Assembly (NCBI GenBank): GCA_029237775.1
Contig: JAQZBR010000006.1
Span: 1-64,000 of the forward strand
Length of the DNA stretch: 64,000 bases
Direction of reading: 5' to 3'
From: Bacteroidota bacterium
GTDB lineage: Bacteria > Bacteroidota > Bacteroidia > 2-12-FULL-35-15
Part shown: one piece after another, positions 1 to 64,000 of the stretch
How positions within the stretch are numbered: the stretch's first letter is position 1
Layout: each line of letters begins with the position of its first letter
Notes under the pieces: generated by a model
Database searches by the model: none
Seen by the model: only the letters and a program-made list of their open reading frames with translations
What the model was told of the DNA's origin: nothing
Made by a program: the position numbers and the translations under genes

Positions 1-1
1 A

Positions 2-283
2 AAGGAGACGGTAAGCAAGTACAAAAAGATGCTTGCAGACAATGGCTGTAAAATCGTTGCAGAAGATGCCTGGGGCCTTCGCAAATTACAGTATCCAATT
101 CAAAAGAAAACAACAGGTTTTTATCACCTGATTGAATTCACTGCGCCAACTACATTTGTTGCAGAATTAGAAGTTGCTTACAAGCGCGATGAGCGTTTAT
201 TGCGCTTTTTAACCGTTAAGCTTGATAAGCATGCAATTGCTTACAGCGAAAAACGCAGAAACAAAGCAAAAGCATCAGCTTAA
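2..283 (+). CDS. rpsF: 30S ribosomal protein S6 (5' end cut by window edge)
   Basis: Small-subunit ribosomal protein S6, which binds 16S rRNA together with S18. The reading frame is open to the left window edge. The first visible ATG (position 29) is internal, because the codons before it continue the usual S6 sequence into the segment containing WGLRKLQYPI. The conserved YPI(Q)KK and GFYHLIEF blocks and a Lys/Arg-rich tail are visible. Roughly the first 25-30 residues lie outside the window. It is the first visible gene of an S6-S18-L9 operon, 28 bases upstream of rpsR. Confidence 0.96.
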   Translation, partial: KETVSKYKKMLADNGCKIVAEDAWGLRKLQYPIQKKTTGFYHLIEFTAPTTFVAELEVAYKRDERLLRFLTVKLDKHAIAYSEKRRNKAKASA

Positions 284-311
284 TCATTAACTAATTTAAA
301 AAGACACAACA

Positions 312-581
312 ATGGCTTCAGATAATTCAGAGATCAGATATCTTGCTCCACCAACAGTGGATGTTAAGAAAAAGAAATACTGCCGTTTCAAAAAAAGCGG
401 AATTAAGTATATCGATTACAAAGACGCAAACTTCTTGTTAAAGTTTGTGAACGAGCAGGGTAAGCTTTTACCTCGCAGATTAACAGGTACATCAGTTAAA
501 TATCAACGTAAAGTATCAAGAGCAGTTAAGCGTGCACGTCACCTTGCTATTCTTCCTTATGTTGCTGACATGTTGAAATAA
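312..581 (+). CDS. rpsR: 30S ribosomal protein S18
   Basis: Ribosomal protein S18, partner of S6 on the platform of the 30S subunit. At 89 residues it has normal length for the family. The conserved core IDYKD, LL..F..E.GK(L)LPRR and TG(T)..K.QR...AVKRAR is visible around residues 33-75. It sits 28 bases after rpsF and 23 bases before rplI, the usual operon order without a priB/ssb insertion. Confidence 0.97.
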
Positions 582-604
582 TTAACTTATAACGAAATTC
601 AAAA

Positions 605-1051
605 ATGGAAGTAATTTTAAAAAATGACGTTAAAAACCTTGGATACAAGGATGACGTGGTAACAGTAAAACCGGGCTACGGAAGAAATTTCCTTTTGCCA
701 AAAGGTTTAGCTGTAATGGCAACTGCATCTACAAAGAAAATGCAAGCTGAAACTGCAAAGCAACGTGCTTTTAAAGATCAGAAAATTAAGGCTGCTGCTG
801 AAAAAACTGCTGCTGCTTTAAAAGATATGACTGTAAAAGTTGGAGCGAAAGCTGGTGAGTCCGGAAAGATCTTCGGTTCTATCACTACAGTTCAGTTAGC
901 TGATGCGATCAAAAAATTAGGTTATGAAGTAGACAGAAAGAACATTTCTGTTAACGAAGAGGGTATCAAAAACATCGGTACTTATACTGCTGAAGTTCGT
1001 TTCCACAAAGAAGTTGTAGGAAATGTTACTTTCGAAGTAGTAGCTGAATAA
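605..1051 (+). CDS. rplI: 50S ribosomal protein L9
   Basis: Ribosomal protein L9, 148 residues, the normal length. The N-terminal rRNA-binding domain has the signature MEVIL..DV..LG.K.D.V.VK.GYGRN(F)LLP within residues 1-33. A long Lys/Ala-rich helix (about 40-75) connects it to the C-terminal domain, which begins near the GKIFGS(I)T motif. It ends the ribosomal operon and is followed by a clear intrinsic terminator. Confidence 0.97.
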   Translation: MEVILKNDVKNLGYKDDVVTVKPGYGRNFLLPKGLAVMATASTKKMQAETAKQRAFKDQKIKAAAEKTAAALKDMTVKVGAKAGESGKIFGSITTVQLADAIKKLGYEVDRKNISVNEEGIKNIGTYTAEVRFHKEVVGNVTFEVVAE

Positions 1052-1073
1052 TTTTAATTCAATTTCAGAGAAG

Positions 1074-1104
1074 CCTCATAGCGTATGTTATGAGGTTTTT
1101 TTTT
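1074..1104 (+). terminator. Terminator after rplI
   Basis: A 7-bp stem (CCTCATA at 1074-1080 with TATGAGG at 1089-1095) closes an 8-base loop and is followed directly by nine T residues (1096-1104). It ends the S6-S18-L9 operon. Confidence 0.85.
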
Positions 1105-1120
1105 ATCCTATATTTCTGTA

Positions 1121-1224
1121 GTTAAATGGTTGATCAGTTAATTGAGTTAATTTAGGGCAGGTTACAATTAGCTCTTTTTACACACAACCTTAATTAACCT
1201 AATTAACCAATTACTAATTAACCA
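1121..1224. repeat. Imperfect long hairpin of TTAATT/AATTAACC units
   Basis: Two arms of about 35 bases (1121-1156 and 1189-1224) are imperfect reverse complements. The right arm contains three copies of the unit TAATTAACC, and the best-paired 26 bases match at about 20 positions by eye. The element ends exactly at the start codon of the MazG-like gene, so it would form part of its leader. Similar low-complexity hairpins occur at 8.13, 13.5, 17.3 and 52.0 kb. Confidence 0.55.
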
Positions 1225-1557
1225 ATGCTGACGATAAAACAAGCACAGAAAAAAGTAGATAACTGGATCAAAGATCACGGTGTGCGCTACTTCAATGAAC
1301 TAACGAACATGGCTATCCTTACTGAAGAAGTAGGAGAGGTTGCTCGCATCATTTCCCGTCAGTATGGGGAACAATCATTCAAGAAAAAAGAAAGCGATAA
1401 GGAGCTGGCAGATGAATTGGCAGATGTGATGTTTGTGATTATTTGCCTGGCAAACCAAACAGGTGTGGATCTTACAAAAGCCTTTGAAAAGAATATGGAG
1501 AAGAAAACGAAGCGGGATGATAAAAGGCATAAAGAGAACAAGAAGCTGAAGGTGTAG
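1225..1557 (+). CDS. MazG-like nucleotide pyrophosphohydrolase
   Basis: Predicted all-alpha NTP pyrophosphohydrolase that hydrolyses (d)NTPs to monophosphate and diphosphate, probably as house-cleaning. At 110 residues it is a single-domain protein, as in the short MazG/RS21-C6 type enzymes. The metal-binding pattern is visible: EEVGE at residues 34-38 and E..DE..D in the segment ELADELADV (about 60-68), followed by a Lys-rich tail. It is convergent with a GNAT gene whose stop is 4 bases away. The exact substrate cannot be told from sequence. Confidence 0.85.
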   Translation: MLTIKQAQKKVDNWIKDHGVRYFNELTNMAILTEEVGEVARIISRQYGEQSFKKKESDKELADELADVMFVIICLANQTGVDLTKAFEKNMEKKTKRDDKRHKENKKLKV

Positions 1558-1561
1558 TTTG

Positions 1562-2077
1562 CTATCGTCTTTCTAATTCCCACTTCCAGATCAATCCCTC
1601 GTCAGGGTCATTGATTTCTTCAACTTTTTCAAAGCCACATTTCTGTAAGACCTTTGTTGATGGATTATGTTTTCCAAGAGTATGAGCAATAATTATTTTT
1701 ACTCTATCATCTCTAAAAGCATTATTAATTAATCCCTCTGCCATTTCAGTAGCAAGTCCGCGATTGCGGTATTCTGCTGAAATTTCATAGCCGAGCTCTA
1801 CTGTTCCCGCTATGTTTGGTTTTCCTTTATAACCCCCACTTCCGATAAGTTTATTGTCTTGTTTGTGAATAGGAAAGTATGTCCACCAATTTTTCTCTTC
1901 TTCACTTTCCGATAGTTTGTCGAGTGAATACTTTAAGGCGCTTTCACCAAATTCTGTCCAATTGTCCTGAACAGTAACATCCATTTTTTTTGCGAGTATT
2001 TCATTCCCTTGAATTGCGGCTTTCAAAATTTCTGTGTCGCAGGGGATGAGTTTTAGGTTCTTTGTTTCAATAGTCAT
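1562..2077 (-). CDS. GNAT-family N-acetyltransferase (RimJ/RimL type)
   Basis: 171-residue acetyl-CoA-dependent N-acetyltransferase. The start matches the RimJ/RimL-like pattern (a beta strand with T.NL.LIPC). The acetyl-CoA-binding motif A is visible as LGYEIS.EYRNRGLATEMAEGLI (about residues 92-115), followed by the motif-B pattern NP(S)TKVLQKCGF (about 138-149). Such proteins modify small molecules or N-termini; the substrate is unknown. It stands alone on the minus strand between MazG and a hydrolase gene. Confidence 0.8.
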   Translation of the reverse strand: MTIETKNLKLIPCDTEILKAAIQGNEILAKKMDVTVQDNWTEFGESALKYSLDKLSESEEEKNWWTYFPIHKQDNKLIGSGGYKGKPNIAGTVELGYEISAEYRNRGLATEMAEGLINNAFRDDRVKIIIAHTLGKHNPSTKVLQKCGFEKVEEINDPDEGLIWKWELERR

Positions 2078-2120
2078 TCAATTAATCCTGGTTATTTTCA
2101 GAGTATTTAAGTAATATTCC

Positions 2121-2855
2121 TTACTGTATTCCCCTCATAAACATCAGCAGGGCCAGCCAATATTCATGGTAATTCGGATTACTTTCCTTCCACAATGCCT
2201 TTGAACCATGATCTCCTGCATTAGAGGGAGTGAATTGATTTTTATTCTTTACTTCTTTCACCAATGCCGCAACATCAGCTGCTTCCGATTTTGACGAAGT
2301 AACAAATACGGGTTTGTCTAAAAGCCTGATCGCATCTTTTACATTTAGTTTGCCGGTAAAGTATTCACCCGGACTGAATGCCAGCACCGCTTTTACCTTA
2401 TCAGAACCTGCTGCGATCTTTAGAACGAGTGATGCACTGTAAGAGCTACCCACAAGTATCACTTTCTTATTCGTCTTTTTATAGATATAATCGATTGCGG
2501 CAAGTATATCCTGCTCAGTGTCGAGGTAACCGGTGGTCTTTCTTTTTTTAGCCGCTAAAGCTGCAGTTTCATTGGTGATTCCGTTAACTTCTTTGCCTGA
2601 ACGAAGATCCACTGCCAGGCAATTGTATCCAAATTTCTGAAAGCGGGTTGCAGTGTTAATGTATTCTCCGCGACTGAATCCTGCCTGGTGCAGTAAGATC
2701 ATGTAAGGCATCTTCTCGTCTTCAACGTATTCATCCGCTGTGATCATAAGCCCGTCTTTTGAAGGAAATGTTACTGTTTCCTGTGCATGGATTTTTTTTA
2801 AAGAAAAAACGCCAAAAAAAAGAGACAAAAGGATCAGAGAGATATTCCTGTTCAT
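2121..2855 (-). CDS. Secreted alpha/beta hydrolase
   Basis: 244 residues with an N-terminal signal peptide (hydrophobic residues 5-22, likely cut after HAQ). The alpha/beta-hydrolase fold is supported by the strand-turn LLHQAGFSRGEY (oxyanion region), the nucleophile elbow GSSYSA (Ser in VILVGSSYSAS) and a late His in NAGDHG, the likely catalytic histidine. It resembles dienelactone-hydrolase-like or X-Pro-like esterases of Bacteroidota. The substrate is not identifiable. It is on the same strand as the next upstream secreted protein but 132 bases from its coding end on the track, so operon membership is uncertain. Confidence 0.75.
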   Translation of the reverse strand: MNRNISLILLSLFFGVFSLKKIHAQETVTFPSKDGLMITADEYVEDEKMPYMILLHQAGFSRGEYINTATRFQKFGYNCLAVDLRSGKEVNGITNETAALAAKKRKTTGYLDTEQDILAAIDYIYKKTNKKVILVGSSYSASLVLKIAAGSDKVKAVLAFSPGEYFTGKLNVKDAIRLLDKPVFVTSSKSEAADVAALVKEVKNKNQFTPSNAGDHGSKALWKESNPNYHEYWLALLMFMRGIQ

Positions 2856-2987
2856 AACACCGATAATTTATACGTGTGTGCAATGATAGTGGAAATATTT
2901 ATGCTTTGGAAATTATTTATTTGAATGAAATGAATTCAAAAACCAGATAATCAAAGCATTGGAATCACTTGAATGCCGGGGAACAAA

Positions 2988-4553
2988 TCAGTAGATCAGC
3001 TTCCCGTAAGCGTACCTGTCTCCTCTTTCAAAGTAGAGAATCGCGCCCTTGTTTTCTATTGGTACGATCATATTGTATTCCAGCGGGAAATTATAATGAC
3101 TGCGCATTCGTGACGCACCGTCTATCGGGATCATACTTAATTCAGTATTCTTATAAATGACTTCTTGTTTTATACTTCCGTCAGATGAAATTGTTGCAAG
3201 GGTGACGTTGGCATCACCATAGCCTGTGGCTTTATTGTTTTTCATAGTCAGGCTATTCAATTTAGCTTTATCTGTATTTGCAGGGCTTTCACAATAGATT
3301 AATCTAAGGTTACCATTGTGGGCGATGGCAAGGAAAAAGTTTTTTGTAAAATAGGTGGTTATTTTAAAAAAACGCGGAAATGGTTTTACCCATTTTATTT
3401 CACCTGATGAACTGGTTTGGTATACAACCAAAGCCGATCTGATGTCCTGTTCTGCTATCGTATAAATTTTCCCTTCTGTTTCAATTATAGAGCATATTCT
3501 GTAATTATTGATAATTGACTTTTCTCCTTTCTTAAGGATGTTAATCAATTCTTCTGAAAAATGAACACTGTCCATTTTCTCAGGCTTCAATGTTTTTAAG
3601 TTCAAGGTTTGTGAAAATAATCCGAACAGCGCTGTAAGGTTCAGCCCGTCCTTCTCCCGAACCCTGTTCTTATAAATAATTGAACAATATATTTTATCGC
3701 CTTTACTGATGAAATCGATATCTTCGATCTTATGAATTGTTCGATTGAAATTTAAATCAATTCCAGTGATCTTGTCGGACCGCTGGCTCATTATTCCTAT
3801 TGCAGAGACGGTTTTTTTTTCTGAGTAGTTGTAATTGAAATTAAAAAGTACGTCACCATCGTCATCCGTTTTAAAATTCCAAGCTTCAATATTAGAATCA
3901 GTGAACTGTTTTGGCACAATGATCTTTGATTCGTGGGAAAGCGACTCTGCATCGAGAATTAAGACCATGCACTTTTCAAAATGCGATTCAGTTGTTGTTA
4001 TGGTTTCCGAAGCCGCGATACAGATATGTTTTTTATTATCCGAAATATTGAAATCGTAGTTTATGGTATGCATGCTTGCATCGCCTAATTTAGCCCCCAT
4101 CAGATCCACTCCCATTACCATTTTCGGTGTTTCGATTTTTAAGAGCTCTCTTAGTTCCTTTATAATTCCGTTGGCTGTTATTGTTTGCATGTAAACCGAA
4201 CGTTGATCATTATTGTTAGCATTTCTTTCAAAATGTTCCCTGAAAACTACCGTTTTACCGTGAATAAAATACGCTTCCAGAAAGCTGTCGTCATTATCCT
4301 GTGGAAGAGTAATGTCCACAGAATATTCCAGCGTGAGGTTAAGCTGACTATACTTTTCTATGAAAAAAGATCCCTCCGGACTTGATCTAAGGATATAAAA
4401 AAAATTTTCGTCCTGCCCGAGTAATTTCTCGGCAATAGATCTTTTAGATAATTGCCTTACCTCGCTTAATACGAGTTTAGCCTGCGCCTGCGTTGCCTGA
4501 GAGAAAGCGAGTATGAAGAATAAAAGTGTTGAATAGATAATCCCTTTGATCAT
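2988..4553 (-). CDS. Secreted protein of unknown function (about 521 aa)
   Basis: I do not recognise this protein. Starting at the ATG at 4553 it has a clear signal peptide (MIKGIIYS.. hydrophobic core, likely cleavage after ATQAQA). The body is rich in short beta strands of 10-15 residues with polar turns, as in beta-propeller-like secreted proteins, but there is no catalytic motif I can point to. The longer frame back to 4577 begins with TTG and would place the start inside a TACTTTTG promoter box (4575-4582), so I prefer 4553. It ends within 20 residues of the sequence ERGDRYAYGKLIY with no T9SS sorting domain. Confidence 0.7.
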   Translation of the reverse strand: MIKGIIYSTLLFFILAFSQATQAQAKLVLSEVRQLSKRSIAEKLLGQDENFFYILRSSPEGSFFIEKYSQLNLTLEYSVDITLPQDNDDSFLEAYFIHGKTVVFREHFERNANNNDQRSVYMQTITANGIIKELRELLKIETPKMVMGVDLMGAKLGDASMHTINYDFNISDNKKHICIAASETITTTESHFEKCMVLILDAESLSHESKIIVPKQFTDSNIEAWNFKTDDDGDVLFNFNYNYSEKKTVSAIGIMSQRSDKITGIDLNFNRTIHKIEDIDFISKGDKIYCSIIYKNRVREKDGLNLTALFGLFSQTLNLKTLKPEKMDSVHFSEELINILKKGEKSIINNYRICSIIETEGKIYTIAEQDIRSALVVYQTSSSGEIKWVKPFPRFFKITTYFTKNFFLAIAHNGNLRLIYCESPANTDKAKLNSLTMKNNKATGYGDANVTLATISSDGSIKQEVIYKNTELSMIPIDGASRMRSHYNFPLEYNMIVPIENKGAILYFERGDRYAYGKLIY

Positions 4554-4574
4554 GTGAGTCCGTTTTAATACCGG

Positions 4575-4582
4575 CAAAAGTA
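4575..4582 (-). promoter_or_regulatory. -7 promoter box TACTTTTG
   Basis: On the minus strand this reads TACTTTTG, an exact match to the Bacteroidota housekeeping -7 consensus TAnnTTTG. It lies 21 bases upstream of the ATG at 4553. No good -33 TTG is evident. Confidence 0.4.
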
Positions 4583-4602
4583 GGGAATATGAGTAAAAGA
4601 TC

Positions 4603-5511
4603 TCAGAAACTTTCAGATGATAGTTCCCCGTTGATCATCATTCCTGCTACCGTTCCGGCAGCCACGGCAAAAGAGATTGTTCGTCCTTTACTTGTGTTGT
4701 CGCCTGCAGCATACACACCATACATAGATGTTTTTTTGCATTCGTCAACTTCAATATATCCATCATCTTTGATTTTGCAGCCCAGCTTCTCCGGAATATC
4801 GGAGTGTTGAGTGTGACCCAGCTTGGCATAAATAACAGGTATGCTTAGTTTTGTTTTGTCTTTGAAATAAAGGGATTTCACTTGCCCGCCCTCGTGATCA
4901 ATGCGATCGATTTCATTTTCAATGATCTCGATATTGTGTTTTTTAAGGCGGATCCTTTGTTCATCGCTGAGCTCCGATCTGCCATTTGTTAAAAGGCGGA
5001 TATCCCGGGTCCACTGTGTTAAAACCATACATACATCAAAAGCATTGATGCCATTGCCTAGTACTGCGGTCTGTTTGTCTTTCACTTCGTATCCATGACA
5101 ATAAGGGCAATGTAAAACTGAGATTCCCCATGAAGCGCTCAAACCGGGAATATCGGGTATTACATCTTTCACACCTGTAGCAAATAATAGTTTTTTGGTT
5201 TCATAACGCTCTCCGTTTGCAAGCACCACCTCAAAGCCTTTGCTGATTTGTTTAGCACCATCAGCACGGCCTCCAATAAACTTTACTGTGTCGTATTTTT
5301 TGACATCCGCTTTCGCTTTAGCAATTATATCACATGGTTTGGAGTTATCCCAGGTAAGGAAATTATGGGCGCGGGGAGCTTGTATATTGCAGGGATTATT
5401 ATCATCGATTACCAGAATATTTCTGTTTGCTCTTCCTAAGGCGAGGGCAGCGGATAAACCGGCAAAGCTTCCTCCAATAATGATCGCATCAAAAAGCTGG
5501 TCGTTCTTCAT
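4603..5511 (-). CDS. Thioredoxin-reductase-like FAD/NAD(P) oxidoreductase
   Basis: 302-residue pyridine-nucleotide disulfide oxidoreductase of the thioredoxin reductase type. The FAD-binding Rossmann motif GGSFAGLSAALALGR is at residues 12-26, the redox-active CPYC (in HCPYCHGYE) is around residue 135, the NAD(P)-binding motif is near GNGINA, and the C-terminal FAD motif is YAAGDNT. It reduces a disulfide-bearing partner or acts in a related redox role. No thioredoxin gene is adjacent. Length and spacing match small TrxB-like proteins of Bacteroidota. Confidence 0.85.
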   Translation of the reverse strand: MKNDQLFDAIIIGGSFAGLSAALALGRANRNILVIDDNNPCNIQAPRAHNFLTWDNSKPCDIIAKAKADVKKYDTVKFIGGRADGAKQISKGFEVVLANGERYETKKLLFATGVKDVIPDIPGLSASWGISVLHCPYCHGYEVKDKQTAVLGNGINAFDVCMVLTQWTRDIRLLTNGRSELSDEQRIRLKKHNIEIIENEIDRIDHEGGQVKSLYFKDKTKLSIPVIYAKLGHTQHSDIPEKLGCKIKDDGYIEVDECKKTSMYGVYAAGDNTSKGRTISFAVAAGTVAGMMINGELSSESF

Positions 5512-5698
5512 AAATCAGTTTTAACTTCTGTAAATGTACACTTACAGCAAATAAATCATAAATAAATATTGTAGATTATTTTCCTCATTATAAGCTGCAT
5601 TTGGATGGTTTCATACGTTTTTCACATACTTTTTTAGTAGGCATAGTTTTAAGAGTATGCATGCTGTTAAATAGTAGTATTAATTATAATTAATGCAC

Positions 5699-7780
5699 AT
5701 GAAAAAAAAATTACTTAACTCATTCTTCCTGTTCTTTCTGGGATGCACCCTTGTAAATGCGCAAACATACAGCGGCACAGGAGGTGCAGTAATGCCCACC
5801 GGAAATGATGTAGTGTTCACTCAGATCGTTTCAGGACTTGGACCCTCAATGAATTCGTCCTTTGGTATCACGCAGCTGTGCCTGAACCTCTCTCATCCCG
5901 ATCTCACGGAGGTTTCGATTGAATTAGTCTCCCCTTCGGGAAAATCGGTAGAAATGGTATCAAATAATCCGACCGGTGGCCCGGATTATTTAAACACATG
6001 TTTCGATGGTTCTGCGGGATCATCCATAACAGCAGGAACTGCGCCCTATACAGGTTCTTTCCGGCCGACAGGATATATGGGTTTGTTTAACAACGGATCT
6101 AACCCGAATGGTGCTTGGAAACTGCTGATAAAAATATGGAACATTGCAGGTGTTCCGGGTACATTGAACAGCTGGAGCATCACGTTCGGCCCTAATCCAT
6201 TGGTTCCTGTAAACCTGACTTCTTCCAATCTACCATTAGTATTAATTAGCACATTGGGACAAAACATTCAGAATGAACCGAAAAAGATCATGAATATGTC
6301 AATCATATATAACGGTCCGGGAATCAGAAACAATGTAACAGACGCCCCAAACAATTATAATGGAAAAGTGGCGATTGAATACAGGGGTTCCAGCTCTCTG
6401 CAATTTCAGAAAAAAAGCATGAGCCTGGAAACAGTCGATAACGCAGGGAATGATTTGGATGTGTCGTTGCTGAATATGCCCGCTGAGCACGATTGGATCT
6501 TGTACGCTTCCTATATTGATAAAACGCTTATCAGAAATGCACTTACATTTGATCTGGCGATGCGAATGGGGAACTATGCTCCAAGAGGACAGTTTGTGGA
6601 GGTTTTAATCGATGGTGAATATCAGGGTGTTTATATTCTTGAAGAAAAAATAAAGCGTGGGGATCAGCGGGTAGATATTTCCAAGCTAAGCAAAACCGAC
6701 AATGCCGGAGATGCAATGACAGGCGGTTATATGCTGAGGATTGATAAAAGAGATGGTACTGAAGGTGGCTTCAAATCACACATTGCACCTCCTTCCGGAA
6801 GCACGGATACCGTGTTCTTCCAGTATTATTATCCGAAAGACACTACTATCACTCCGCAGCAGCAATCGTATATCAAAAACTATTTCTGGAATTTCGAACA
6901 GAATCTGCAATCAGGGCAATTTGCCCACCCTATTGATGGCTATGTTAAATTCATTGAGCCAAAAAGTTTTGTTGATTATTTTATCATCTCAGAGCTGAGC
7001 AAGAATGTGGATGCCTATAAAGTGAGTACTTATATTTATAAGGATAAGGATAGTAAAGGAGGCAAGTTAAACTTAGGCCCTGTTTGGGATTATGACCTTG
7101 CCTGGGCGAATTCAAATTTCGGGGATGGGGTCACTCCGGTTGGCTGGCAATATCAGCACACGGCATTGGTTTATGAAACTCCTTTCTGGTGGCAACGACT
7201 GATGCAGGACCCGAATTTTGTAAATAAGATCAAATGCAGATGGGAAGAGTTAAAGACAAGATCAATCATTACCCCTGCTACTCTTTATGCACGAATCGAT
7301 TCACTTACTAATTACCTTTCTGAATCACAGGCCCGTAATTTCACCATGTGGCCGATCCTGGATGCAAATGTCTGGGCGAATCCATCACCAATTCCTTCGA
7401 CATATAGCGGACATGCGGCAGAACTTAAAAATTGGATCGCGAGCCGTTTCGGATGGATAGATGGTTCACTTCCGGGAGTTGCATCCAATTGTTATGTTTC
7501 TACAGAATCAGTTGAGCCGGAGAAAGCGGAAGTAAGAGTGTATCCGAATCCGTTCAGGGACCAGGTTACATTCAGCGTGGTTGTAAAAGATATGCAACCT
7601 GTTATTCTTAAGATCTATGATGCGTTTGGAAAAGAAGTGATGTCGGTCAACGACAAGAATAATTCAATCGGAGAGCGTCAGATAGTGGTAAATGGTGAAA
7701 GCCTGAAGCCGGGAGTTTATTTCTATCGGATGCTGATTGGAAACAAATCAGTATCGGGCAAGATCATAATGCAAAAATAG
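5699..7780 (+). CDS. Secreted CotH-kinase-like protein with P-domain and T9SS sorting domain
   Basis: About 693 residues in four parts. A signal peptide (residues 1-22) is followed by a proprotein-convertase P-like jelly-roll domain (about 30-160, with W.L.I...G..G.L.SW.ITFG). Next comes a CotH-family atypical kinase domain (about 200-540) containing EYRGSSS, the GVYILEEKIKRG block and the WDYDLAWAN motif, whose Asp residues are the metal/ATP-binding positions in CotH. A C-terminal T9SS type A sorting domain (about 605-693) begins with VYPNPF. CotH proteins phosphorylate secreted proteins in spore coats; here the target is presumably at the cell surface. The ATG at 5693 is an alternative two-residue-longer start. 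Confidence 0.88.
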   Translation: MKKKLLNSFFLFFLGCTLVNAQTYSGTGGAVMPTGNDVVFTQIVSGLGPSMNSSFGITQLCLNLSHPDLTEVSIELVSPSGKSVEMVSNNPTGGPDYLNTCFDGSAGSSITAGTAPYTGSFRPTGYMGLFNNGSNPNGAWKLLIKIWNIAGVPGTLNSWSITFGPNPLVPVNLTSSNLPLVLISTLGQNIQNEPKKIMNMSIIYNGPGIRNNVTDAPNNYNGKVAIEYRGSSSLQFQKKSMSLETVDNAGNDLDVSLLNMPAEHDWILYASYIDKTLIRNALTFDLAMRMGNYAPRGQFVEVLIDGEYQGVYILEEKIKRGDQRVDISKLSKTDNAGDAMTGGYMLRIDKRDGTEGGFKSHIAPPSGSTDTVFFQYYYPKDTTITPQQQSYIKNYFWNFEQNLQSGQFAHPIDGYVKFIEPKSFVDYFIISELSKNVDAYKVSTYIYKDKDSKGGKLNLGPVWDYDLAWANSNFGDGVTPVGWQYQHTALVYETPFWWQRLMQDPNFVNKIKCRWEELKTRSIITPATLYARIDSLTNYLSESQARNFTMWPILDANVWANPSPIPSTYSGHAAELKNWIASRFGWIDGSLPGVASNCYVSTESVEPEKAEVRVYPNPFRDQVTFSVVVKDMQPVILKIYDAFGKEVMSVNDKNNSIGERQIVVNGESLKPGVYFYRMLIGNKSVSGKIIMQK

Positions 7781-7800
7781 ATCCCGGAAATTGTTAAAAT

Positions 7801-7836
7801 AAAAATCCCGCTTTGAATTAACAGAGCGGGATTTTT
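7801..7836. terminator. Bidirectional terminator between the CotH gene and atpC
   Basis: A perfect 12-bp stem (7801-7812 with 7825-7836) has AGCGGGATTTTT on its 3' side and a 12-base loop. It starts with A-runs and ends with T-runs, so it can terminate both the plus-strand cotH-like gene and the minus-strand atpDC transcript. Confidence 0.8.
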
Positions 7837-7883
7837 ATTTATGATTCGGCCCTTCTTTCTATACAAAGGGTGAAAATGATTAC

Positions 7884-8123
7884 TTATGCTTCAGCAAGAA
7901 CTGTGATCTTGTTGTTCAGCACTTCAACAACCCCACCGTTGATATCAAAATTCTCAACTTTCTTAGTGTTATCGGTAACTTTAACTGTTCCTTTTTTTAA
8001 TGTAGCGATCAAAGGAGCGTGGTTGTTCAATATTCCGAATGATCCATCAGCACCCGGAAGCCTCACAGCATCCACATCACCGGCATACACTTTTTTTTCA
8101 GGAGTTATTATTTCTAAATACAT
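7884..8123 (-). CDS. atpC: ATP synthase F1 epsilon subunit
   Basis: Epsilon subunit of F1F0 ATP synthase, part of the central stalk. It has 79 residues and therefore only the N-terminal beta-sandwich domain, the short form usual in Bacteroidota; the C-terminal helical hairpin is absent. The motif LPGADGSFGILNNHAPLIATL is the classic epsilon signature (about residues 24-44). It follows atpD on the same strand, 78 bases downstream. The other ATP synthase genes are not in the window, as is common in this phylum. Confidence 0.93.
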   Translation of the reverse strand: MYLEIITPEKKVYAGDVDAVRLPGADGSFGILNNHAPLIATLKKGTVKVTDNTKKVENFDINGGVVEVLNNKITVLAEA

Positions 8124-8128
8124 AGTTA

Positions 8129-8192
8129 GTCATTTGTCATTTGTCATTTGTTAATTGGGAAAGTACTAAACCTAATCTCCCAATCTCCCAAT
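8129..8192. repeat. GTCATTT x3 tandem repeat and CTCCCAAT hairpin between atpD and atpC
   Basis: Three perfect tandem GTCATTT units lie at 8129-8149. They are followed by ATTGGGA (8154-8160), which can pair with either of two TCCCAAT copies (8178-8184, 8186-8192). It fills the 78-base gap between atpD and atpC. Confidence 0.5.
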
Positions 8193-8201
8193 GACGGGTT
8201 T

Positions 8202-9716
<1,515 letters not shown>

Positions 9717-9747
9717 TTATAAAAATTAGTACTTTTAAAATCGAGTG

Positions 9748-9755
9748 CAAAAGTA
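9748..9755 (-). promoter_or_regulatory. -7 promoter box for atpD
   Basis: The minus strand reads TACTTTTG, matching the TAnnTTTG consensus, 40 bases before the atpD start codon. No convincing -33 TTG is present at the usual distance. Confidence 0.4.
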
Positions 9756-9806
9756 AGGAAGGATTTTGACTTCTGTTGAAAACTGTTTTAATTTAAGATA
9801 AAGCCC

Positions 9807-11768
9807 CTATTTTAAACGATAATCCTCATATACCGACTGCTGAAAGGCTTTGCCATACATTGTAAGGCTATCGGCCAGTGTTTTTTTACTTTCTAAGGTG
9901 TTAAAAATAAGTTCTTTAAGCCCATGCTGAAATCCTATATATCCCTCATCTGTTACAAATCCGGCACCGCTATAGCTGCAGTAAAATGCAAAATGTTTTG
10001 AATAAGGATTAAACATGTTCTTACTCCATTGATATTGTTCGCTTTCTTTATCGAGATCCATCTGCTTTAACAGCGAATGTGTGATATCAAGCTGCGAAAC
10101 TACGTGTTCAATTGCTTTTCCCCTGAACGACATGTCAATCACATTTCCGAAAAACACCATCGGGATTCGGTGGTATTCCGCGTCATAAACGTTTAATTCA
10201 CGGTGACTGGCATGGCTATGATCTGCAACTAACACAAACAGGGTATTGTTATACCAGGGCTGTGTTTTCGCTTTGACGAAGAATTCTTTTAAAGCTGCAT
10301 CAGAGTATGCAACTGAATTAATGTAATCATTCTCTGTTTTTACAAGCTGCTTTTTCTCTTCACCAAAATCATAAGGCATATGTGAGCTGAGAGTGAACCA
10401 GGTATAAACAAATGGCGCTTTTGCAGCATTAAGAAGCGTTAGATATTCTGCAGCCATTTCCTTGTCCTGGATCCCTAATTTGCCACGCGGAATTTCTGAT
10501 TCGAAGTCTTTCTCTTCCCTGATAATATCAAATTTTTTATTGTAAACATAGCTTCTGATGTTTCCATAATTCAGGTCGCCACCGAAGATAAATCCGCTTT
10601 CATAACCGTACGGTTTCAGATCCTGATTGATGCATGGTAGCGGAACGGATTTCGAACTTTCATTGATGACAGCGATCCTTGAAACAGCAGGGTAGCCGCT
10701 GAGTACAGCGGGAATACCCTGGTCGGAAACATAGCCTGCCGGATAAGCTTTGGTAAAACGAATTCCTTCTTTGCTAAGACTGTCTATGAAAGGCGCAAAA
10801 TTATCTCCCCCGAAAGAGCTGACGGTATAAGCGCTCCAGCTTTCAAGTAAAAAAAAAACAATATTAGGCCTTTTGTTTGTCAGGAATTCAACGGTAGTGT
10901 CTTTGGATGCACTATACAGTTCGCGCGTGATCCGGTCGGCTTCAGCCTGTGGAAAATCTTTATAAGGATTATCTTTAAAATGATTTTCATACTCCATGAT
11001 ATTAAATGTGATGTTCCATAGAGGATTCACTGCAACGTCATTTACAATCGGAGTGGTGGAGAAAAAAGAATCGCTGCTTTGAATCGGGATCTGCTGTAAG
11101 CCTCCTCTGATGCTGATTATAGAGAACGCTGAGATTGCGACCAACATGCAGATTCCTATGACAGTTTTTGAAAATAGCGTTGTTTTACGACTTACTCGTG
11201 TGTCATCCTGCGCATAGCTGAAGTGATCTGATTCGTCTTGCGTTGAGCCGGAAATCATTTCCTGACTTGGAATCGCTGAATGATCCTCCGTAAATGAAAT
11301 TTTTCTTTTGTAAATCCTGATATATAACCAGCTGAAAATTATGGTAAGGGAAAAGAACAAAAGTGTGAGTCCGATCGAAGCCGATTTAAAAACTTCCTCC
11401 GGATTCCTGAAGTGTTGTAAAGCCTGCATGCTAAGCTTAGCCTTCCATTCACGATACAGGCACAGTTCACCAAAAGCAGCAAGATTGTAAAGTATGATCA
11501 AAAAATAATTGAAATAATCGCTGACAACAAGAATTGACTTTTTAAGAATTAAAAAATAAACCAGGTACAGAAGAAAAGGGAGAGCAGTCAGATAACCGAT
11601 CATCGAAAGATCCAATCGTAAGGCATGCCAGAATGATTGCAGAATAAGGTTGAAAGAAACACCCTGCAGCAATGTTCCTGTGCAGCAATAAAAAACTATA
11701 CGATTAAGCGCGAAAACACAAAACCAGAAAATAATAAGTAAAAAAGCTTTACGGGCAATGGTTTTCAA
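9807..11768 (-). CDS. LTA-synthase-like membrane sulfatase-fold protein
   Basis: 653-residue membrane protein with about five N-terminal transmembrane helices (residues 10-230) and an extracytoplasmic alkaline-phosphatase/sulfatase-fold domain (about 300-630). The metal-site sequences NIVFFLLESWSAY (start of domain), GGD.NYG.(I)RSY and the late VADHSHASH are visible. Family members transfer phosphoglycerol or phosphoethanolamine groups to lipids or glycans, or act as membrane phosphatases. Gram-negative Bacteroidota lack lipoteichoic acid, so the real acceptor is unknown. It is divergent from ribF. Confidence 0.82.
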   Translation of the reverse strand: MKTIARKAFLLIIFWFCVFALNRIVFYCCTGTLLQGVSFNLILQSFWHALRLDLSMIGYLTALPFLLYLVYFLILKKSILVVSDYFNYFLIILYNLAAFGELCLYREWKAKLSMQALQHFRNPEEVFKSASIGLTLLFFSLTIIFSWLYIRIYKRKISFTEDHSAIPSQEMISGSTQDESDHFSYAQDDTRVSRKTTLFSKTVIGICMLVAISAFSIISIRGGLQQIPIQSSDSFFSTTPIVNDVAVNPLWNITFNIMEYENHFKDNPYKDFPQAEADRITRELYSASKDTTVEFLTNKRPNIVFFLLESWSAYTVSSFGGDNFAPFIDSLSKEGIRFTKAYPAGYVSDQGIPAVLSGYPAVSRIAVINESSKSVPLPCINQDLKPYGYESGFIFGGDLNYGNIRSYVYNKKFDIIREEKDFESEIPRGKLGIQDKEMAAEYLTLLNAAKAPFVYTWFTLSSHMPYDFGEEKKQLVKTENDYINSVAYSDAALKEFFVKAKTQPWYNNTLFVLVADHSHASHRELNVYDAEYHRIPMVFFGNVIDMSFRGKAIEHVVSQLDITHSLLKQMDLDKESEQYQWSKNMFNPYSKHFAFYCSYSGAGFVTDEGYIGFQHGLKELIFNTLESKKTLADSLTMYGKAFQQSVYEDYRLK

Positions 11769-11880
11769 AGAGGCAGTGCTTTTAAAAATTGTTCCGCGAA
11801 GTTATAAAAATAGCATTAACGGTTGGAAAAAGTGATGAAATGAAAGCAGGCCCTATAATCTTTCAACACAAATAATAGAT

Positions 11881-12852
11881 ATGATTACAAAATCCCGTAA
11901 ATTCGTATTCTATTTATCACACTTGAAAGTTTACACTGATATTATTGATTTTAAGAATGTAAAGAATCCTGTAGTAACCACAGGGACTTTTGATGGCGTT
12001 CATCTTGGCCATCAGAAGATCATTGCACGTCTTAAAGAAACTGCACGTGAAGAAAATGGTGAAACGGTTCTCATCACTTTTTTCCCGCATCCGAGAATGG
12101 TGCTGTTTCCTGATGATAACGATCTGAAGCTGATCAATACACAAGAGGAAAAGATCGAATTGCTCGATCAATACGGAATTGATCATCTCATCATTATTCC
12201 TTTTACAAAAGAGTTTTCGCGTCTTACTTCAGTTGAATTTGTAAGAAATATTTTAGTCAATCAGATAAAAACAAAACGTTTGGTAATTGGTTACAACCAT
12301 CATTTCGGACGTAACCGCGAAGGCTCGTTTGAACACTTGAAAGAATATGGCCCTTTGTATGGTTTTGAGGTCGAGGAAATTCCTGCAAAGGATATCGATT
12401 CAATCGAGATCAGCTCAACAAAGATTCGCCATGCACTTCAAACAGGTGATGTCAAAACAACGGCAAGTTACCTGGGACATGAATTCTCGTTAACAGGCAG
12501 AGTTGTGGATGGAAAAAAGATTGGTCGTGAGATCGGTTATCCCACAGCAAATATTTTAGTGGAAGATAAGTACAAGATCATTCCGGCTGACGGAGTGTAT
12601 GCAGTTAAGGTAAGGCACGATAATACGCTCTATGGCGGAATGCTGAATATTGGTAACAACCCGACAGTTAACGGAAAGCACAAGACCATTGAAGTTAACA
12701 TCTTTGATTTTAATAAGGATATTTATGAGGAGAATGCAACCATTTACTTTGTAGAGCGTCTGAGAGATGAGGTGAAATTCAATGGACTCGAAGCATTAAA
12801 AGACCAGCTGGCCGTTGATAAAGTGAATAGCCTGAAAATTCTTTCGGCATAA
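11881..12852 (+). CDS. ribF: Bifunctional riboflavin kinase / FAD synthetase
   Basis: Converts riboflavin to FMN and then FAD. The N-terminal FMN adenylyltransferase domain shows TTGTFDGVHLGHQKII (nucleotide-binding HLGH) and ISSTKIRHAL, which matches the family's (S/T)STxIR motif. The C-terminal riboflavin kinase domain shows GRVVDGKKIGREIGYPTAN and the late NIFDFN.DIY segment. As listed it has 323 residues, but the first 14 are atypical. A TTG at 11923 would give the usual start MKVYTDI and about 309 residues, so the true start is uncertain. Confidence 0.95.
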   Translation: MITKSRKFVFYLSHLKVYTDIIDFKNVKNPVVTTGTFDGVHLGHQKIIARLKETAREENGETVLITFFPHPRMVLFPDDNDLKLINTQEEKIELLDQYGIDHLIIIPFTKEFSRLTSVEFVRNILVNQIKTKRLVIGYNHHFGRNREGSFEHLKEYGPLYGFEVEEIPAKDIDSIEISSTKIRHALQTGDVKTTASYLGHEFSLTGRVVDGKKIGREIGYPTANILVEDKYKIIPADGVYAVKVRHDNTLYGGMLNIGNNPTVNGKHKTIEVNIFDFNKDIYEENATIYFVERLRDEVKFNGLEALKDQLAVDKVNSLKILSA

Positions 12853-12890
12853 TGATTGAGTTTCCTTAGGGAAATAAAGAGAGGTGAAAA

Positions 12891-13511
12891 ATGAAATTCA
12901 AGTTTAAGGCTACCTGTTACATTTTCTTTTTACTGCTGGGTTTTTTGCCTTGCAGACTTTCTTCCCAGACTGAACTTCTTGATTCATTAACACTCGATAC
13001 ACTTACCGGTTTTACGAATCTTGAAGAGGCTATGAAAGATCCAGACAAGGTGATCAAGCTGGAACTGCGTAGAAAACGGTTAAAGGAATTCCCTAAAGAG
13101 ATCCTTCAGTTCAAACACCTTCAATACCTCGATCTCAGTAAAAACAATATTGTAGAGATTCCTTCTTCAATTTCCGAATTGAAAGATCTGCAGATCCTGA
13201 TACTTTCCAAAAATGAAATTGAATCCCTTCCAAAAGAGATCGGTGAGCTTAAGTCATTGCAATACCTGAATTTAAATCAGAACGAGCTCAGCACGCTTCC
13301 TCCGCAAATAGGTTCACTCAGCAGTTTAAAAAATCTGGATCTCTGGAGCAATAATATTGACAAGTATCCTTCAGAGATGAAAAATCTGAAAAGCTTGCTT
13401 GTCCTCGATGTTCGTGTAATACTTATTCCTGATGCAGAGCAGGAGAGGTTGCAGGCTTTGCTTCCCAAAACTAAAATCTATTTTTCACCGTATTGTAAGT
13501 GTCAGCAGTAA
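12891..13511 (+). CDS. Secreted leucine-rich-repeat protein
   Basis: 206 residues with a signal peptide (hydrophobic 8-22, likely cut near SSQ). About five typical leucine-rich repeats of 23 residues follow (about 65-170), with the pattern L..L.YLDLS.N.I..IP..I..L. The short C-terminal cap ends in Cys-rich SPYCKCQQ. LRR proteins bind other proteins; the partner is unknown. It starts 38 bases after ribF on the same strand and may be co-transcribed. Confidence 0.8.
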   Translation: MKFKFKATCYIFFLLLGFLPCRLSSQTELLDSLTLDTLTGFTNLEEAMKDPDKVIKLELRRKRLKEFPKEILQFKHLQYLDLSKNNIVEIPSSISELKDLQILILSKNEIESLPKEIGELKSLQYLNLNQNELSTLPPQIGSLSSLKNLDLWSNNIDKYPSEMKNLKSLLVLDVRVILIPDAEQERLQALLPKTKIYFSPYCKCQQ

Positions 13512-13516
13512 CAAAC

Positions 13517-13705
13517 AATTGGAGAGTTGATGAATTAGAGAAATGGAGAAGTGGTGAAATGGAGAAGGAAAAAATTGGTCAGTCGAAGAATTGTTGATCT
13601 TATATGCTTAGGTACAACTAATTTTAAAATTTCAACCAGAATAATATTGTTATTTAATACTTAGTCCCTAATTCTCTATTCCTCCATCTCTCTAATTCTC
13701 CAATT
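13517..13705. repeat. Purine-rich/pyrimidine-rich inverted repeat
   Basis: A left arm (13517-13547, AATTGGAG...AATTAGAGAAATGGAG) is complementary to a right arm (13682-13705, reverse complement AATTGGAGAATTAGAGAGATGGAG) apart from an extra 7-8 bases in the left arm. Extra GAAATGGAGAAG units extend the left arm. The element fills the gap before the GSCFA gene and contains no ORF I would support. Confidence 0.55.
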
Positions 13706-13709
13706 CTTC

Positions 13710-14681
13710 ATGAACTTTCACCTCGAATTTCCAATCCCTGCATTTCCAAACAAGATAGAATATTCCGATAAGCTCATGTTCATCGGTTCCTGCTTTGCAG
13801 AGAACATCGGTGAAAAATTTTCAGATGCAAAGTTCAGTTCAATCATCAATCCGCATGGAATCCTGTATGATCCATTGTCATTGTCGAGATCACTAAAAAG
13901 CTATTTGAACAACACACAGGTTCAGGAAAATGATCTTTTCTTTTCCAACGAAACATGGCATTCCTGGGATCATCATAGTAAGTTTTCAGATCCTGATAGG
14001 TCAAGATGCCTGGGTAATATTAATGCTTCAATTTCATCTGCGCATGCACATATTAAAGATGCAAAATGGGTTTTCATAACTTTTGGTTCTGCGTTTTTTT
14101 ACGCTTTGAAAGACAGGAATATTCCGGTAGGAAATTGTCATAAAGTACCACAGAAAGAGTTTGACAAATCATTGATTAAAACCGAAACGATTATTAAGGA
14201 ATATAATAAACTGATATCTGAAATCCGTTCGCTGAGTGCCTCTTTAAATATTGTTTTTACGGTCAGCCCGGTGCGATATATAAGAGATGGTGTAGTGGAG
14301 AATAATTTAAGTAAATCAATCCTCCTTCAGTCGGTACATGAGCTGGTAAAGGCAAATGAGAATGTGTTTTATTTTCCCGCTTATGAATTGGTGATCGATG
14401 ATCTGCGGGACTACCGTTTTTTTAAAGAAGATCTTGTTCATCCGAATGAACTTGCAATCCAGTATGTTTTTGAAAAGTTAAAAATTGCGAGCTTTTCTGA
14501 AGCAACTGAACAATTATTTCTTCGCATCTCCGAGATCAGAAACGCATTAGCGCACCGACCATTCAATGAAAATTCAGAAGCGCATAAAAAGTTCAGGACT
14601 TCCTATGCGCTCCGTTGTAAGCAATTGGTAAAAGAATTCCCTTTTCTCGATCTTAATGAGGAGCTTCTTTATTTCAGCTGA
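13710..14681 (+). CDS. GSCFA-domain protein
   Basis: 323-residue member of the GSCFA family (named after the G-S-C-F-A motif, here in MFIGSCFAENIGEKF at about residues 24-38). The fold is related to SGNH/GDSL hydrolases: the Ser of GSCFA would be the nucleophile, and the late DLVHPNE segment supplies the usual D..H pair. The function of the family is unknown; an esterase-like role is inferred from the fold only. It is convergent with the TonB receptor, with 2 bases between the stop codons. Confidence 0.85.
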   Translation: MNFHLEFPIPAFPNKIEYSDKLMFIGSCFAENIGEKFSDAKFSSIINPHGILYDPLSLSRSLKSYLNNTQVQENDLFFSNETWHSWDHHSKFSDPDRSRCLGNINASISSAHAHIKDAKWVFITFGSAFFYALKDRNIPVGNCHKVPQKEFDKSLIKTETIIKEYNKLISEIRSLSASLNIVFTVSPVRYIRDGVVENNLSKSILLQSVHELVKANENVFYFPAYELVIDDLRDYRFFKEDLVHPNELAIQYVFEKLKIASFSEATEQLFLRISEIRNALAHRPFNENSEAHKKFRTSYALRCKQLVKEFPFLDLNEELLYFS

Positions 14682-14683
14682 TT

Positions 14684-17134
14684 TTAAAACTTCAGTCTCA
14701 AGCCTGCCATATAATTTATTCCGGCTTGCGGATAATAGAAATTCTCAACCGTGTGCTTCCCCCCGTAGATGTATCCCCATGTATAGCCGTTTGATTCATA
14801 CTCTTCACTGAAGATGTTATTTATTGCAAGAGTAAAACCTATCTCAGGAATATACTTTGTTTTTATCGAATAGTTAATACGCAGATCATTTACAAAAAAA
14901 GCATCCAGCTTCCTGTCGTCATTCGATGTGTTATCAAGGTATTGCTGGCCGACATACTTACTGATAAAACTGAATTTCAAATTTCTAACTGGCTCAAAAG
15001 TGATCGTGCTTCCGGCAATGATCTCCGGTGAAAAAGCTATGTCAGATTCTTTGTAAATAATTACGCTTTGCGCAGTACTGTCAAAGTTATCGATGTATTC
15101 CTTGAAGTTCCTGATCTTGTTTCTGCTTAGTGTTATATTTCCTTCCCACGACAATGATTTCAGGATCTTTATCCCTCCTTGTATTTCGATCCCCTGCCGA
15201 TAGCTCTTTGCAACGTTGGTTCTGTTGTACGCACCAACATCATTGATCTCTCCGGTCAGCACCAGTTGATTCGTATAATCCATAAAATACAGGTTCACAT
15301 TCAGCATCGCCTTTTTTGATGCGTAACGAAATCCCGCTTCGAGGTCATTTAACGTTTCATGTTTAGGCCTGCTGGTTGGTGTGGATTGAGTGTAATCATC
15401 ACGGCTTGGTTCTTTGTTACCTATGCTGTAAGAGGCATATACTCCTGATGTATTATTCAAGGTATAGTCTACGCCTACTTTCGGATTAAAGAAAGATAAG
15501 CTGGCAGTCTGCTCGATATTTTTCAGGCTGTCATCAAAACCAAGAAATGAATAGTTTACCATTCTGTATTGAAGATCAGCAAACACGTTTAATTTTTTTG
15601 TTACAAGATAATTGGCTTTCAAAAATATGTTGAAGTCATTTTTATTTGCTGTGTCATTATAATAGTGCTGATGAATGTTACTGTTCACAGCATATTGCGC
15701 CCAGATGATCTCACCATAATGCAAACCGGTGTAATTATTCCATGCTCCTCCCAATAAAGCCGATAGCTTTTTATGGCTGTCATAATTCAACGAAAACGTT
15801 GTTCCATAAAAATCATTGTCGAGCCACCTTCTGCGCACAAGGTCGGTATTAGTGATCAATTCTGTACCTACGAGTACATCCGGTAGTCCATAGCTGGAAA
15901 AGGCTTGTCCTTTTTTATATTCTTCATAATAACCTTTTCCTTTTGTGTAATGCACTGCGATATTGCTGTTCCAGTTCCTGTTGAACTCGTGTGAAAAATG
16001 CAGCTGATAATACGTTTGTACGTAATGGTCAACCTGGTTTTGATATGTATATGGATTGTAGGTTCTGCTGTTTGAATTAAGCAGATTTCCAGCTTCATGA
16101 GCATCGAGATAATTATTAAAAATATAATCATTCATTCCCGGGAGGTTACCTTTTAATCTTGACTGCGGAATCCCATACCATGCCTGGTAAGTTTCTTCAT
16201 AACCGCTGAAGGTGATAAATTTGATAATGTTTTTCTTGCCATAATACCCTGCAGATAAATAATAAGAGCGGAGATCAGAGCTCGCCCTGTCTATGAAGCC
16301 ATCTGAATTGATCTTCGACAAACGGATATCAACTGCCAGCTTTTCGTTTAAAAGTCCGCTTCCGGCATTTATCGTATTCTTCATAGTGTTAAATGATCCG
16401 TAAGAGCTGTTCCATTCAGCATATGGCTTTTGGTTAAGCTTCGTGGTTTCAATATTTAAGCTTCCGCCAAACGCGCCAGCGCCATTTGTGGAAGTTCCCA
16501 CACCGCGTTGTAACTGAATGTTATCAATACTTGAAGCAATATCAGGTAGGTCTACCCAGTATGTTCCCTGCGATTCCGCATCATTTACAGGGATCCCGTT
16601 GATAGTGACATTTATGCGCGTTGCATCCACTCCGCGTATTCTGATCCCTGTATATCCAACTCCCGCGCCTGCATCCGATGTGGTGACAACAGATGGTTGC
16701 TGATTTAAAAGGTAAGGAAGATCCTGGCCAAGATTGTTTTCTGCGATCTGCTCTTTATTTACGATGGTAAAAGCCATTGCAGAACGCTCATTGGCGCGGG
16801 TTGCAGTGATTATGACCTCATCCATTAAAAGAGTGTTTTCTTTCAATCCATAATTTCTGACTTCATCACCGGATAGTTTTATCGTATCCGTTTTTGTCTG
16901 ATATCCAACATAAGAAATATGAGCAATGTAGTTTCCGGGTTTCAGATTTTTTATTTCAAACGTTCCTTCCGAATTGCTTGGTGAGGCAATGTAAGTGCCT
17001 TCCAGTCTGACTGTAGCACCGGCAATAAGTTCGTTTTTTTCATTGTTGATCTTCCCGGAAAATGTGTGTTGAGAAAACAGCGGAAACGAAAGTGCAAATA
17101 CACCAGTCGCCAAAATAATTTTTATTTTATTCAT
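14684..17134 (-). CDS. TonB-dependent outer-membrane receptor, probably for thiamine
   Basis: 816-residue TonB-dependent receptor. After a signal peptide (1-21) comes a carboxypeptidase-regulatory-like domain (about 25-105, with GTYIAS.SNSEG.F.I.NL), then the plug (about 115-230, with IRIRGVDATRINVTINGIP) and a 22-strand-type barrel ending in the aromatic C-terminus GLRLKF. Substrate assignment rests on the TPP riboswitch directly upstream; uptake of thiamine or a precursor is therefore inferred. In Bacteroidota such receptors commonly accompany PnuT transporters, and a PnuC/PnuT-family gene lies 0.8 kb upstream. Confidence 0.9.
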   Translation of the reverse strand: MNKIKIILATGVFALSFPLFSQHTFSGKINNEKNELIAGATVRLEGTYIASPSNSEGTFEIKNLKPGNYIAHISYVGYQTKTDTIKLSGDEVRNYGLKENTLLMDEVIITATRANERSAMAFTIVNKEQIAENNLGQDLPYLLNQQPSVVTTSDAGAGVGYTGIRIRGVDATRINVTINGIPVNDAESQGTYWVDLPDIASSIDNIQLQRGVGTSTNGAGAFGGSLNIETTKLNQKPYAEWNSSYGSFNTMKNTINAGSGLLNEKLAVDIRLSKINSDGFIDRASSDLRSYYLSAGYYGKKNIIKFITFSGYEETYQAWYGIPQSRLKGNLPGMNDYIFNNYLDAHEAGNLLNSNSRTYNPYTYQNQVDHYVQTYYQLHFSHEFNRNWNSNIAVHYTKGKGYYEEYKKGQAFSSYGLPDVLVGTELITNTDLVRRRWLDNDFYGTTFSLNYDSHKKLSALLGGAWNNYTGLHYGEIIWAQYAVNSNIHQHYYNDTANKNDFNIFLKANYLVTKKLNVFADLQYRMVNYSFLGFDDSLKNIEQTASLSFFNPKVGVDYTLNNTSGVYASYSIGNKEPSRDDYTQSTPTSRPKHETLNDLEAGFRYASKKAMLNVNLYFMDYTNQLVLTGEINDVGAYNRTNVAKSYRQGIEIQGGIKILKSLSWEGNITLSRNKIRNFKEYIDNFDSTAQSVIIYKESDIAFSPEIIAGSTITFEPVRNLKFSFISKYVGQQYLDNTSNDDRKLDAFFVNDLRINYSIKTKYIPEIGFTLAINNIFSEEYESNGYTWGYIYGGKHTVENFYYPQAGINYMAGLRLKF

Positions 17135-17192
17135 GATTTATTTTTGTTAAACAGATAGCAGCAAAGGAGCAAGCGGCTACTAAATATTTTAA

Positions 17193-17380
17193 CAATACCT
17201 ATTCCCTACGCAGGCATGACCCTGATCAGGTGCATGTATTTATCTTTGAGAGATAAAGTACATTGGGTATAATCTCAGCCGATAAGGAATTATGATTATG
17301 AATGTTAAATTATAAATGCTTTAACACAATTTATAATTCATAATTTTTCATTTATAATTCAATAGGGCACCCCTTTATTG
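17193..17380 (-). ncRNA. TPP riboswitch (THI element) with expanded stems
   Basis: Read on the minus strand, the conserved TPP aptamer parts appear in order: GGGGTGCCC (17374-17362 region), GGCTGAGATTATACCC, then ACCTGATCAGG and ATGCCTGCGTAGGGA. The outer P1 stem pairs CAATA (17380-17376) with TATTG (17197-17193). Two insertions enlarge the element: a roughly 31-bp imperfect A/T hairpin in the P3 region (17287-17360) and a further hairpin (ATGTA-TTTATCT/AGATAAA-TACAT) between ACCC and CACCTGATC. It lies 59 bases before the receptor gene, so it should repress that gene when TPP is abundant. Confidence 0.93.
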
Positions 17381-17398
17381 ATGCGACAAAACTAAAAA

Positions 17399-17941
17399 TT
17401 ATTTCCTTGTTCCGGCAATAAAATTTTCAATCGCATTAATTGCATTGTTGAGGCGCTCAATGTTTTTTCCTTTGATGATGGTGTAAGTGGCGTCTATTTG
17501 TTTTAATTCTTTTTCGTACCAGTTAAAGAAGAACTCACGCCTATATGGGTTTTCCCTGAGTGGATCTTTTTCCCATTCAAGGTCAGGGAATGTAAGAAGA
17601 TAAAGGTCGTATTTGTTGGGTAGAATATTATTTTCGATCCATTGGGGACATGTTTTAAAAACATCTAAACACCATACTTTTGAAATGATAAGTTCGGTGT
17701 CGGCAAATATACATTGGTTCGCTTTTTTTAAAAGTTCATTCTCTGTTTCGAGTTGTCGCTGCGCAATAACTAAGACATCGGCCAGAGTATAATTATCTAC
17801 AGATTGCAAATACTCACGCGAATATTCTTTCACCCAAACCGTATTGTAATGTTTGGCAAGATGCTCTGAAAGTGTGCTTTTCGCAGTGCTTTCAGGACCT
17901 ATAAGTGCTATCCGGATTATTTGCTTGCTTTTTTCCTCCAT
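17399..17941 (-). CDS. NadR-like P-loop kinase (nicotinamide riboside or thiamine kinase family)
   Basis: 180-residue AAA_28/NadR C-terminal-type kinase. The P-loop is GPESTAKST (residues 14-22), with Ala in place of the usual second Gly. The rest of the family pattern, VKEYSREYL and a Walker-B-like FADTELI, is present, and DLEWEKDPLRENP is the typical substrate-side block. Homologues phosphorylate ribosylnicotinamide after PnuC uptake; next to a PnuT and a TPP riboswitch, thiamine phosphorylation is equally likely. It overlaps the transporter gene by 25 bases, indicating coupled translation. Confidence 0.8.
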   Translation of the reverse strand: MEEKSKQIIRIALIGPESTAKSTLSEHLAKHYNTVWVKEYSREYLQSVDNYTLADVLVIAQRQLETENELLKKANQCIFADTELIISKVWCLDVFKTCPQWIENNILPNKYDLYLLTFPDLEWEKDPLRENPYRREFFFNWYEKELKQIDATYTIIKGKNIERLNNAINAIENFIAGTRK

Positions 17942-18522
17942 GATAAATAACCGGCTGCAGCCAGAACAGTATAGATTATATACAGCAGCCCGATAAGATA
18001 GAAACCTCTGTAAGTATAGAGCAGAACCGCCATCGCATCAATGAGGATCCAGTATAACCAGTTCTCAATTATTTTTTTTGCAGTCATCCATGTAGCAATT
18101 ATGCTGAACGAAGTAATGAACGCATCAAGATAAGGCATTGCCTGTGTTGAGAATGTGTTAGCGATATAGCCAAACGGGATCCATATTAAAATTCCGATAA
18201 TTATGAGTAAAGTATTTTGCTTCAGATCATAATGGATGATCTTTATTTCAGACTTTTCTTTAGATCCGTAAAGCCATTGATACCAGCCATAGATCCCGAT
18301 GATCACATAGAATACGCTTAAGCCGCTTTCGAGGAAAAGCTGGCCGCTGTAGCAAAGATAAACTGATAAAGCACTTGAGATGATCCCGAATAACCAGCAC
18401 CATACATTCTCAATTGCGGCAAGCAACACATAAACAATGGCCGTTGAGAAAATGAGCCATTCAGTTATGCTTGTTGCTTGGAACGCGGAAATTACTGCCT
18501 CAGAAATTTCGGAAAAATTCAT
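17917..18522 (-). CDS. PnuC/PnuT-family vitamin transporter
   Basis: 201-residue inner-membrane transporter with about seven hydrophobic helices. The family pattern ENVWCWLFGI and GIYGWYQWLYG (W..W motif) is clear. PnuC proteins carry nicotinamide riboside; the PnuT subgroup carries thiamine and is typical of Bacteroidota with TPP-regulated receptors. Given the riboswitch and ThiE-like neighbour, I favour thiamine. Its start codon overlaps the stop of the upstream ThiE-like gene by one base (TAATG). Confidence 0.85.
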   Translation of the reverse strand: MNFSEISEAVISAFQATSITEWLIFSTAIVYVLLAAIENVWCWLFGIISSALSVYLCYSGQLFLESGLSVFYVIIGIYGWYQWLYGSKEKSEIKIIHYDLKQNTLLIIIGILIWIPFGYIANTFSTQAMPYLDAFITSFSIIATWMTAKKIIENWLYWILIDAMAVLLYTYRGFYLIGLLYIIYTVLAAAGYLSWRKKASK

Positions 18523-19157
18523 TATTCGATAGGGATGTGGAGCTCCTGGAATTTTTCTACAGCTTTATTGAATTCAGCTACCGGATCTTTCGACTTCCAC
18601 AAAGAGCTGTAAAAAGCAATGCCATGAAACCCTATGTTTTGAGCGTTCTCGATAGCTGCGATGTCAACACCACCTCTTGCAACTATTTTAAGTGACGACT
18701 TTTGAATTGCTGATTTTAAACTGTGTTCAGTGAATCCGCCCTGGAACTTACTGTTAAAGTTGTCGAATATCGGACTCAAAAAAGCATAGCTGTAATCATA
18801 ATCCTGTTTGCTTGCGAGAATTTGTCCGATCGTGCTGTAAGAAGTGGTGATAATAATACCGGGATTCTTTAACCGGATCAGCTTAAGTATCAGCCAGGTT
18901 TTCCAGGTTTTCTTTTTGTGCGATTTTGTAAGATGAATACCCGCAAGATCAAATTTTCTGGCAAGCTTGTGATGAGAATGAATGATAATGCGGTTATGGA
19001 AATGTGATGGAATGGCAGCGATAAACTCTTTCATACTTTTTGTAGAGAGTTTATGTTTTCTGATATGAAATGTTTCCAATCCTGCTTCAAAAAGCTCAGT
19101 AACTATCTTCACTTCATTCTCTATACTGTTTGAGCTGGAAATTACAATGAGTTTCAT
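18522..19157 (-). CDS. ThiE/TenI-like TIM-barrel protein
   Basis: 211-residue member of the thiamine-phosphate-synthase/TenI superfamily. Recognisable blocks are FHIRKH (family usually Q.R.K), IIIHSHHKLA, GIHLTKSH, YAFLSPIFDNFNSK (family: GPIF.T..K) and VARGGVD. Several residues that bind HMP-PP or diphosphate in ThiE differ, so a TenI-like or other salvage role is as likely as true thiamine phosphate synthase. It lies 9 bases downstream of the GGGP synthase gene and is translationally coupled to the transporter gene. Confidence 0.75.
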   Translation of the reverse strand: MKLIVISSSNSIENEVKIVTELFEAGLETFHIRKHKLSTKSMKEFIAAIPSHFHNRIIIHSHHKLARKFDLAGIHLTKSHKKKTWKTWLILKLIRLKNPGIIITTSYSTIGQILASKQDYDYSYAFLSPIFDNFNSKFQGGFTEHSLKSAIQKSSLKIVARGGVDIAAIENAQNIGFHGIAFYSSLWKSKDPVAEFNKAVEKFQELHIPIE

Positions 19158-19166
19158 ACCTTGATT

Positions 19167-19901
19167 TTAAAATGAATGTATGACCGAAGCCATTTTTTTT
19201 AGTAAAGACTTGTTCTTTTCCAGTGCATTTCCCACCACAACAATATCAGCTCCCGCCTTGCATGCTTCTTTTACTTTTTCCGCAGTATTGATCCCTCCAC
19301 CTACTATCAAAGGTATCTGAATAGAAGCCTTCACTTTTTTAATCATTGAAGAGCTTATTCTGTTCTTCGCTCCGCTGCCCGCATCCATGTAAATTAATTT
19401 TAATCCAAGCATTTCACCTGCAAGTGCGGTGCACATGGCAATATCATCTTTGTCAGCAGGGATCGGCACAGTATTGCTCATGTATAACGCGGCAGTTTGA
19501 GTTCCACTTTCCACAAGCATGTAGCCGGTCGGGATGATCTCGATTTTGCTCGATTTCAAAAGAGGTGCAGCAATTACGTGTTTGCCTATGAGCATGTCAG
19601 GATTTCGCCCGGAAATAAGTGATAACAAAAGAATTCCATCAGCGTTTTTACTGATCTGGAGATTGTTTCCGGGAAAAATAAGAAGAGGGATCTTTGATTT
19701 CTTTTTGATCGTTTCAACGCATTTTTCAAAATTGCCATTTGTAAGAAGACTTCCTCCCACAAGTAGCAGGTCGACTTTTGATTCTTCGGCAAGAGGTAAG
19801 ATCTGGTCGGGCTCAAATTTATCCGGATCAATAAGAACCGCAAACTGCTTTTTGCTTTTCTGTTGATTTTTTAAGATGAGAGAATAGACGGAGCTGCGCA
19901 T
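19167..19901 (-). CDS. Geranylgeranylglyceryl/heptaprenylglyceryl phosphate synthase
   Basis: 244-residue TIM-barrel prenyltransferase that joins glycerol-1-phosphate to a polyprenyl diphosphate. Visible blocks are FAVLIDPDK (start of barrel, substrate Asp), LLVGGS, IFPGN, YMDAGSGAKN and the phosphate-binding IVGGGI and VVVGNALE near the C-terminus. Bacteroidota carry such PcrB-like enzymes, but the lipid product in vivo is not settled. It heads the minus-strand operon GGGPS-ThiE-like-PnuT-kinase. Confidence 0.9.
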   Translation of the reverse strand: MRSSVYSLILKNQQKSKKQFAVLIDPDKFEPDQILPLAEESKVDLLLVGGSLLTNGNFEKCVETIKKKSKIPLLIFPGNNLQISKNADGILLLSLISGRNPDMLIGKHVIAAPLLKSSKIEIIPTGYMLVESGTQTAALYMSNTVPIPADKDDIAMCTALAGEMLGLKLIYMDAGSGAKNRISSSMIKKVKASIQIPLIVGGGINTAEKVKEACKAGADIVVVGNALEKNKSLLKKMASVIHSF

Positions 19902-20042
19902 TCAGTTTTAATTCTATCGCAATAATAGTTATTTCGGATGAGCTAGATCATAAATTTTATTAAATGGCCTTTTTTATGACCTCAAAAATTTTCTATATTC
20001 AATTAATTTTAGATATTTACACAAAATTTAAGAAGAAAACGT

Positions 20043-21089
20043 ATGAACTCATTAACTCTTAAGATCAAATTAATTTCATTGATTTTTATTGGTTTGTTTT
20101 GCCGTATTTCAGTTAAAGCTCAGGAGACTCTTTATCCTTTTGCTGATAAAGGGAAGTATGGATATATCAACAAATCGGGTAAAGTAGTTATTCCTGCACA
20201 GTTCGAATTTGGAGATAAATTTTATGAAGGCCTGGCTGTTGTGAAACAGGGTGGAAAAAGAGGTTTCATTGACGCTTCGGGAAAAATGGTGATTCCTGCT
20301 CAGTACGACTCAAAGATCGATGGTTATTTTTCTGAAGGTCTTGCATGTGTTAAGCAGGGTGCGAAATACATGTATATCGACAAATCAGGCAAGGCTGTTT
20401 TAGAGCCGAAGTGTGAGCATGCATATAAATTTTCTGAAGGAATGGCCCGTTTACAGGTGGGACTTAAATTCGAATATGTTGACAAGACAGGTAATGTTGT
20501 AATCAAACCGGAATATGACGGAGGTTTTGATTTTAAAGAAGGCTTAGCCCGTGTTAAGAAAAATGGTAAGTGGGGTTATATTGACAAAACAGGAAAAGTA
20601 GTGGTTGATTTTAAATATGATGAAGGTTTTGAATTCTCTGAAGGTCTGGCTAACGTTAGAGTTGGCGATGAAAAGACAGGTAAATGGGGTTATATTGATA
20701 AATCGGGAAAGGTTGCTATCGAGCCGCAGTTCGACAGAGCTTTCACATTTTCTGACGGCCTTGCATGTATCCGCGTAGGAGATTACAAAACCGGAAAATT
20801 CGGTTACATTGATAAAACAGGAAAAGTGATAATCAATCCCGTTTATACCGGGGCCTATTTTTTCAATGATGGGCTTGCATGTGTAAGCACTTCACCTCTT
20901 GTTAACGGAAGCCTTAAAGATGCAAAATGGCAATATATTGATAAAAGCGGAAAACTTGTGATAACACGCGGTTCCGACTTCTTTGCAGACTTCAATAAAG
21001 GCCTGGCTTATGTTCGTTATGATGGGCTCTTTACTTATATTGATAAAACAGGTAAGGCTGTCTGGACCTCTTCTTCAGCAACGCCATAA
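20043..21089 (+). CDS. Secreted WG-repeat protein
   Basis: 348 residues: a signal peptide (about 1-27, cleavage near VKAQ) followed by nine WG-type repeats of about 35 residues. Each repeat has a (K)(W/Y)GYIDK(S/T)GK strand and an F.EGLA(C/R)V strand. The repeats run from residue 35 to the C-terminus. WG/KWG repeat proteins are common envelope or secreted proteins with no firmly known role. No other domain is present. It is transcribed alone, with a terminator following at 21113. Confidence 0.85.
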   Translation: MNSLTLKIKLISLIFIGLFCRISVKAQETLYPFADKGKYGYINKSGKVVIPAQFEFGDKFYEGLAVVKQGGKRGFIDASGKMVIPAQYDSKIDGYFSEGLACVKQGAKYMYIDKSGKAVLEPKCEHAYKFSEGMARLQVGLKFEYVDKTGNVVIKPEYDGGFDFKEGLARVKKNGKWGYIDKTGKVVVDFKYDEGFEFSEGLANVRVGDEKTGKWGYIDKSGKVAIEPQFDRAFTFSDGLACIRVGDYKTGKFGYIDKTGKVIINPVYTGAYFFNDGLACVSTSPLVNGSLKDAKWQYIDKSGKLVITRGSDFFADFNKGLAYVRYDGLFTYIDKTGKAVWTSSSATP

Positions 21090-21112
21090 GGATCTTACCC
21101 TTTCATAAAACC

Positions 21113-21166
21113 ATTGCGAAATTTGTTTGTTATCTGAATAACAGCTAATTTCGCAATTCTTTTTTA
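21113..21166 (+). terminator. Terminator after the WG-repeat gene
   Basis: A perfect 10-bp stem ATTGCGAAAT (21113-21122) / ATTTCGCAAT (21148-21157) contains a smaller inner GTTAT/ATAAC stem and is followed by TCTTTTTT. It separates the WG-repeat gene from ahcY, so ahcY must have its own promoter just downstream or within. Confidence 0.75.
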
Positions 21167-21182
21167 ATAAATAAATCAAAAC

Positions 21183-22502
21183 ATGGGAAATACATCAGTG
21201 GAAAAATTTGAAAAATACAAAGTAAAAGACATGTCTCTTGCTGAATGGGGACGTAAAGAAATTAAACTTGCTGAGGCAGAAATGCCGGGTCTTATGGCTC
21301 TTAGAGCTGAATACGGTAAGCAAAAGCCGTTAAAAGATGCGCGTATTGCAGGTTGTCTGCACATGACCATCCAGACTGCCGTTCTTATTGAGACACTTGT
21401 TGAGTTAGGTGCCGAAGTAACCTGGTCTTCTTGTAATATATTCTCCACTCAGGATCATGCTGCTGCTGCAATTGCTGCTGCTGGCATTCAGGTTTATGCC
21501 TGGAAAGGAATGAATGAGCAGGAGTTTGATTGGTGTATTGAACAAACATTATTCTTTGGTGAAGACCGTAAGCCGTTAAATATGATTCTTGATGATGGTG
21601 GAGATCTTACAAACATGGTATTTGATAAATACCCTGAGTTGATCAAAGGCATTAAAGGATTGTCAGAAGAAACCACTACGGGTGTTCATCGTTTATATGA
21701 GCGTATGAAAAACGGAACTTTACATATTCCGGCTATCAATGTAAACGATTCAGTTACAAAATCGAAATTTGATAACAAATATGGTTGCCGCGAATCTCTT
21801 GTCGATGCTATCCGCAGAGCAACCGACATTATGCTTGCCGGTAAGGTTGCAGTTGTTGCAGGTTACGGTGATGTTGGAAAAGGTTCTGCTGAATCTCTAT
21901 CTTCACAGGGTGTTCGTGTGATCGTTACAGAGATCGATCCTATTTGCGCTTTACAGGCTGCAATGGATGGATATCAGGTAATGAAAATGGAAAATGCCAT
22001 TAAAGAAGCTGATATCATCGTTACAGCTACAGGTAACAAGAGCATCATCATCGATAAGCATTTCAAAGCAATGAAGCATAACGCCATCGTTTGTAATATT
22101 GGGCACTTCGATAATGAGATCGATATGGCATGGTTGAACAAAAATTACGGTACAACAAAAGATGTTATCAAGCCTCAGGTTGATAAATATACAATTGATG
22201 GAAAAGATATTCTTGTTCTTGCAGAAGGACGTTTAGTGAATCTTGGTTGTGCAACAGGGCATCCTTCTTTTGTTATGAGTAACTCATTTACCAACCAGAC
22301 TCTTGCTCAATTGGAGTTATGGATGAACTCTTCAAAATACGAGAATAAAGTTTACACGTTGCCAAAGCATCTTGATGAGAAAGTTGCACGTCTTCACCTT
22401 GCTAAGATCAATTGTGAGCTGGATACATTAACTGCTGAACAAGCTGCTTACATTGGCGTAGATGTTAAAGGGCCGTTTAAATCGGATATGTATCGTTACT
22501 AA
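21183..22502 (+). CDS. ahcY: Adenosylhomocysteinase
   Basis: Cytosolic NAD-dependent enzyme that splits S-adenosylhomocysteine into adenosine and homocysteine in the methyl cycle. At 439 residues it has the usual length. Motifs in order are [49 protein letters not shown], the NAD-binding [22 protein letters not shown] and the C-terminal KSDMYRY-type tail. It has its own terminator downstream. Confidence 0.98.
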
Positions 22503-22520
22503 TCCGGATTTTATAAATAG

Positions 22521-22554
22521 AAAAGCCCTTCAGTTAAACTGAAGGGCTTTTTTT
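22521..22554 (+). terminator. Terminator after ahcY
   Basis: A 14-bp stem (22521-22534 with 22538-22551, AAAAGCCCTTCAGT/ACTGAAGGGCTTTT) closes a three-base loop and runs into a T-tract. Confidence 0.9.
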
Positions 22555-22570
22555 ATGATTAAGCTTTAAG

Positions 22571-22993
22571 TTAGTTATAGATATGAAGCACGCTTCCGTC
22601 AAAACTTGTAGCGTAGGCTTTTAACGGCACGGATGCAGGGCCCTGATAAACCGTGCCGTCATAAATCGAGAAGCGTGAATGGCAACAGGTATCGGTAGCA
22701 GAGATGTTTGTGTTCTCCATAACAACTGTCGCACAAGGCTGATCAGGTTGATAGGTGCAGTTCCTGTCATATGCCATAAACTCTGAAGTGCTTTTTCTGT
22801 AAACAAGAATACCTCTTATCCCGCCAGTCACATATACCCAGCCTCCAACAACACTAAGGTTTACAAAGCTGGGATTATTTGTATAAATGTATATGTCAAC
22901 CGGAGTGTTCGGAACGTTGTTGTTGTTCTCTTTTTTACAGCTCCCTATAACAGTAATACAAAGGGCGAGGAATAATAAATGTTTGATTTTCAT
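22571..22993 (-). CDS. Lipoprotein with degenerate Rieske-like domain
   Basis: 140 residues. The lipobox VIGSC places the lipidated Cys at residue 19, so the mature protein is membrane-anchored. The body looks like a Rieske fold: FMAYDRNC (79), then CCHSRF (103-108), then the family's GPASVPL..Y. However, the first-motif His is Tyr81 and the first Cys of the C-x-x-H pair is Thr102, so a 2Fe-2S cluster is unlikely. Its promoter (TTTG-N17-TAGATTTG) lies so close that the leader would be only a few bases. Confidence 0.65.
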   Translation of the reverse strand: MKIKHLLFLALCITVIGSCKKENNNNVPNTPVDIYIYTNNPSFVNLSVVGGWVYVTGGIRGILVYRKSTSEFMAYDRNCTYQPDQPCATVVMENTNISATDTCCHSRFSIYDGTVYQGPASVPLKAYATSFDGSVLHIYN

Positions 22994-23001
22994 TCTATAA
23001 C

Positions 23002-23030
23002 AAATCTACTAACAAATTTTTAAAACAAAT
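23002..23030 (-). promoter_or_regulatory. Promoter of the Rieske-like lipoprotein gene
   Basis: On the minus strand, TTTG (23030-23027) and TAGATTTG (23009-23002) are separated by 17 bases, a good match to the Bacteroidota -33/-7 pattern. The -7 box ends 8 bases before the start codon. Confidence 0.45.
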
Positions 23031-23060
23031 ATTGCCTGCATGCTTAATGGCATTATTTTT

Positions 23061-23068
23061 TACTTTTG
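23061..23068 (+). promoter_or_regulatory. -7 box TACTTTTG, near-leaderless
   Basis: Exact TAnnTTTG match ending 8 bases before the ATG at 23077. Initiation at the usual distance would give an mRNA with almost no leader. Confidence 0.4.
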
Positions 23069-23076
23069 TTGATACT

Positions 23077-23382
23077 ATGAGATCCATCTTCAAAAAAATT
23101 ATACTCCTATGTATTTGTTGTCTGCCTGTTTTTGCAACTGCACAGGAAGCGGCAGGAAAAACTAAAACACCTGCCACATCCAGAGCGCAGAAGCAAGCGG
23201 CTAAAAAGAAATGGAAAGAGCAGCGAAAGCTGGAGATGCAGCAAAAGAAGGCAGTTAAGCAACATCATAAAAGGCTTCAGACTAAAGAGACACGGAAAAT
23301 GATGAAGAGGGAAAAGAAGAAAAGTGAAAGAATGAGAGCTAATAAAAGAGAGTTCTTTTTAATCAGATGGTTCAGGCGTTAA
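23077..23382 (+). CDS. Small basic secreted protein of unknown function
   Basis: 101 residues from the ATG at 23077. It has a signal peptide (hydrophobic 9-20, cleavage near ATAQ) and then a highly Lys/Arg/Gln-rich, probably helical stretch (residues 27-95). I recognise no domain. A longer frame opens at 23032, but it would start upstream of a TACTTTTG promoter box (23061-23068) and add 15 non-signal-like residues, so I reject it. Such basic exported peptides occur in Bacteroidota without known function. Confidence 0.6.
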   Translation: MRSIFKKIILLCICCLPVFATAQEAAGKTKTPATSRAQKQAAKKKWKEQRKLEMQQKKAVKQHHKRLQTKETRKMMKREKKKSERMRANKREFFLIRWFRR

Positions 23383-23637
23383 TTTGAAATGAAAATTTTT
23401 TTTGTGAATTTTGTAACATTATAAAAAAAGTTTTGTATAATTGCATATAATTAGTTTACAAACAACATCCCTCCAATAATAACATAGTTTTATTTTAACT
23501 GTGTGTTTAGCCAAATTATTTTTTAGTGCAATACCAAATAAATCAAGCAGATGAATTCTGTTCTTTAACTTGATTTTATTGGCACTTAAGTGAGTGATAT
23601 CGGAAGACAATTTATTTCAAATTTTGTGAGAAAAAAT

Positions 23638-23671
23638 TTTTGATAATAAATGTTAAATATTCCTATATTTA
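23638..23671 (+). promoter_or_regulatory. Promoter of the TonB receptor gene
   Basis: A TTTG (23639-23642) and TATATTTA (23664-23671) are separated by 21 bases, close to the Bacteroidota -33/-7 pattern. The start codon is 42 bases further on. Confidence 0.45.
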
Positions 23672-23713
23672 CGCACTCCATTTTGCACGAATTTATTAAA
23701 CAAAATAAAAAAT

Positions 23714-26700
23714 ATGCTACGTAAATTACTTTCAACATTGTCTATTGTTGTCGCATCAGCCACGTTGATGCTTGCACAGAATGAATCTTCAATTAAAGTA
23801 AAGCTGATTGACAAGACTACAAAAGAAACAGTTCCTTTTGCGAATGTACTTGTTGAGATGGGCGGTATTCAGGCTGGTGTAGGTACCACCAACATTGATG
23901 GAGAGGTTATGATCAAGCCTTTAAATCCGGGTAAGTATAGCGTAAAAGCAACCTATGTAGGTTACCAGGCTGTTCAGATTGATAACGTAAATCTTGCGGT
24001 AGGAAAAACAGTGTATCTTAATATGGAGATGGCTGCAGGTCAACAGCTCGATATCGTTGAAGTAATTGAATATTCAGAGCCTTTGATCGATCCGGATACT
24101 AAGTCAGGTGGAACCGTTACCCGTGAAGAGTATCAGAACATGGCTACTAAAAATATCAACTCAGTAGCAGCAACTACAGCCGGAGTTTATCAGGCAGATG
24201 AAGGTGGAGATTTAAATGTACGTGGTGCGCGTTCATCAGGAACAGCATATTATGTGGATGGTCAGAAAGTAATTGGTAGCAGCGGTGTTCCTCAGTCTTC
24301 AGTTGAGCAGATCACAACAATAGTTGGTGGAACGCCTGCGGAATACGGTGATGCAACAGGTGGAATCATCGCCATCACTACACGTGGTCCTGCAAGTAAA
24401 TATACAGGTGGAGTGGAAGTGATCTCTTCAGGTTTCGGTGAGAAAAAAGGATTGGATGCTTATGGTTATAACTTCCTTGGATTTTCTGTGAACGGGCCGA
24501 TCTTGACAAGAAAAGATTCTGCGAGCGGTTCAAAAAAATCAGTTTTAGGTTTTGCTTTATCAGGTGAGGGTGTTTCGGAAATAGATCCGGATCCGTCAGC
24601 TGTTGGGTTTTATAAAATTAAACAGGAAAAACTTGACGAATTGCAAGCGAATCCAATCGCAGAGTCACAGGCAGGAGGATATTATCTGAATTCAGAGCTT
24701 GTTAAAAAAGAAGACCTTCAAAAGGTAAAAGCAAGAAACAATGTTGGTGCGAAAGCGCTGCGTCTGAACGGTAAGATCCAGTATCAGCCAACAACAAATA
24801 TGGGAATTACGGTTGGTGGATCTGTGGATTACGGAAGAAAGCATGGTTATATTTACGAATACTCATTGTTTAATTCGGTTAATAATCCTTTGATTACAGA
24901 TAATACATGGAGGGTATATGCTAAATTAACCCAGAAATTCAATTCAAACACAGCTAAAGAAGACGAAAAATCTTCATCTATTATAAAGAATGCTTACTTC
25001 ACACTTCAGGCTGGTTATGAAAAAGCTACAACAAAAACAGAAGATGAAGATCATGGTGACAATATTTTCAACTATGGTTATATTGGAAAGTTCACTCAGA
25101 CTTTAAAGCCTGTTTATGAATTTAAAGATGGTAGTACAGGACATGCGGAAGCATTTTACATGACTGACATTGGATACACTGATCTCGCTTTTACTCCTTC
25201 GGATGTAAATCCTACAGGTGTAACTTACACAAATGCTTTTTATGATATCAATGGTGGGGCAGCAGGTCCTAACGATGTTGTTTTTGGTGGTGGTTTAATG
25301 AATGGTGACCGTCCGCAGAATATCTATGGTATGTGGTATAACACAGGACGTCAGTACGGTGGTTACAGCTATGGCGACCGCTCGCAGTTTCGTGTATTCG
25401 CAAACTTTTCTGCAGATATTAAAAATCACGCGATCCAGCTTGGTTTCGAATATGAGCAGCGTGTTGAAAGAGCTTATAGTTTGTCACCGATCGGATTGTG
25501 GGGTCTTATGCGTCAGATCTCTAACAAGCAAATTGCAGAGTTAAATTTCAACGACTCAACTTTAAATACAAATCCTGATCCTGCAAACCCTGAATACACT
25601 CAGTTCTTTGAGGAGAATTTTAACCCGAACGGAACATATGATTATTGGGATTATGCAAGAAACTATAATGGTTCGGTTCAATCACAGTTTGACAAGAACC
25701 TTCGTGCGAAACTTGGTTTTGCGGAGAACGGCCTTAACTGGATCGATATAGATTCGTATGATCCTTCAACATATTCAATTGATATGTTTAGTGCAGACGA
25801 TCTTTTAAACCTGAGCGGAACTTCGTTGGTAAATTATTACGGATATGATCATACAGGTAAAAAACTGAGATCCAATCCGAGTCTTGACGATTTCTACAAT
25901 AAGCAGGATGATAATGGTAACTATACAAGAGAGATCGGTGCTTATAAGCCTATTTATATTGCAGGTTATATTCAGGATCGTTTTGACTTTAAAGACATTA
26001 AATTCAATGTAGGTTTACGTATCGACCGTTTTGATGCGAATCAAAAAGTGTTGAAAGACAAATATTTGTTGTACGAGGCAAAAACTGCAGGGGAGTTCAA
26101 TTATGCTAATCAGCCTGTGCGCCCTGATAACATTGGTGATGATTTCATTGTTTATGTAAATGACTTTAATGATCCTAATTCTGTAATTAAAGGATACCGT
26201 GATGGTGACACCTGGTACAATGCTGCAGGTAATGTGATCACTGATCCTACTTTGATTCGTGGTAGTGACGGTGTTGTAAATCCTGCTCTTGTTGATAAAG
26301 CAGACGCCTTAAACAAAAAGATCAAATCAACAGTCTTTACAGATTATAAGCCGCAGATCAATTTTATGCCACGTATTGCGTTTGCATTCCCGATCTCCGA
26401 TGTTGCTAACTTCTTTGCACACTACGATGTGTTAACTCAGCGTCCGGATAATAACAGATTAGATCCATCAAGCTACCTTGAACTTGCTTCACGTGAATCT
26501 CAATTTGTAAATAATCCTGCTTTGAAGCCGCAAAGAACAACTGATTATGAATTAGGTTTCACACAGGTGTTAAATGAGAAAAAGAATTCAGCAATTACCT
26601 TGTCAGCTTTCTACCGTGAATTACGTGATATGATCCAGGTGATCCAGGTGAATCAGGCTTATCCTGTAACTTATACAACAATGGATAATATCGATTTTGG

Positions 26701-27457
26701 AACTGTAAAAGGATTCTCTATTGCATACGATCTTCGCAGAACAGGTGGAGTTCAGTTAACCGCAAGCTATACTTTACAGTTTGCTGACGGTACAGGATCA
26801 AGCGCTTCTGACGGATTCAACCTTGCAAGTTCAGGTGCTCCGAATTTAAGAACATTGCATCCGCTTGATTACGATCAGCGTCATACTGTGTTGTTGAACA
26901 TTGACTACCGTTTTGGTGCAGGAAAAGATTATACAGGCCCTGTAACTACGATCAAAAGAGGAGAAACCGAAAAATCATACAGATGGTTGGAGAATGTTGG
27001 AGCTAACGTAGTTTTAAGAGCAGGGTCAGGAACTCCTTACAGCAAGCAGTCTAATTACTCTGCTGAAGCGATCTTTGACGAGCAGCAAAAAAGAACACTT
27101 GAAGGAAGTATCAATGGTTCAAATTTACCATGGAACTTTAAAGTGGATCTGAAGCTTGATAAAGATTTCGAACTTACATGGGGTGGTAAAAAAGAAGGTG
27201 AAGATAAAAAGCATGCTAACCTGAATATTTACTTACAGGTTCTGAATGTGCTGAATACAAAAAATATTCTTAAAGTTTATAAAGCAACAGGAAACCCGGA
27301 TGATGACGGATTCTTAAACTCTGTTGAAGGACAGGTTTATTCTTCAAATAAGACAGATCCTGCTGCTTTCGAAGATCTTTATGGTGTGAGAATTAATGAC
27401 CCAAGCAACTATTCACGCCCGCGTGTTATCCGTTTGGGATTAATGCTTGACTTCTAA
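23714..27457 (+). CDS. Large TonB-dependent receptor with carboxypeptidase-like domain
   Basis: 1247-residue outer-membrane receptor. After a signal peptide (1-22) comes a carboxypeptidase-regulatory-like domain (about 25-110, with TTNIDGE..IKPLNPG.Y). The plug domain (about 125-235) contains LNVRGARSSGTAYYVDGQKV, and a long beta-barrel with extended extracellular loops ends in RLGLMLDF. It has the usual plug-barrel architecture; no ligand can be inferred. It starts a co-directional block with the 1393-aa surface protein (59 bases further) and a PorV/PorQ protein. Confidence 0.92.
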   Translation: MLRKLLSTLSIVVASATLMLAQNESSIKVKLIDKTTKETVPFANVLVEMGGIQAGVGTTNIDGEVMIKPLNPGKYSVKATYVGYQAVQIDNVNLAVGKTVYLNMEMAAGQQLDIVEVIEYSEPLIDPDTKSGGTVTREEYQNMATKNINSVAATTAGVYQADEGGDLNVRGARSSGTAYYVDGQKVIGSSGVPQSSVEQITTIVGGTPAEYGDATGGIIAITTRGPASKYTGGVEVISSGFGEKKGLDAYGYNFLGFSVNGPILTRKDSASGSKKSVLGFALSGEGVSEIDPDPSAVGFYKIKQEKLDELQANPIAESQAGGYYLNSELVKKEDLQKVKARNNVGAKALRLNGKIQYQPTTNMGITVGGSVDYGRKHGYIYEYSLFNSVNNPLITDNTWRVYAKLTQKFNSNTAKEDEKSSSIIKNAYFTLQAGYEKATTKTEDEDHGDNIFNYGYIGKFTQTLKPVYEFKDGSTGHAEAFYMTDIGYTDLAFTPSDVNPTGVTYTNAFYDINGGAAGPNDVVFGGGLMNGDRPQNIYGMWYNTGRQYGGYSYGDRSQFRVFANFSADIKNHAIQLGFEYEQRVERAYSLSPIGLWGLMRQISNKQIAELNFNDSTLNTNPDPANPEYTQFFEENFNPNGTYDYWDYARNYNGSVQSQFDKNLRAKLGFAENGLNWIDIDSYDPSTYSIDMFSADDLLNLSGTSLVNYYGYDHTGKKLRSNPSLDDFYNKQDDNGNYTREIGAYKPIYIAGYIQDRFDFKDIKFNVGLRIDRFDANQKVLKDKYLLYEAKTAGEFNYANQPVRPDNIGDDFIVYVNDFNDPNSVIKGYRDGDTWYNAAGNVITDPTLIRGSDGVVNPALVDKADALNKKIKSTVFTDYKPQINFMPRIAFAFPISDVANFFAHYDVLTQRPDNNRLDPSSYLELASRESQFVNNPALKPQRTTDYELGFTQVLNEKKNSAITLSAFYRELRDMIQVIQVNQAYPVTYTTMDNIDFGTVKGFSIAYDLRRTGGVQLTASYTLQFADGTGSSASDGFNLASSGAPNLRTLHPLDYDQRHTVLLNIDYRFGAGKDYTGPVTTIKRGETEKSYRWLENVGANVVLRAGSGTPYSKQSNYSAEAIFDEQQKRTLEGSINGSNLPWNFKVDLKLDKDFELTWGGKKEGEDKKHANLNIYLQVLNVLNTKNILKVYKATGNPDDDGFLNSVEGQVYSSNKTDPAAFEDLYGVRINDPSNYSRPRVIRLGLMLDF

Positions 27458-27516
27458 TTAATTCAACTCATACAATACCCTTGAAAAGAAAAGAAATGCT
27501 ACATAATACAAATAAT

Positions 27517-30500
27517 ATGAAAAAGAATCGTATCAAGTTAATTGCCTCCTTATCGATTATGGCTTTTTCCTTCAGCACTGTTGCAAAGGAAAATGTTGGA
27601 GGATCAGGAAATCTCTCAACTCCAGTTGACCCCTACAGGGAAGTATTGGCCGGTTGTGCTCCTGCAACTGCACGTGTGGACATCGATATCAATAACGTTC
27701 GTGCTACCTTATTAACGGGTGGCGATATGTGGTGGGATCTTGTTAATGCACAGTACGAGATTCCGAAAGGCAGTAAGATCAATTCTATCTTCGCTGGTTC
27801 ACTCTGGATCGGTGGTATTGATAACGGAAATCAGCTGAAAGTTGCTGCAATGACTTACCGTCAAACCGGTAATGACTACTGGCCGGGACCACTTGATAAC
27901 AACGCAAGTATTTCAGTTACAAACTGTCTTACTTACGATAAATTTTACAAGGTGAACAAAGCTGATGTAAAAGCTTATCACAACTGGGTAATAGAGGGTA
28001 GAATCGGAGCAAGTCCGATTGGATCAGGTGAAATGCTTACGCTTCGGGATTGGCCGGTAATGGGACCAACGGGTGAGCCTTTAGCTCCTTATTACGATTA
28101 TAATAATGATGGTGCTTACGATGTCGAAGCAGGAGATTATCCTGATTTCGATCTTGGCGATGATCCTTCTCCTGCAGCAAACAGAGCATGTAAAGCTCAG
28201 CTAAAAGGTGATCAGGCAATCTGGTGGGTTTTTAATGACAAGGGAAATGTTCACTCTGAATCGGGTGGTGCATCTATCGGACTTGAAATTCAGGCTCAGG
28301 CTTTCGGATTCCAGACTACTGATGAGATCAACAATATGACATTCTATACTTACAAGATAGCAAACAAGTCATCTTTCAGTTTGAATAAAACACATTTTGG
28401 TGTTTGGGTGGATGCCGATCTTGGTGGATATAACGATGATTACGTTGGTTGTGATGTTACAAATGGTTTCGGTTACCAGTATAACGGAGATGCGATCGAT
28501 GAGGGATTAAGCGGTGTGTTAGGATATGGAGCTAATCCTCCTGCGGTTGGAGTTGACTTTTTTGAAGGCCCTTTCGCGGATATAAATGGTGTGGATGATC
28601 CTGCTGACAGTACAATTAACGGTATCGGTTACGGTGATATTATTCCGGATAATGAGCGCCTTGGTATGGAACGTTTCATTTATTATAATAACAATACAAA
28701 TCCGGTAAATGGAAATCCAAACAATGCAACAGATTTCTATAACTACCTGACCGGAAAATGGCAGGATGGAAATCCGATGACTTATGGTGGTGATGCAGTG
28801 GGTGCAGGTACTCCTTGTAAATTCGTTTTCCCTGATGATTCAGATCCGACAGGATACGGTACAGGTGGACAAACACAGGCTCCATGGAGTGAGTGGCGTG
28901 AAAATAATCCTTTCGTTGACAGACGTTTTATGCAGGTTGCAGGTCCGTTCACATTAAGACCGGGAGCTGTAAACGTTATTACAACAGGTGTTGTGTGGGC
29001 ACGTGCTACACAAGGTGGGCCGTTGGGTTCACTTGCATTATTAAAAGGTGCTGATAAAAAAGCTCAGGAGTTGTTTAACAACTGTTTCAAAGCATTAAGC
29101 GGGCCTGATGCACCGGATTTACACGCACAGGAACTTGAAAATGAAATTATCCTTTACTGGACAAATCCAAAAGGTTCGAATAACTATCAGGAAACTTATA
29201 CTGAAGATTATAACTTAGCTGTAAGCTCAGATTCATTATATCGTTTTCAGGGTTACCAGATCTATCAGTTAAAAGATAATACTGTGTCGATTACGGAGCT
29301 TAGAAATGTTGACAGAGCCCGCTTAGTGTATCAGTCAGATTTAAAGGATAATGTTAGCCGTATCATCAATTATACATTTAATGGTGAGATCACAGCAAAC
29401 GTTCCTGAAGAAATGGTGAATGGTGCGAATCAGGGTGTATCACACTCAATTTCGGTAAAAACAGATCTTTTTGCTCCTGGCGATAATAAGCTGGTTAATC
29501 ACAAAACATATTATTACAGAATCATTGCATACGGATACAGCCCTACACAGGAATTCAATCCGGGATTATTCTCTTTCAGTGATTTTAAGCCTTACATAGC
29601 CGGTAATCAGAGACAGGAACAGGCATTTGTTGCTGCAATTCCTCATATTGTTTCGCCTGAGCTTGCCGGTACAGAGCAGCATGCTGACTATGGAACAGGT
29701 GTGAAGATCAGACGTATCGAAGGTCAGGGTAATGGTGGAAATGCGCTTGAAATGACCACTGGTTCTCTTTTAGAAGCTTTAGGTTCTACTTCAAGAGTTC
29801 TTTATCCGGTTTATGAAAATGGACATGGCCCGATTTCAATTAAAGTGGTGGATCCGTTGAACGTACCTAATGAAACATTCCGTGTTTTCTTATATGATAC
29901 TACTTCAAGCACTTATAACATCACAAATAAGGCCCGCTGGAAAATTGTGAAGGCTCCTTACGGCCCGACCGATACTGTAAAATCTGATGCGACTATTGAA
30001 ACTTCGTATGAGCAGATCATTAATGGGCAGGGTATACTGGCAGAAGCTATACCGAAATGGGGTATTTCAATTACGGTAATGAACGGTAATGATCCTGCCT
30101 CAGCTACAGCAACTGATAACGGAGCTTTAGCATCTGCTAGCTCAATGTCATTCGCAGACCCTAACAACCGCTGGTTATTAGGCTTACCTGACCAGGATGG
30201 CCCTCAGGATATTAACTGGATCAGATCCGGAACTTCAACAGAAACACCTCCTGAATACAGTGATTATACAGGAACCGGAACAGATCCTACTTCATCGTAT
30301 GAAAAATTCGTTGATGGTACCTGGGCTCCCTACCGCTTAACTGCATACACTACAACTGGTGGTGTTGCAAGAGGTGGTCCGGCATGGGATCAATACATAA
30401 ATCTTTCTCAATTGAAAAACACTGCAAGTGTTGATGTTGTGTTCACTTCTGACAAATCCAAATGGACCCGTTGCCCTGTGATCGAATTGCAGGAAGATCC

Positions 30501-31698
30501 TGCACTTGCAATCGGTGGTGCTAAGAAAATGAGCATCCGCAGATCTCCGTCCGTTGATAAGAACGGTAAAAAAGCGGGTGATTCAGGTTACAATGCAAAT
30601 GAAGGAGGAATGACTGACAGTGCCGGAGTATTAAAGCCAACACCAACAGGTATGGGCTGGTTTCCTGGTTATGCTGTTAACATTGAAACCGGTGAGCGTT
30701 TGAATATGGCATTTGGTGAGGATTCTTATCTGACATTGGAAAATGGTGCGGACATGAAATGGAATCCGACTTCAAATGTGTTCTCAAGCAACTTTGATCC
30801 GATCTTTGGTGGTAAACATTATATATACATCTTCGGGCATAATGCAAGTGCATCTTTCGCTGCATCTGACGCCTTATTACCTAAGCAGTTAAGGGATATT
30901 CCACGTTATGATAATGGTTATACTCTTTATAAGCTTTACAAAGCTTATGATATCGGATCAAATGCATTATATAAACGTGAGATCTATATTGATGCAATGT
31001 GGGTGAATATTCCAATCCTTAACCCGGGCCATTCTATTCTTGAGAACGAAGCAAAGGTTAAGCTGAGAGTAACAAGATCATATCAGAAATACGGAACAGG
31101 TTCGGTTGTATCAAAAACTAATCTGGTTGTAGGACAGCATTATTTTGTAGAGGTAGGTCCGATTAAGCATGGTACCCCTGAAGTAACTTACCCTACAGGT
31201 TCAAGCTTTACTGCAACAGCTACAACGTATAACGATTCAACTTCAAATACGAATGCTCCAACATACGGTGCCCGCGTTGTAACTACGATCAACAAAGCAA
31301 ACGGTATGTATGAGTTTAATACTGCTGATATCGAAACGCATACCGGTGATGCAGCTTCCGCAAAAGAGGCGCTTGAGCTCATCAATATTGTTCCGAATCC
31401 GTATTATGCATATTCTGAGTACGAAAAAACTACTCTTGACAATGTAGTGAAGATCACTAATCTTCCTGCTAAGTGTACAGTTTCGATTTACACATTGAAT
31501 GGAAATCTCGTTAGACGTTTCAAACGTGATGATTCCGGAGCTGAAGCTAAAACTTCACTTGACTGGGATCTTAAGAACGAAGCACGTATTCCAATCGCCA
31601 GTGGATTGTACATCATTCATGTTGATGTTCCTGAAGTTGGAGAAAAGATCCTTAAATGGTTCGGAGTAATGCGTCCAATTGACATCGAAGCGTACTAG
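27517..31698 (+). CDS. Very large secreted surface protein with T9SS/FlgD-like C-terminal domain
   Basis: About 1393 residues from the ATG at 27517; a TTG 36 bases upstream is less likely. It has a signal peptide (about 1-22) and a long region with repeated aromatic and Gly/Asn-rich beta strands. The last 100 residues begin ELINIVPNPYYAYS and contain KITNLPAKCTVSIYTLNG, which looks like a FlgD-Ig or T9SS C-terminal targeting domain. I recognise no enzymatic motif. Its position between a TonB receptor and a PorV/PorQ protein suggests surface display in a shared assembly, which is inferred. Confidence 0.8.
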   Translation: MKKNRIKLIASLSIMAFSFSTVAKENVGGSGNLSTPVDPYREVLAGCAPATARVDIDINNVRATLLTGGDMWWDLVNAQYEIPKGSKINSIFAGSLWIGGIDNGNQLKVAAMTYRQTGNDYWPGPLDNNASISVTNCLTYDKFYKVNKADVKAYHNWVIEGRIGASPIGSGEMLTLRDWPVMGPTGEPLAPYYDYNNDGAYDVEAGDYPDFDLGDDPSPAANRACKAQLKGDQAIWWVFNDKGNVHSESGGASIGLEIQAQAFGFQTTDEINNMTFYTYKIANKSSFSLNKTHFGVWVDADLGGYNDDYVGCDVTNGFGYQYNGDAIDEGLSGVLGYGANPPAVGVDFFEGPFADINGVDDPADSTINGIGYGDIIPDNERLGMERFIYYNNNTNPVNGNPNNATDFYNYLTGKWQDGNPMTYGGDAVGAGTPCKFVFPDDSDPTGYGTGGQTQAPWSEWRENNPFVDRRFMQVAGPFTLRPGAVNVITTGVVWARATQGGPLGSLALLKGADKKAQELFNNCFKALSGPDAPDLHAQELENEIILYWTNPKGSNNYQETYTEDYNLAVSSDSLYRFQGYQIYQLKDNTVSITELRNVDRARLVYQSDLKDNVSRIINYTFNGEITANVPEEMVNGANQGVSHSISVKTDLFAPGDNKLVNHKTYYYRIIAYGYSPTQEFNPGLFSFSDFKPYIAGNQRQEQAFVAAIPHIVSPELAGTEQHADYGTGVKIRRIEGQGNGGNALEMTTGSLLEALGSTSRVLYPVYENGHGPISIKVVDPLNVPNETFRVFLYDTTSSTYNITNKARWKIVKAPYGPTDTVKSDATIETSYEQIINGQGILAEAIPKWGISITVMNGNDPASATATDNGALASASSMSFADPNNRWLLGLPDQDGPQDINWIRSGTSTETPPEYSDYTGTGTDPTSSYEKFVDGTWAPYRLTAYTTTGGVARGGPAWDQYINLSQLKNTASVDVVFTSDKSKWTRCPVIELQEDPALAIGGAKKMSIRRSPSVDKNGKKAGDSGYNANEGGMTDSAGVLKPTPTGMGWFPGYAVNIETGERLNMAFGEDSYLTLENGADMKWNPTSNVFSSNFDPIFGGKHYIYIFGHNASASFAASDALLPKQLRDIPRYDNGYTLYKLYKAYDIGSNALYKREIYIDAMWVNIPILNPGHSILENEAKVKLRVTRSYQKYGTGSVVSKTNLVVGQHYFVEVGPIKHGTPEVTYPTGSSFTATATTYNDSTSNTNAPTYGARVVTTINKANGMYEFNTADIETHTGDAASAKEALELINIVPNPYYAYSEYEKTTLDNVVKITNLPAKCTVSIYTLNGNLVRRFKRDDSGAEAKTSLDWDLKNEARIPIASGLYIIHVDVPEVGEKILKWFGVMRPIDIEAY

Positions 31699-31739
31699 TT
31701 TTATTCAATCAGATTATTCAGAATTTAAAAATATAGTTT

Positions 31740-32816
31740 ATGAAAAAATATTGTAAATTTTTTGTTCCGGTTGCTTTTGCAGGTTTATTGATCCCTGCAG
31801 CTACATACGCAGGTAACCCTGATCGTGTTGGACAAGCCGGTGCAACAGAATTGTTAATTAATCCATGGGCTCGGAGCAGCGGGTGGGCAGGTTCGAATGT
31901 TGCAGGTATCAAAGGTCTTGAGGCTATGTTCTCAAACGTTGCAGGTACGGCATTCACCAGAAAAACAGAAATCATGTTCTGCCGCACGCAGTGGCTGAAA
32001 GGAACTGATATTAATATCAATTCTTTCGGTTTAACTCAGGGTGTGGGTGAAACAGGTACAATAGGCTTATCCATCATGTCAATGGATTTTGGTGATATTC
32101 CTATTACTACTGTTCAGCAGCCTGAAGGTGGACTGGGAACTTATTCTCCTCAGTTCATGAACATCGGCCTTTCTTATGCAAAAGGTTTCTCTGATAATAT
32201 TTATGGTGGTCTTACTCTGCGTGTGATCACTGAAAAGACAGCGAACGTTAGTGCAAGAGGTGTGGCTTTGGATGCAGGTATTCAATACATCGCTGGTAAA
32301 TATGATCAGTTGAAGTTTGGTATCACCTTAAAAAATGTAGGGCCGCGTATGCAGTTTAGAGGTGATGGACTTTCTTTCAAAACATCGGTACCGGGAGCAA
32401 CCAATGGTTCAAGTATGATGACTGTTGAACAGCGTTCAGCTACATTTGAGTTACCTTCTTTATTGAGCATTGGTGCAGGTTATGATTTTTATCTGAGCAA
32501 AGACACTGCGAAAATGAAAACAAACCGCATTACTGCAATGGGAACGTTTACTTCTAACTCTTTCTCTAAAGACGAATATAAACTTGGTCTTGAGTATGGC
32601 TGGAAAAATATTGTTATGGTAAGAGTTGGTTACACATACGAAGAAGGAATCACTAAAAAAGAAGACAGAACAACCGTATTTACAGGTCCTAGCGCTGGTT
32701 TTACAGTAGAGATCCCTTTCGGAAAGAACAAATCCACTTTTGGAATTGATTACTCTTACCGCGATACTGATCCGTTTGAAGGAACTCACTCCCTTGGAGT
32801 AAGGATCAATTTATAA
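31740..32816 (+). CDS. PorV/PorQ-family outer-membrane protein
   Basis: 358 residues, a FadL-like beta-barrel of the PorV/PorQ type. Signs are a signal peptide, the early LLINPWARSSGWAGS segment with the AMFSNVAGTAF (family: NPAG) motif, many alternating amphipathic strands and a C-terminus ending in GVRINL. PorV shuttles T9SS cargo to the surface sortase complex; PorQ is a related component. This one may serve the preceding surface protein. It is preceded by a 41-base gap, so it is likely in the same transcript. Confidence 0.85.
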   Translation: MKKYCKFFVPVAFAGLLIPAATYAGNPDRVGQAGATELLINPWARSSGWAGSNVAGIKGLEAMFSNVAGTAFTRKTEIMFCRTQWLKGTDININSFGLTQGVGETGTIGLSIMSMDFGDIPITTVQQPEGGLGTYSPQFMNIGLSYAKGFSDNIYGGLTLRVITEKTANVSARGVALDAGIQYIAGKYDQLKFGITLKNVGPRMQFRGDGLSFKTSVPGATNGSSMMTVEQRSATFELPSLLSIGAGYDFYLSKDTAKMKTNRITAMGTFTSNSFSKDEYKLGLEYGWKNIVMVRVGYTYEEGITKKEDRTTVFTGPSAGFTVEIPFGKNKSTFGIDYSYRDTDPFEGTHSLGVRINL

Positions 32817-32843
32817 TATTTTTATTATATTTGTATTACAAAG

Positions 32844-32871
32844 TCCGTCCCGCATGTGCGGGACGGATTTG
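32844..32871 (+). terminator. GC-rich hairpin after the PorV/PorQ gene
   Basis: A near-perfect stem TCCGTCCCGC / GCGGGACGGA (32844-32853 with 32858-32867) is followed by a weak T-tract. It can terminate the TonB-receptor operon. A TATATTTG box (32826-32833) sits just before it, so it might instead be in the greA leader. Confidence 0.6.
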
Positions 32872-32904
32872 TGTTTTAATAGTACTTAACAAAAATTATC
32901 GGCC

Positions 32905-33378
32905 ATGTCAACTATTTCGTATTTTACAGAAGAGGGATTGAAGAGATTAAAAGATGAATTGCATCATTTAAAAACGCAGGAACGCCCTTCTATTTCCAGA
33001 CAAATAGCAGAAGCTCGTGATAAAGGCGATCTTTCAGAGAATGCAGAATATGATGCAGCTAAAGAGGCTCAGGGATTGCTTGAGTTACGTATCTCCAAGA
33101 TGGAAGAAGTTCTCAGTAATGCACGTCTGATCGATGAATCGCAGCTTGACACTTCAAAAGCTTTAATCCTTTCAAAAGTGAAGATAAAGAATGTTGCAAC
33201 AGGCGCTGCAATGACATACACCCTTGTAGCTGAAAATGAAGCAGATCTTAAATCCGGAAAGATCTCGGTTGATTCACCAATAGGTAAAGGTTTGCTGGGG
33301 AAAAAAGTGGGGGAAAAGGCTGAAATTAAAGTTCCATCCGGCTTGATGCAATTTGAAATAGTAGATATCAGCAGATAA
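32905..33378 (+). CDS. greA: Transcription elongation factor GreA
   Basis: 157 residues, normal GreA length. It binds RNA polymerase and stimulates cleavage of backtracked RNA. The N-terminal coiled coil includes the acidic tip ARDKGDLSENAEYDAAKE (about residues 35-52), and the C-terminal FKBP-like domain has SPIGKGLLGKKVGE. It is followed 1 base later by the HIT gene, so the two are co-transcribed. Confidence 0.97.
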   Translation: MSTISYFTEEGLKRLKDELHHLKTQERPSISRQIAEARDKGDLSENAEYDAAKEAQGLLELRISKMEEVLSNARLIDESQLDTSKALILSKVKIKNVATGAAMTYTLVAENEADLKSGKISVDSPIGKGLLGKKVGEKAEIKVPSGLMQFEIVDISR

Positions 33379-33379
33379 T

Positions 33380-33772
33380 ATGGCAAGCATTTTCTCCAAA
33401 ATTATTTCAGGTGAGATCCCTTCACACAAGATAGCTGAGAATGATAAATTTCTGGCCTTTCTTGATGTCTTCCCGCTGGTTCATGGCCATGTACTGGTAG
33501 TTCCTAAAAAAGAGACTGACTATATCTTCGATATGGAAGATACAGAACTTTCCGAAATGATCCTTTTTGCAAAGCATGTGGCGAAGGCTCTTCGCAAGGC
33601 TGTTCCGTGCAAACGAATCGGAATGTCTGTTATAGGCCTGGAAGTGCCACATGCGCATATCCATCTCGTGCCAATGAATACTGCCAACGATGTCAACTTC
33701 ACTCAGGAAAAGCTGAAACCTACCCAGGAACAGCTTTCTGAAATGGCGAAAAAAATAAGGTCTGAATTTTAG
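33380..33772 (+). CDS. HIT-family nucleotide hydrolase
   Basis: 130-residue histidine-triad protein of the Hint type, a phosphoramidase or nucleoside-monophosphate hydrolase. The HAHIHLVP triad is at about residues 94-101, and the N-terminal IISGEIPSHKI and F.LVHGHVLVVPK blocks are typical. It is adjacent to greA, a conserved pair in Bacteroidota. Its stop codon lies in the loop of a hairpin that also contains the ruvC stop codon. Confidence 0.95.
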   Translation: MASIFSKIISGEIPSHKIAENDKFLAFLDVFPLVHGHVLVVPKKETDYIFDMEDTELSEMILFAKHVAKALRKAVPCKRIGMSVIGLEVPHAHIHLVPMNTANDVNFTQEKLKPTQEQLSEMAKKIRSEF

Positions 33773-33787
33773 TTCAGACCTTTTTAT
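33757..33787. terminator. Shared terminator over both stop codons of HIT and ruvC
   Basis: The stem AAGGTCTGAA (33757-33766) / TTCAGACCTT (33773-33782) closes the loop TTTTAG and is followed by T-rich sequence on the plus strand; the minus strand also has U-rich sequence after its 3' arm. The HIT stop TAG (33770-33772) is in the loop and the ruvC stop lies in the 3' arm. Confidence 0.7.
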
Positions 33788-34331
33788 TTGGATTGTCGGC
33801 AAGAAATGCTTTCCACCCTGTATATGTTTTTTTACCTCCTGCCGGTTGTCGCTGAAAGTGATGACATACAGCAGCTGCAAGTCCATCCGTAGCATCCAGG
33901 AATTCAGGTGTTTCTTTGAAATTAAGCAAGGTCTTTAACATCGCAGCCACTTGTTCCTTGGAAGCATTTCCGCTGCCGGTGATCGATTGTTTTATTTTTT
34001 TCGGTGAGTATTCCTTTATTGGCAGGTTTCTGGAGAGCGCTCCTGCAATTGCTACTCCTTGTGCTCTTCCGAGCTTCAGCATTGATTGAACATTTTTTCC
34101 GAAGAAGGGGGCTTCAATCGCCATCTCATCAGGTTTGTATTCTTCAATAAGGGCAACAACACGGTCGAAAATGCGCTGCAGCTTCAATGCATGATCATCG
34201 ATCTTTTCAAGGCGCAGCACTCCCATCACCACAAGTTCCATTTTGGTTCCTTTAATGTGAATGAGTCCGTAGCCCATCACATTTGTTCCGGGGTCAATAC
34301 CTAAAACTATTTTATCTGTTGATACAGACAT
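33774..34331 (-). CDS. ruvC: Holliday-junction resolvase RuvC
   Basis: 185-residue crossover-junction endonuclease. The active site is visible: [12 protein letters not shown] (catalytic Asp near residue 11), [10 protein letters not shown] (Glu near 70) and the C-terminal [13 protein letters not shown] with the last acidic residues. It resolves recombination intermediates together with RuvAB. It is divergent from the flippase-like gene (30 bases apart) and convergent with HIT. Confidence 0.96.
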
Positions 34332-34361
34332 GCCGTGTCTTTTTGTTAATATTGTTGTATA

Positions 34362-35327
34362 ATGAATCTGGCCCGGAATAACCGTATCTACAAAGTTACA
34401 AGTCTTTTCATAAAGGCAGCCATTTTAATTCTCTCTTTCGTTTACATCTTTCACAAGTTTCAAACATCGCAGGAAGAATATCAGTTATCAGAAGTATTAA
34501 AGAATTCGGATCTGATCTTATTATCCGTGTCTTTTTTATTGATGTTCGTTAACTGGGGACTGGAATCACTCAAATGGCAATATCTGATCAGGCCGCTTGA
34601 AAAAATATCTTTTGGGGATGCATCCCGGGCGGTTTATGCGGGTGTTACTGTAAGTATCTTTATGCCCAACAGGATCGGTGAATTTGCCGGAAGAATATTT
34701 TTCCTTGAAAAAGCAGATAAGATCGGGGCCTGTCTTAAGAATTTTATTGGCGGTTTCATACAACTGCTCATAACTCTGGTGGTGGGTTTAGCCGCCATAT
34801 TTATTGCAATACGGCAGGGGTATCTGGATGGATTTATTCAGAAGGCTTTTACCCATTGGTCAGTAACCGCTACCTGGCTCTTATTGATTATCGGGCTTGT
34901 TGCTTTGATTATTTTGAACAGAAGACGATCATTGTTTTCTGAAAGGATGCAGAAGTATTTTCAAACGGTTTTTGATACACCAAATCTTGATATATTGATC
35001 GTGCTTCTTTTATCTGTGCTGAGATATTTTGTTTTTTTTCTTCAATATTATTTTGTGTTGCAGGCGTTCGGAATAGAAACTAAAATCTTTATTTCATTTG
35101 TGCTTATCGCGATTACATTCTTCATTACCACCATGGTTCCAAGCTTTGCATTTACGGAGATCGCAACGCGTGGCGCAGCAGCCGCTTATTTGTTCAGCTC
35201 TTTCACCAACAATACGGCAGCGGTAATTACCGCCTCGTTTGTTGTTTGGATCATTAATCTTGCTATCCCGGCACTCATTGGTTCTGTGTTTATAGGGAAG
35301 CTAAAATTTTTCAAATCAGATGTTTGA
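34362..35327 (+). CDS. Flippase-like / lysylphosphatidylglycerol-synthase-TM family membrane protein
   Basis: 321 residues with about eight hydrophobic segments, belonging to the UPF0104/LPG-synthase transmembrane (AglD2-like) family. The typical [10 protein letters not shown] block is at about residue 102. Family members are lipid or lipid-linked sugar transport proteins, or the membrane part of MprF. Overlapping the glycosyltransferase gene by 8 bases supports a joint role in exporting or assembling a polyprenyl- or lipid-linked product. Confidence 0.8.
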
Positions 35328-36468
35328 TCAGGTGCTGTATTTCATAACGATCATTGCCTGCATATTATGCTCACTTTATGTTGTCGTCTTTGCATGTCTG
35401 AGCTATGGCTGGGAAAAGACGACTTTCTGGCCAAAGCAGAACGCGACTGATACAAATGTATGCGTGATCATTGCCGCGCGCAACGAAAAAGGTAAAATTG
35501 AAAAGTTGCTGAATGCACTAATATCACAGAACTACCCAAAGTCCCACACTGAAATTATTGTCGTTGATGATCACTCAGATGATCACACTTCGGAAATAGT
35601 CATGGCGTTCATGCAGAAACATTTTAATATAAAGCTGATCAAAGCAAATGGATCAGGTAAGAAAAATGCCATCGCGGAAGCTATTTCCAAAACTGAGGCT
35701 GAGCTTATTGTTACGACAGATGCGGATTGTACAATGGGTCCCGAATGGCTTCAGACAATCGTTTCTTTTTATTGTGCAAGGGGATCTCAAATGATCGTGT
35801 CACCGGTGATGTTTCAGAAAGAGAACACCTTGTCTGAAAAATTACAGACGCTCGAGTTCCTGGCTTTGATGGGAAGCACCGGTGGCTCCTTATATTTCAA
35901 TAAAACAATCATCTGCAATGGAGCGAACCTCGCATACACACGTGAAGCATTTTACAAAGCAGATGGGTTTAATGAAATTGATCAAATAGTTTCCGGGGAT
36001 GATGTTTTGCTGATGTACAAGCTCCGTAAACTTTATCCGGACAAGATCAATTTTCTTAAAAATGACAAAGCAATTGTTTACACAGAACCGAAGCATGGGA
36101 TTAAAGACTTTGTCAGTCAGAGAAGACGCTGGGCCTCCAAGGGAATGAAACTGCTTAGCAAAGAAGCGGTTGCTCTCTCACTCATTGTATATTTCTTTTC
36201 CTTTTTCTTGTTGTTAATGGCTGTTTTAAGCCCGTTTGCAAGGTCAGAGGCCTGGAATGGTCTTGGGTTTTGGCAAATTTGTCTTATTCTTGGCGGAATT
36301 AAATGCATAATTGACTTTTTGTTATTATTTTTAGCTGCAGGTTTCTTCAAAAGAAGGGGAGTATTGTTTCTCTTTTTGCCCGGACAAATCATTTACCTTT
36401 TTTATGTAGTTGTAATTGGTATGCTGGGCAACATGGGCAATTTTGAGTGGAAGGGAAGAAAATATTAA
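35320..36468 (+). CDS. Membrane glycosyltransferase family 2
   Basis: 382-residue GT2 enzyme. The GT-A motifs are visible: IIAARNEKGKIEKLL (donor site), VVDDHSDDHT, TDADCTMG (DxD-like) and QRRRWASKG (QxxRW, near residue 268). About three transmembrane segments follow the catalytic domain. It would transfer a sugar to a lipid or polymer acceptor; the sugar is unknown. It overlaps the flippase-like gene by 8 bases. Confidence 0.88.
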   Translation: MFDQVLYFITIIACILCSLYVVVFACLSYGWEKTTFWPKQNATDTNVCVIIAARNEKGKIEKLLNALISQNYPKSHTEIIVVDDHSDDHTSEIVMAFMQKHFNIKLIKANGSGKKNAIAEAISKTEAELIVTTDADCTMGPEWLQTIVSFYCARGSQMIVSPVMFQKENTLSEKLQTLEFLALMGSTGGSLYFNKTIICNGANLAYTREAFYKADGFNEIDQIVSGDDVLLMYKLRKLYPDKINFLKNDKAIVYTEPKHGIKDFVSQRRRWASKGMKLLSKEAVALSLIVYFFSFFLLLMAVLSPFARSEAWNGLGFWQICLILGGIKCIIDFLLLFLAAGFFKRRGVLFLFLPGQIIYLFYVVVIGMLGNMGNFEWKGRKY

Positions 36469-36473
36469 TTTAT

Positions 36474-37721
36474 ATGTCCAAAAAGAGCGATTCATATTCT
36501 CATTCACTTTCCTATTTTGCCTGGCAAAGGCTGAAAAAGAATAAGCTTTCCATGTTCGGGCTCATAGTCATTATTTTATGCATGCTCGTTGCAATTCTTG
36601 GTTTCCTCATCACTCCCGATTCAACTCCGGATTCTAACGACCAACTTCTGGAACTTTCAAAAAGGCCTCCCGGCTTCTCTGTTAAAATGCTGCAGACGAG
36701 AAAGAACGAGCCTTCGCATAATGTAAACTTTTTTGAAAAGATGGTTTTTGGTGAGACAAGCAACTTTCGCTCGATCCCATTCTCCTCTTATCATTTTGAA
36801 GGTAACGATATTGTGTACCGTGAGTTCACCGGTGACGACAAGCGTGTAGGTACCGACATCAAATACAATATTGCTGATGTTGTGTATGCAATTGATTACA
36901 ACACTCCGATCGTTAATAATGTTGAACAGGGATATATTGAGTTCTATGAATTCGGCAGTAACACCAAGATCAGGAAGACTGTGAAAGAACTGCGGGAGGA
37001 AATCGAGAAAAATTATATCATTACAAAAAAATTTCTGTTAGGTACGGATCCTGCCGGTCGCGATCTGCTCAGCAGATTGATGATCGGAACACGTGTTTCT
37101 TTTTCCGTTGGCTTTATTTCCGTTTTTATTTCGATTGTGATCGGAATTTTAATGGGTGCTTTGGCCGGATTCTATCGCGGAAGAGTGGATGATCTCATTG
37201 TTTGGTTTACGAATGTTGTCTGGTCGATCCCTACATTATTGCTTGTGATTGCGATCACTCTTGCACTTGGAAAGGGTTTCTGGCAGGTGTTTGTGGCAGT
37301 TGGTTTAACAATGTGGGTAGAAGTTGCCCGTGTGATCCGCGGACAGATCCTAAGCCTTCGTGAGAAGGAATTTGTTGAAGCAGGCCGTGCATTAGGTTTT
37401 ACAAATGCAAGGATCATTATGCGGCATGTGATCCCGAATGTGATGGGGCCGGTGATCATTATTTCCGCGGCTAATTTCGCTTCCGCGATATTAACTGAAG
37501 CAGGTTTGAGTTTTCTCGGAATCGGGGCACAACCGCCAACCGCATCATGGGGAGCGATGATCAACGCACACAAAGGTTATATCATTGGTGATGCTCCTTA
37601 TCTCGCATTCCTTCCGGGACTTGCGATTATGATCATGGTGTTGGCTTTTGTATTGCTTGGTAACGGACTGCGTGATGCATTGGATGCAAAAGCTGTTGAT
37701 GAAGATCAGGTGATGTTCTAG
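36474..37721 (+). CDS. Oligopeptide/dipeptide ABC transporter permease (OppC/DppC type)
   Basis: 415 residues from the ATG at 36474; a GTG 27 bases upstream would overlap the glycosyltransferase and is unlikely. One TM helix near the N-terminus is followed by a periplasmic loop of about 150 residues, longer than in E. coli OppC. The permease core with the EAA-loop motif EAGRALGFTNARIIMRHVIPN and LTEAGLSFLGIG follows. No ATPase, binding protein or OppB partner is in the window. It overlaps the convergent GNAT gene by 4 bases. Confidence 0.88.
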   Translation: MSKKSDSYSHSLSYFAWQRLKKNKLSMFGLIVIILCMLVAILGFLITPDSTPDSNDQLLELSKRPPGFSVKMLQTRKNEPSHNVNFFEKMVFGETSNFRSIPFSSYHFEGNDIVYREFTGDDKRVGTDIKYNIADVVYAIDYNTPIVNNVEQGYIEFYEFGSNTKIRKTVKELREEIEKNYIITKKFLLGTDPAGRDLLSRLMIGTRVSFSVGFISVFISIVIGILMGALAGFYRGRVDDLIVWFTNVVWSIPTLLLVIAITLALGKGFWQVFVAVGLTMWVEVARVIRGQILSLREKEFVEAGRALGFTNARIIMRHVIPNVMGPVIIISAANFASAILTEAGLSFLGIGAQPPTASWGAMINAHKGYIIGDAPYLAFLPGLAIMIMVLAFVLLGNGLRDALDAKAVDEDQVMF

Positions 37722-38272
37722 TGATCCGGATTTAATTTCGAGTAGACCGCTGTGTCTGAAAATTTCCCTTCGAAAAAATAATTCTCTTTAAAATGGCCTT
37801 CTTTCGTGAAGCCTGCTTTTTCAAGAACTTTTACTGATCCAACATTTTCCGGTGTGAGCTGTGCTTCAATAGAATGAAATTTTAATTCACGAAATGCGAA
37901 ATCAATAACTGCATCCATTGCTTCGGAGATAATTCCTTTTCTCCAATGATCCGGATGAAGCATGTAACCGATCTCGGTGCGATAGTGATCTTTGTCGATC
38001 CTCCAGAAGCCGATAGTGCCAATCAGCTTTTCGTTGTCTTTGAAAGTAATTCCCCAGGTTAGGCCCTCATTGTTCTTTACACCTTCTATCATTCGTCCCA
38101 GTAACTCTTCCGCATCCGCAATTGTTTTTGCCAGAGGCTTGCCTACAAAACGCATTGCATCTTTATTGGCGCGAATAAGAAACATAGCTTCTGCATCATT
38201 CAGGGACACTTCCCTTAAATGAAGCCTTGAAGTGTGAAGAGAGGGGAAGGGTGAGAAATTAAGTTCAAGCAT
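37718..38272 (-). CDS. GNAT-family N-acetyltransferase (RimJ/RimL type)
   Basis: 184 residues from the ATG at 38272. The 11-residue-longer start at 38305 would fall inside the terminator hairpin of the upstream gene. Motif A is visible as IGYMLHPDHWRKGIISEAMDAVI (about residues 90-112), followed by TPENVGSVKVLEKAGF. It acetylates an unknown substrate. Confidence 0.85.
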   Translation of the reverse strand: MLELNFSPFPSLHTSRLHLREVSLNDAEAMFLIRANKDAMRFVGKPLAKTIADAEELLGRMIEGVKNNEGLTWGITFKDNEKLIGTIGFWRIDKDHYRTEIGYMLHPDHWRKGIISEAMDAVIDFAFRELKFHSIEAQLTPENVGSVKVLEKAGFTKEGHFKENYFFEGKFSDTAVYSKLNPDH

Positions 38273-38281
38273 GATATAAAT

Positions 38282-38318
38282 AAAATGACGTATTCTGCAA
38301 TGCAAAATACGTCATTTT
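38282..38318 (-). terminator. Terminator after the DUF3127 gene
   Basis: A perfect 13-bp stem (38282-38294 with 38306-38318, AAAATGACGTATT/AATACGTCATTTT) is U-rich at its 3' end on the minus strand. It ends the DUF3127 transcript. Confidence 0.75.
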
Positions 38319-38335
38319 TATTTTAATGAAATTAA

Positions 38336-38704
38336 TTAGAAAGGAAGATCGTCTTCCTGAGAAGATGCAGTGAAAGTAGCTGCTACGTCATTCATAGATG
38401 AAGAAGACGAAGAAGAATTTTTAGCAGCAGCGCCACCTTCAATTCTCCATGCTTCAAGTGTATTGAAATATTTGATCTCTCCTTTTGGAGATGTCCACTC
38501 GCGGCCGCGAAGGTTAAAGTGTACTTTGATCTCGTCACCAACATTGTATTGGTCTAACAGGCTGCATTTGTCCTGTGTCAACTGAAAAGAAATATGCTGA
38601 GGATATTGAGATGAATTATCAGTCAATACAAATTCTCTTTTTCTGAATTTATCAGATACCTGCTGTGCTTCTGTTTTTAATTTTAAAATTCCTGTGATGT
38701 CCAT
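38336..38704 (-). CDS. DUF3127 protein with SSB-like acidic tail
   Basis: 122 residues. The body (about 1-90) matches DUF3127, a Bacteroidota-restricted family thought to have an OB-like fold (core KREFVLTD, KVHFNLRGREW, YFNTLEAWRIE). A Ser-rich low-complexity linker (about 96-112) leads to the last five residues DDLPF, which closely match the C-terminal tip of single-stranded DNA-binding protein (DDDIPF). The tip and flexible linker together suggest contact with SSB-partner proteins; this is an inference. No other SSB gene is nearby. Confidence 0.8.
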   Translation of the reverse strand: MDITGILKLKTEAQQVSDKFRKREFVLTDNSSQYPQHISFQLTQDKCSLLDQYNVGDEIKVHFNLRGREWTSPKGEIKYFNTLEAWRIEGGAAAKNSSSSSSSMNDVAATFTASSQEDDLPF

Positions 38705-38760
38705 TTTTATTTATGTTTTAATTGTTTACTTGTTTATATATACCTAGGATTACTTATAAA

Positions 38761-39645
38761 TTACTGTTTTGCTAAAAGCACTTTCCATGCATCCTGCGGC
38801 TTGTTTTCTTCCAGTAAGCCTTTTGCAATGCTGTGTATCTGCTCTTTATTATTTTTTCCGTACTTCTCAAAAGCAGTTTTAAATTCCGAAGAGTTTTTAA
38901 ACTCATTTATTTCTTCTGCTGAAGGAAGTTTTTCGATGTTACCCAATTGTCCGAGATTATTACCCGTCAGGACCGATGAATTCCTGATCTCTGCAGGAAT
39001 CTGGTCAATCCCAATCCCGAGATTAAGAAGCGGTTTCTCCACTTCAAACAGAGCTTCCTTATTGGTGCGGCTGTACCAGTTGGCACCTAAACGCGCAACG
39101 AGGTCAATTTTTGCAGGATCAATGTGTTTTTTTTCATCGAGCACATCTTCGCTAACGTGCATCATCACCACTTCACAGATGATGAGGTTTCCCGCACCAC
39201 CGTTTGTCCCAAGCTCAATTACCTGTTTAACGATACATTCCAGCTGTGCAGGAGATTCTTTCACGCGGAAAGGTTTGATCTTTTCAGACGGGATAGGAGT
39301 GAAGCCGGCCTTTTCAAACTCATTTACACCTTTTGGATATTCGGTGCTGGCGAGGCTGACCTGGTTCACCATGTTGTAATTCACCACGTTGATCACCACT
39401 TCAGGGATCTCTTTGATGTTGTCGTATGTGTGTTTGTTCAGTCCGGTACGTCCACTGCGAGCCGGTGAAAAGACTGCAATTGGGGGATTTGAGCTGAAAA
39501 CATTAAAAAAGCTGAAAGGGGCGAGGTTTGGGTTGCCATCTTTATCGATGGTACTGGCGAATGCGATCGGACGCGGAGCTACTGCACCCAGCAAATAGCT
39601 ATGTAAAACCTGTGGTGTAACGTCTTTTGGGTCGATTCTGAACAT
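38761..39645 (-). CDS. Flavin reductase-like FMN-binding split-barrel protein
   Basis: 294 residues. The N-terminal split barrel of the flavin-reductase family (about 1-200) shows PRPIAFASTIDKDGNPNLAPFSFF, typical of FMN-binding proteins such as DIM6/NTAB or HpaC-like enzymes. The C-terminal 80 residues form an additional helical region. It probably reduces flavin or another electron acceptor with NAD(P)H. A TTG-N22-TACTTTTG promoter is 16 bases upstream. Confidence 0.85.
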   Translation of the reverse strand: MFRIDPKDVTPQVLHSYLLGAVAPRPIAFASTIDKDGNPNLAPFSFFNVFSSNPPIAVFSPARSGRTGLNKHTYDNIKEIPEVVINVVNYNMVNQVSLASTEYPKGVNEFEKAGFTPIPSEKIKPFRVKESPAQLECIVKQVIELGTNGGAGNLIICEVVMMHVSEDVLDEKKHIDPAKIDLVARLGANWYSRTNKEALFEVEKPLLNLGIGIDQIPAEIRNSSVLTGNNLGQLGNIEKLPSAEEINEFKNSSEFKTAFEKYGKNNKEQIHSIAKGLLEENKPQDAWKVLLAKQ

Positions 39646-39661
39646 TCTCGTAATTGAAATG

Positions 39662-39694
39662 CAAAAGTAAAGTTTTATTTAAAAATTATTTCAA
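39662..39694 (-). promoter_or_regulatory. Promoter of the flavin reductase gene
   Basis: On the minus strand, TTG (39694-39692) and TACTTTTG (39669-39662) lie 22 bases apart, matching the Bacteroidota pattern. The -7 box ends 16 bases before the start codon. Confidence 0.5.
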
Positions 39695-39801
39695 TTTGTT
39701 ATTAAAGGATTTCCACATTTTGCGGGATTCTACAGATCGTAGCAAGGCAAGGCGGAAAAACAAAAAATCAGAATTTTATTACATAATTGTAATAAAAGTT
39801 C

Positions 39802-39809
39802 TATCTTTG
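39802..39809 (+). promoter_or_regulatory. -7 box TATCTTTG of tRNA-Leu
   Basis: Exact TAnnTTTG match ending 19 bases before the tRNA. The second tRNA-Leu at 43708 has the same TATCTTTG box. Confidence 0.45.
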
Positions 39810-39828
39810 TCGCCCGATCAAAAGAATT

Positions 39829-39910
39829 GCGGATGTGGCGTAATTGGCAGCCGCGCCAGACTTAGGATCTGGTGCCGTGAGGCGTGGGGGTTCGAGTCCC
39901 TTCATCCGCA
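39829..39910 (+). tRNA. tRNA-Leu (anticodon TAG)
   Basis: Complete cloverleaf of 82 bases with the long variable arm of class II tRNAs. The acceptor stem is GCGGATG/CATCCGC (39829-39835 with 39903-39909) and the anticodon stem is CCAGA/TCTGG. The loop CTTAGGA contains TAG at 39863-39865, and the T-loop is GGTTCGAGTC. The 3' CCA is not encoded. Confidence 0.95.
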
Positions 39911-39911
39911 C

Positions 39912-39945
39912 AAAAAGGAAAATCTGAAAAGATTTTCCTTTTTTT
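39912..39945 (+). terminator. Terminator after tRNA-Leu(TAG)
   Basis: A 13-bp A/T-rich stem (39912-39924 with 39931-39943, AAAAAGGAAAATC/GATTTTCCTTTTT) is followed by more T residues. Confidence 0.8.
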
Positions 39946-40073
39946 ATTTAATCTTTCGCGAAGCTTATCTGGGGCGTAAGGATTTTAGTCGAATAGTTTA
40001 TTTATTCGCAGAAGATAGAAATTTTCCAATCCTCTTTTTATTTCTACAGAGATTTATTTGAAATATCAATCAT

Positions 40074-40226
40074 TCATGATCTTTCCCGGTTCCCGTTCAT
40101 ATTTATTTCGCTAAATAGCCTTTGAACAATGGAGCGAAGCGTAAAATCGTCTTTCACGGAAAGATTGGCTTTGTCTGATTCTGTGCCGTGCTCCTGAATG
40201 AAATTAATCAATTGTTCTCTGTTCAT
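40074..40226 (-). CDS. Possible 50-aa small protein
   Basis: A short open frame from ATG (40226) to TGA (40074) encodes 50 residues with a plausible amphipathic, charged composition (starting MNREQLINFIQ and containing RSIVQRLFSE). It is 64 bases downstream of the next minus-strand gene. There is no recognised domain and no strong start signal, so this is tentative. Confidence 0.3.
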   Translation of the reverse strand: MNREQLINFIQEHGTESDKANLSVKDDFTLRSIVQRLFSEINMNGNRERS

Positions 40227-40290
40227 TTTGTCCGCGTATAAACATTTCGTAAGTAAGCGATTCTCATAAAACCTGATTCAACTTAATTAA

Positions 40291-40803
40291 TCAGTTCATT
40301 TTTAAGTTACCTATATATGCTTTTGTTGTGAGCAGGTGTTCCTGGGTTGTGTACGAATCCACGTCATTAGCTATAAGCATGTGTACAACAGCGTTTTGTG
40401 TATAGGCATACAGGAAAAATCCAAATACTTTTCTTCTTATGTGGAACGCAAGTATAATGTCTTCGGCAACAATATCTGTTTTTTCTATCAGTGTATTTCC
40501 CTGAAGGTCTTTGATCGAATTATTAACGAAGTTGGAAATATTCTTTTTGATAAGGGGAACAATATTATTTGAAGCAAGACCCTCGAGAATTTCCCTGTTC
40601 GATTCCTGACTTAATTCAATCAACTGGTTCTCCGGGATCTTCGAAAGTGGCCTCATCATAGGCAGGTCCAGCTCTCTGGCGAAGCGGATGCCCACCAGCA
40701 CAAACTCTTCGAGTTTATTGTTCAAAAGAAAGCGGGCATAATCCGGAAGATACTGATACTTGAATTTAGAAATGTCTATGGAGTCCATGTGTTTAGTAAA
40801 CAT
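40291..40803 (-). CDS. Helical sensor-like domain protein of unknown function
   Basis: 170 residues, predicted mainly helical. The segment FARELDLPMMRPLSKIPENQL resembles the N-terminal helical sensor region found in front of PAS and kinase domains in Bacteroidota signalling proteins, and loosely RsbR-type regulators. No catalytic motif is present. It may be a stand-alone sensory input domain. An internal ATG at 40788 is an alternative start. Confidence 0.55.
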   Translation of the reverse strand: MFTKHMDSIDISKFKYQYLPDYARFLLNNKLEEFVLVGIRFARELDLPMMRPLSKIPENQLIELSQESNREILEGLASNNIVPLIKKNISNFVNNSIKDLQGNTLIEKTDIVAEDIILAFHIRRKVFGFFLYAYTQNAVVHMLIANDVDSYTTQEHLLTTKAYIGNLKMN

Positions 40804-40975
40804 ACAGGTTTCTGACCGACTAAAAGTTGATATAAGTCAACTTCGGATATTTAAAATGTTGGGAGGGAAAGACGGTGGCCGGAGTAATTAATGGGATTTA
40901 AATTTCTAAGAAACCATCGACATCAAATGATTTTGAATGTTCAGTGATTTTAGATCAGCTTACATCAGAAAAGGA

Positions 40976-41395
40976 CTACGCCTTCAACCACTCCAAAGCT
41001 TCCTTTTCTGTTTTAAAAATCTGTGATGGAACAGGCGGAGGTGTCAGGTAAAATGCAATCCGATAAATAAATGTAGGAAGGGGATTCACTGTCATGATCG
41101 CAAGCTTGGTTGCGAACTGCGTGATAGTGGCATTCATAAATGCTTTTTCTTCAGGACCTAATCGTTTAAGATGGTCAGCATATACGATCAGGGGTGATCG
41201 ACCGCCTTTTTCAATCTCAAGGAATGCAGCAAGATGACGTTTTACATCCTCGAGCACGAGTGGAATGTCAGGTTTGATCTCGTACACAAGCACTCCATCA
41301 TTGCGTTTATAAATAATACAAGAATTAAGCTCAATCGAATCTGTGTAACCGGTTTGAGGTTCCATTAGAACAGTTTTATTAATCTGATTATTCAA
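40976..41395 (-). CDS. STAS/SpoIIAA-like domain protein
   Basis: 139 residues. The fold looks like STAS/SpoIIAA: an N-terminal beta strand with acidic residues, PLIVYADHLKRLG in the middle and the C-terminal FKTEKEALEWLKA helix typical of SpoIIAA-like proteins. The phospho-acceptor position cannot be assigned with confidence. Such proteins bind partners in signalling relays. The next gene on its strand is the helical sensor-like protein, 170 bases away. Confidence 0.6.
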   Translation of the reverse strand: MNNQINKTVLMEPQTGYTDSIELNSCIIYKRNDGVLVYEIKPDIPLVLEDVKRHLAAFLEIEKGGRSPLIVYADHLKRLGPEEKAFMNATITQFATKLAIMTVNPLPTFIYRIAFYLTPPPVPSQIFKTEKEALEWLKA

Positions 41396-41702
41396 TACCC
41401 CTTACGGGTAGGGGAGTGCCGTTAGGTAACTATTTGTGTGCGTGTTAAATTAACTAAATTACCGGATTCCCGTTTCAACTATATAACTATATTTGTGCTG
41501 CTCACAGTCAGGAAGTTGTGCTACGAACTTTTCTGATATTAGTTTCTAAAATGTCCGGAGAAATTGTGAATGCCTAAGATATCAGGTGTTATTTTTATTA
41601 TTTTCATTAATATGAATTTTGCTAGCTTTTTTTGACCAGAAAAATATGTGCGGAGATTTACAAGTCAATACGCTTCATGTTACAATAAAATTCAGAGTGA
41701 TT
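41396..41702. other. Intergenic region of about 300 bases
   Basis: No ORF I would support is present here. A small GC-rich hairpin (CCCC at 41398-41401 with GGGG at 41411-41414) lies just upstream of the STAS-like gene. The remainder is A/T-rich and presumably carries the promoter of the TPR gene. Confidence 0.5.
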
Positions 41703-43172
41703 ATGAAAAGGTTTCTTGTTATTTTATTAGTTCTGATCACAGGCAAAAACTTAGCGCAAAGAGCTCAGGTTGATTCACTTTTAAAGGTAGTCTCTGAAGA
41801 GAAAGCAGATACCAATAAAGTTAATAGCTTGCATGAACTTGTTCGCTTGTTCAGTTCACAGAACGCTGATTCGGCAATGCATTTCGGCAAACAGGCTCTG
41901 TCCCTTTCGGAAAAGCTTAACTGGCAGAAAGGTATCGCTCTCTCGCATCATAAAATTGGAAGACTGCACGATGGAAAAGGTGAGTATCCTCTGGCGCTTG
42001 AAGAATACAATAAAGCATTAAAATTTTGGAAGGACATTGAAATCTCTTCTGATAAAAATGATCTTCCGGCTGCTAAGGCCGGAAAAGCTCAAACACTGAC
42101 CAATATGGGTAATGATCATTCTATGCAGGCTAATTTTCCAAAGGCGCTTGATTATTCATTCCAGGCACTGAAAATAGCGGATGAAATAGGAAACACTTAT
42201 CTCCAGGCAAACAACAATGCAAATATCGGAAGCGTATTCAACATGCAGAAGGAGTACTCAAAAGCGCTGGAGTATTATTTTAAGGCATTGTCGATGTATG
42301 AAAAGATGCAGATGCCAAGTGGAGTAGCATACTGTTATTTAGGAATCGGCAATACGTATAACGATGAAAAGAAATATGATAAAGCACTTGAATTTTATTA
42401 TAAATCGTTGAAAATAAATGAAGAGACCGGCAATGCATCATACATTGCTGCGAACCTTGGGAATATTGGTAGCGCATATTCCCGCCAGGGGAAAAACGAT
42501 AAAGCGCTTGAATGTTTTTTACGCGCGCTTACTCTGGACGAACAATCGGGAAACAGTATAGGAATGGCTTACCGATTCAGCAGCCTTGGCGCTCTGTATA
42601 TAGAGGAAAAAAAATACGATAAGGCAAAGGAGTATTTACAGAAAGGTTTAAAGCTGTCTGAAGATATTGGGTCCTTAAGCCTGCAGGAAGATAATCACCG
42701 ATTGTTGAGCGAAGTGTATTCGCATGTAACTGATTACCGATCCTCACTTGAACATTACAAAAAATATTCAGTGCTCAAGGACTCTATTTTTAACGAAGAG
42801 AAAAACAACGAACTTACCAGGCACGAGCTTAATTATGAGTTCGAAAAGAAAGAGGCGGAGCTGAAAGCAGAACAGGATAAGAAAGAGGCGGTGGCACTTG
42901 CGGAAAAGAAGAAACAAAATGTATTTTTCTGGCTTATGTGCGCGATAGCAACCGCAGTAGGAGTTATAGCAGTATTAATTTTTCGTTCATTAACGATCAC
43001 GCGAAGACAAAAAAGGGTGATCGAGAGTCAGAAGTTGCAGGTGGAGGCAAAACAAAAAGAAGTTTACGCAAGCATTCATTATGCAAAAAGAATTCAATTG
43101 TCGCTTTTGCCCTCTGATAGCTATATTGAGAAGACAATGAAAAGAATGAAAGGGACAGATGGGAGAAAGTAA
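41703..43172 (+). CDS. TPR protein with membrane helix and truncated SpoIIE-type C-terminus
   Basis: 489 residues from ATG 41703; an upstream ATG at 41619 would add 28 non-signal residues. It has a signal peptide (1-17), about seven TPR motifs (residues 35-340, with the repeat pattern YDKALE(F/Y)Y.KSLKI), a coiled-coil stretch, a TM helix (about 408-427) and a C-terminal helix with SIHYAKRIQLSLLPSD. In related proteins that last segment precedes a SpoIIE/PP2C phosphatase domain, but here the reading frame ends about 16 residues later. The downstream GNAT gene overlaps by 14 bases. Confidence 0.75.
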   Translation: MKRFLVILLVLITGKNLAQRAQVDSLLKVVSEEKADTNKVNSLHELVRLFSSQNADSAMHFGKQALSLSEKLNWQKGIALSHHKIGRLHDGKGEYPLALEEYNKALKFWKDIEISSDKNDLPAAKAGKAQTLTNMGNDHSMQANFPKALDYSFQALKIADEIGNTYLQANNNANIGSVFNMQKEYSKALEYYFKALSMYEKMQMPSGVAYCYLGIGNTYNDEKKYDKALEFYYKSLKINEETGNASYIAANLGNIGSAYSRQGKNDKALECFLRALTLDEQSGNSIGMAYRFSSLGALYIEEKKYDKAKEYLQKGLKLSEDIGSLSLQEDNHRLLSEVYSHVTDYRSSLEHYKKYSVLKDSIFNEEKNNELTRHELNYEFEKKEAELKAEQDKKEAVALAEKKKQNVFFWLMCAIATAVGVIAVLIFRSLTITRRQKRVIESQKLQVEAKQKEVYASIHYAKRIQLSLLPSDSYIEKTMKRMKGTDGRK

Positions 43173-43650
43173 TTTTGAGCGGATGATCCAGCTGGCGGAG
43201 GAAGTTTTTGCTGTAAGAAATGATCCTGATCAGCTGGACGTGAATGAACACGTTATAGAACATTTACAAAAGATACACCCGTGTTCTGTTTCCGAATACG
43301 ATGATGGGAATGGACCTGTTGCCTGGATCCTGATCTTTCCCACCACCTCGAAATTAATGAATGATTTTCTTGAAAAGCGAATAAGCGAAAAGCAATTATT
43401 TGAATCAACTCCATTGGATATTAAGTATGATGCCATTTATCTATGTTCGGGATTGGTGCTGCCTGAATTCAGACGAAAGGGGATTGCGAAGCGACTGGCC
43501 CTTGAAGCAATTGCGGAAATGAGGAAAGATCATCCGATAAAAGCGCTTTTTGCCTGGGCTTTTACGAGTGAAGGGGATGCCGGAGCTGAAGCGTTATCAA
43601 AAGAAACGTTATTACCTTTATATAAGATCGGTAAAAGCCAGGGAAGGTAA
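43159..43650 (+). CDS. GNAT-family N-acetyltransferase
   Basis: 163 residues. Motif A is visible as LCSGLVLPEFRRKGIAKRLALEAI (about residues 95-118), with the R.KGIA acetyl-CoA binding core. The N-terminal half has the usual alternating strand pattern. It overlaps the TPR gene by 14 bases, so it is probably translationally coupled. Substrate unknown. Confidence 0.8.
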   Translation: MGESNFERMIQLAEEVFAVRNDPDQLDVNEHVIEHLQKIHPCSVSEYDDGNGPVAWILIFPTTSKLMNDFLEKRISEKQLFESTPLDIKYDAIYLCSGLVLPEFRRKGIAKRLALEAIAEMRKDHPIKALFAWAFTSEGDAGAEALSKETLLPLYKIGKSQGR

Positions 43651-43686
43651 ATTGTAAGGTGAATCAATAAATGCTGAAAGAATTAA

Positions 43687-43694
43687 TATCTTTG
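43687..43694 (+). promoter_or_regulatory. -7 box TATCTTTG of the second tRNA-Leu
   Basis: Identical to the box before the other tRNA-Leu and ends 13 bases before the tRNA start. No good -33 TTG is seen. Confidence 0.45.
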
Positions 43695-43707
43695 CATCAG
43701 TGCTTAC

Positions 43708-43792
43708 GCCCACGTGGCGAAACTGGTAAACGTTGCGGTCTCAGAAGCCGTTGTCACTAGACTTAGGAGTTCGAGTCTCCTCGTGGGCACCA
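43708..43792 (+). tRNA. tRNA-Leu (anticodon CAG)
   Basis: The cloverleaf runs from acceptor GCCCACG (43708-43714) to CGTGGGC (43782-43788) with discriminator A and an encoded CCA (43790-43792). The anticodon stem is GCGGT/GCCGT with loop CTCAGAA and CAG at 43742-43744. A long variable arm and the GAGTTCGAGTCTC T-arm are present. Confidence 0.94.
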
Positions 43793-43794
43793 AT

Positions 43795-43822
43795 AAAAAG
43801 AACCGCAAGAGCGGTTCTTTTT
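43795..43822 (+). terminator. Terminator after tRNA-Leu(CAG)
   Basis: A perfect 12-bp stem (43795-43806 with 43811-43822, AAAAAGAACCGC/GCGGTTCTTTTT) has a four-base AAGA loop and continues into a T-rich run. Confidence 0.85.
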
Positions 43823-43940
43823 ATTTTTATATAATTCATCAGACCACGGTACTTTACTTCTGTGAAAGAAAGTTGCAAAAAAAAGAGAACCCATTTGGAT
43901 TCTATTTTTCAGCATTACTGCCCGTATAAATACTTGGAAA

Positions 43941-44246
43941 TTACTTTCTGCGGATATCACGAATTATGATCTTGCCGGAAGCTGTTACCTGATAAATGTA
44001 AACGTAATCCACATTCACTTCAAGCACTTCGAGACCTGCGTAATGAAATTGTTTCACATCTCCCGTAACATCATCCACAAGCAATCCCGATTTTGCTCCG
44101 GGGTTCAAAGAAACGATAATGCCGCTCGCTGACCCGTCAACCGCTGCAATAGTGAAAGGATTGTCCGCAGATAACTTATTTGAAGTTCTGTAAGAGACAG
44201 AAAAAAATAAAACAAAAACGAGCGTTACTCTGATGAATCTTTTCAT
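43941..44246 (-). CDS. Small secreted protein of unknown function
   Basis: 101 residues with an N-terminal signal-like hydrophobic stretch (5-18). The rest consists of short beta strands (IAAVDGSASGIIVSL, GLEVLEVNVDYVYIYQV) ending in IRDIRRK. No known domain is recognised. It is alone on the minus strand between a tRNA gene and a plus-strand kinase. Confidence 0.5.
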   Translation of the reverse strand: MKRFIRVTLVFVLFFSVSYRTSNKLSADNPFTIAAVDGSASGIIVSLNPGAKSGLLVDDVTGDVKQFHYAGLEVLEVNVDYVYIYQVTASGKIIIRDIRRK

Positions 44247-44450
44247 TCCATAATATATTTTAGCGTGTAATTTTCAATGATTTTTTTTATTTTAAACTAG
44301 TAATTGCCAGTTTGATAATGTTAAATTAAAAAAAATAGGAATAAAAAAAAGATTTGTTGGGAAATATTTTCATGGAAATCAGATTTCTAATCCTATATTA
44401 GATATAGTCAAAAAGCAGGTCGCGAAAGGGCCTTCGGAAGAAATAGATAC

Positions 44451-46286
44451 ATGCAAAGATCAAGAACCCTGTTATTTTGTTTTATTTTTTTTGTGTCACC
44501 GGTGATGTCGCAAAACCAACGCTTCACAGATTCACTTAAAGCAGAGTTAAAGAACGCGAAAGCGGATACGAATAAGGTAGTGCTGTTAAGCACGCTTTGT
44601 TACGAATACGCTAACTCTGACCCTAACGAGGCCTTGGTGTACGGTCATCTCGGACAGTCACTCGCATCACATCTCCGTTATAAAAAAGGCAATGCATTGT
44701 GCCTGGCAAATATGGGCATGGTATATTTCAATCAGGGACAATATGAAAATGCGCTTCTTCATTACCTTCAGGCTTTAAAGATCAGTGAGGAAATCGGACA
44801 CAGAGATGGCATCTCGGATAACCTTTGTAATATCGGTACCGTTTACCGCACACAAAAAAAATTTGATCAGGCGCTTGCCTGCCAAACCCGAGCGCTTAAA
44901 ATAGATGAAGTTTCCGGCAATGCAAACGCAATCGCTTCAGATCACACAAATATTGGTAATATTTATTTTGATGCCGAGAACTATCAGAAGGCGATGGTCT
45001 ATTATTCCAAAGCTTTAAAAGCTTTTGAATCTCTTAAAGAAAAACAAAATGTTGCCACTGTGCTCAATAACATTGGGGCGATCTACTTTAACAGGAAGAA
45101 TTATTCAATGGCAATTGAGAATTTTAACCGGGCGATGAAGATCTACGAAACAGAAAACGATAAAATAGGGATTGCGATAGATCTTAATAACATCGGTGAA
45201 GTATATGCGGATAAACAAGAGTATAAGACCGCCCTTGAATATTACAAGAAGAGCCTCGATATTGCAACCGAGATAGGCGCAAAGGATATTCAGAAGTATA
45301 ATTATATCGGACTGGCGGAAATTTACGAGGAGATCAATGATTATAAGAATGCGTATGAATACCACAAATTGTATTTTGATGTAACGAACGATCTTCTGAA
45401 TTCCGAGACGACTAGTCATATCAACGAGATGGCTATTAAGTACGAAACTGAAGAGAAAGAAAAGGAAAATATGATGCTAAAGGAAGAAAACACGAAGCAA
45501 ACTTTTTTGAATCAGCATCAGAAGGAAATTGGTAATTATCTTATTACAGGGTTGGTTGCTGTTTCGCTGGTTGGTTTTTCTTTTTTTAGCAGAAGCAGGA
45601 GAAAAGAAAAGGAAAAAGTAACTCTTGAAAAAATAGTTTCCGAACGAACTTCAGAACTTAAATTCAAAAACAAGCAACAAGATTTAATGCTTCAGGAGAT
45701 TCACCATCGCGTAAAAAACAACCTGCAGCTGATCTCAAGCTTACTTCGTTTACAGACAAATTTTAAAGGCGATAAAAATGTTGACGAAATATTAGCGAAC
45801 TGTAATAGCAGGATCAAAGCAATGGCGATCCTGCACGATAAGCTCTGCCAGGCGAACGATTATAGTGAGATCAATTCACTTGAATATTTTACCGAACTCA
45901 CTGATTACGTTTCTGAAAACTATTCGGATGTCCGGTCAAAGATCTCTGTGAAGCTCGATATTGTTCCATTAACTCTGCACATTAATAAGCTGATTCCGTG
46001 CGGACTTATAGTTAATGAACTTGTTTCGAACGCATACAAATATGCATTCGATGAAAATAGTTCAAAAAATATAATTAAGATCTCGTTTAAGAATAGTGCA
46101 GCTGCCGGTACCTATGAACTGATGGTTTCGGATAATGGAAAAGGGATCCCTGATAAAATTTGCAAAGAAGAGGATGAAGGAGGGCTAGGGCTTGTAATTG
46201 TTCATAGTCTTGTGGAGCAACTGGACGGAAAGATCAGTTTTGAAAGTATAAGTGGTACGCAGGTGAAAGTTACTTTTCCTGTTTGA
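44451..46286 (+). CDS. TPR sensor histidine kinase (HisKA_2 type)
   Basis: 611 residues: a signal peptide (about 1-23), about six TPR repeats (30-300) and a TM helix (about 360-380). A coiled coil leads to the DHp with IHHRVKNNLQLISS (His near 424), followed by the HATPase_c domain with LIVNELVSNAYKYAF (N box), SDNGKGIP (G1) and GGLGLVIVHSLVEQL (G2). The Hx2VKN motif marks the HisKA_2/HWE-like class. No response-regulator gene is adjacent. Confidence 0.9.
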   Translation: MQRSRTLLFCFIFFVSPVMSQNQRFTDSLKAELKNAKADTNKVVLLSTLCYEYANSDPNEALVYGHLGQSLASHLRYKKGNALCLANMGMVYFNQGQYENALLHYLQALKISEEIGHRDGISDNLCNIGTVYRTQKKFDQALACQTRALKIDEVSGNANAIASDHTNIGNIYFDAENYQKAMVYYSKALKAFESLKEKQNVATVLNNIGAIYFNRKNYSMAIENFNRAMKIYETENDKIGIAIDLNNIGEVYADKQEYKTALEYYKKSLDIATEIGAKDIQKYNYIGLAEIYEEINDYKNAYEYHKLYFDVTNDLLNSETTSHINEMAIKYETEEKEKENMMLKEENTKQTFLNQHQKEIGNYLITGLVAVSLVGFSFFSRSRRKEKEKVTLEKIVSERTSELKFKNKQQDLMLQEIHHRVKNNLQLISSLLRLQTNFKGDKNVDEILANCNSRIKAMAILHDKLCQANDYSEINSLEYFTELTDYVSENYSDVRSKISVKLDIVPLTLHINKLIPCGLIVNELVSNAYKYAFDENSSKNIIKISFKNSAAAGTYELMVSDNGKGIPDKICKEEDEGGLGLVIVHSLVEQLDGKISFESISGTQVKVTFPV

Positions 46287-46493
46287 TGAATGACAAGAAG
46301 CTAAGTATGCGCACGGGGAAGCTGCACGGTTGTAATTTCCGGGTTTAAATAGTTCCATTTCGAGGAAACTGATTGCGTTGATAGATGTTGACGTAAACAC
46401 AACCGGATCCTGAAATATCCACTCGCTTGTTAAGCGTTAAAAGTGGGATGCAACTTTTTCTACGAAATCCACATCTCCTTAAAAAACAAGCTT

Positions 46494-47939
46494 ATGAAAT
46501 CACCGAAGATCCTTTTCGCACTGATCACATTCTTTACTCTGAATGTATTACGGTCACAGACCATTGATCTGCAAATGACTGTTATCAACGCCTCTTCAGC
46601 GACTGCCTGTGATGGTGAAATGGATATTCAATGTACCGGCTGTTCACCATTTGTTTCTTATATATGGGCTGACACAAATAGCAATATCATTGGATCCGGA
46701 AATCACATTTCCGGTGTATGTCCGACTTACGTTTATTGTTACCAGCTTATAATAGTTGATTATGCCTGTTTTAATCAGGTGATGTTCGCTCCGATGCGTG
46801 TGGCATCTGTTTCAGGGCCAAACTTTCAGCTCAAAACCTCAATGAAGTATTCAGATAGCACAGATAATTTTATTATTCTTCAACAAGTAAGCGGAGGTGC
46901 AGCGCCATATTCCTATTCCATTTCTGATGACTATGATTATAGCCCGGGAACAGGCTCTTCTGATTACGTAATTTTTGCAGATTCGAACCTGATGAGCATC
47001 AATAATATTGTTTATGATAGCCTATATGATCCTTACGGTGATATTTCCAATCAGTTCACATTGAACATCTGGGATACAGCGCGAAACTTTATAGGTTATT
47101 ATTTTAGTCCGGTTTATGACACAGTGAATTGCACACCTTCTTATAATCATGTGTGGGTAAATGCTCAGGGATATGCGGTGAGTGATTCCGCTAATTGTGA
47201 TGGCTTTGCTTATGGTTTTGCTTATGGCGGAACTCCACCTTATACTTATTCATTTTCTTCCGGAGCCACAGATTCCACTGAGACCGGACTTTGCCCCGGA
47301 GCATATTCCGTAACTGCAACGGATGGGAACAATTATCAACGCTCGGCAACATTTGTAGTGGGCTATCCCGGCACTTATTACATTACAGACCCGGGTAACT
47401 ACAATTACATCGATACGCTTTACGCGAACGCAGAGATGGAATGCGGAATAGATTACTCCCAGCCTGTGACAAATTATTATGTGGATACCGCGTATGCTGT
47501 TTCTCCGTATCAGTATGTGCTGCAATGGGTGATCGAGCAGGACACAAACGTGTTTGAATTTACGGAAACCTATTGGGCAGATTCGGCAGGGGCTTATCTT
47601 TTTGGCTTCAGTTTGTATTGTAGCCAGCGTTCGTTCGGCTCTTACAGCTTCTTATACGGATTGGACCCGGCAAATCCGGTAGCCACCGCAATTCATGAGA
47701 CTGAGACAAAACAGGATATAAATGTTTTCCCAAATCCATCAACCGGAAGGTTTACGCTGAGTAATCAGCAGGAAATAAAAAGTTTTGTAGTTGTTGATCA
47801 GCTTGGAAGAGAAGTTAAAAGCAGTAAAGGAGCTTCTTTAAATACGATCGATCTTTCGGAATTACAATCTGCAGTTTACTATGCAGAGATCGTTCTTTAT
47901 AACGGAAAAATAATAAGGAAGAAGCTGGTTAAAAACTAA
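46494..47939 (+). CDS. Secreted T9SS cargo protein of unknown function
   Basis: 481 residues from ATG 46494; the frame opens 17 residues earlier but without a signal peptide. It has a signal peptide (1-20), then Cys-containing beta-rich repeats with PKD/SprB-like Ser/Gly-Tyr strands (segment GTPPYTYSFSSGA). The T9SS type A sorting domain is at about 398-481, starting INVFPNPSTGRFTL. No enzymatic motif is present. It is likely a cell-surface or secreted adhesin-like protein. Confidence 0.8.
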   Translation: MKSPKILFALITFFTLNVLRSQTIDLQMTVINASSATACDGEMDIQCTGCSPFVSYIWADTNSNIIGSGNHISGVCPTYVYCYQLIIVDYACFNQVMFAPMRVASVSGPNFQLKTSMKYSDSTDNFIILQQVSGGAAPYSYSISDDYDYSPGTGSSDYVIFADSNLMSINNIVYDSLYDPYGDISNQFTLNIWDTARNFIGYYFSPVYDTVNCTPSYNHVWVNAQGYAVSDSANCDGFAYGFAYGGTPPYTYSFSSGATDSTETGLCPGAYSVTATDGNNYQRSATFVVGYPGTYYITDPGNYNYIDTLYANAEMECGIDYSQPVTNYYVDTAYAVSPYQYVLQWVIEQDTNVFEFTETYWADSAGAYLFGFSLYCSQRSFGSYSFLYGLDPANPVATAIHETETKQDINVFPNPSTGRFTLSNQQEIKSFVVVDQLGREVKSSKGASLNTIDLSELQSAVYYAEIVLYNGKIIRKKLVKN

Positions 47940-47948
47940 ATTCATCCC

Positions 47949-47977
47949 AAAAACTCCTGTTTCAAGGAGTTTTTTTA
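47949..47977 (+). terminator. Terminator after the T9SS cargo gene
   Basis: A 10-bp stem AAAAACTCCT/AGGAGTTTTT (47949-47958 with 47965-47974) with loop GTTTCA is followed by T residues. Confidence 0.8.
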
Positions 47978-47985
47978 TGAGCAGA

Positions 47986-49647
47986 TCATAGTGCATCCTT
48001 TTGTTTAGGCAGGCTGAAATAAAAAGTTGCGCCTTTACCTTGTTCTCCGTTTGCCCACACCTTCCCGTCATGGTTCATGATGATCTTTTTAACGATAGCA
48101 AGGCCAATCCCGCTGCCGTCAAAATCTTTATCGCTGTGAAGCCGTTGGAACAGTTCAAACAAGCGGTCATAAAATTTCATGTCAAACCCCTCTCCATGAT
48201 CTTTTACATAGTAAATGTTTTCCATGTCATCTTCAAATGAACCGATTTCAATAACCGGATTTTCTTTCTTCGAAGAATATTTCATTGCATTGAGTATGTA
48301 GTTCGACCACACCATATGGATCAGACGCAGATCACCATAAGAGTTGATCAGATCCTTGATCTCAAATTTGAAGTTTTCCTTTGCCGGAATTTTAAGTTCC
48401 CTGATAACTGCCGTTACAAGATTGTTCATCGAGATCTCGGTCTTTACAAGATCATTGCTGTTTATCCTGGAAAAAGTCAGAAGATCATCAATAACAGTAT
48501 CCATTTTTTTTCCGCTCGACAGGATAAATGATAGACCTTCTTCACCTTCTTTTCCCAGCTTGTTATGAAAGGTTTTTTTCAAAATTTCACTAAAGCCTAT
48601 GATGGAGCGTAATGGTGATCTCAGATCGTGCGATGCGTGGTACACAAATGATTCGAGATCTTCGTTCGCTTTCTCAAGTTGGGCAGTGCGTATTTTCACT
48701 TTTTCTTCAAGGATCCTGTTCTGTTCCTCTGCTTTGTCCTGGGCCTTTTTCCATGGTGTAACATCATGAGTGAAACCAATCAGGCGGTTACAGATCCCCT
48801 TCTCATCAAACAAAGGCGTGATACTCATCTCCCCGCTTAATTTCCCTTTCGGATAAGTAAACGATTCAAGCCATTTAACCGTTTCTTTGTTTTCTATCGC
48901 TTTATCCAGGTAACTGATCACCTTCGATAATAAAGGTTCAGGAAGCACCTCATTCATGTATTTATTCACGATCCTTTCACTGTCGAGCCCGGTAAGTAAT
49001 GTGAATGATTTATTGAGAGAGATGAATTTGTATTTTCCTTCTTCAATGCTCAAAAGGAAAATAACATCCTCCACATTGTTAAAAATGGTAAGCAATTCCT
49101 GCTCATTCTGCCGAAGCTCTTCTTCTGACCTCGTCCGTTTATATACAGCTTCCAGCTGATTTTGCAGTAGCGTCACCAACTCGAGAAATTTCGTGTCAGG
49201 CTTGATAAGGATGGAGGAAAAGAATTCAATGATCGCGACCACTTTTTCATTTGAGATGATAGGGAAGCCGAATCCTGTAATTATTCCGGCCTCTTTGGCA
49301 AACTGCACCCTCGGAAAATTCGAGTAGTTATGTACATCCTCGATCCATAAATATTTTTTCTTTTCAAGAATAGTTCCTGGAAGTCCTTCCCCGAGCTGGA
49401 AAGTATAGCTTTGTGTTATTGACCGGAAGGTTTCGAATTTTACGGGATCCGAAAGATGCCAGACTGCTGAGCTCTGAATGCCGGTCTCAGGCAAAACGGT
49501 GTATAAATGACCGATCTCCCACCCGATGTCATTGCAAACCTTATCAATGCTTTTCTGAACCGCCTCTTCAAAAGATTTTGACTCATTCAAGGAGACAGCG
49601 ATCTCCTCGAGCAATTTAAAAAATGAGATGTCTTCCGTTCTATACAT
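47986..49647 (-). CDS. GAF-PAS sensor histidine kinase
   Basis: 553 residues from ATG 49647 (an ATG 9 codons upstream is also possible). Domains in order are GAF (about 10-150), PAS with a C-terminal linker (about 180-300), coiled coil, HisKA with SHDLRSPLRSIIGFSEIL (H box near residue 348), and HATPase_c with YILNAMKYSS (N box), DHGEGFD (G1) and GSGIGLAIVKKI (G2). There are no transmembrane segments, so it is cytoplasmic. The DHp/catalytic motifs are complete, so it should be active. The signal is unknown and no response regulator is adjacent. Confidence 0.9.
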   Translation of the reverse strand: MYRTEDISFFKLLEEIAVSLNESKSFEEAVQKSIDKVCNDIGWEIGHLYTVLPETGIQSSAVWHLSDPVKFETFRSITQSYTFQLGEGLPGTILEKKKYLWIEDVHNYSNFPRVQFAKEAGIITGFGFPIISNEKVVAIIEFFSSILIKPDTKFLELVTLLQNQLEAVYKRTRSEEELRQNEQELLTIFNNVEDVIFLLSIEEGKYKFISLNKSFTLLTGLDSERIVNKYMNEVLPEPLLSKVISYLDKAIENKETVKWLESFTYPKGKLSGEMSITPLFDEKGICNRLIGFTHDVTPWKKAQDKAEEQNRILEEKVKIRTAQLEKANEDLESFVYHASHDLRSPLRSIIGFSEILKKTFHNKLGKEGEEGLSFILSSGKKMDTVIDDLLTFSRINSNDLVKTEISMNNLVTAVIRELKIPAKENFKFEIKDLINSYGDLRLIHMVWSNYILNAMKYSSKKENPVIEIGSFEDDMENIYYVKDHGEGFDMKFYDRLFELFQRLHSDKDFDGSGIGLAIVKKIIMNHDGKVWANGEQGKGATFYFSLPKQKDAL

Positions 49648-49829
49648 GAAACTGGAGATAAAAAAATACGCCATTTAGGAAGGAAAAACACTAAGGGCTA
49701 CAGGCGCCCGGATGTGAGTTTCTTTTAATTTAGCTGATCTGAACTAAGGGAAAAAAATGCCGCTGATAATGGGTTGGTTTTTAGCGAGTGATTTTCAAGG
49801 TTTTTCACTCTTTTTTGCTCATTTTTTCG

Positions 49830-49837
49830 TACTTTTG
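49830..49837 (+). promoter_or_regulatory. -7 box TACTTTTG of tig
   Basis: Exact TAnnTTTG match 50 bases before the tig start codon. The nearest TTG upstream is only 12 bases away, so the -33 element is unclear. Confidence 0.4.
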
Positions 49838-49886
49838 TCTCCCTTAAAAACGAGAAATAATAAGTATCAATTAAATATTTGAAAAA

Positions 49887-51233
49887 ATGAACATTACGCA
49901 GGAGAATATTGACGAGTTAAACGCGGTATTAAAAGTTAAAGTTGTTGCTGAAGATTATCTTCCAAAAGTGGAAGGTGCATTAAGGAACTACCAGAAAAAG
50001 GCTTCAATTCCAGGTTTCCGTCCGGGTAAAGTGCCTACAGGTGTTATCAAAAAAATGTACGGTAAATCTGTGATGGTGGATGAGATCAACAAGCTTTTGT
50101 CTGATTCTCTTCATAAATATATCAACGACAATAAGATCGAGATCCTTGGAAATCCTTTGCCTAAGGCAGATGATAAGACTGTGATCGATTGGGATAATCA
50201 GAAAGAATTTGAGTTTATGTATGAAATGGGGCTTGCTCCGAAATTCGAAGTTGAGCTTTCTCCTAAAGATAAATTCACTTACCAGACTGTAAAGATCGAT
50301 GATGAGCTGGTGAACAAATATGTAAGTGATATCGCTAAGCGTTACGGTAAGGTTGAGCAGGTGGAAGTGGCTTCAGAAGGCGATCTTCTGAATGGCGATT
50401 TCGTTGAGCTTGATTCAAACGGAGAGATCCTTCCGGGTGGTGTTTTCAAAACATCTTCAGTGTTTCTTGACCGCGTTAAGGATGAAGCTAAAAAAGCATT
50501 TATTGGATTAAAAGTAGGAGACAAGACTGTTATAAATGCACAGGATCTTACTGCGAATGCTGTTGATCTTGCATCGATGTTAGGTTTAGAGAAAGATGCT
50601 GCAGAATCATTCACTGCGAAGCTTCAATTTACTGTAAAAGGAATCAGCCGTTTAGCTGAATCTCCTGTTAACCAGGAATTATTTGACAAGATCTATGGCC
50701 CGGGAAATGTAAATTCTGAAGAGGAATTTAAAGGCAAGATCCGTGAAGAATTGGCTGCAATGTTTGTAAATGACAGCGAGCGCAAATTTTACAATGATGT
50801 TGTTGATCATTTGATGGGCAAGATCAACTTCGACCTTCCAAGCGATTTCCTAAAGCGCTGGATAGTTGCAGTAAACGAAAAGCCGGTATCACCTGAGCAG
50901 GTTGATGCAGAATTCGATGGTTATGCAAAAGGATTAAAATGGCAGCTGATCGAAAATAAGATCATTAAGGATAATAACCTGAATGTGACCAACGAAGAGG
51001 TGATCGAGCACACAAAGAACCTGATCCGTGCACAATTTGGAAAAATGCAGCAGGTGCCGATGAGCGATGAGGATATGGAAAACACTGCTAAGCGTGTTCT
51101 TGGGAACCAGGACGAAGCGAAAAAGATCTATGAGCAGGTTTACGGACAAAAAGTGATGGATCTTTTCAAGAGCAAGTTCAGCATTGAGAAGAAGGAAGTT
51201 GCTTACGATGAATTCTTTAAATCTGCCAAATAG
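49887..51233 (+). CDS. tig: Trigger factor
   Basis: 448-residue ribosome-associated chaperone. The ribosome-binding signature is seen as IPGFRPGKVPTGVIKKMYG (about residues 40-58; family GFRxGK). A degenerate FKBP-like domain (about 155-235) has lost the usual catalytic residues, and a long helical C-terminal domain follows. Length is in the normal range. It begins the tig-clpP-clpX set, the conserved order in many bacteria. Confidence 0.93.
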   Translation: MNITQENIDELNAVLKVKVVAEDYLPKVEGALRNYQKKASIPGFRPGKVPTGVIKKMYGKSVMVDEINKLLSDSLHKYINDNKIEILGNPLPKADDKTVIDWDNQKEFEFMYEMGLAPKFEVELSPKDKFTYQTVKIDDELVNKYVSDIAKRYGKVEQVEVASEGDLLNGDFVELDSNGEILPGGVFKTSSVFLDRVKDEAKKAFIGLKVGDKTVINAQDLTANAVDLASMLGLEKDAAESFTAKLQFTVKGISRLAESPVNQELFDKIYGPGNVNSEEEFKGKIREELAAMFVNDSERKFYNDVVDHLMGKINFDLPSDFLKRWIVAVNEKPVSPEQVDAEFDGYAKGLKWQLIENKIIKDNNLNVTNEEVIEHTKNLIRAQFGKMQQVPMSDEDMENTAKRVLGNQDEAKKIYEQVYGQKVMDLFKSKFSIEKKEVAYDEFFKSAK

Positions 51234-51258
51234 TCACCGGAATTATAAAGGTCAGATA

Positions 51259-51291
51259 TTTGTTTAGTGTGGCACATAAATTTTAACTTTA
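51259..51291 (+). promoter_or_regulatory. Promoter of clpP
   Basis: A TTTG (51259-51262) and TAACTTTA (51284-51291) are separated by 21 bases; the -7 box differs from TAnnTTTG only at the last base. The clpP ATG is 25 bases further on. Confidence 0.45.
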
Positions 51292-51316
51292 GAAACTAAA
51301 CCTTAAAACAAAAATT

Positions 51317-51997
51317 ATGTTCGATAACAACGAATTCAGGAAATACGCTGTAAAGCACAAAGGTATCAGTGGAAACACGTTTGATTCCTACACAAAACAC
51401 AATATCTCAAATGTAACCCCTTACATCATTGAGGAGCGTCAGTTAAACGTTGCTCAAATGGACGTATTCTCACGTTTGATGATGGATCGTATCATCTTCC
51501 TGGGAACAGGTATCGATGATCAGGTGGCAAATATTATCCAGGCACAGTTGTTATTCTTACAGTCGGTTGACGCAAAGAAAGATATTCAGATCTATCTGAA
51601 TTCTCCGGGTGGTTCTGTGTATGCAGGTCTTGGGATCTACGACACAATGCAGTACATCACTCCTGATGTTGCAACTATCTGTACGGGTATGGCTGCATCA
51701 ATGGGTGCGGTATTAATGTGTGCAGGTGCTAAAGGGAAACGCGCTGCATTGAAACATGCACGCGTGATGATCCATCAGCCGCTTGGTGGTGCTGAAGGAC
51801 AGGCATCCGACATCGAGATCACTGCACGTGAGATCCAGAAACTGAAAAAGGAATTATATGATATCATCGCGCAGCACAGCGGCCAGACCTACGAAAAAGT
51901 ATGGGCTGACAGTGATCGTGATTACTGGATGACATCAGAAGAAGCAAAAGCTTACGGAATGGTGGATGAGATCTTATTGAGAACAAAACAGATCTAA
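51317..51997 (+). CDS. clpP: ATP-dependent Clp protease proteolytic subunit
   Basis: 226-residue serine protease that forms a 14-mer with ClpX or ClpA. The catalytic triad can be placed at Ser128 (in GMAASMG), His153 (in MIHQPLGG) and Asp202 (in DRDYWM). It has a longer N-terminal extension than E. coli ClpP, likely cleaved. The next gene on the strand is clpX, 187 bases further, which supports the assignment. Confidence 0.96.
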   Translation: MFDNNEFRKYAVKHKGISGNTFDSYTKHNISNVTPYIIEERQLNVAQMDVFSRLMMDRIIFLGTGIDDQVANIIQAQLLFLQSVDAKKDIQIYLNSPGGSVYAGLGIYDTMQYITPDVATICTGMAASMGAVLMCAGAKGKRAALKHARVMIHQPLGGAEGQASDIEITAREIQKLKKELYDIIAQHSGQTYEKVWADSDRDYWMTSEEAKAYGMVDEILLRTKQI

Positions 51998-52014
51998 AAA
52001 GGAATTGGTGAATT

Positions 52015-52071
52015 GGAGATTTGTTGAGTTGGAGAATTGAAAATCACAGTTCCCAATTTAACAAATCTCTT
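52015..52071. repeat. Imperfect hairpin between clpP and clpX
   Basis: The left arm (52015-52035, GGAGATTTGTTGAGTTGGAGA) is complementary, with few mismatches, to the right arm (52051-52071), whose reverse complement reads AAGAGATTTGTTAAATTGGGA. It sits in the clpX leader. Its AATTGGAGA composition is like the arms at 13.5 kb. Confidence 0.55.
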
Positions 52072-52184
52072 CCTTTTTCAAACATTCTGAAATGATTTGA
52101 ATTAGTGAAATTTAATTGCGGTTCGGTTAATTACACTGCTTGGCATTGCCAACTGAATAATTGCCTACTGCTAACTGAATAAAG

Positions 52185-53432
52185 ATGGCAAAAGAAGAAA
52201 AAGAAATTAAGTGCTCGTTCTGCGGGCGGACAAAAAAAGACTCGGAGATCCTTATTGCAGGGATCACAGGTCATATCTGCAACCATTGTGTGGCGCAGGC
52301 TCAGACCATCGTTCGTGATGAGATCAGTCAGCGTACAAATGCAAGTGTGTTCAGTGGAATTCATTTGCTGAAACCGATTGAAATTAAGAAGCATCTTGAT
52401 GAATATATCATCGGACAGGATGAGGCGAAGAAAACAATTTCGGTTGCAGTTTACAATCACTACAAGCGTTTGATGCAGGCCTCTTCAAAAACTGCCGTGA
52501 AAGATGACATCGAGATCGAGAAATCAAATGTGATCATGGTGGGTGAAACAGGTACTGGTAAAACATTACTTGCGAGAACCATCGCTAAAATATTGAATGT
52601 GCCTTTCTGTATCGCTGATGCAACGGTTCTTACAGAAGCAGGTTATGTGGGAGAAGATGTTGAGAGCATCCTCGCACGGTTGCTGCAGGCCGCAGAATAT
52701 GATGTTACAGCAGCAGAGAGAGGAATCGTTTTTATTGATGAGATAGATAAAATAGCACGCAAGAGTGATAATCCTTCGATCACACGTGATGTGTCGGGAG
52801 AAGGCGTACAGCAGGGTTTACTCAAATTATTAGAAGGTTCCGTAGTTGGTGTTCCTCCTCAAGGCGGAAGAAAGCATCCGGAGCAAAAGCTTGTCCAGGT
52901 AAATACAAAAAATATTTTATTTATCTGCGGTGGTGCGTTTGACGGAATTGTTCGTCATATCGGAAACCGCCTGAATACAAAAGCGATAGGTTACAGCGTG
53001 AACAAAGAAGATAATGTGGACCGCGAAAACCTTTTACAGTATATTTCTCCGCAGGATATTAAATCGTTTGGTTTGATCCCCGAGCTGATCGGACGTTTGC
53101 CGGTATTAACGTATTTGAATCCGCTTGATGCGGATACATTACGAAGGATCTTAAGTGAACCTAAGAATGCATTGATCAAGCAATACACTTACCTCTTCGA
53201 AATGGATGGCGTGAAGATCACTTTTGAAAAAGGTGTTCTTGACCTGATCGTTGAAAAGGCTTTAGAGTTCAAACTTGGTGCACGCGGATTACGTTCGATC
53301 TGTGAAGCGATCATGACGGATCTGATGTTTGAAACACCATCTGAAGAAGGCGTTAAATCTGTTAATGTAACGTTGCGCTACGCGAAGGATAAATTGAAGA
53401 AATCAACTTTGAATAAATTGAAAGTCGCTTAA
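52185..53432 (+). CDS. clpX: ATP-dependent Clp protease ATP-binding subunit ClpX
   Basis: 415-residue AAA+ unfoldase. The N-terminal zinc-binding domain carries C-x2-C...C-x2-C (CSFCG near residue 12 and CNHC near 35). The P-loop is GETGTGKT (about 115-122), followed by [10 protein letters not shown] (Walker B), ERENLLQ-like arginine-finger regions and the C-terminal GARGLR. It delivers substrates to ClpP. It is followed by a strong terminator. Confidence 0.97.
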
Positions 53433-53489
53433 TAGTTCGTAGAACTTAGTGTTTAGTTTGTAGACGGTTAACATTCATAATTATAATAG

Positions 53490-53519
53490 AAGGCGGAATT
53501 AATATTCCGCCTTTTTTTT
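53490..53519 (+). terminator. Terminator after clpX
   Basis: A 10-bp stem AAGGCGGAAT (53490-53499) / ATTCCGCCTT (53504-53513) with loop TAAT runs into eight T residues. Confidence 0.9.
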
Positions 53520-53544
53520 AATCGTATTATATCATTTAATCTTT

Positions 53545-54017
53545 TTTCTTTTCTCTTGTTAGAAAAGAAACAAAAGAACAAGATCAGGCGATTCTCTTTC
53601 TTTTTCCTTGGATGAAAAAGAAACAAAAAATCAAGGCTGAACGATTCCCTCCCGCCTCTCTTGATTATTTCGAAGTTCTAAACTTCGAGAACTAAAGCTC
53701 GAAGTGAGAACTTCTGAAATAATCATGTTCACCCCTTGGCGACATCGCGTTCAGCCGAGGCTCACGCGCGTCTCCGTAGTCGTCTCGTCAAAATCATTAA
53801 CGAATCTAACGTTACAAATGGAGATTGAATTCTGTCGGTGACGTTTGATCCTGTTAAGCGATAGCGGTAATTAACGCTATTTATTACAAACATTCGAAGT
53901 GCAATGATTCACAGCGTGAAATTAGCCGCGGTTGTTTTGAGGGAGAAATGGGGGTGAGCAAACAAATCGCCTTACAGGATCAAAGAGTTTTTGTAACTTT
54001 TTTCGGCAAAAAAGTTA
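53545..54017. repeat. Structured gene-free element with nested inverted repeats
   Basis: About 470 bases without a supportable ORF but with dense pairing. Two tandem copies of a roughly 52-base unit (53545-53596, 53597-53649) start TTTCTTTT..CTTG and end GATTC. A long hairpin (18 bp, 53662-53679 with 53707-53725, one bulged base) encloses a 7-bp inner stem (53683-53689/53698-53704). GGCTGAACG (53635) pairs with CGTTCAGCC (53748). A 14-bp pair with one bulge joins 53844-53858 to 53970-53983, and a final 10-bp hairpin is at 53993-54017. The function is unknown; an RNA gene, a mobile repeat or a processed leader are all possible. Confidence 0.6.
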
Positions 54018-54065
54018 GAGAATAATTTTTTAATCTTCTGTTGAATAGGAGCACGAGGCGCAGCC

Positions 54066-55169
54066 TCAAACCTCCCGCAAACATTCACTAATATTCTTCA
54101 AGCCCTGCGTAAGCTCTGCGTTAGAAGGCCATCCAAAACCTATCCGCATATAATGCGCAGGCATTTCAAACCAGTGGCCCGGCCCGACAAATGTCTGATA
54201 CTTTGAATTGAGTAGAGTGTAAAATTTCTTCATATGTATGTTTTCTCCGTTCACGATGCGCGGGAAGCAGACAACACCGCCCTGCGGAAAGATCATCTCC
54301 ATGCGGGTTTCGATTTTGATCCAGTCGAGGAGGACTGTATGGTTTTTTAGAACATGGTCTTTAATGGAGTTGAAGTAATGATCCTTTTTCAAAAGATACT
54401 GAAAGGCGATCTCTTCATCTATCACCGAGTTGCATAAAAAGATCTGCTCTTTTGCTGCGAGGAATTTTTCGAATAAAGTATCATCCTGTGTAATGAGCCA
54501 ACCGATTCGGATCCCGGGAAGGCCATAAGCTTTTGATACGGAACAAACAGTGATCATGCTCGGGTGTAATGAAGCTGCAATAGGGTAGATTTCCGAGCGG
54601 CTCAGTTCACGGTATGTTTCATCAACTAATAAATAGCAATTATTTTTTGCTGCAAGCTCTGCAAGCTGCATTAATGTATCCTTCGGAATTACCATTCCGG
54701 TGGGATTATGCGGATGTGTGACGCTTATTAATTTTGTGTTTGCTTTTATTTTAGAGCGGATATCCGCAACGGAGATCTCGAAGTTGCTTTCAAAATGCAC
54801 GTCCGAATACGAGATCTCACAACCGATGGCTCTTGGTGTTTCAATATTGGAAGCGTAGTTCGGACGAATCACGATGAGGTGATCTTCTTTTTCCAGTAAG
54901 GTAGTAGCAACAATGAATACCGCAGAGGCAGCGCCTGCTGTTATTAAAATATTGTCCTGACTGATATTCGCATTGCCGTTTGCAATGAGTTCCCGTAATT
55001 CGGGTTTGCCGAGGTGATCCCCGTAACAAAGTTTAAGCTCGTTAATGTCGAGCTTGATGCTGTTGAACACAGTGTCAGAGATGGAGCTTTCGGTAAGGTT
55101 ATATTTTACATTGTCGTATCCCAGCTGTTCCGGGGATTCGATCTCGATAGGCATCCGCTTGTAGTCCAT
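54066..55169 (-). CDS. PLP-dependent aminotransferase, class I/II
   Basis: 367-residue fold-type I aminotransferase. Visible are ITAGAASAVFI, the SVTHPHNPTGMVIP block, the LLVDETY Asp/Tyr pair that contacts PLP, and the catalytic Lys in CSVSKAYGLPGIRIGW (near 215). The C-terminal part includes MRIGFG (substrate-binding Arg). The exact amino acid is not recognisable; family members include histidinol-phosphate and aspartate/aromatic aminotransferases. It is not in an obvious biosynthetic operon. Confidence 0.88.
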   Translation of the reverse strand: MDYKRMPIEIESPEQLGYDNVKYNLTESSISDTVFNSIKLDINELKLCYGDHLGKPELRELIANGNANISQDNILITAGAASAVFIVATTLLEKEDHLIVIRPNYASNIETPRAIGCEISYSDVHFESNFEISVADIRSKIKANTKLISVTHPHNPTGMVIPKDTLMQLAELAAKNNCYLLVDETYRELSRSEIYPIAASLHPSMITVCSVSKAYGLPGIRIGWLITQDDTLFEKFLAAKEQIFLCNSVIDEEIAFQYLLKKDHYFNSIKDHVLKNHTVLLDWIKIETRMEMIFPQGGVVCFPRIVNGENIHMKKFYTLLNSKYQTFVGPGHWFEMPAHYMRIGFGWPSNAELTQGLKNISECLREV

Positions 55170-55250
55170 GCACTAATTTATGATTTATTCCTGAAAAGGT
55201 AGAAGGTAAATGGCAGCATAGGTTGCAGTCCAGTTACACATATAAATTTA

Positions 55251-55784
55251 TTAAAAAAAAGCGTAAGCGCCTCTTATATGCCTGCTTCTGATTCGGATAA
55301 AAGGGAATCTCTTTGAGCGGTAAATACCATATTTCCCTATTGTGGTGATACGTCTTGATTTGAACCTTGGTGCGGGTTCTTCTTTATCTGTAATGACTTC
55401 GACAGGAATTTCATTCTCGACTCTGATATTGGGGATAGAGTCATTGCACTTACCGGTGATCTCACACTTTACTTCAGGACGATAATGCTGAGCATGCAAT
55501 GAGGTTGTTTCCAGACCAAAGTATGCAGCTATTGTAGCGATCCAATACCTTGCTTTTTTGAGTGATGTGAATTCTATGGGGGTAAGATCTTCGGTTTGCT
55601 CTACCCTGAAATTACCGCAGGCAACTCCATCTCTGGTTTTCGCACGGATCTGTTCTATGCTCATATCGGAAAAATCGAAAACTTCATGCTGGCAGCTATC
55701 ACAGAACCTGCCGTTGGCTGATGATTTCATGTGTTCCCATTTCTGCTTACACGTGAATTTCATTTGGATGTGTTGTTCAGGCAT
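55251..55784 (-). CDS. Cys4 N-terminal-domain membrane protein
   Basis: 177 residues. The N-terminal domain (about 1-65) has four cysteines, C12, C28, C31 and C56, in the pattern C...GRFCDSC...(V)ACGNFR, a likely zinc site or small Fe-S site. A hydrophobic stretch (about 80-96, ARYWIATIAAYFG) is one TM helix, and the Arg-rich tail IGKYGIYRSKRFPFIR follows. Bacteroidota carry several such proteins, often with a carboxypeptidase-like domain after the TM; here that part is absent. A broken paralogue lies 20 bases upstream. Function unknown. Confidence 0.7.
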   Translation of the reverse strand: MPEQHIQMKFTCKQKWEHMKSSANGRFCDSCQHEVFDFSDMSIEQIRAKTRDGVACGNFRVEQTEDLTPIEFTSLKKARYWIATIAAYFGLETTSLHAQHYRPEVKCEITGKCNDSIPNIRVENEIPVEVITDKEEPAPRFKSRRITTIGKYGIYRSKRFPFIRIRSRHIRGAYAFF

Positions 55785-55803
55785 GTGCTTCTGTATTTAG
55801 TTA

Positions 55804-56324
55804 TTAAAAATATCCGCTCACGTAATACCTTCTTTTTTTTACAATAAAAGGAAATTTCTTTGTCAGGTAATATCTGCTCTTTCCGATCTTTAATCCGGTT
55901 TTCTTAGGTAAAACATTTGCATTGTTTGTCACAGTCTCTTCAGTAATATCTGTCTTAATTGTATCCTTACAGTTTCAACGCAGTTTCTTCCGGTAATTTC
56001 TGTTCGCACTAATTGACGGCAAGTAGTTTGTGCTTTGGCAGTTTCCAGTACCAGGTATGTTCCAAGTGCCGCAAGCCAGTATCTTGCTTTTTTAAAGATC
56101 CTGAACTCGATCAGTTTGATATCTTCGGTCTGCTCGATCCTGAAATGGCCGCAGACTTTTTCACCTTTTGCTTTTATCGCATGTATCTGTCCGAGGCTCG
56201 TATTTGTAAAATCAAACACTTCATGCTTGCAGCTATCGCAAAAACGCCCATTTGCTGAAGCTTTCATGTCATCCCATTCCTGGTTGCATATGAATTTCAT
56301 TTGGATATGTTTATTTGCCGCCAT
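55804..56324 (-). pseudogene. Paralogue of the Cys4 membrane protein, frameshifted by an 11-bp duplication
   Basis: The N-terminal 108 codons match the downstream paralogue (C13, C29, C32, C58; GRFCDSC; the ARYWLAALGTYL TM stretch). After EITGRNC the frame is lost and ends at 55929 as 131 residues. The original tail is present in another frame down to 55804 (KIGKSRYYLTKKFPFIV...). The break is an exact 11-bp direct duplication with CAGTTTC at 55970-55976 and 55981-55987; removing one 11-bp unit restores a continuous frame that aligns with the paralogue. It could be a real pseudogene, a recent mutation or a sequencing error. Confidence 0.8.
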
Positions 56325-56370
56325 CTTTTAGGAATATTAAGGATTTTGGTTTGATATAACAAACTAAAGC

Positions 56371-56430
56371 TTATTTGATGGGAAGACGGAGATTGATAGT
56401 AAAGGTTGCTCCAGAACGGTTTCCATGTAT
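56371..56430 (-). pseudogene. Remnant of a histidine kinase C-terminus
   Basis: A 19-codon stretch ends in a stop and encodes IHGNRSGATFTINLRLPIK. The GATFTI.LRLP pattern matches the end of HATPase_c domains. An in-frame stop lies just upstream, so this appears to be a leftover fragment of a kinase. Confidence 0.4.
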
Positions 56431-56532
56431 CTATCCATTATAAAGGTGCGTTTCTTACAATTTTCAATGAATCAATTCCATTTTTCTGCTCACTATATAT
56501 TAGTGAGCATTCATTAAGTTGATTAATGACAA

Positions 56533-57555
56533 TTACTTCAATTTCTTCATCCATTTCTCAATAACGAATTTCCAATTTTGATTAGTTGCTTTATAATCCT
56601 CTTTCCCTAAAACTTGCCTAGAAAAACCAATTATTTCAGTGGGCATTTCATCAACTTGATTAGTATATCCGTTTTTCTTTAAATCCTCCGCAATTTCATG
56701 TATATATGGTTTGATGAATTTAATATCTTCTTCCAACTCAGCGAAGGTAATGTCATTCTTAACAGCATCCTCAAAAGTCGTATTCAAATAAAAGCCTTCG
56801 GCCGGTGGCATTTCGGGGAAGTGGAAGTTTAAAAAAGCTAAGAAACTGTCTAAATTAAAATCTTGGGTGACATCGAATTTGTTCTCATTCCTAGTTTTTT
56901 CCGCAATATCTTTTCTGTATTCAGTTATTCCATCTCTTAATTCTTCAAATTGCTCATCTGCCTCTTCGAATTTAGCACTGAGTCGGAATAGTTTTCTTTG
57001 AAAGTTAAAAGGGACTTGAGCATCGCTTTTGTAGTTCAATTTGTGTTCGATTTCTGCCCATGCATGCATTAAGATTGTTCTTATTTGTATTTCCGCCTTG
57101 TAGTTTTGTAGGCCACGATAATTAGGAGTTGCAGTCCAATTGTCATTGATTTTAACTATGTTATGAACCGATCTATATGCGAATTCTTTTAATCCAAGCG
57201 AATCTGATTTGTTTTCCGATTCTAATACATTAAGCTCCTTTTTTATAATGTTTTCGATTTTTTCAATATCTGAGGCATAATAGCAAATTATTCTTATGCC
57301 ACAGATGTCTTCAGTTTCATTAAAGGGGTCTTTATAATTTTTTCGGCCAACTTTTTCAAAATATGATTCAAAATCCTTTACTCTGTGATAAACACTGAGG
57401 TATGGTATCTTTTCAGCTTCCAAAAAGGATTTTAATGCTTCTTCTAAATTTTTGCCCAGCTTAGAATATTGACTTTGTAATCTATTATATTCGTCATTTA
57501 ATTCTTTTTTACTTTTCATATCATATATTATTTTATCTCTATAAGATAGTTTCAT
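56533..57555 (-). CDS. RelA/SpoT-type nucleotide synthetase with extra C-terminal domain
   Basis: 340 residues. The synthetase domain (about 35-180) is complete: HRVK (57-60), EDICGIRI (catalytic-region Asp83), YRSVH (127-131), EIQIRT (155-160) and HAWAEIEHKLNYK (164-176). There is no HD hydrolase domain and no TGS/ACT, so it can make but not degrade its product. Residues 180-340 form an unrecognised helical domain with long charged segments. Its class could be a small alarmone synthetase or a toxSAS (toxic synthetase producing e.g. (p)ppApp or modifying RNA). Neighbouring TIR and ATPase genes favour a defence role; no antitoxin is recognised. Confidence 0.85.
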   Translation of the reverse strand: MKLSYRDKIIYDMKSKKELNDEYNRLQSQYSKLGKNLEEALKSFLEAEKIPYLSVYHRVKDFESYFEKVGRKNYKDPFNETEDICGIRIICYYASDIEKIENIIKKELNVLESENKSDSLGLKEFAYRSVHNIVKINDNWTATPNYRGLQNYKAEIQIRTILMHAWAEIEHKLNYKSDAQVPFNFQRKLFRLSAKFEEADEQFEELRDGITEYRKDIAEKTRNENKFDVTQDFNLDSFLAFLNFHFPEMPPAEGFYLNTTFEDAVKNDITFAELEEDIKFIKPYIHEIAEDLKKNGYTNQVDEMPTEIIGFSRQVLGKEDYKATNQNWKFVIEKWMKKLK

Positions 57556-57804
57556 TATTATTCATTGACACTAACCTGGACTTCACACGGTGAATTATTA
57601 AACTATTCACATTAATTCTAGGTCAATTTCACAATGTTTGGTAAACTCCCTTTTGTTGCTAGTGTTCCATAGTCCATGGTGTATAAGGTATTTTCAAAAT
57701 CTATACTACTCGCAAAATTTATTACCATTTATCATTTTTGTTTCTTTGTAATTAGACTCAATGCGGCATGAATTGGTTGCGAGGTAGTAATAGAAACATT
57801 TACA
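57556..57804. other. Gap between TIR and RelA-like genes with two tiny ORFs
   Basis: 249 bases, A/T-rich. A 27-aa frame (minus, 57732-57815) overlaps the end of the TIR gene by 11 bases. A 36-aa frame (minus, 57618-57728) starts just beyond it after two in-frame stops. Neither has a recognised motif. They are the only candidates for small partner proteins of the RelA-like gene, which otherwise has none. Confidence 0.2.
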
Positions 57805-58893
57805 TTATCTTTCATTTATTATTGTTCTAATTTGGTCACATGCGTCACTCACTGCAGATTGTAAATTTGTATTTGTTGGATCATAGTCCAAGGATGTAAT
57901 TCCCAAAACGTCAGTCATAATTTTAATATCAACTCCTCTTGGTACTATGAAAAACGCTTTGTTCCTTGTATGTCGGCCAAGGAACATCCCGTATTCAAAA
58001 ATCACGTTGTCTCGTGGTATTTTAGAAATCTGCCCTCTGGTAAAAATATTGTCATCTGGTGTAAATACAAAAATGCCATACTCATATTTACCTAACATAT
58101 TCTCAAGTACCTCAATATATGCTTGTCCCGGTCTGTCAAACAAGCCGTCAGCCCACGTGTCCACGTGTGCGTCAAATTTCAATGCAGTTTTAATTTTCCT
58201 TGCAACGTCAAGCCCTTCAGTCGAAGAACCAATAAATATTTTTCTTTTATAGCTCTCGGTTTCTGCACACTCGTTTAGGATTCTACCAGACTTTGAAAGT
58301 AAACAGTCTATAGCATGCATTTGGTGTTCAGAAAATGAATATTGTCCGTTTATAATTTCACGTCTACAATCATCACAGATTGCATTTGGTCGCATGCTTT
58401 TTAGAATGTCTATTTTTTGTTGCATGAAGTCAAACAGGCATCCATTTTTTGAAGGAGTGTCGTGATTGAATTTCTCTTTGAGTATAAATTTCAATATCCC
58501 TCTTGCAAAATAGTATAAGAAATAAGAGATCATTTTTTCTTTTGGGATAATAGTGGTGGCAACGTTGTTTGTTGTCACTATAGATATCCCATTTTCCAAA
58601 TCTGAGTCTGCAAATAAGTTTGTCCAGCCGTTTGCTTTGAGTGGTGAATTAGTATAGAAGAAGATGTAGGGATAAAACCCTTTTAGAGCTTGCTTTGTTT
58701 CATATGCTTTTGGTAAGAACTCTTCACAGTCGATTTCTTCAAAATTCAAAAACTGAAACTTACGGCTTATCTCACTTGGTACTTTTGTAAATAAAAATTC
58801 GCTTTGAATTCCGTTTGCAATCGTAATTGCATTTTCAAGTTCTAAATTGAATTCTGTATTGAAGTTTACTATGTCTACGGGCAGCTTACTCAT
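57805..58893 (-). CDS. TIR-domain NADase-like protein with metzincin-like N-terminal region
   Basis: 362 residues. The C-terminal domain (about 217-345) is a TIR-like nucleotide-binding domain of the CAP12/Pycsar type: KIFIGSSTEGLDVARKI, DTWADGLF, FVFTPDD, RDNVIFEYGMFLGR (putative catalytic Glu300) and VLGITSLDYD. Family members cleave NAD+ in CBASS and Pycsar defence. The N-terminal 215 residues are unusual: FARGILKFILKEKFNHD (125-145) is followed by GCLFDF (151-156) and ICDDC (172-176), which resembles the metzincin/archaemetzincin C-terminal block (C...C..C) without an HEXXH catalytic helix. No cyclase is adjacent, so activation must be different or indirect. Confidence 0.88.
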   Translation of the reverse strand: MSKLPVDIVNFNTEFNLELENAITIANGIQSEFLFTKVPSEISRKFQFLNFEEIDCEEFLPKAYETKQALKGFYPYIFFYTNSPLKANGWTNLFADSDLENGISIVTTNNVATTIIPKEKMISYFLYYFARGILKFILKEKFNHDTPSKNGCLFDFMQQKIDILKSMRPNAICDDCRREIINGQYSFSEHQMHAIDCLLSKSGRILNECAETESYKRKIFIGSSTEGLDVARKIKTALKFDAHVDTWADGLFDRPGQAYIEVLENMLGKYEYGIFVFTPDDNIFTRGQISKIPRDNVIFEYGMFLGRHTRNKAFFIVPRGVDIKIMTDVLGITSLDYDPTNTNLQSAVSDACDQIRTIINER

Positions 58894-59048
58894 ATGTCGC
58901 CATTTTATTTATTGGTAATTATGTTTTGCGATCTAGTGTGCGGTTTTTTATTAAAATTACAGTTACGAACCTATATTTCACATACAATCAAATTTGTTGC
59001 GCAGAATGCTTGCATTTCCCAGACCTCTGTTAGTGGCTGGGCATTTCA

Positions 59049-60581
59049 CTATGGTAATGCCTGTATAAAGCTTCGCATTAAATCTACTGAATCACTTAGT
59101 TGTTGAAATGTATATCTAGTATTATTTGTGTTTTCCGGATGGTGAATTTGGTGTCTAATGTAGTCTGTCAAAATTACATTCTCAACAACAATTGTCACTC
59201 CGTCTTTTTTAAGTCTGTTGTATGGCATAATTGTTTTTCCATTTCTAAAACTTTCCATTTCGCTTTCCAATTCAATGTAGCCATACAATTCGTTGTGGTA
59301 TTCTTCCGTGATTTCGGAAAATGCTAAAAAGTTTACTTCATTCAAAGATGGATATGGCAAACTGTTAGGTAACACATTTTCAATAGTCTTGGTCGTGCTG
59401 TTAGACTTTACAAGTCTTAAGTGTTGAAACTCTAACTCTTTAACCAAGGCAGCGCTATGAGTTGTGATGATGACTTGTGTGTTTGCGATTATTGAGAGAT
59501 CTAAAAATGCTTTAATAAGTTTTCTCTGGTGTTCAGTATGTTGTGACGTTTCCGGCTCTTCAATTGCGTAGATGATGCTTGGGATGTTTGCCGCCACTTT
59601 TCTCCTTTCGGCTTCAGCTCTAAAAAAATTCAAAAGAATAAGTCTTTTTACACCGCTTCCTCTTTTATTGATTGGAATATTCTCGTCACCTGTGATTGAA
59701 ACACTTTTAAAAACATCAGCCCATTTTAAGCTATCTGTTGCTGGAATAACAGGGTTTAAGCTACTTGCAATTTCAGGATTCATTTCCTGAATTTTTGCTA
59801 ACGTTCGTGTTGCAACATCCTGCAACTGGCTTTTAACTTCTATTGCGATTTCATCGAATTTTGCTTTCAATGTCGCGTTATTTAGAATTTGCTTTACAGC
59901 TTCTTTTAACGGGTCTTGTACTTCATCGTCTCCGTCACTATTTTTTCTGTCAGATTGAAACAATGAGTAAAGAGGCAAATATGTTTGCAATTTGTCCCAA
60001 ATGGATTTTGTGTCGCCTTTGCTTACATCAATTTCAGTGGTGGATAATTGAAGGTCAGAATTAAAATGTTGCCAAATTGCCGCCCGCATTACTGCATTGA
60101 TTGTTTGGTTGCTACAAGTAATGGATTTGTCTCTAAGGATTTTTTGCAGATCCGTATTTTTCTTTGGTAAGAGGTCTTTACAATCGTTGTTCGTTGGATG
60201 ATTAGCTTTTACAAAAATCTTTTCCTTTCCTCCGTTTGAATACTTTTTAATTATTTCAAGTTGGTTGCTTGAGTTTAAAAGATATTCGTTTTGTAAGGTT
60301 GTCTGGTTTGTGCTGTCAATAACGATTGTAGTCGGTAATTCTTCAAAGCAAACCGAAATAATAGTTTCGAGGTCGTCTTCAGCAAGGGCTTGCTTATTTA
60401 CATCGTCTTTGTCAAGTTTTATTACGCCTTTACCATCATTGAAAAAAATGTCTAATGCTTCTAAAACAGTAGATTTTCCGATGTCGTTTTTTCCAACAAA
60501 AGCAGTCAAGTCGCCAAATTCAATCTCAACTTCGTCTTTGTAGCTTCTAAAATTTTTTATTTTGATTGTTTTTATTTTCAT
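59049..60581 (-). CDS. OLD-like ATPase with C-terminal RX4H motif
   Basis: 510 residues, an ABC/SMC-type ATPase. Walker A is GKNDIGKST (30-38), the signature-like RGSGVKRL is at 307-314, Walker B is AIEEPE (339-344) and the H-loop is TTHSAA (373-378). Unlike standard OLD proteins, no TOPRIM nuclease motif follows. Instead the last 80 residues contain R476-HQIH-H481 followed by PEN (482-484), a Rx4H motif of HEPN RNases. A fused RNase activated by ATPase movement is therefore inferred. It lies upstream of the TIR gene, 155 bases apart. Confidence 0.85.
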   Translation of the reverse strand: MKIKTIKIKNFRSYKDEVEIEFGDLTAFVGKNDIGKSTVLEALDIFFNDGKGVIKLDKDDVNKQALAEDDLETIISVCFEELPTTIVIDSTNQTTLQNEYLLNSSNQLEIIKKYSNGGKEKIFVKANHPTNNDCKDLLPKKNTDLQKILRDKSITCSNQTINAVMRAAIWQHFNSDLQLSTTEIDVSKGDTKSIWDKLQTYLPLYSLFQSDRKNSDGDDEVQDPLKEAVKQILNNATLKAKFDEIAIEVKSQLQDVATRTLAKIQEMNPEIASSLNPVIPATDSLKWADVFKSVSITGDENIPINKRGSGVKRLILLNFFRAEAERRKVAANIPSIIYAIEEPETSQHTEHQRKLIKAFLDLSIIANTQVIITTHSAALVKELEFQHLRLVKSNSTTKTIENVLPNSLPYPSLNEVNFLAFSEITEEYHNELYGYIELESEMESFRNGKTIMPYNRLKKDGVTIVVENVILTDYIRHQIHHPENTNNTRYTFQQLSDSVDLMRSFIQALP

Positions 60582-60675
60582 CTGTCAATGTTCTTTATGG
60601 GTGTCTGCTTGCTACTAACTCTTGGCTATGCGCCATATATCGATTTTTACTTATATAATTATTTTTTGATGCTCC

Positions 60676-61266
60676 TCACTTCCTCTTATCCTCCCAACTC
60701 CTAAACCACACACTCTTCCCGCTCAGATCTTTTCCTTTGTCCATAACGTCTTCATCAAAGCGGGTTTTTGCACCGGTCTTTTTATAACCGCGCAGGATTA
60801 GATACCAGCTGCAGTTTTTTAAGTCGTGGCTTTTACAGAAGACCATATTCACCGTAGAGTTTTTTACAAAGAGATGCGTGTTCGCTTCCAGGTCGCTGCC
60901 GCCAAATTCATCTTCTTCTGCAAGGATCTTGAATTTAACAGAGGATCTGTTCATGTACTTTTTCTGGAATTCTTTGGAAGAAGGGATAAAGATCTTTTCT
61001 GCTCCGATGATATCCGTTGTATCACCAAAGCGGTGCAGTTCCAGCTTCAGCTGGTCGTATGAGTTCATGTCATTACTGAAGTTGATTGTGCAGGAGAGAT
61101 CGTTAATAGTAAGACAGTTGACGTACATGCCATCTGTAACCTCGGTCTTACCGTTGTTGATGAAGACGCGCGGTTTGTCTTCCTCCATGAACGCATAAAA
61201 GATCACAAGGATGCATGCACCTGAAAGCTGCTTAATAGTTGATGAAAGATCAATGATCCGTTTCAT
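60676..61266 (-). CDS. Exported or membrane-attached protein of unknown function
   Basis: 196 residues. The N-terminus has a hydrophobic stretch (about 11-26, LSGACILVIFYAF) that could be a signal or membrane anchor. The remainder has beta-rich segments (VFINNGKTEVTDGMYVN, WYLILRGYKKTGA) and ends with charged residues. I recognise no family. It is on the same strand as the ATPase gene (95 bases upstream) but its content looks unrelated to defence. Confidence 0.45.
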   Translation of the reverse strand: MKRIIDLSSTIKQLSGACILVIFYAFMEEDKPRVFINNGKTEVTDGMYVNCLTINDLSCTINFSNDMNSYDQLKLELHRFGDTTDIIGAEKIFIPSSKEFQKKYMNRSSVKFKILAEEDEFGGSDLEANTHLFVKNSTVNMVFCKSHDLKNCSWYLILRGYKKTGAKTRFDEDVMDKGKDLSGKSVWFRSWEDKRK

Positions 61267-61614
61267 GAATTATTTAATAATAGATGTCACAGGAAATTAC
61301 CTGAAACAAATAGATCCGATAAAAAAATATAAGCTAACGCAAATGACCACTGATGGTATTCGCTTTCGAGAGGAGTAGATAACTAAAGCAAAAACAATAA
61401 GTGAATTATGTTCTGAGGCAAATGTAGCAAAGTTTCGGAAAGAGGCAAATTTTATTTTTTACCACTAAGGCGGAAAAGACTCAGTTTTACCACGAAGGCG
61501 CAAAGGCGCGAAGTGGGGAGTTACTAAGGCACCAGGGAACAAAGAAGGGCGCGAAGGGTATCGGAGTCATAAAAGCCCCTCTCCGAAGGGGAGGGGCTGG
61601 GCTGAGGTGTTATT
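61267..61614. other. Gene-free 348-base stretch with hairpin repeats
   Basis: No ORF is supportable. It contains two phrases of the type ACCACTAAGGCGG... and ACCACGAAGGCGCAAAGGCGCG, low-complexity G-rich sequence, and one clear hairpin (next entry). Confidence 0.5.
61574..61598. repeat. GC-rich hairpin, possible terminator or intergenic repeat
   Basis: An 11-bp stem AGCCCCTCTCC (61574-61584) pairs with GGGGAGGGGCT (61588-61598) around loop GAA, with one G-T pair. It lies 17 bases from the stop of the carbonic anhydrase gene. On that minus strand it is followed by an A/T-rich rather than a pure T-tract, so termination is only likely. Confidence 0.55.
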
Positions 61615-62274
61615 CTACTTGACTTTAACCGTTTCTATTTCATTATCCAAATGATAAACTGCATGCAGATCCTCCGGACTCGTAGCGCTTACTTTAAGAT
61701 CATTGATCACACCATCTTTGATATCATACACCCAGCCATGGATATGCAATGACTGTTTCTTTTTCCACGCATTCTGAACGATGGATGATTTACCAAGATC
61801 ACGTACCTGTTCGGTGACATTGAGCTCGACAAATCTTCTTGCTCTTGTATTGGTGTCGCTGATAGAGTCAAGCTCCTTGTGGTGATAACGATAAACGTCC
61901 TTGATATGACGCAGCCAGTTGTCGATGAGGCCGTATTGCTTGTTGCCCATAGCCGCCATCACACCGCCACATTCATAATGTCCGCAGACAATGATGTGCT
62001 TTACTTTTAACACTTCAACTGCATAGGAAAGAACGCTGAGCAGATTCATGTCGCTGTGCACCACCATGTTTGCGATGTTACGGTGAACAAATAATTCACC
62101 GGGCTTTGCACCTGTTATGACTTCGGCTGGTACACGGCTGTCAGAACAACCGATCCATAGATAGTCAGGACTTTGCCCGTTGGCCAGATCATTGAAAAAA
62201 TCAGGGTCATTATTTTTTTTCCGGATCGCCCAGCTCTTATTGTTTTCAAGAAGTTTGCTTATTGATTTTTCCAT
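61615..62274 (-). CDS. can: Beta-class carbonic anhydrase
   Basis: 219-residue zinc enzyme interconverting CO2 and bicarbonate. The zinc ligands are C43 (with D45 and R47 of the CSDSR motif), H99 and C102 (in CGHYECGG). Length and spacing fit the E. coli Can type. It is downstream of a second, different beta carbonic anhydrase and a SulP transporter on the same strand. Confidence 0.95.
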
Positions 62275-62320
62275 TATGATTTTTTTAAGGACCCGGAATT
62301 GCTCCGGATCCGTTTTGTTT

Positions 62321-63004
62321 TTAGTATTGCATCTGTGCCTTCACATCTGCCTGGCTTGAGATGAATGCATCTTCATAAAATTGCACTTCACCTGTTTCAA
62401 GATTGTGCATCGCGCCAATGATAGCGATCTCACCTTTCTCGATCATTTGCTCGAGTATGTAGCTGCGGTCAACAATTGTTTTTACAGAGCGCTTTACATT
62501 TATCGCTGATACATTTTCAACAAACTCGGAGTTCTTGGAAGTTCTGTTCTCTTTTGTTTTTGTTTCCTGGTAGATCGCAGGCTGAACTTTTGAAAGCAGC
62601 TCCGTCAGATTTCCCATTTCAACATGGTCGCATGCGCCTTTGATCGCACCGCACTTGGAGTGTCCCATTACAACAATAAGTTTTGAACCTGCTACTTTAC
62701 AAGCAAACTCAAGGCTTCCGATAATGTCGGTATTCACGATGTTGCCTGCAATACGGATTGAAAAGATATCTCCGAGTCCCTGGTCAAAGATCAGCTCTGC
62801 CGATGTGCGGCTGTCGATGCAGCTCAGGATCACAGCGAACGGCCATTGCCCTTCGCGCGTTTCATTCACTTGCTCCAATAGATCTCTGTGCGCTTTTAAA
62901 TTATTTACGAAGCGCTGATTTCCTTCTTTTAAAATTTGAAGTGCTTTTTCAGGTGTTGTTGATGCTTGCGTTTCTGCTGTGTGTGTTTTCATGTTTTTTC
63001 TCAT
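62321..63004 (-). CDS. Second beta-class carbonic anhydrase
   Basis: 227 residues. Zinc ligands are C62 (with D64, R66 of CIDSR), H115 and C118 (GHSKCGA). The extension around residues 1-25 is longer and the intervening loops differ from the neighbouring enzyme, so the two are not recent duplicates. It lies 10 bases downstream of the SulP transporter gene, so the three probably form an operon. An ATG four codons in (62992) is an alternative start. Confidence 0.93.
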
Positions 63005-63014
63005 TTATGTTTTT

Positions 63015-64000
63015 TTAATGGCCTGCTACTCCCGTGAATGCCGGGATGCCTTTTAATTCAAGTTTTATATTTTTTAATCGTGCTGTGTCTTTGAAATTAT
63101 GGATCATCTCGATCACATCCATATCAATGTTATGTGACTGGCTTCCATCGATCACTACTTTGGTGTGTTCCGGAAGCTCCTCCAGTGTTTTTGCAATACT
63201 TCCTTTGTTAAGAAAACTCACATCTTCTGCCAGGCGAATGGTGATCTTGTGTCCTTCATTTGCTTCTTCCTTTTTATAGAAGTAAGCACGTTTGTAATTT
63301 GAACGAAGGATGAAGAAGATAGAAACCGCCATTCCCACTGCAATTCCTTTCAATAGATCGGAGAATTGAATAGCGATCACAGTTACCACAAATGGCAGGA
63401 ACTGTTCCCAGCCCAGCTTGTACATGGATGTGAACAAAGAGATCTTCGCGAGCTTATAACCAACTACCAGCAGGAGTGCTGCCAGACATGCAAGCGGGAT
63501 CTGATTTAATACCGGAGCAATTGCGATCACGCTAAGCAGCAATAGCAAACCATGAACGATCGCAGATAATTTTGTTTTTGCTCCTGAGTTTATGTTTGCA
63601 GAGCTTCTCACGATCACTGCCGTTAACGGCAATCCGCCAATGAGTCCTGAAATAAGGTTTCCCAGTCCCTGTGCTTTCAGCTCCTGATTTGTTGGTGTGC
63701 TTCTTTTGTACGGATCAAGCTTATCGGCAGCTTCAATGCAAAGCAATGTTTCAAGGCTCGCAATGATCGCGATGGTCAATGCAACAACATATACTTTATA
63801 GTTTCCTAATGCGGTGAAATCAGGGAGTGTGAATTGTCCGATGAAACCATTGAAGGATTCAGCTACGGGCAACCTCACCAGTTTATCATCAGTAAGATAG
63901 AGTGGGGAACCGTTTGCTTTGAAAAGGTTATTAATGATAATACCTAAGATCACCACGAGCAGAGCGCCCGGCACTATTCTGAAAAATGCAAATTTTTTCA
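63015..64000 (-). CDS. SulP-family anion transporter, C-terminal part (cut by window edge)
   Basis: The frame is open to the right window edge, so the N-terminus is missing; a GTG at 63974 is not a true start because the frame continues (KKFAFFRIVPGALLV). The visible 328 residues have about seven TM segments with the SulP block LKAQGLGNLISGLIGGLPLTAVIVRSSANINSGAKTK, followed by a C-terminal STAS domain (about the last 90 residues, with VVIDGSQSHNIDMD). SulP proteins move sulfate, bicarbonate or other anions. Adjacent carbonic anhydrases favour bicarbonate. Confidence 0.9.
   Translation of the reverse strand, partial: KKFAFFRIVPGALLVVILGIIINNLFKANGSPLYLTDDKLVRLPVAESFNGFIGQFTLPDFTALGNYKVYVVALTIAIIASLETLLCIEAADKLDPYKRSTPTNQELKAQGLGNLISGLIGGLPLTAVIVRSSANINSGAKTKLSAIVHGLLLLLSVIAIAPVLNQIPLACLAALLLVVGYKLAKISLFTSMYKLGWEQFLPFVVTVIAIQFSDLLKGIAVGMAVSIFFILRSNYKRAYFYKKEEANEGHKITIRLAEDVSFLNKGSIAKTLEELPEHTKVVIDGSQSHNIDMDVIEMIHNFKDTARLKNIKLELKGIPAFTGVAGH

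What the first reader, a model, noticed from the sequence alone, without database searches (positions are those of the whole stretch)
56533..60581. Three-gene defence-like cluster: RelA/SpoT synthetase, TIR protein, OLD-like ATPase
Seen in sequence: three consecutive minus-strand genes, each with a hallmark of a known immune effector (alarmone-type synthetase without hydrolase, TIR domain with FEYGMF Glu, ATPase with RX4H motif). Known: each class appears in abortive-infection systems. Inference: they act together. The gaps of 155 and 249 bases make a single transcript likely but not certain, and none of the partners typical for TIR effectors (cyclase, STING) is present.
Basis: partly seen in the sequence, partly recalled or inferred. 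Interest (0 to 1): 0.72.

Follow-up and report, generated by a model that had tools for sequence, protein, structure and literature searches.

The report
Three defence genes, one relic cassette
Three neighbouring genes that look like one virus-defence system are more likely three independent single-gene defences gathered in one insertion, with the first two joined by a worn remnant of the gene-swapping machinery (an integron) that the same bacterium seems to carry elsewhere.

Summary
Confirmed: three minus-strand genes at 56533-60581 encode a RelA/SpoT synthetase-only protein, a CAP12/PycTIR-type TIR protein and an OLD/Rad50-like ATPase with an invariant RX4H motif. That they act together is not supported: 0 of 79 ATPase-relative loci and 0 of 25 further loci around relatives of the three hold two of the families. 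The ATPase is a mobile solo gene: in some Bacteroidota it lies in rows of attC sites, elsewhere beside or inside R-M operons. A covariance model of Bacteroidota attC sites gives one hit in the window, in the 155-base ATPase-TIR gap (58912-59041; 27.4 bits, E 0.0023, decayed). Of 12 whole-genome hits below E 0.01, the other 11 form rows near the starts of three contigs. A sister genome has about 0.4 kb where the window has 6.4 kb. Best reading: an inserted remnant of a cassette array carrying independent single-gene defence candidates; the RelA gene shows no cassette sign. In passing: the model hits 73 of 148 Bacteroidota species, and 15 of 15 recombinases aligned, 12 of them near attC sites, lack about 40 residues found in a canonical integron integrase.

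The parts
59049..60581 (-). AAA_15 / OLD-Rad50-type ABC ATPase, 510 aa, with an invariant C-terminal R476-X4-H481 motif
   Evidence: Pfam AAA_15 E 3.3e-86; model matches SMC, Rad50, OLD, GajA and PtuA heads over about residues 1-430; motif conservation
60607..60619 (-). possible cassette 5' end, GTTAGTAGCAAGC; pairs with GCCACTAAC after the stop at 8 of 9 positions
   Evidence: seen in the sequence; the test of such matching ends over 66 loci was weak
58912..59041 (-). decayed attC-like site between the ATPase and TIR genes (7 bases after the ATPase stop, 18 bases before the TIR start)
   Evidence: model R1: 27.4 bits, E 0.0023 over 1.36 Mb; full-model alignment with several broken pairs and a lost GTT; the only one of 12 genome hits below E 0.01 outside the rows on contigs C1-C3
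57805..58893 (-). TIR protein, 362 aa: rare N-terminal domain (1-211) plus CAP12/PCTIR-type TIR domain (218-338)
   Evidence: PF10137 E 1.8e-26; Cap12 and PycTIR are its nearest solved relatives; N-terminal domain in 0 of 295 other Bacteroidota genomes
56533..57555 (-). RelA/SpoT synthetase-only protein, 340 aa
   Evidence: PF04607 E 1.9e-25; YjbM-type synthetases are nearest solved relatives; phage family phrog_9640 E 7.9e-55
56487..56509 (.). palindrome after the RelA gene (9-base arms, no T run)
   Evidence: seen in the sequence
55170..61614 (.). stretch between the aminotransferase and carbonic anhydrase genes, 6.4 kb here against about 0.4 kb in sister genome G302 (L181)

Best explanation
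The cluster is a small insertion holding three independent single-gene defence candidates, not one three-part system. The ATPase gene most likely arrived as an integron-type gene cassette; its worn attC site still lies between it and the TIR gene, which starts 18 bases further on, where the next cassette's gene would start. The RelA gene follows without a detectable attC, so its route is open. Shown by computation: domains, conserved motifs, no co-occurrence in the loci searched, the attC remnant, a short site in one sister genome. Inferred, not shown: (1) the ATPase works as a Rad50/OLD-type dimer that on sensing infection switches on a C-terminal metal-independent RNase (R476-X4-H481) and stops translation, as PrrC/RloC do; (2) the TIR domain destroys NAD+ once the N-terminal domain senses a trigger; (3) the RelA-type protein makes an alarmone, or pyrophosphorylates a nucleotide or tRNA, and halts growth. 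Each would act alone.
For: No co-occurrence: 0 of 79, 0 of 25. ATPase relatives up to 88% identical in other orders while the best other genus match is 49%: horizontal transfer. attC directly after the ATPase gene in 7 of 67 ATPase loci scanned with R1 (L027, L028, L031, L038, L039, L061, L064); five of these seven sites trained the model, L028 and L061 did not. L039 has seven attC sites on one 9.2-kb contig with the ATPase gene among them. Window site and its genome-wide rarity. 18 of 19 stem pairs of the 11 training sites show compensatory changes. Cap12-like TIR relatives beside attC sites in 2 of 10 loci (L192, L193). ATPase relatives next to hsdS-like genes in 8 and hsdR-like genes in 6 of 77 loci (Pfam confirmed for L047 and L088). 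RelA relatives as lone cargo in phage- and plasmid-borne settings. Low G+C.
Against: The window attC is weak and structurally decayed. The matching-ends test was weak: 6 of 66 loci reach 9 against 2.65% of swapped pairs, mean 6.17 against 5.95. RelA shows no cassette sign and no attC follows TIR or RelA. 60 of 67 ATPase loci had no attC right after the gene. Some contigs are short, so co-occurrence could be missed, and most plasmid and phage records with RelA or TIR hits were not opened. The HEPN fold was not confirmed. Function was not measured.
Confidence: 0.7

Rival explanations
1. One three-component defence operon: the ATPase senses infection and the TIR and RelA proteins are its effectors, on one transcript.
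For: Same strand, consecutive, short gaps, shared low G+C. A promoter-like match to a recalled Bacteroidota consensus lies upstream of the gene before them, at 61419-61449, so one transcript is possible.
Against: No co-occurrence in 79 plus 25 loci; an attC-like site between the first two genes; each family is found with other neighbours.
Confidence: 0.07
2. Three independent genes in a defence island that arrived by some other route; the attC-like hit is a chance or irrelevant match.
For: The hit is weak (27.4 bits) with broken pairs; no attC near TIR-RelA; most ATPase relatives have no attC beside them.
Against: The hit falls in the one gap where a cassette model predicts it, in the predicted orientation and spacing, and only 12 hits below E 0.01 exist in 4.08 Mb; close ATPase relatives have strong attC sites at the same place.
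Confidence: 0.18
3. Not defence: DNA-repair-like ATPase, signalling TIR and stress alarmone synthetase acquired for other uses.
For: The ATPase head also resembles Rad50 and SMC heads, and the RelA protein's nearest solved relatives are YjbM-type synthetases.
Against: ATPase relatives lie in or beside type I, II and III R-M genes; the TIR domain is of the Cap12/PycTIR immune family; RelA relatives are phage and plasmid cargo.
Confidence: 0.05

Closest known systems
PrrC / RloC and other ABC-HEPN proteins (PMC3710099, passages seen)
   Same: ABC-type ATPase head with a C-terminal module bearing RX4H; some relatives sit inside type I R-M operons, as PrrC does.
   Different: The C-terminal module found no Pfam family and no clear solved fold; RNase activity is unproven; no R-M genes were identified beside the window copy.
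OLD nucleases, GajA of Gabija, PtuA of Septu and retrons, AriA of PARIS
   Same: The same kind of ATPase head; the best PADLOC match is AriA (252 bits).
   Different: No TOPRIM domain and no GajB, PtuB or AriB partner found among the genes scanned.
Cap12 (CBASS TIR-STING) and PycTIR (Pycsar)
   Same: TIR domain of PF10137 with the aligned glutamate.
   Different: No STING domain found and no cyclase or CD-NTase among the genes scanned; an unrelated N-terminal domain instead.
Small alarmone synthetases (YjbM/RelQ type); prophage RelA/SpoT proteins and toxSAS toxins (recalled)
   Same: Synthetase domain without hydrolase; close relatives are phage cargo.
   Different: An extra C-terminal part of about 120 residues without a family match above cut-off; no recognised antitoxin gene next to it.
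Integron gene cassettes and attC arrays (CALIN, PMC9024848)
   Same: Folded attC sites, about one gene per site, all in one direction, a tyrosine recombinase at the head where a head was seen.
   Different: The 15 Bacteroidota-type recombinases aligned are 39-47 residues shorter than a canonical IntI over the aligned span; for two of them the gap was shown to lie in the IntI-specific block.

Membership tests
OLD nuclease (ATPase) | OLD/Rad50-type ATPase head | tested here: met
   AAA_15 E 3.3e-86; VIA-align Z 18.7 to an OLD nuclease and 19.1 to GajA
OLD nuclease (ATPase) | C-terminal TOPRIM nuclease domain | tested here: not met
   no TOPRIM family at E up to 1; the C-terminus is the RX4H module
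PARIS | AriB nuclease next to AriA | tested here: not met
   none of the other two genes and three flanking genes scanned matches AriB in PADLOC or DUF4435 in Pfam
Gabija | GajB helicase partner and GajA TOPRIM | tested here: not met
   neither found among the six proteins scanned
ABC-HEPN (PrrC/RloC-like) | RX4-6H motif C-terminal to an ABC ATPase | tested here: met
   R476-X4-H481 in 44 of 44 C-terminal sequences aligned
ABC-HEPN (PrrC/RloC-like) | HEPN fold | tested here: inconclusive
   model pLDDT 91; best VIA-align Z 2.7, a Las1 chain at 2.2; no Foldseek hit below E 1
ABC-HEPN (PrrC/RloC-like) | RNase activity | not testable with these tools
   needs an assay
CBASS Cap12 | PF10137 TIR domain | tested here: met
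   E 1.8e-26
CBASS Cap12 | STING domain and CD-NTase neighbour | tested here: not met
   no such family in the six proteins scanned
Pycsar PycTIR | pyrimidine cyclase neighbour | tested here: not met
   no cyclase family in the six proteins scanned
Small alarmone synthetase | RelA/SpoT synthetase domain without hydrolase | tested here: met
   PF04607 alone above its cut-off
toxSAS toxin-antitoxin | adjacent or fused antitoxin | tested here: inconclusive
   only ORFs of 20-38 aa in the gaps beside the RelA gene; the C-terminal part has no family match above cut-off
Integron gene cassette (ATPase gene) | relatives of the gene followed directly by attC | tested here: met
   7 of 67 ATPase loci scanned, five of the seven sites in the training set
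Integron gene cassette (ATPase gene) | the window copy has its own attC | tested here: inconclusive
   decayed site, 27.4 bits
Integron gene cassette (TIR and RelA genes) | attC after the gene | tested here: not met
   no hit better than E 1.4 elsewhere in 55100-61700 with filters off
Integron (canonical), own genome and genus | IntI integrase over the family cut-off, with the IntI-specific block | tested here: not met
   0 of 36 genus genomes over the TIGR02249 cut-off; the own recombinase lacks the block but exceeds the NF040815 cut-off

The most novel reading that the evidence does not exclude
Bacteroidota carry a widespread, overlooked lineage of integrons: arrays of folded attC cassettes headed by a XerA-like tyrosine recombinase that lacks the IntI-specific block yet moves such cassettes. 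This lineage circulates single-gene defences such as the ATPase-RX4H gene and Cap12-like TIR genes, and the window cluster is a remnant of such an array dropped into the chromosome.
Probability: 0.5. Interest if true: 0.78.

Novelty: new variant of a known kind. Interest (0 to 1): 0.55.

Why it matters
It replaces a tempting three-part immune system by three solo genes and shows the likely route by which one of them travels. A gene gap that reads like an operon spacer can be a recombination-site remnant. If the by-product holds, integron-type arrays in Bacteroidota are far commoner than surveys requiring a canonical IntI report, and moving cassettes would not always need the IntI-specific domain, which can be tested directly.

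Tried and rejected
Three-gene system: rejected on co-occurrence. OLD, PARIS, Gabija, CBASS and Pycsar membership: rejected because a defining domain or partner was not found.

HEPN fold of the C-terminal module: good model but no convincing match (Foldseek best E 1.2; VIA-align best Z 2.7, with Las1 at 2.2 and retron PtuA at 2.4 and 2.1 among nine rows).

First attC scans: a gapless hairpin rule found a site in 1 of 28 loci. A duplex rule gave L031 and L039 0 of 60 shuffles as good, L038 1, L027 3 and L028 9, but also L046 1 and L047 0 without the end motif. Bulk scans were little above shuffles (14 against 8; 90 against 57.7), so only the strongest, motif-bearing sites seeded the model. The matching-ends test was weak. 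Viral-contig scans with the ATPase and TIR proteins confirmed no relatives; with RelA, one. The TIR N-terminal domain had no match in phages. No integron integrase over cut-off in the genus.

Unexplained: 18 of 20 bases at 58949-58930, inside the attC remnant, recur in the sister genome's short site before the aminotransferase (E 0.016 among many short hits).

Rows dropped: one search used 43, and one search used 33, of 79 ATPase loci; one search used 65 loci plus the window; one search looked at 77 loci; one search scanned 67 of the 79 ATPase loci. One search used 10 of the 16 other genomes with a TIR hit and all 9 other genomes with a RelA hit (E 1e-20).

Full report
What is there. Three minus-strand genes lie at 56533-60581 with gaps of 249 and 155 bases. 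P0001 is a RelA/SpoT synthetase-only protein (340 aa; E 1.9e-25; nearest solved relatives are GTP pyrophosphokinases such as YjbM). P0002 is a TIR protein (362 aa; PF10137 E 1.8e-26 at 218-338; Cap12 and PycTIR are the nearest solved relatives). P0003 is a 510-aa AAA_15 ATPase (E 3.3e-86). In its full-length model (mean pLDDT 83.5) about residues 1-430 match SMC, Rad50, OLD, GajA and PtuA heads. Its last 112 residues model well alone (pLDDT 91) but match no solved fold clearly. In 44 aligned C-termini (43 of the 79 loci plus the window) EYHNELY and R476, H480, H481 are invariant.

Do they belong together? No sign of it. 79 loci encode ATPase relatives, with best-segment identities from 88% down to 36%. 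tblastn of the TIR and RelA proteins against all 79 gave no hit at E 1e-3 and one weak RelA-like hit (E 0.058, L047). Flanks were up to 8 kb, but several contigs are short. Of the 40 plasmid and 29 phage records with RelA hits and 34 plasmid records with TIR hits I opened only four in all.

Each gene alone. The ATPase family is up to 88% identical in other orders, yet the best other match among 36 genus genomes is 49%, so it moves horizontally. Of 77 loci checked for neighbours, eight share an hsdS-like neighbour and six an hsdR-like one (BLAST clusters); Pfam confirmed Methylase_S for L047 and L088 and HSDR_N for L088. Other neighbours tested include type II and type III R-M genes. RelA relatives are lone cargo in a Vibrio filamentous phage, a Bacteroides plasmid with phage genes and a 3.5-kb Klebsiella plasmid, and lie near a terminase-like ORF (my reading) in a viral contig. 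The TIR N-terminal domain was found in 0 of 295 other Bacteroidota genomes and on one Haliscomenobacter plasmid, joined to a different C-terminus.

The insertion. In sister genome G302 (L181) the carbonic anhydrase and aminotransferase genes are about 0.4 kb apart; in the window 6.4 kb lie between them. L181 was the only one of eight genus stretches in which the aminotransferase was found, so the state is known from one relative. The three genes have G+C 0.319-0.353, seven others measured 0.414-0.438.

The cassette. In the closest relatives DNA similarity starts about 40 bases before the ATPase gene and ends about 10-20 bases after it. After the stop several relatives read like GCCAGCnnnnAAC. 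L027, L031, L038, L039 and L064, and more weakly L028, continue into a long hairpin ending in GTT. Eleven sites, two of them from this genome, gave a consensus stem of 19 pairs, 18 with compensatory changes, and model R1. Over the window and 92 loci (1.36 Mb) R1 gave 35 hits up to E 1; one lies in the window, at 58912-59041, inside the 155-base gap (27.4 bits, E 0.0023). Its alignment shows several non-standard pairs and a lost GTT, so it is a decayed site. With filters off no other hit in 55100-61700 is better than E 1.4. In the whole genome 12 hits fall below E 0.01: eleven near the starts of contigs C1, C2 and C3, most of them after an ORF, and this gap. In L039 the ATPase gene lies among seven attC sites on a 9.2-kb contig; two of the seven were in the training set. 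Seven of 67 ATPase loci scanned have attC right after the gene; five of these sites trained the model, L028 and L061 did not. TIR relatives in L192 and L193 lie beside attC sites, 2 of 10 TIR-domain loci; the L193 site was in the training set.

Against this reading. The window site is weak. 60 of 67 ATPase loci have no attC after the gene. The matching-ends test over 66 loci was mild (6 at 9 or more against 2.65% of swapped pairs; 17 at 7 or more, 26%, against 27%). RelA has no cassette sign. The model's E-values are rough. Nothing here measures function.

By-product. R1 hits 33 of 36 genomes of the genus at E 0.001 and 73 of 148 Bacteroidota species (own included), in 48 of 83 genera, at E 1e-6. 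G057, held as one contig, has 20 sites, all on one strand, over 37 kb, and a recombinase about 1.5 kb beyond the first, on the same strand. Of 14 genomes chosen for strong arrays, six have a recombinase at the array head (same strand in five, divergent in G007); in eight none was found in the stretch taken. Of nine regions chosen around TIGR02249-like recombinases or holding one (L064, L221-L223, L226-L230), six have attC sites near it and three (L222, L223, L230) do not. Comparing the printed tables, both cut, at least 10 of 36 genus genomes have such a recombinase and an attC on one contig. The 15 recombinases aligned (these nine and the six heads) span 39-47 fewer residues than a canonical IntI; for two of them the gap was shown to lie in the block present in both canonical integrases aligned. 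The same two exceed NCBI's NF040815 cut-off ('site-specific tyrosine recombinase/integron integrase') and fall below the integron-integrase one. Canonical integrases over cut-off occurred in 2 of 16 ATPase-bearing genomes, those of L042 and L082.

Literature, passages only. IntegronFinder 2.0 reports In0 in Bacteroidetes earlier and then a complete integron in Salinibacter (PMC9024848). PMC9668308 says integrons have been detected in Bacteroidota among other phyla and calls the IntI-specific domain necessary. [quoted passage not shown] PMC2426708 found intI genes in the Bacteroidetes/Chlorobi group, selecting for the additional domain. My searches listed no paper whose title or abstract start describes such arrays; most listed papers I did not open. 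R1 was not run on whole genomes outside Bacteroidota; the 75 Bacteroidota genomes without a hit bound its false positives only loosely.

Mechanism. ABC-HEPN proteins are known from PrrC and RloC, where an ATPase head controls a C-terminal RNase and prrC lies in an R-M locus (PMC3710099, passages). The window ATPase shares architecture and motif; its fold and activity are not shown. toxSAS, prophage RelA/SpoT defence proteins, the attC core consensus and the Bacteroidota promoter consensus are recalled, not from a call.

Noticed in passing
L221 (G000:C3:1-18000) 1018-5477; L242 (G000:C2:1-14000) 789-3630; L241 (G000:C1:1-14000) 772-2260: Rows of attC sites near the starts of three contigs of the window's own genome, eleven below E 0.01, with a XerA-like tyrosine recombinase at L221:4353-5477.
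   Followed up: partly
e.g. G057:C1:107735-147612: Integron-type attC arrays are common in Bacteroidota (73 of 148 species sampled); where a head was seen the recombinase is about 40 residues shorter than a canonical IntI.
   Followed up: partly
L049, L083, L084, L085, L088, L100: The ATPase gene lies between hsdS-like and hsdR-like genes, as prrC does; Pfam confirmed for L088 only.
   Followed up: partly
window 57805-58893, residues 1-211; L116:6001-7251: Rare N-terminal domain shared (32% identity) with a Haliscomenobacter plasmid protein that has a different C-terminus: a possible exchangeable sensor.
   Followed up: partly
L192 and L193: Cap12-like TIR genes beside attC sites in two other Bacteroidota genomes.
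   Followed up: partly
window 58930-58949 and L181:5432-5451: 20 bases of the attC remnant recur at 18 of 20 in the sister genome's short site (E 0.016).
   Followed up: no
window 55251-55784 and 55929-56324: Two tandem genes of one small-protein family (55% identity) without a family match above cut-off; matches in 15 of 36 genus genomes, own included.
   Followed up: no
window 61419-61449: Perfect match to a recalled Bacteroidota promoter pattern (TTTG-N19-TAnnTTTG) upstream of the 60676-61266 gene; not tested against chance.
   Followed up: no
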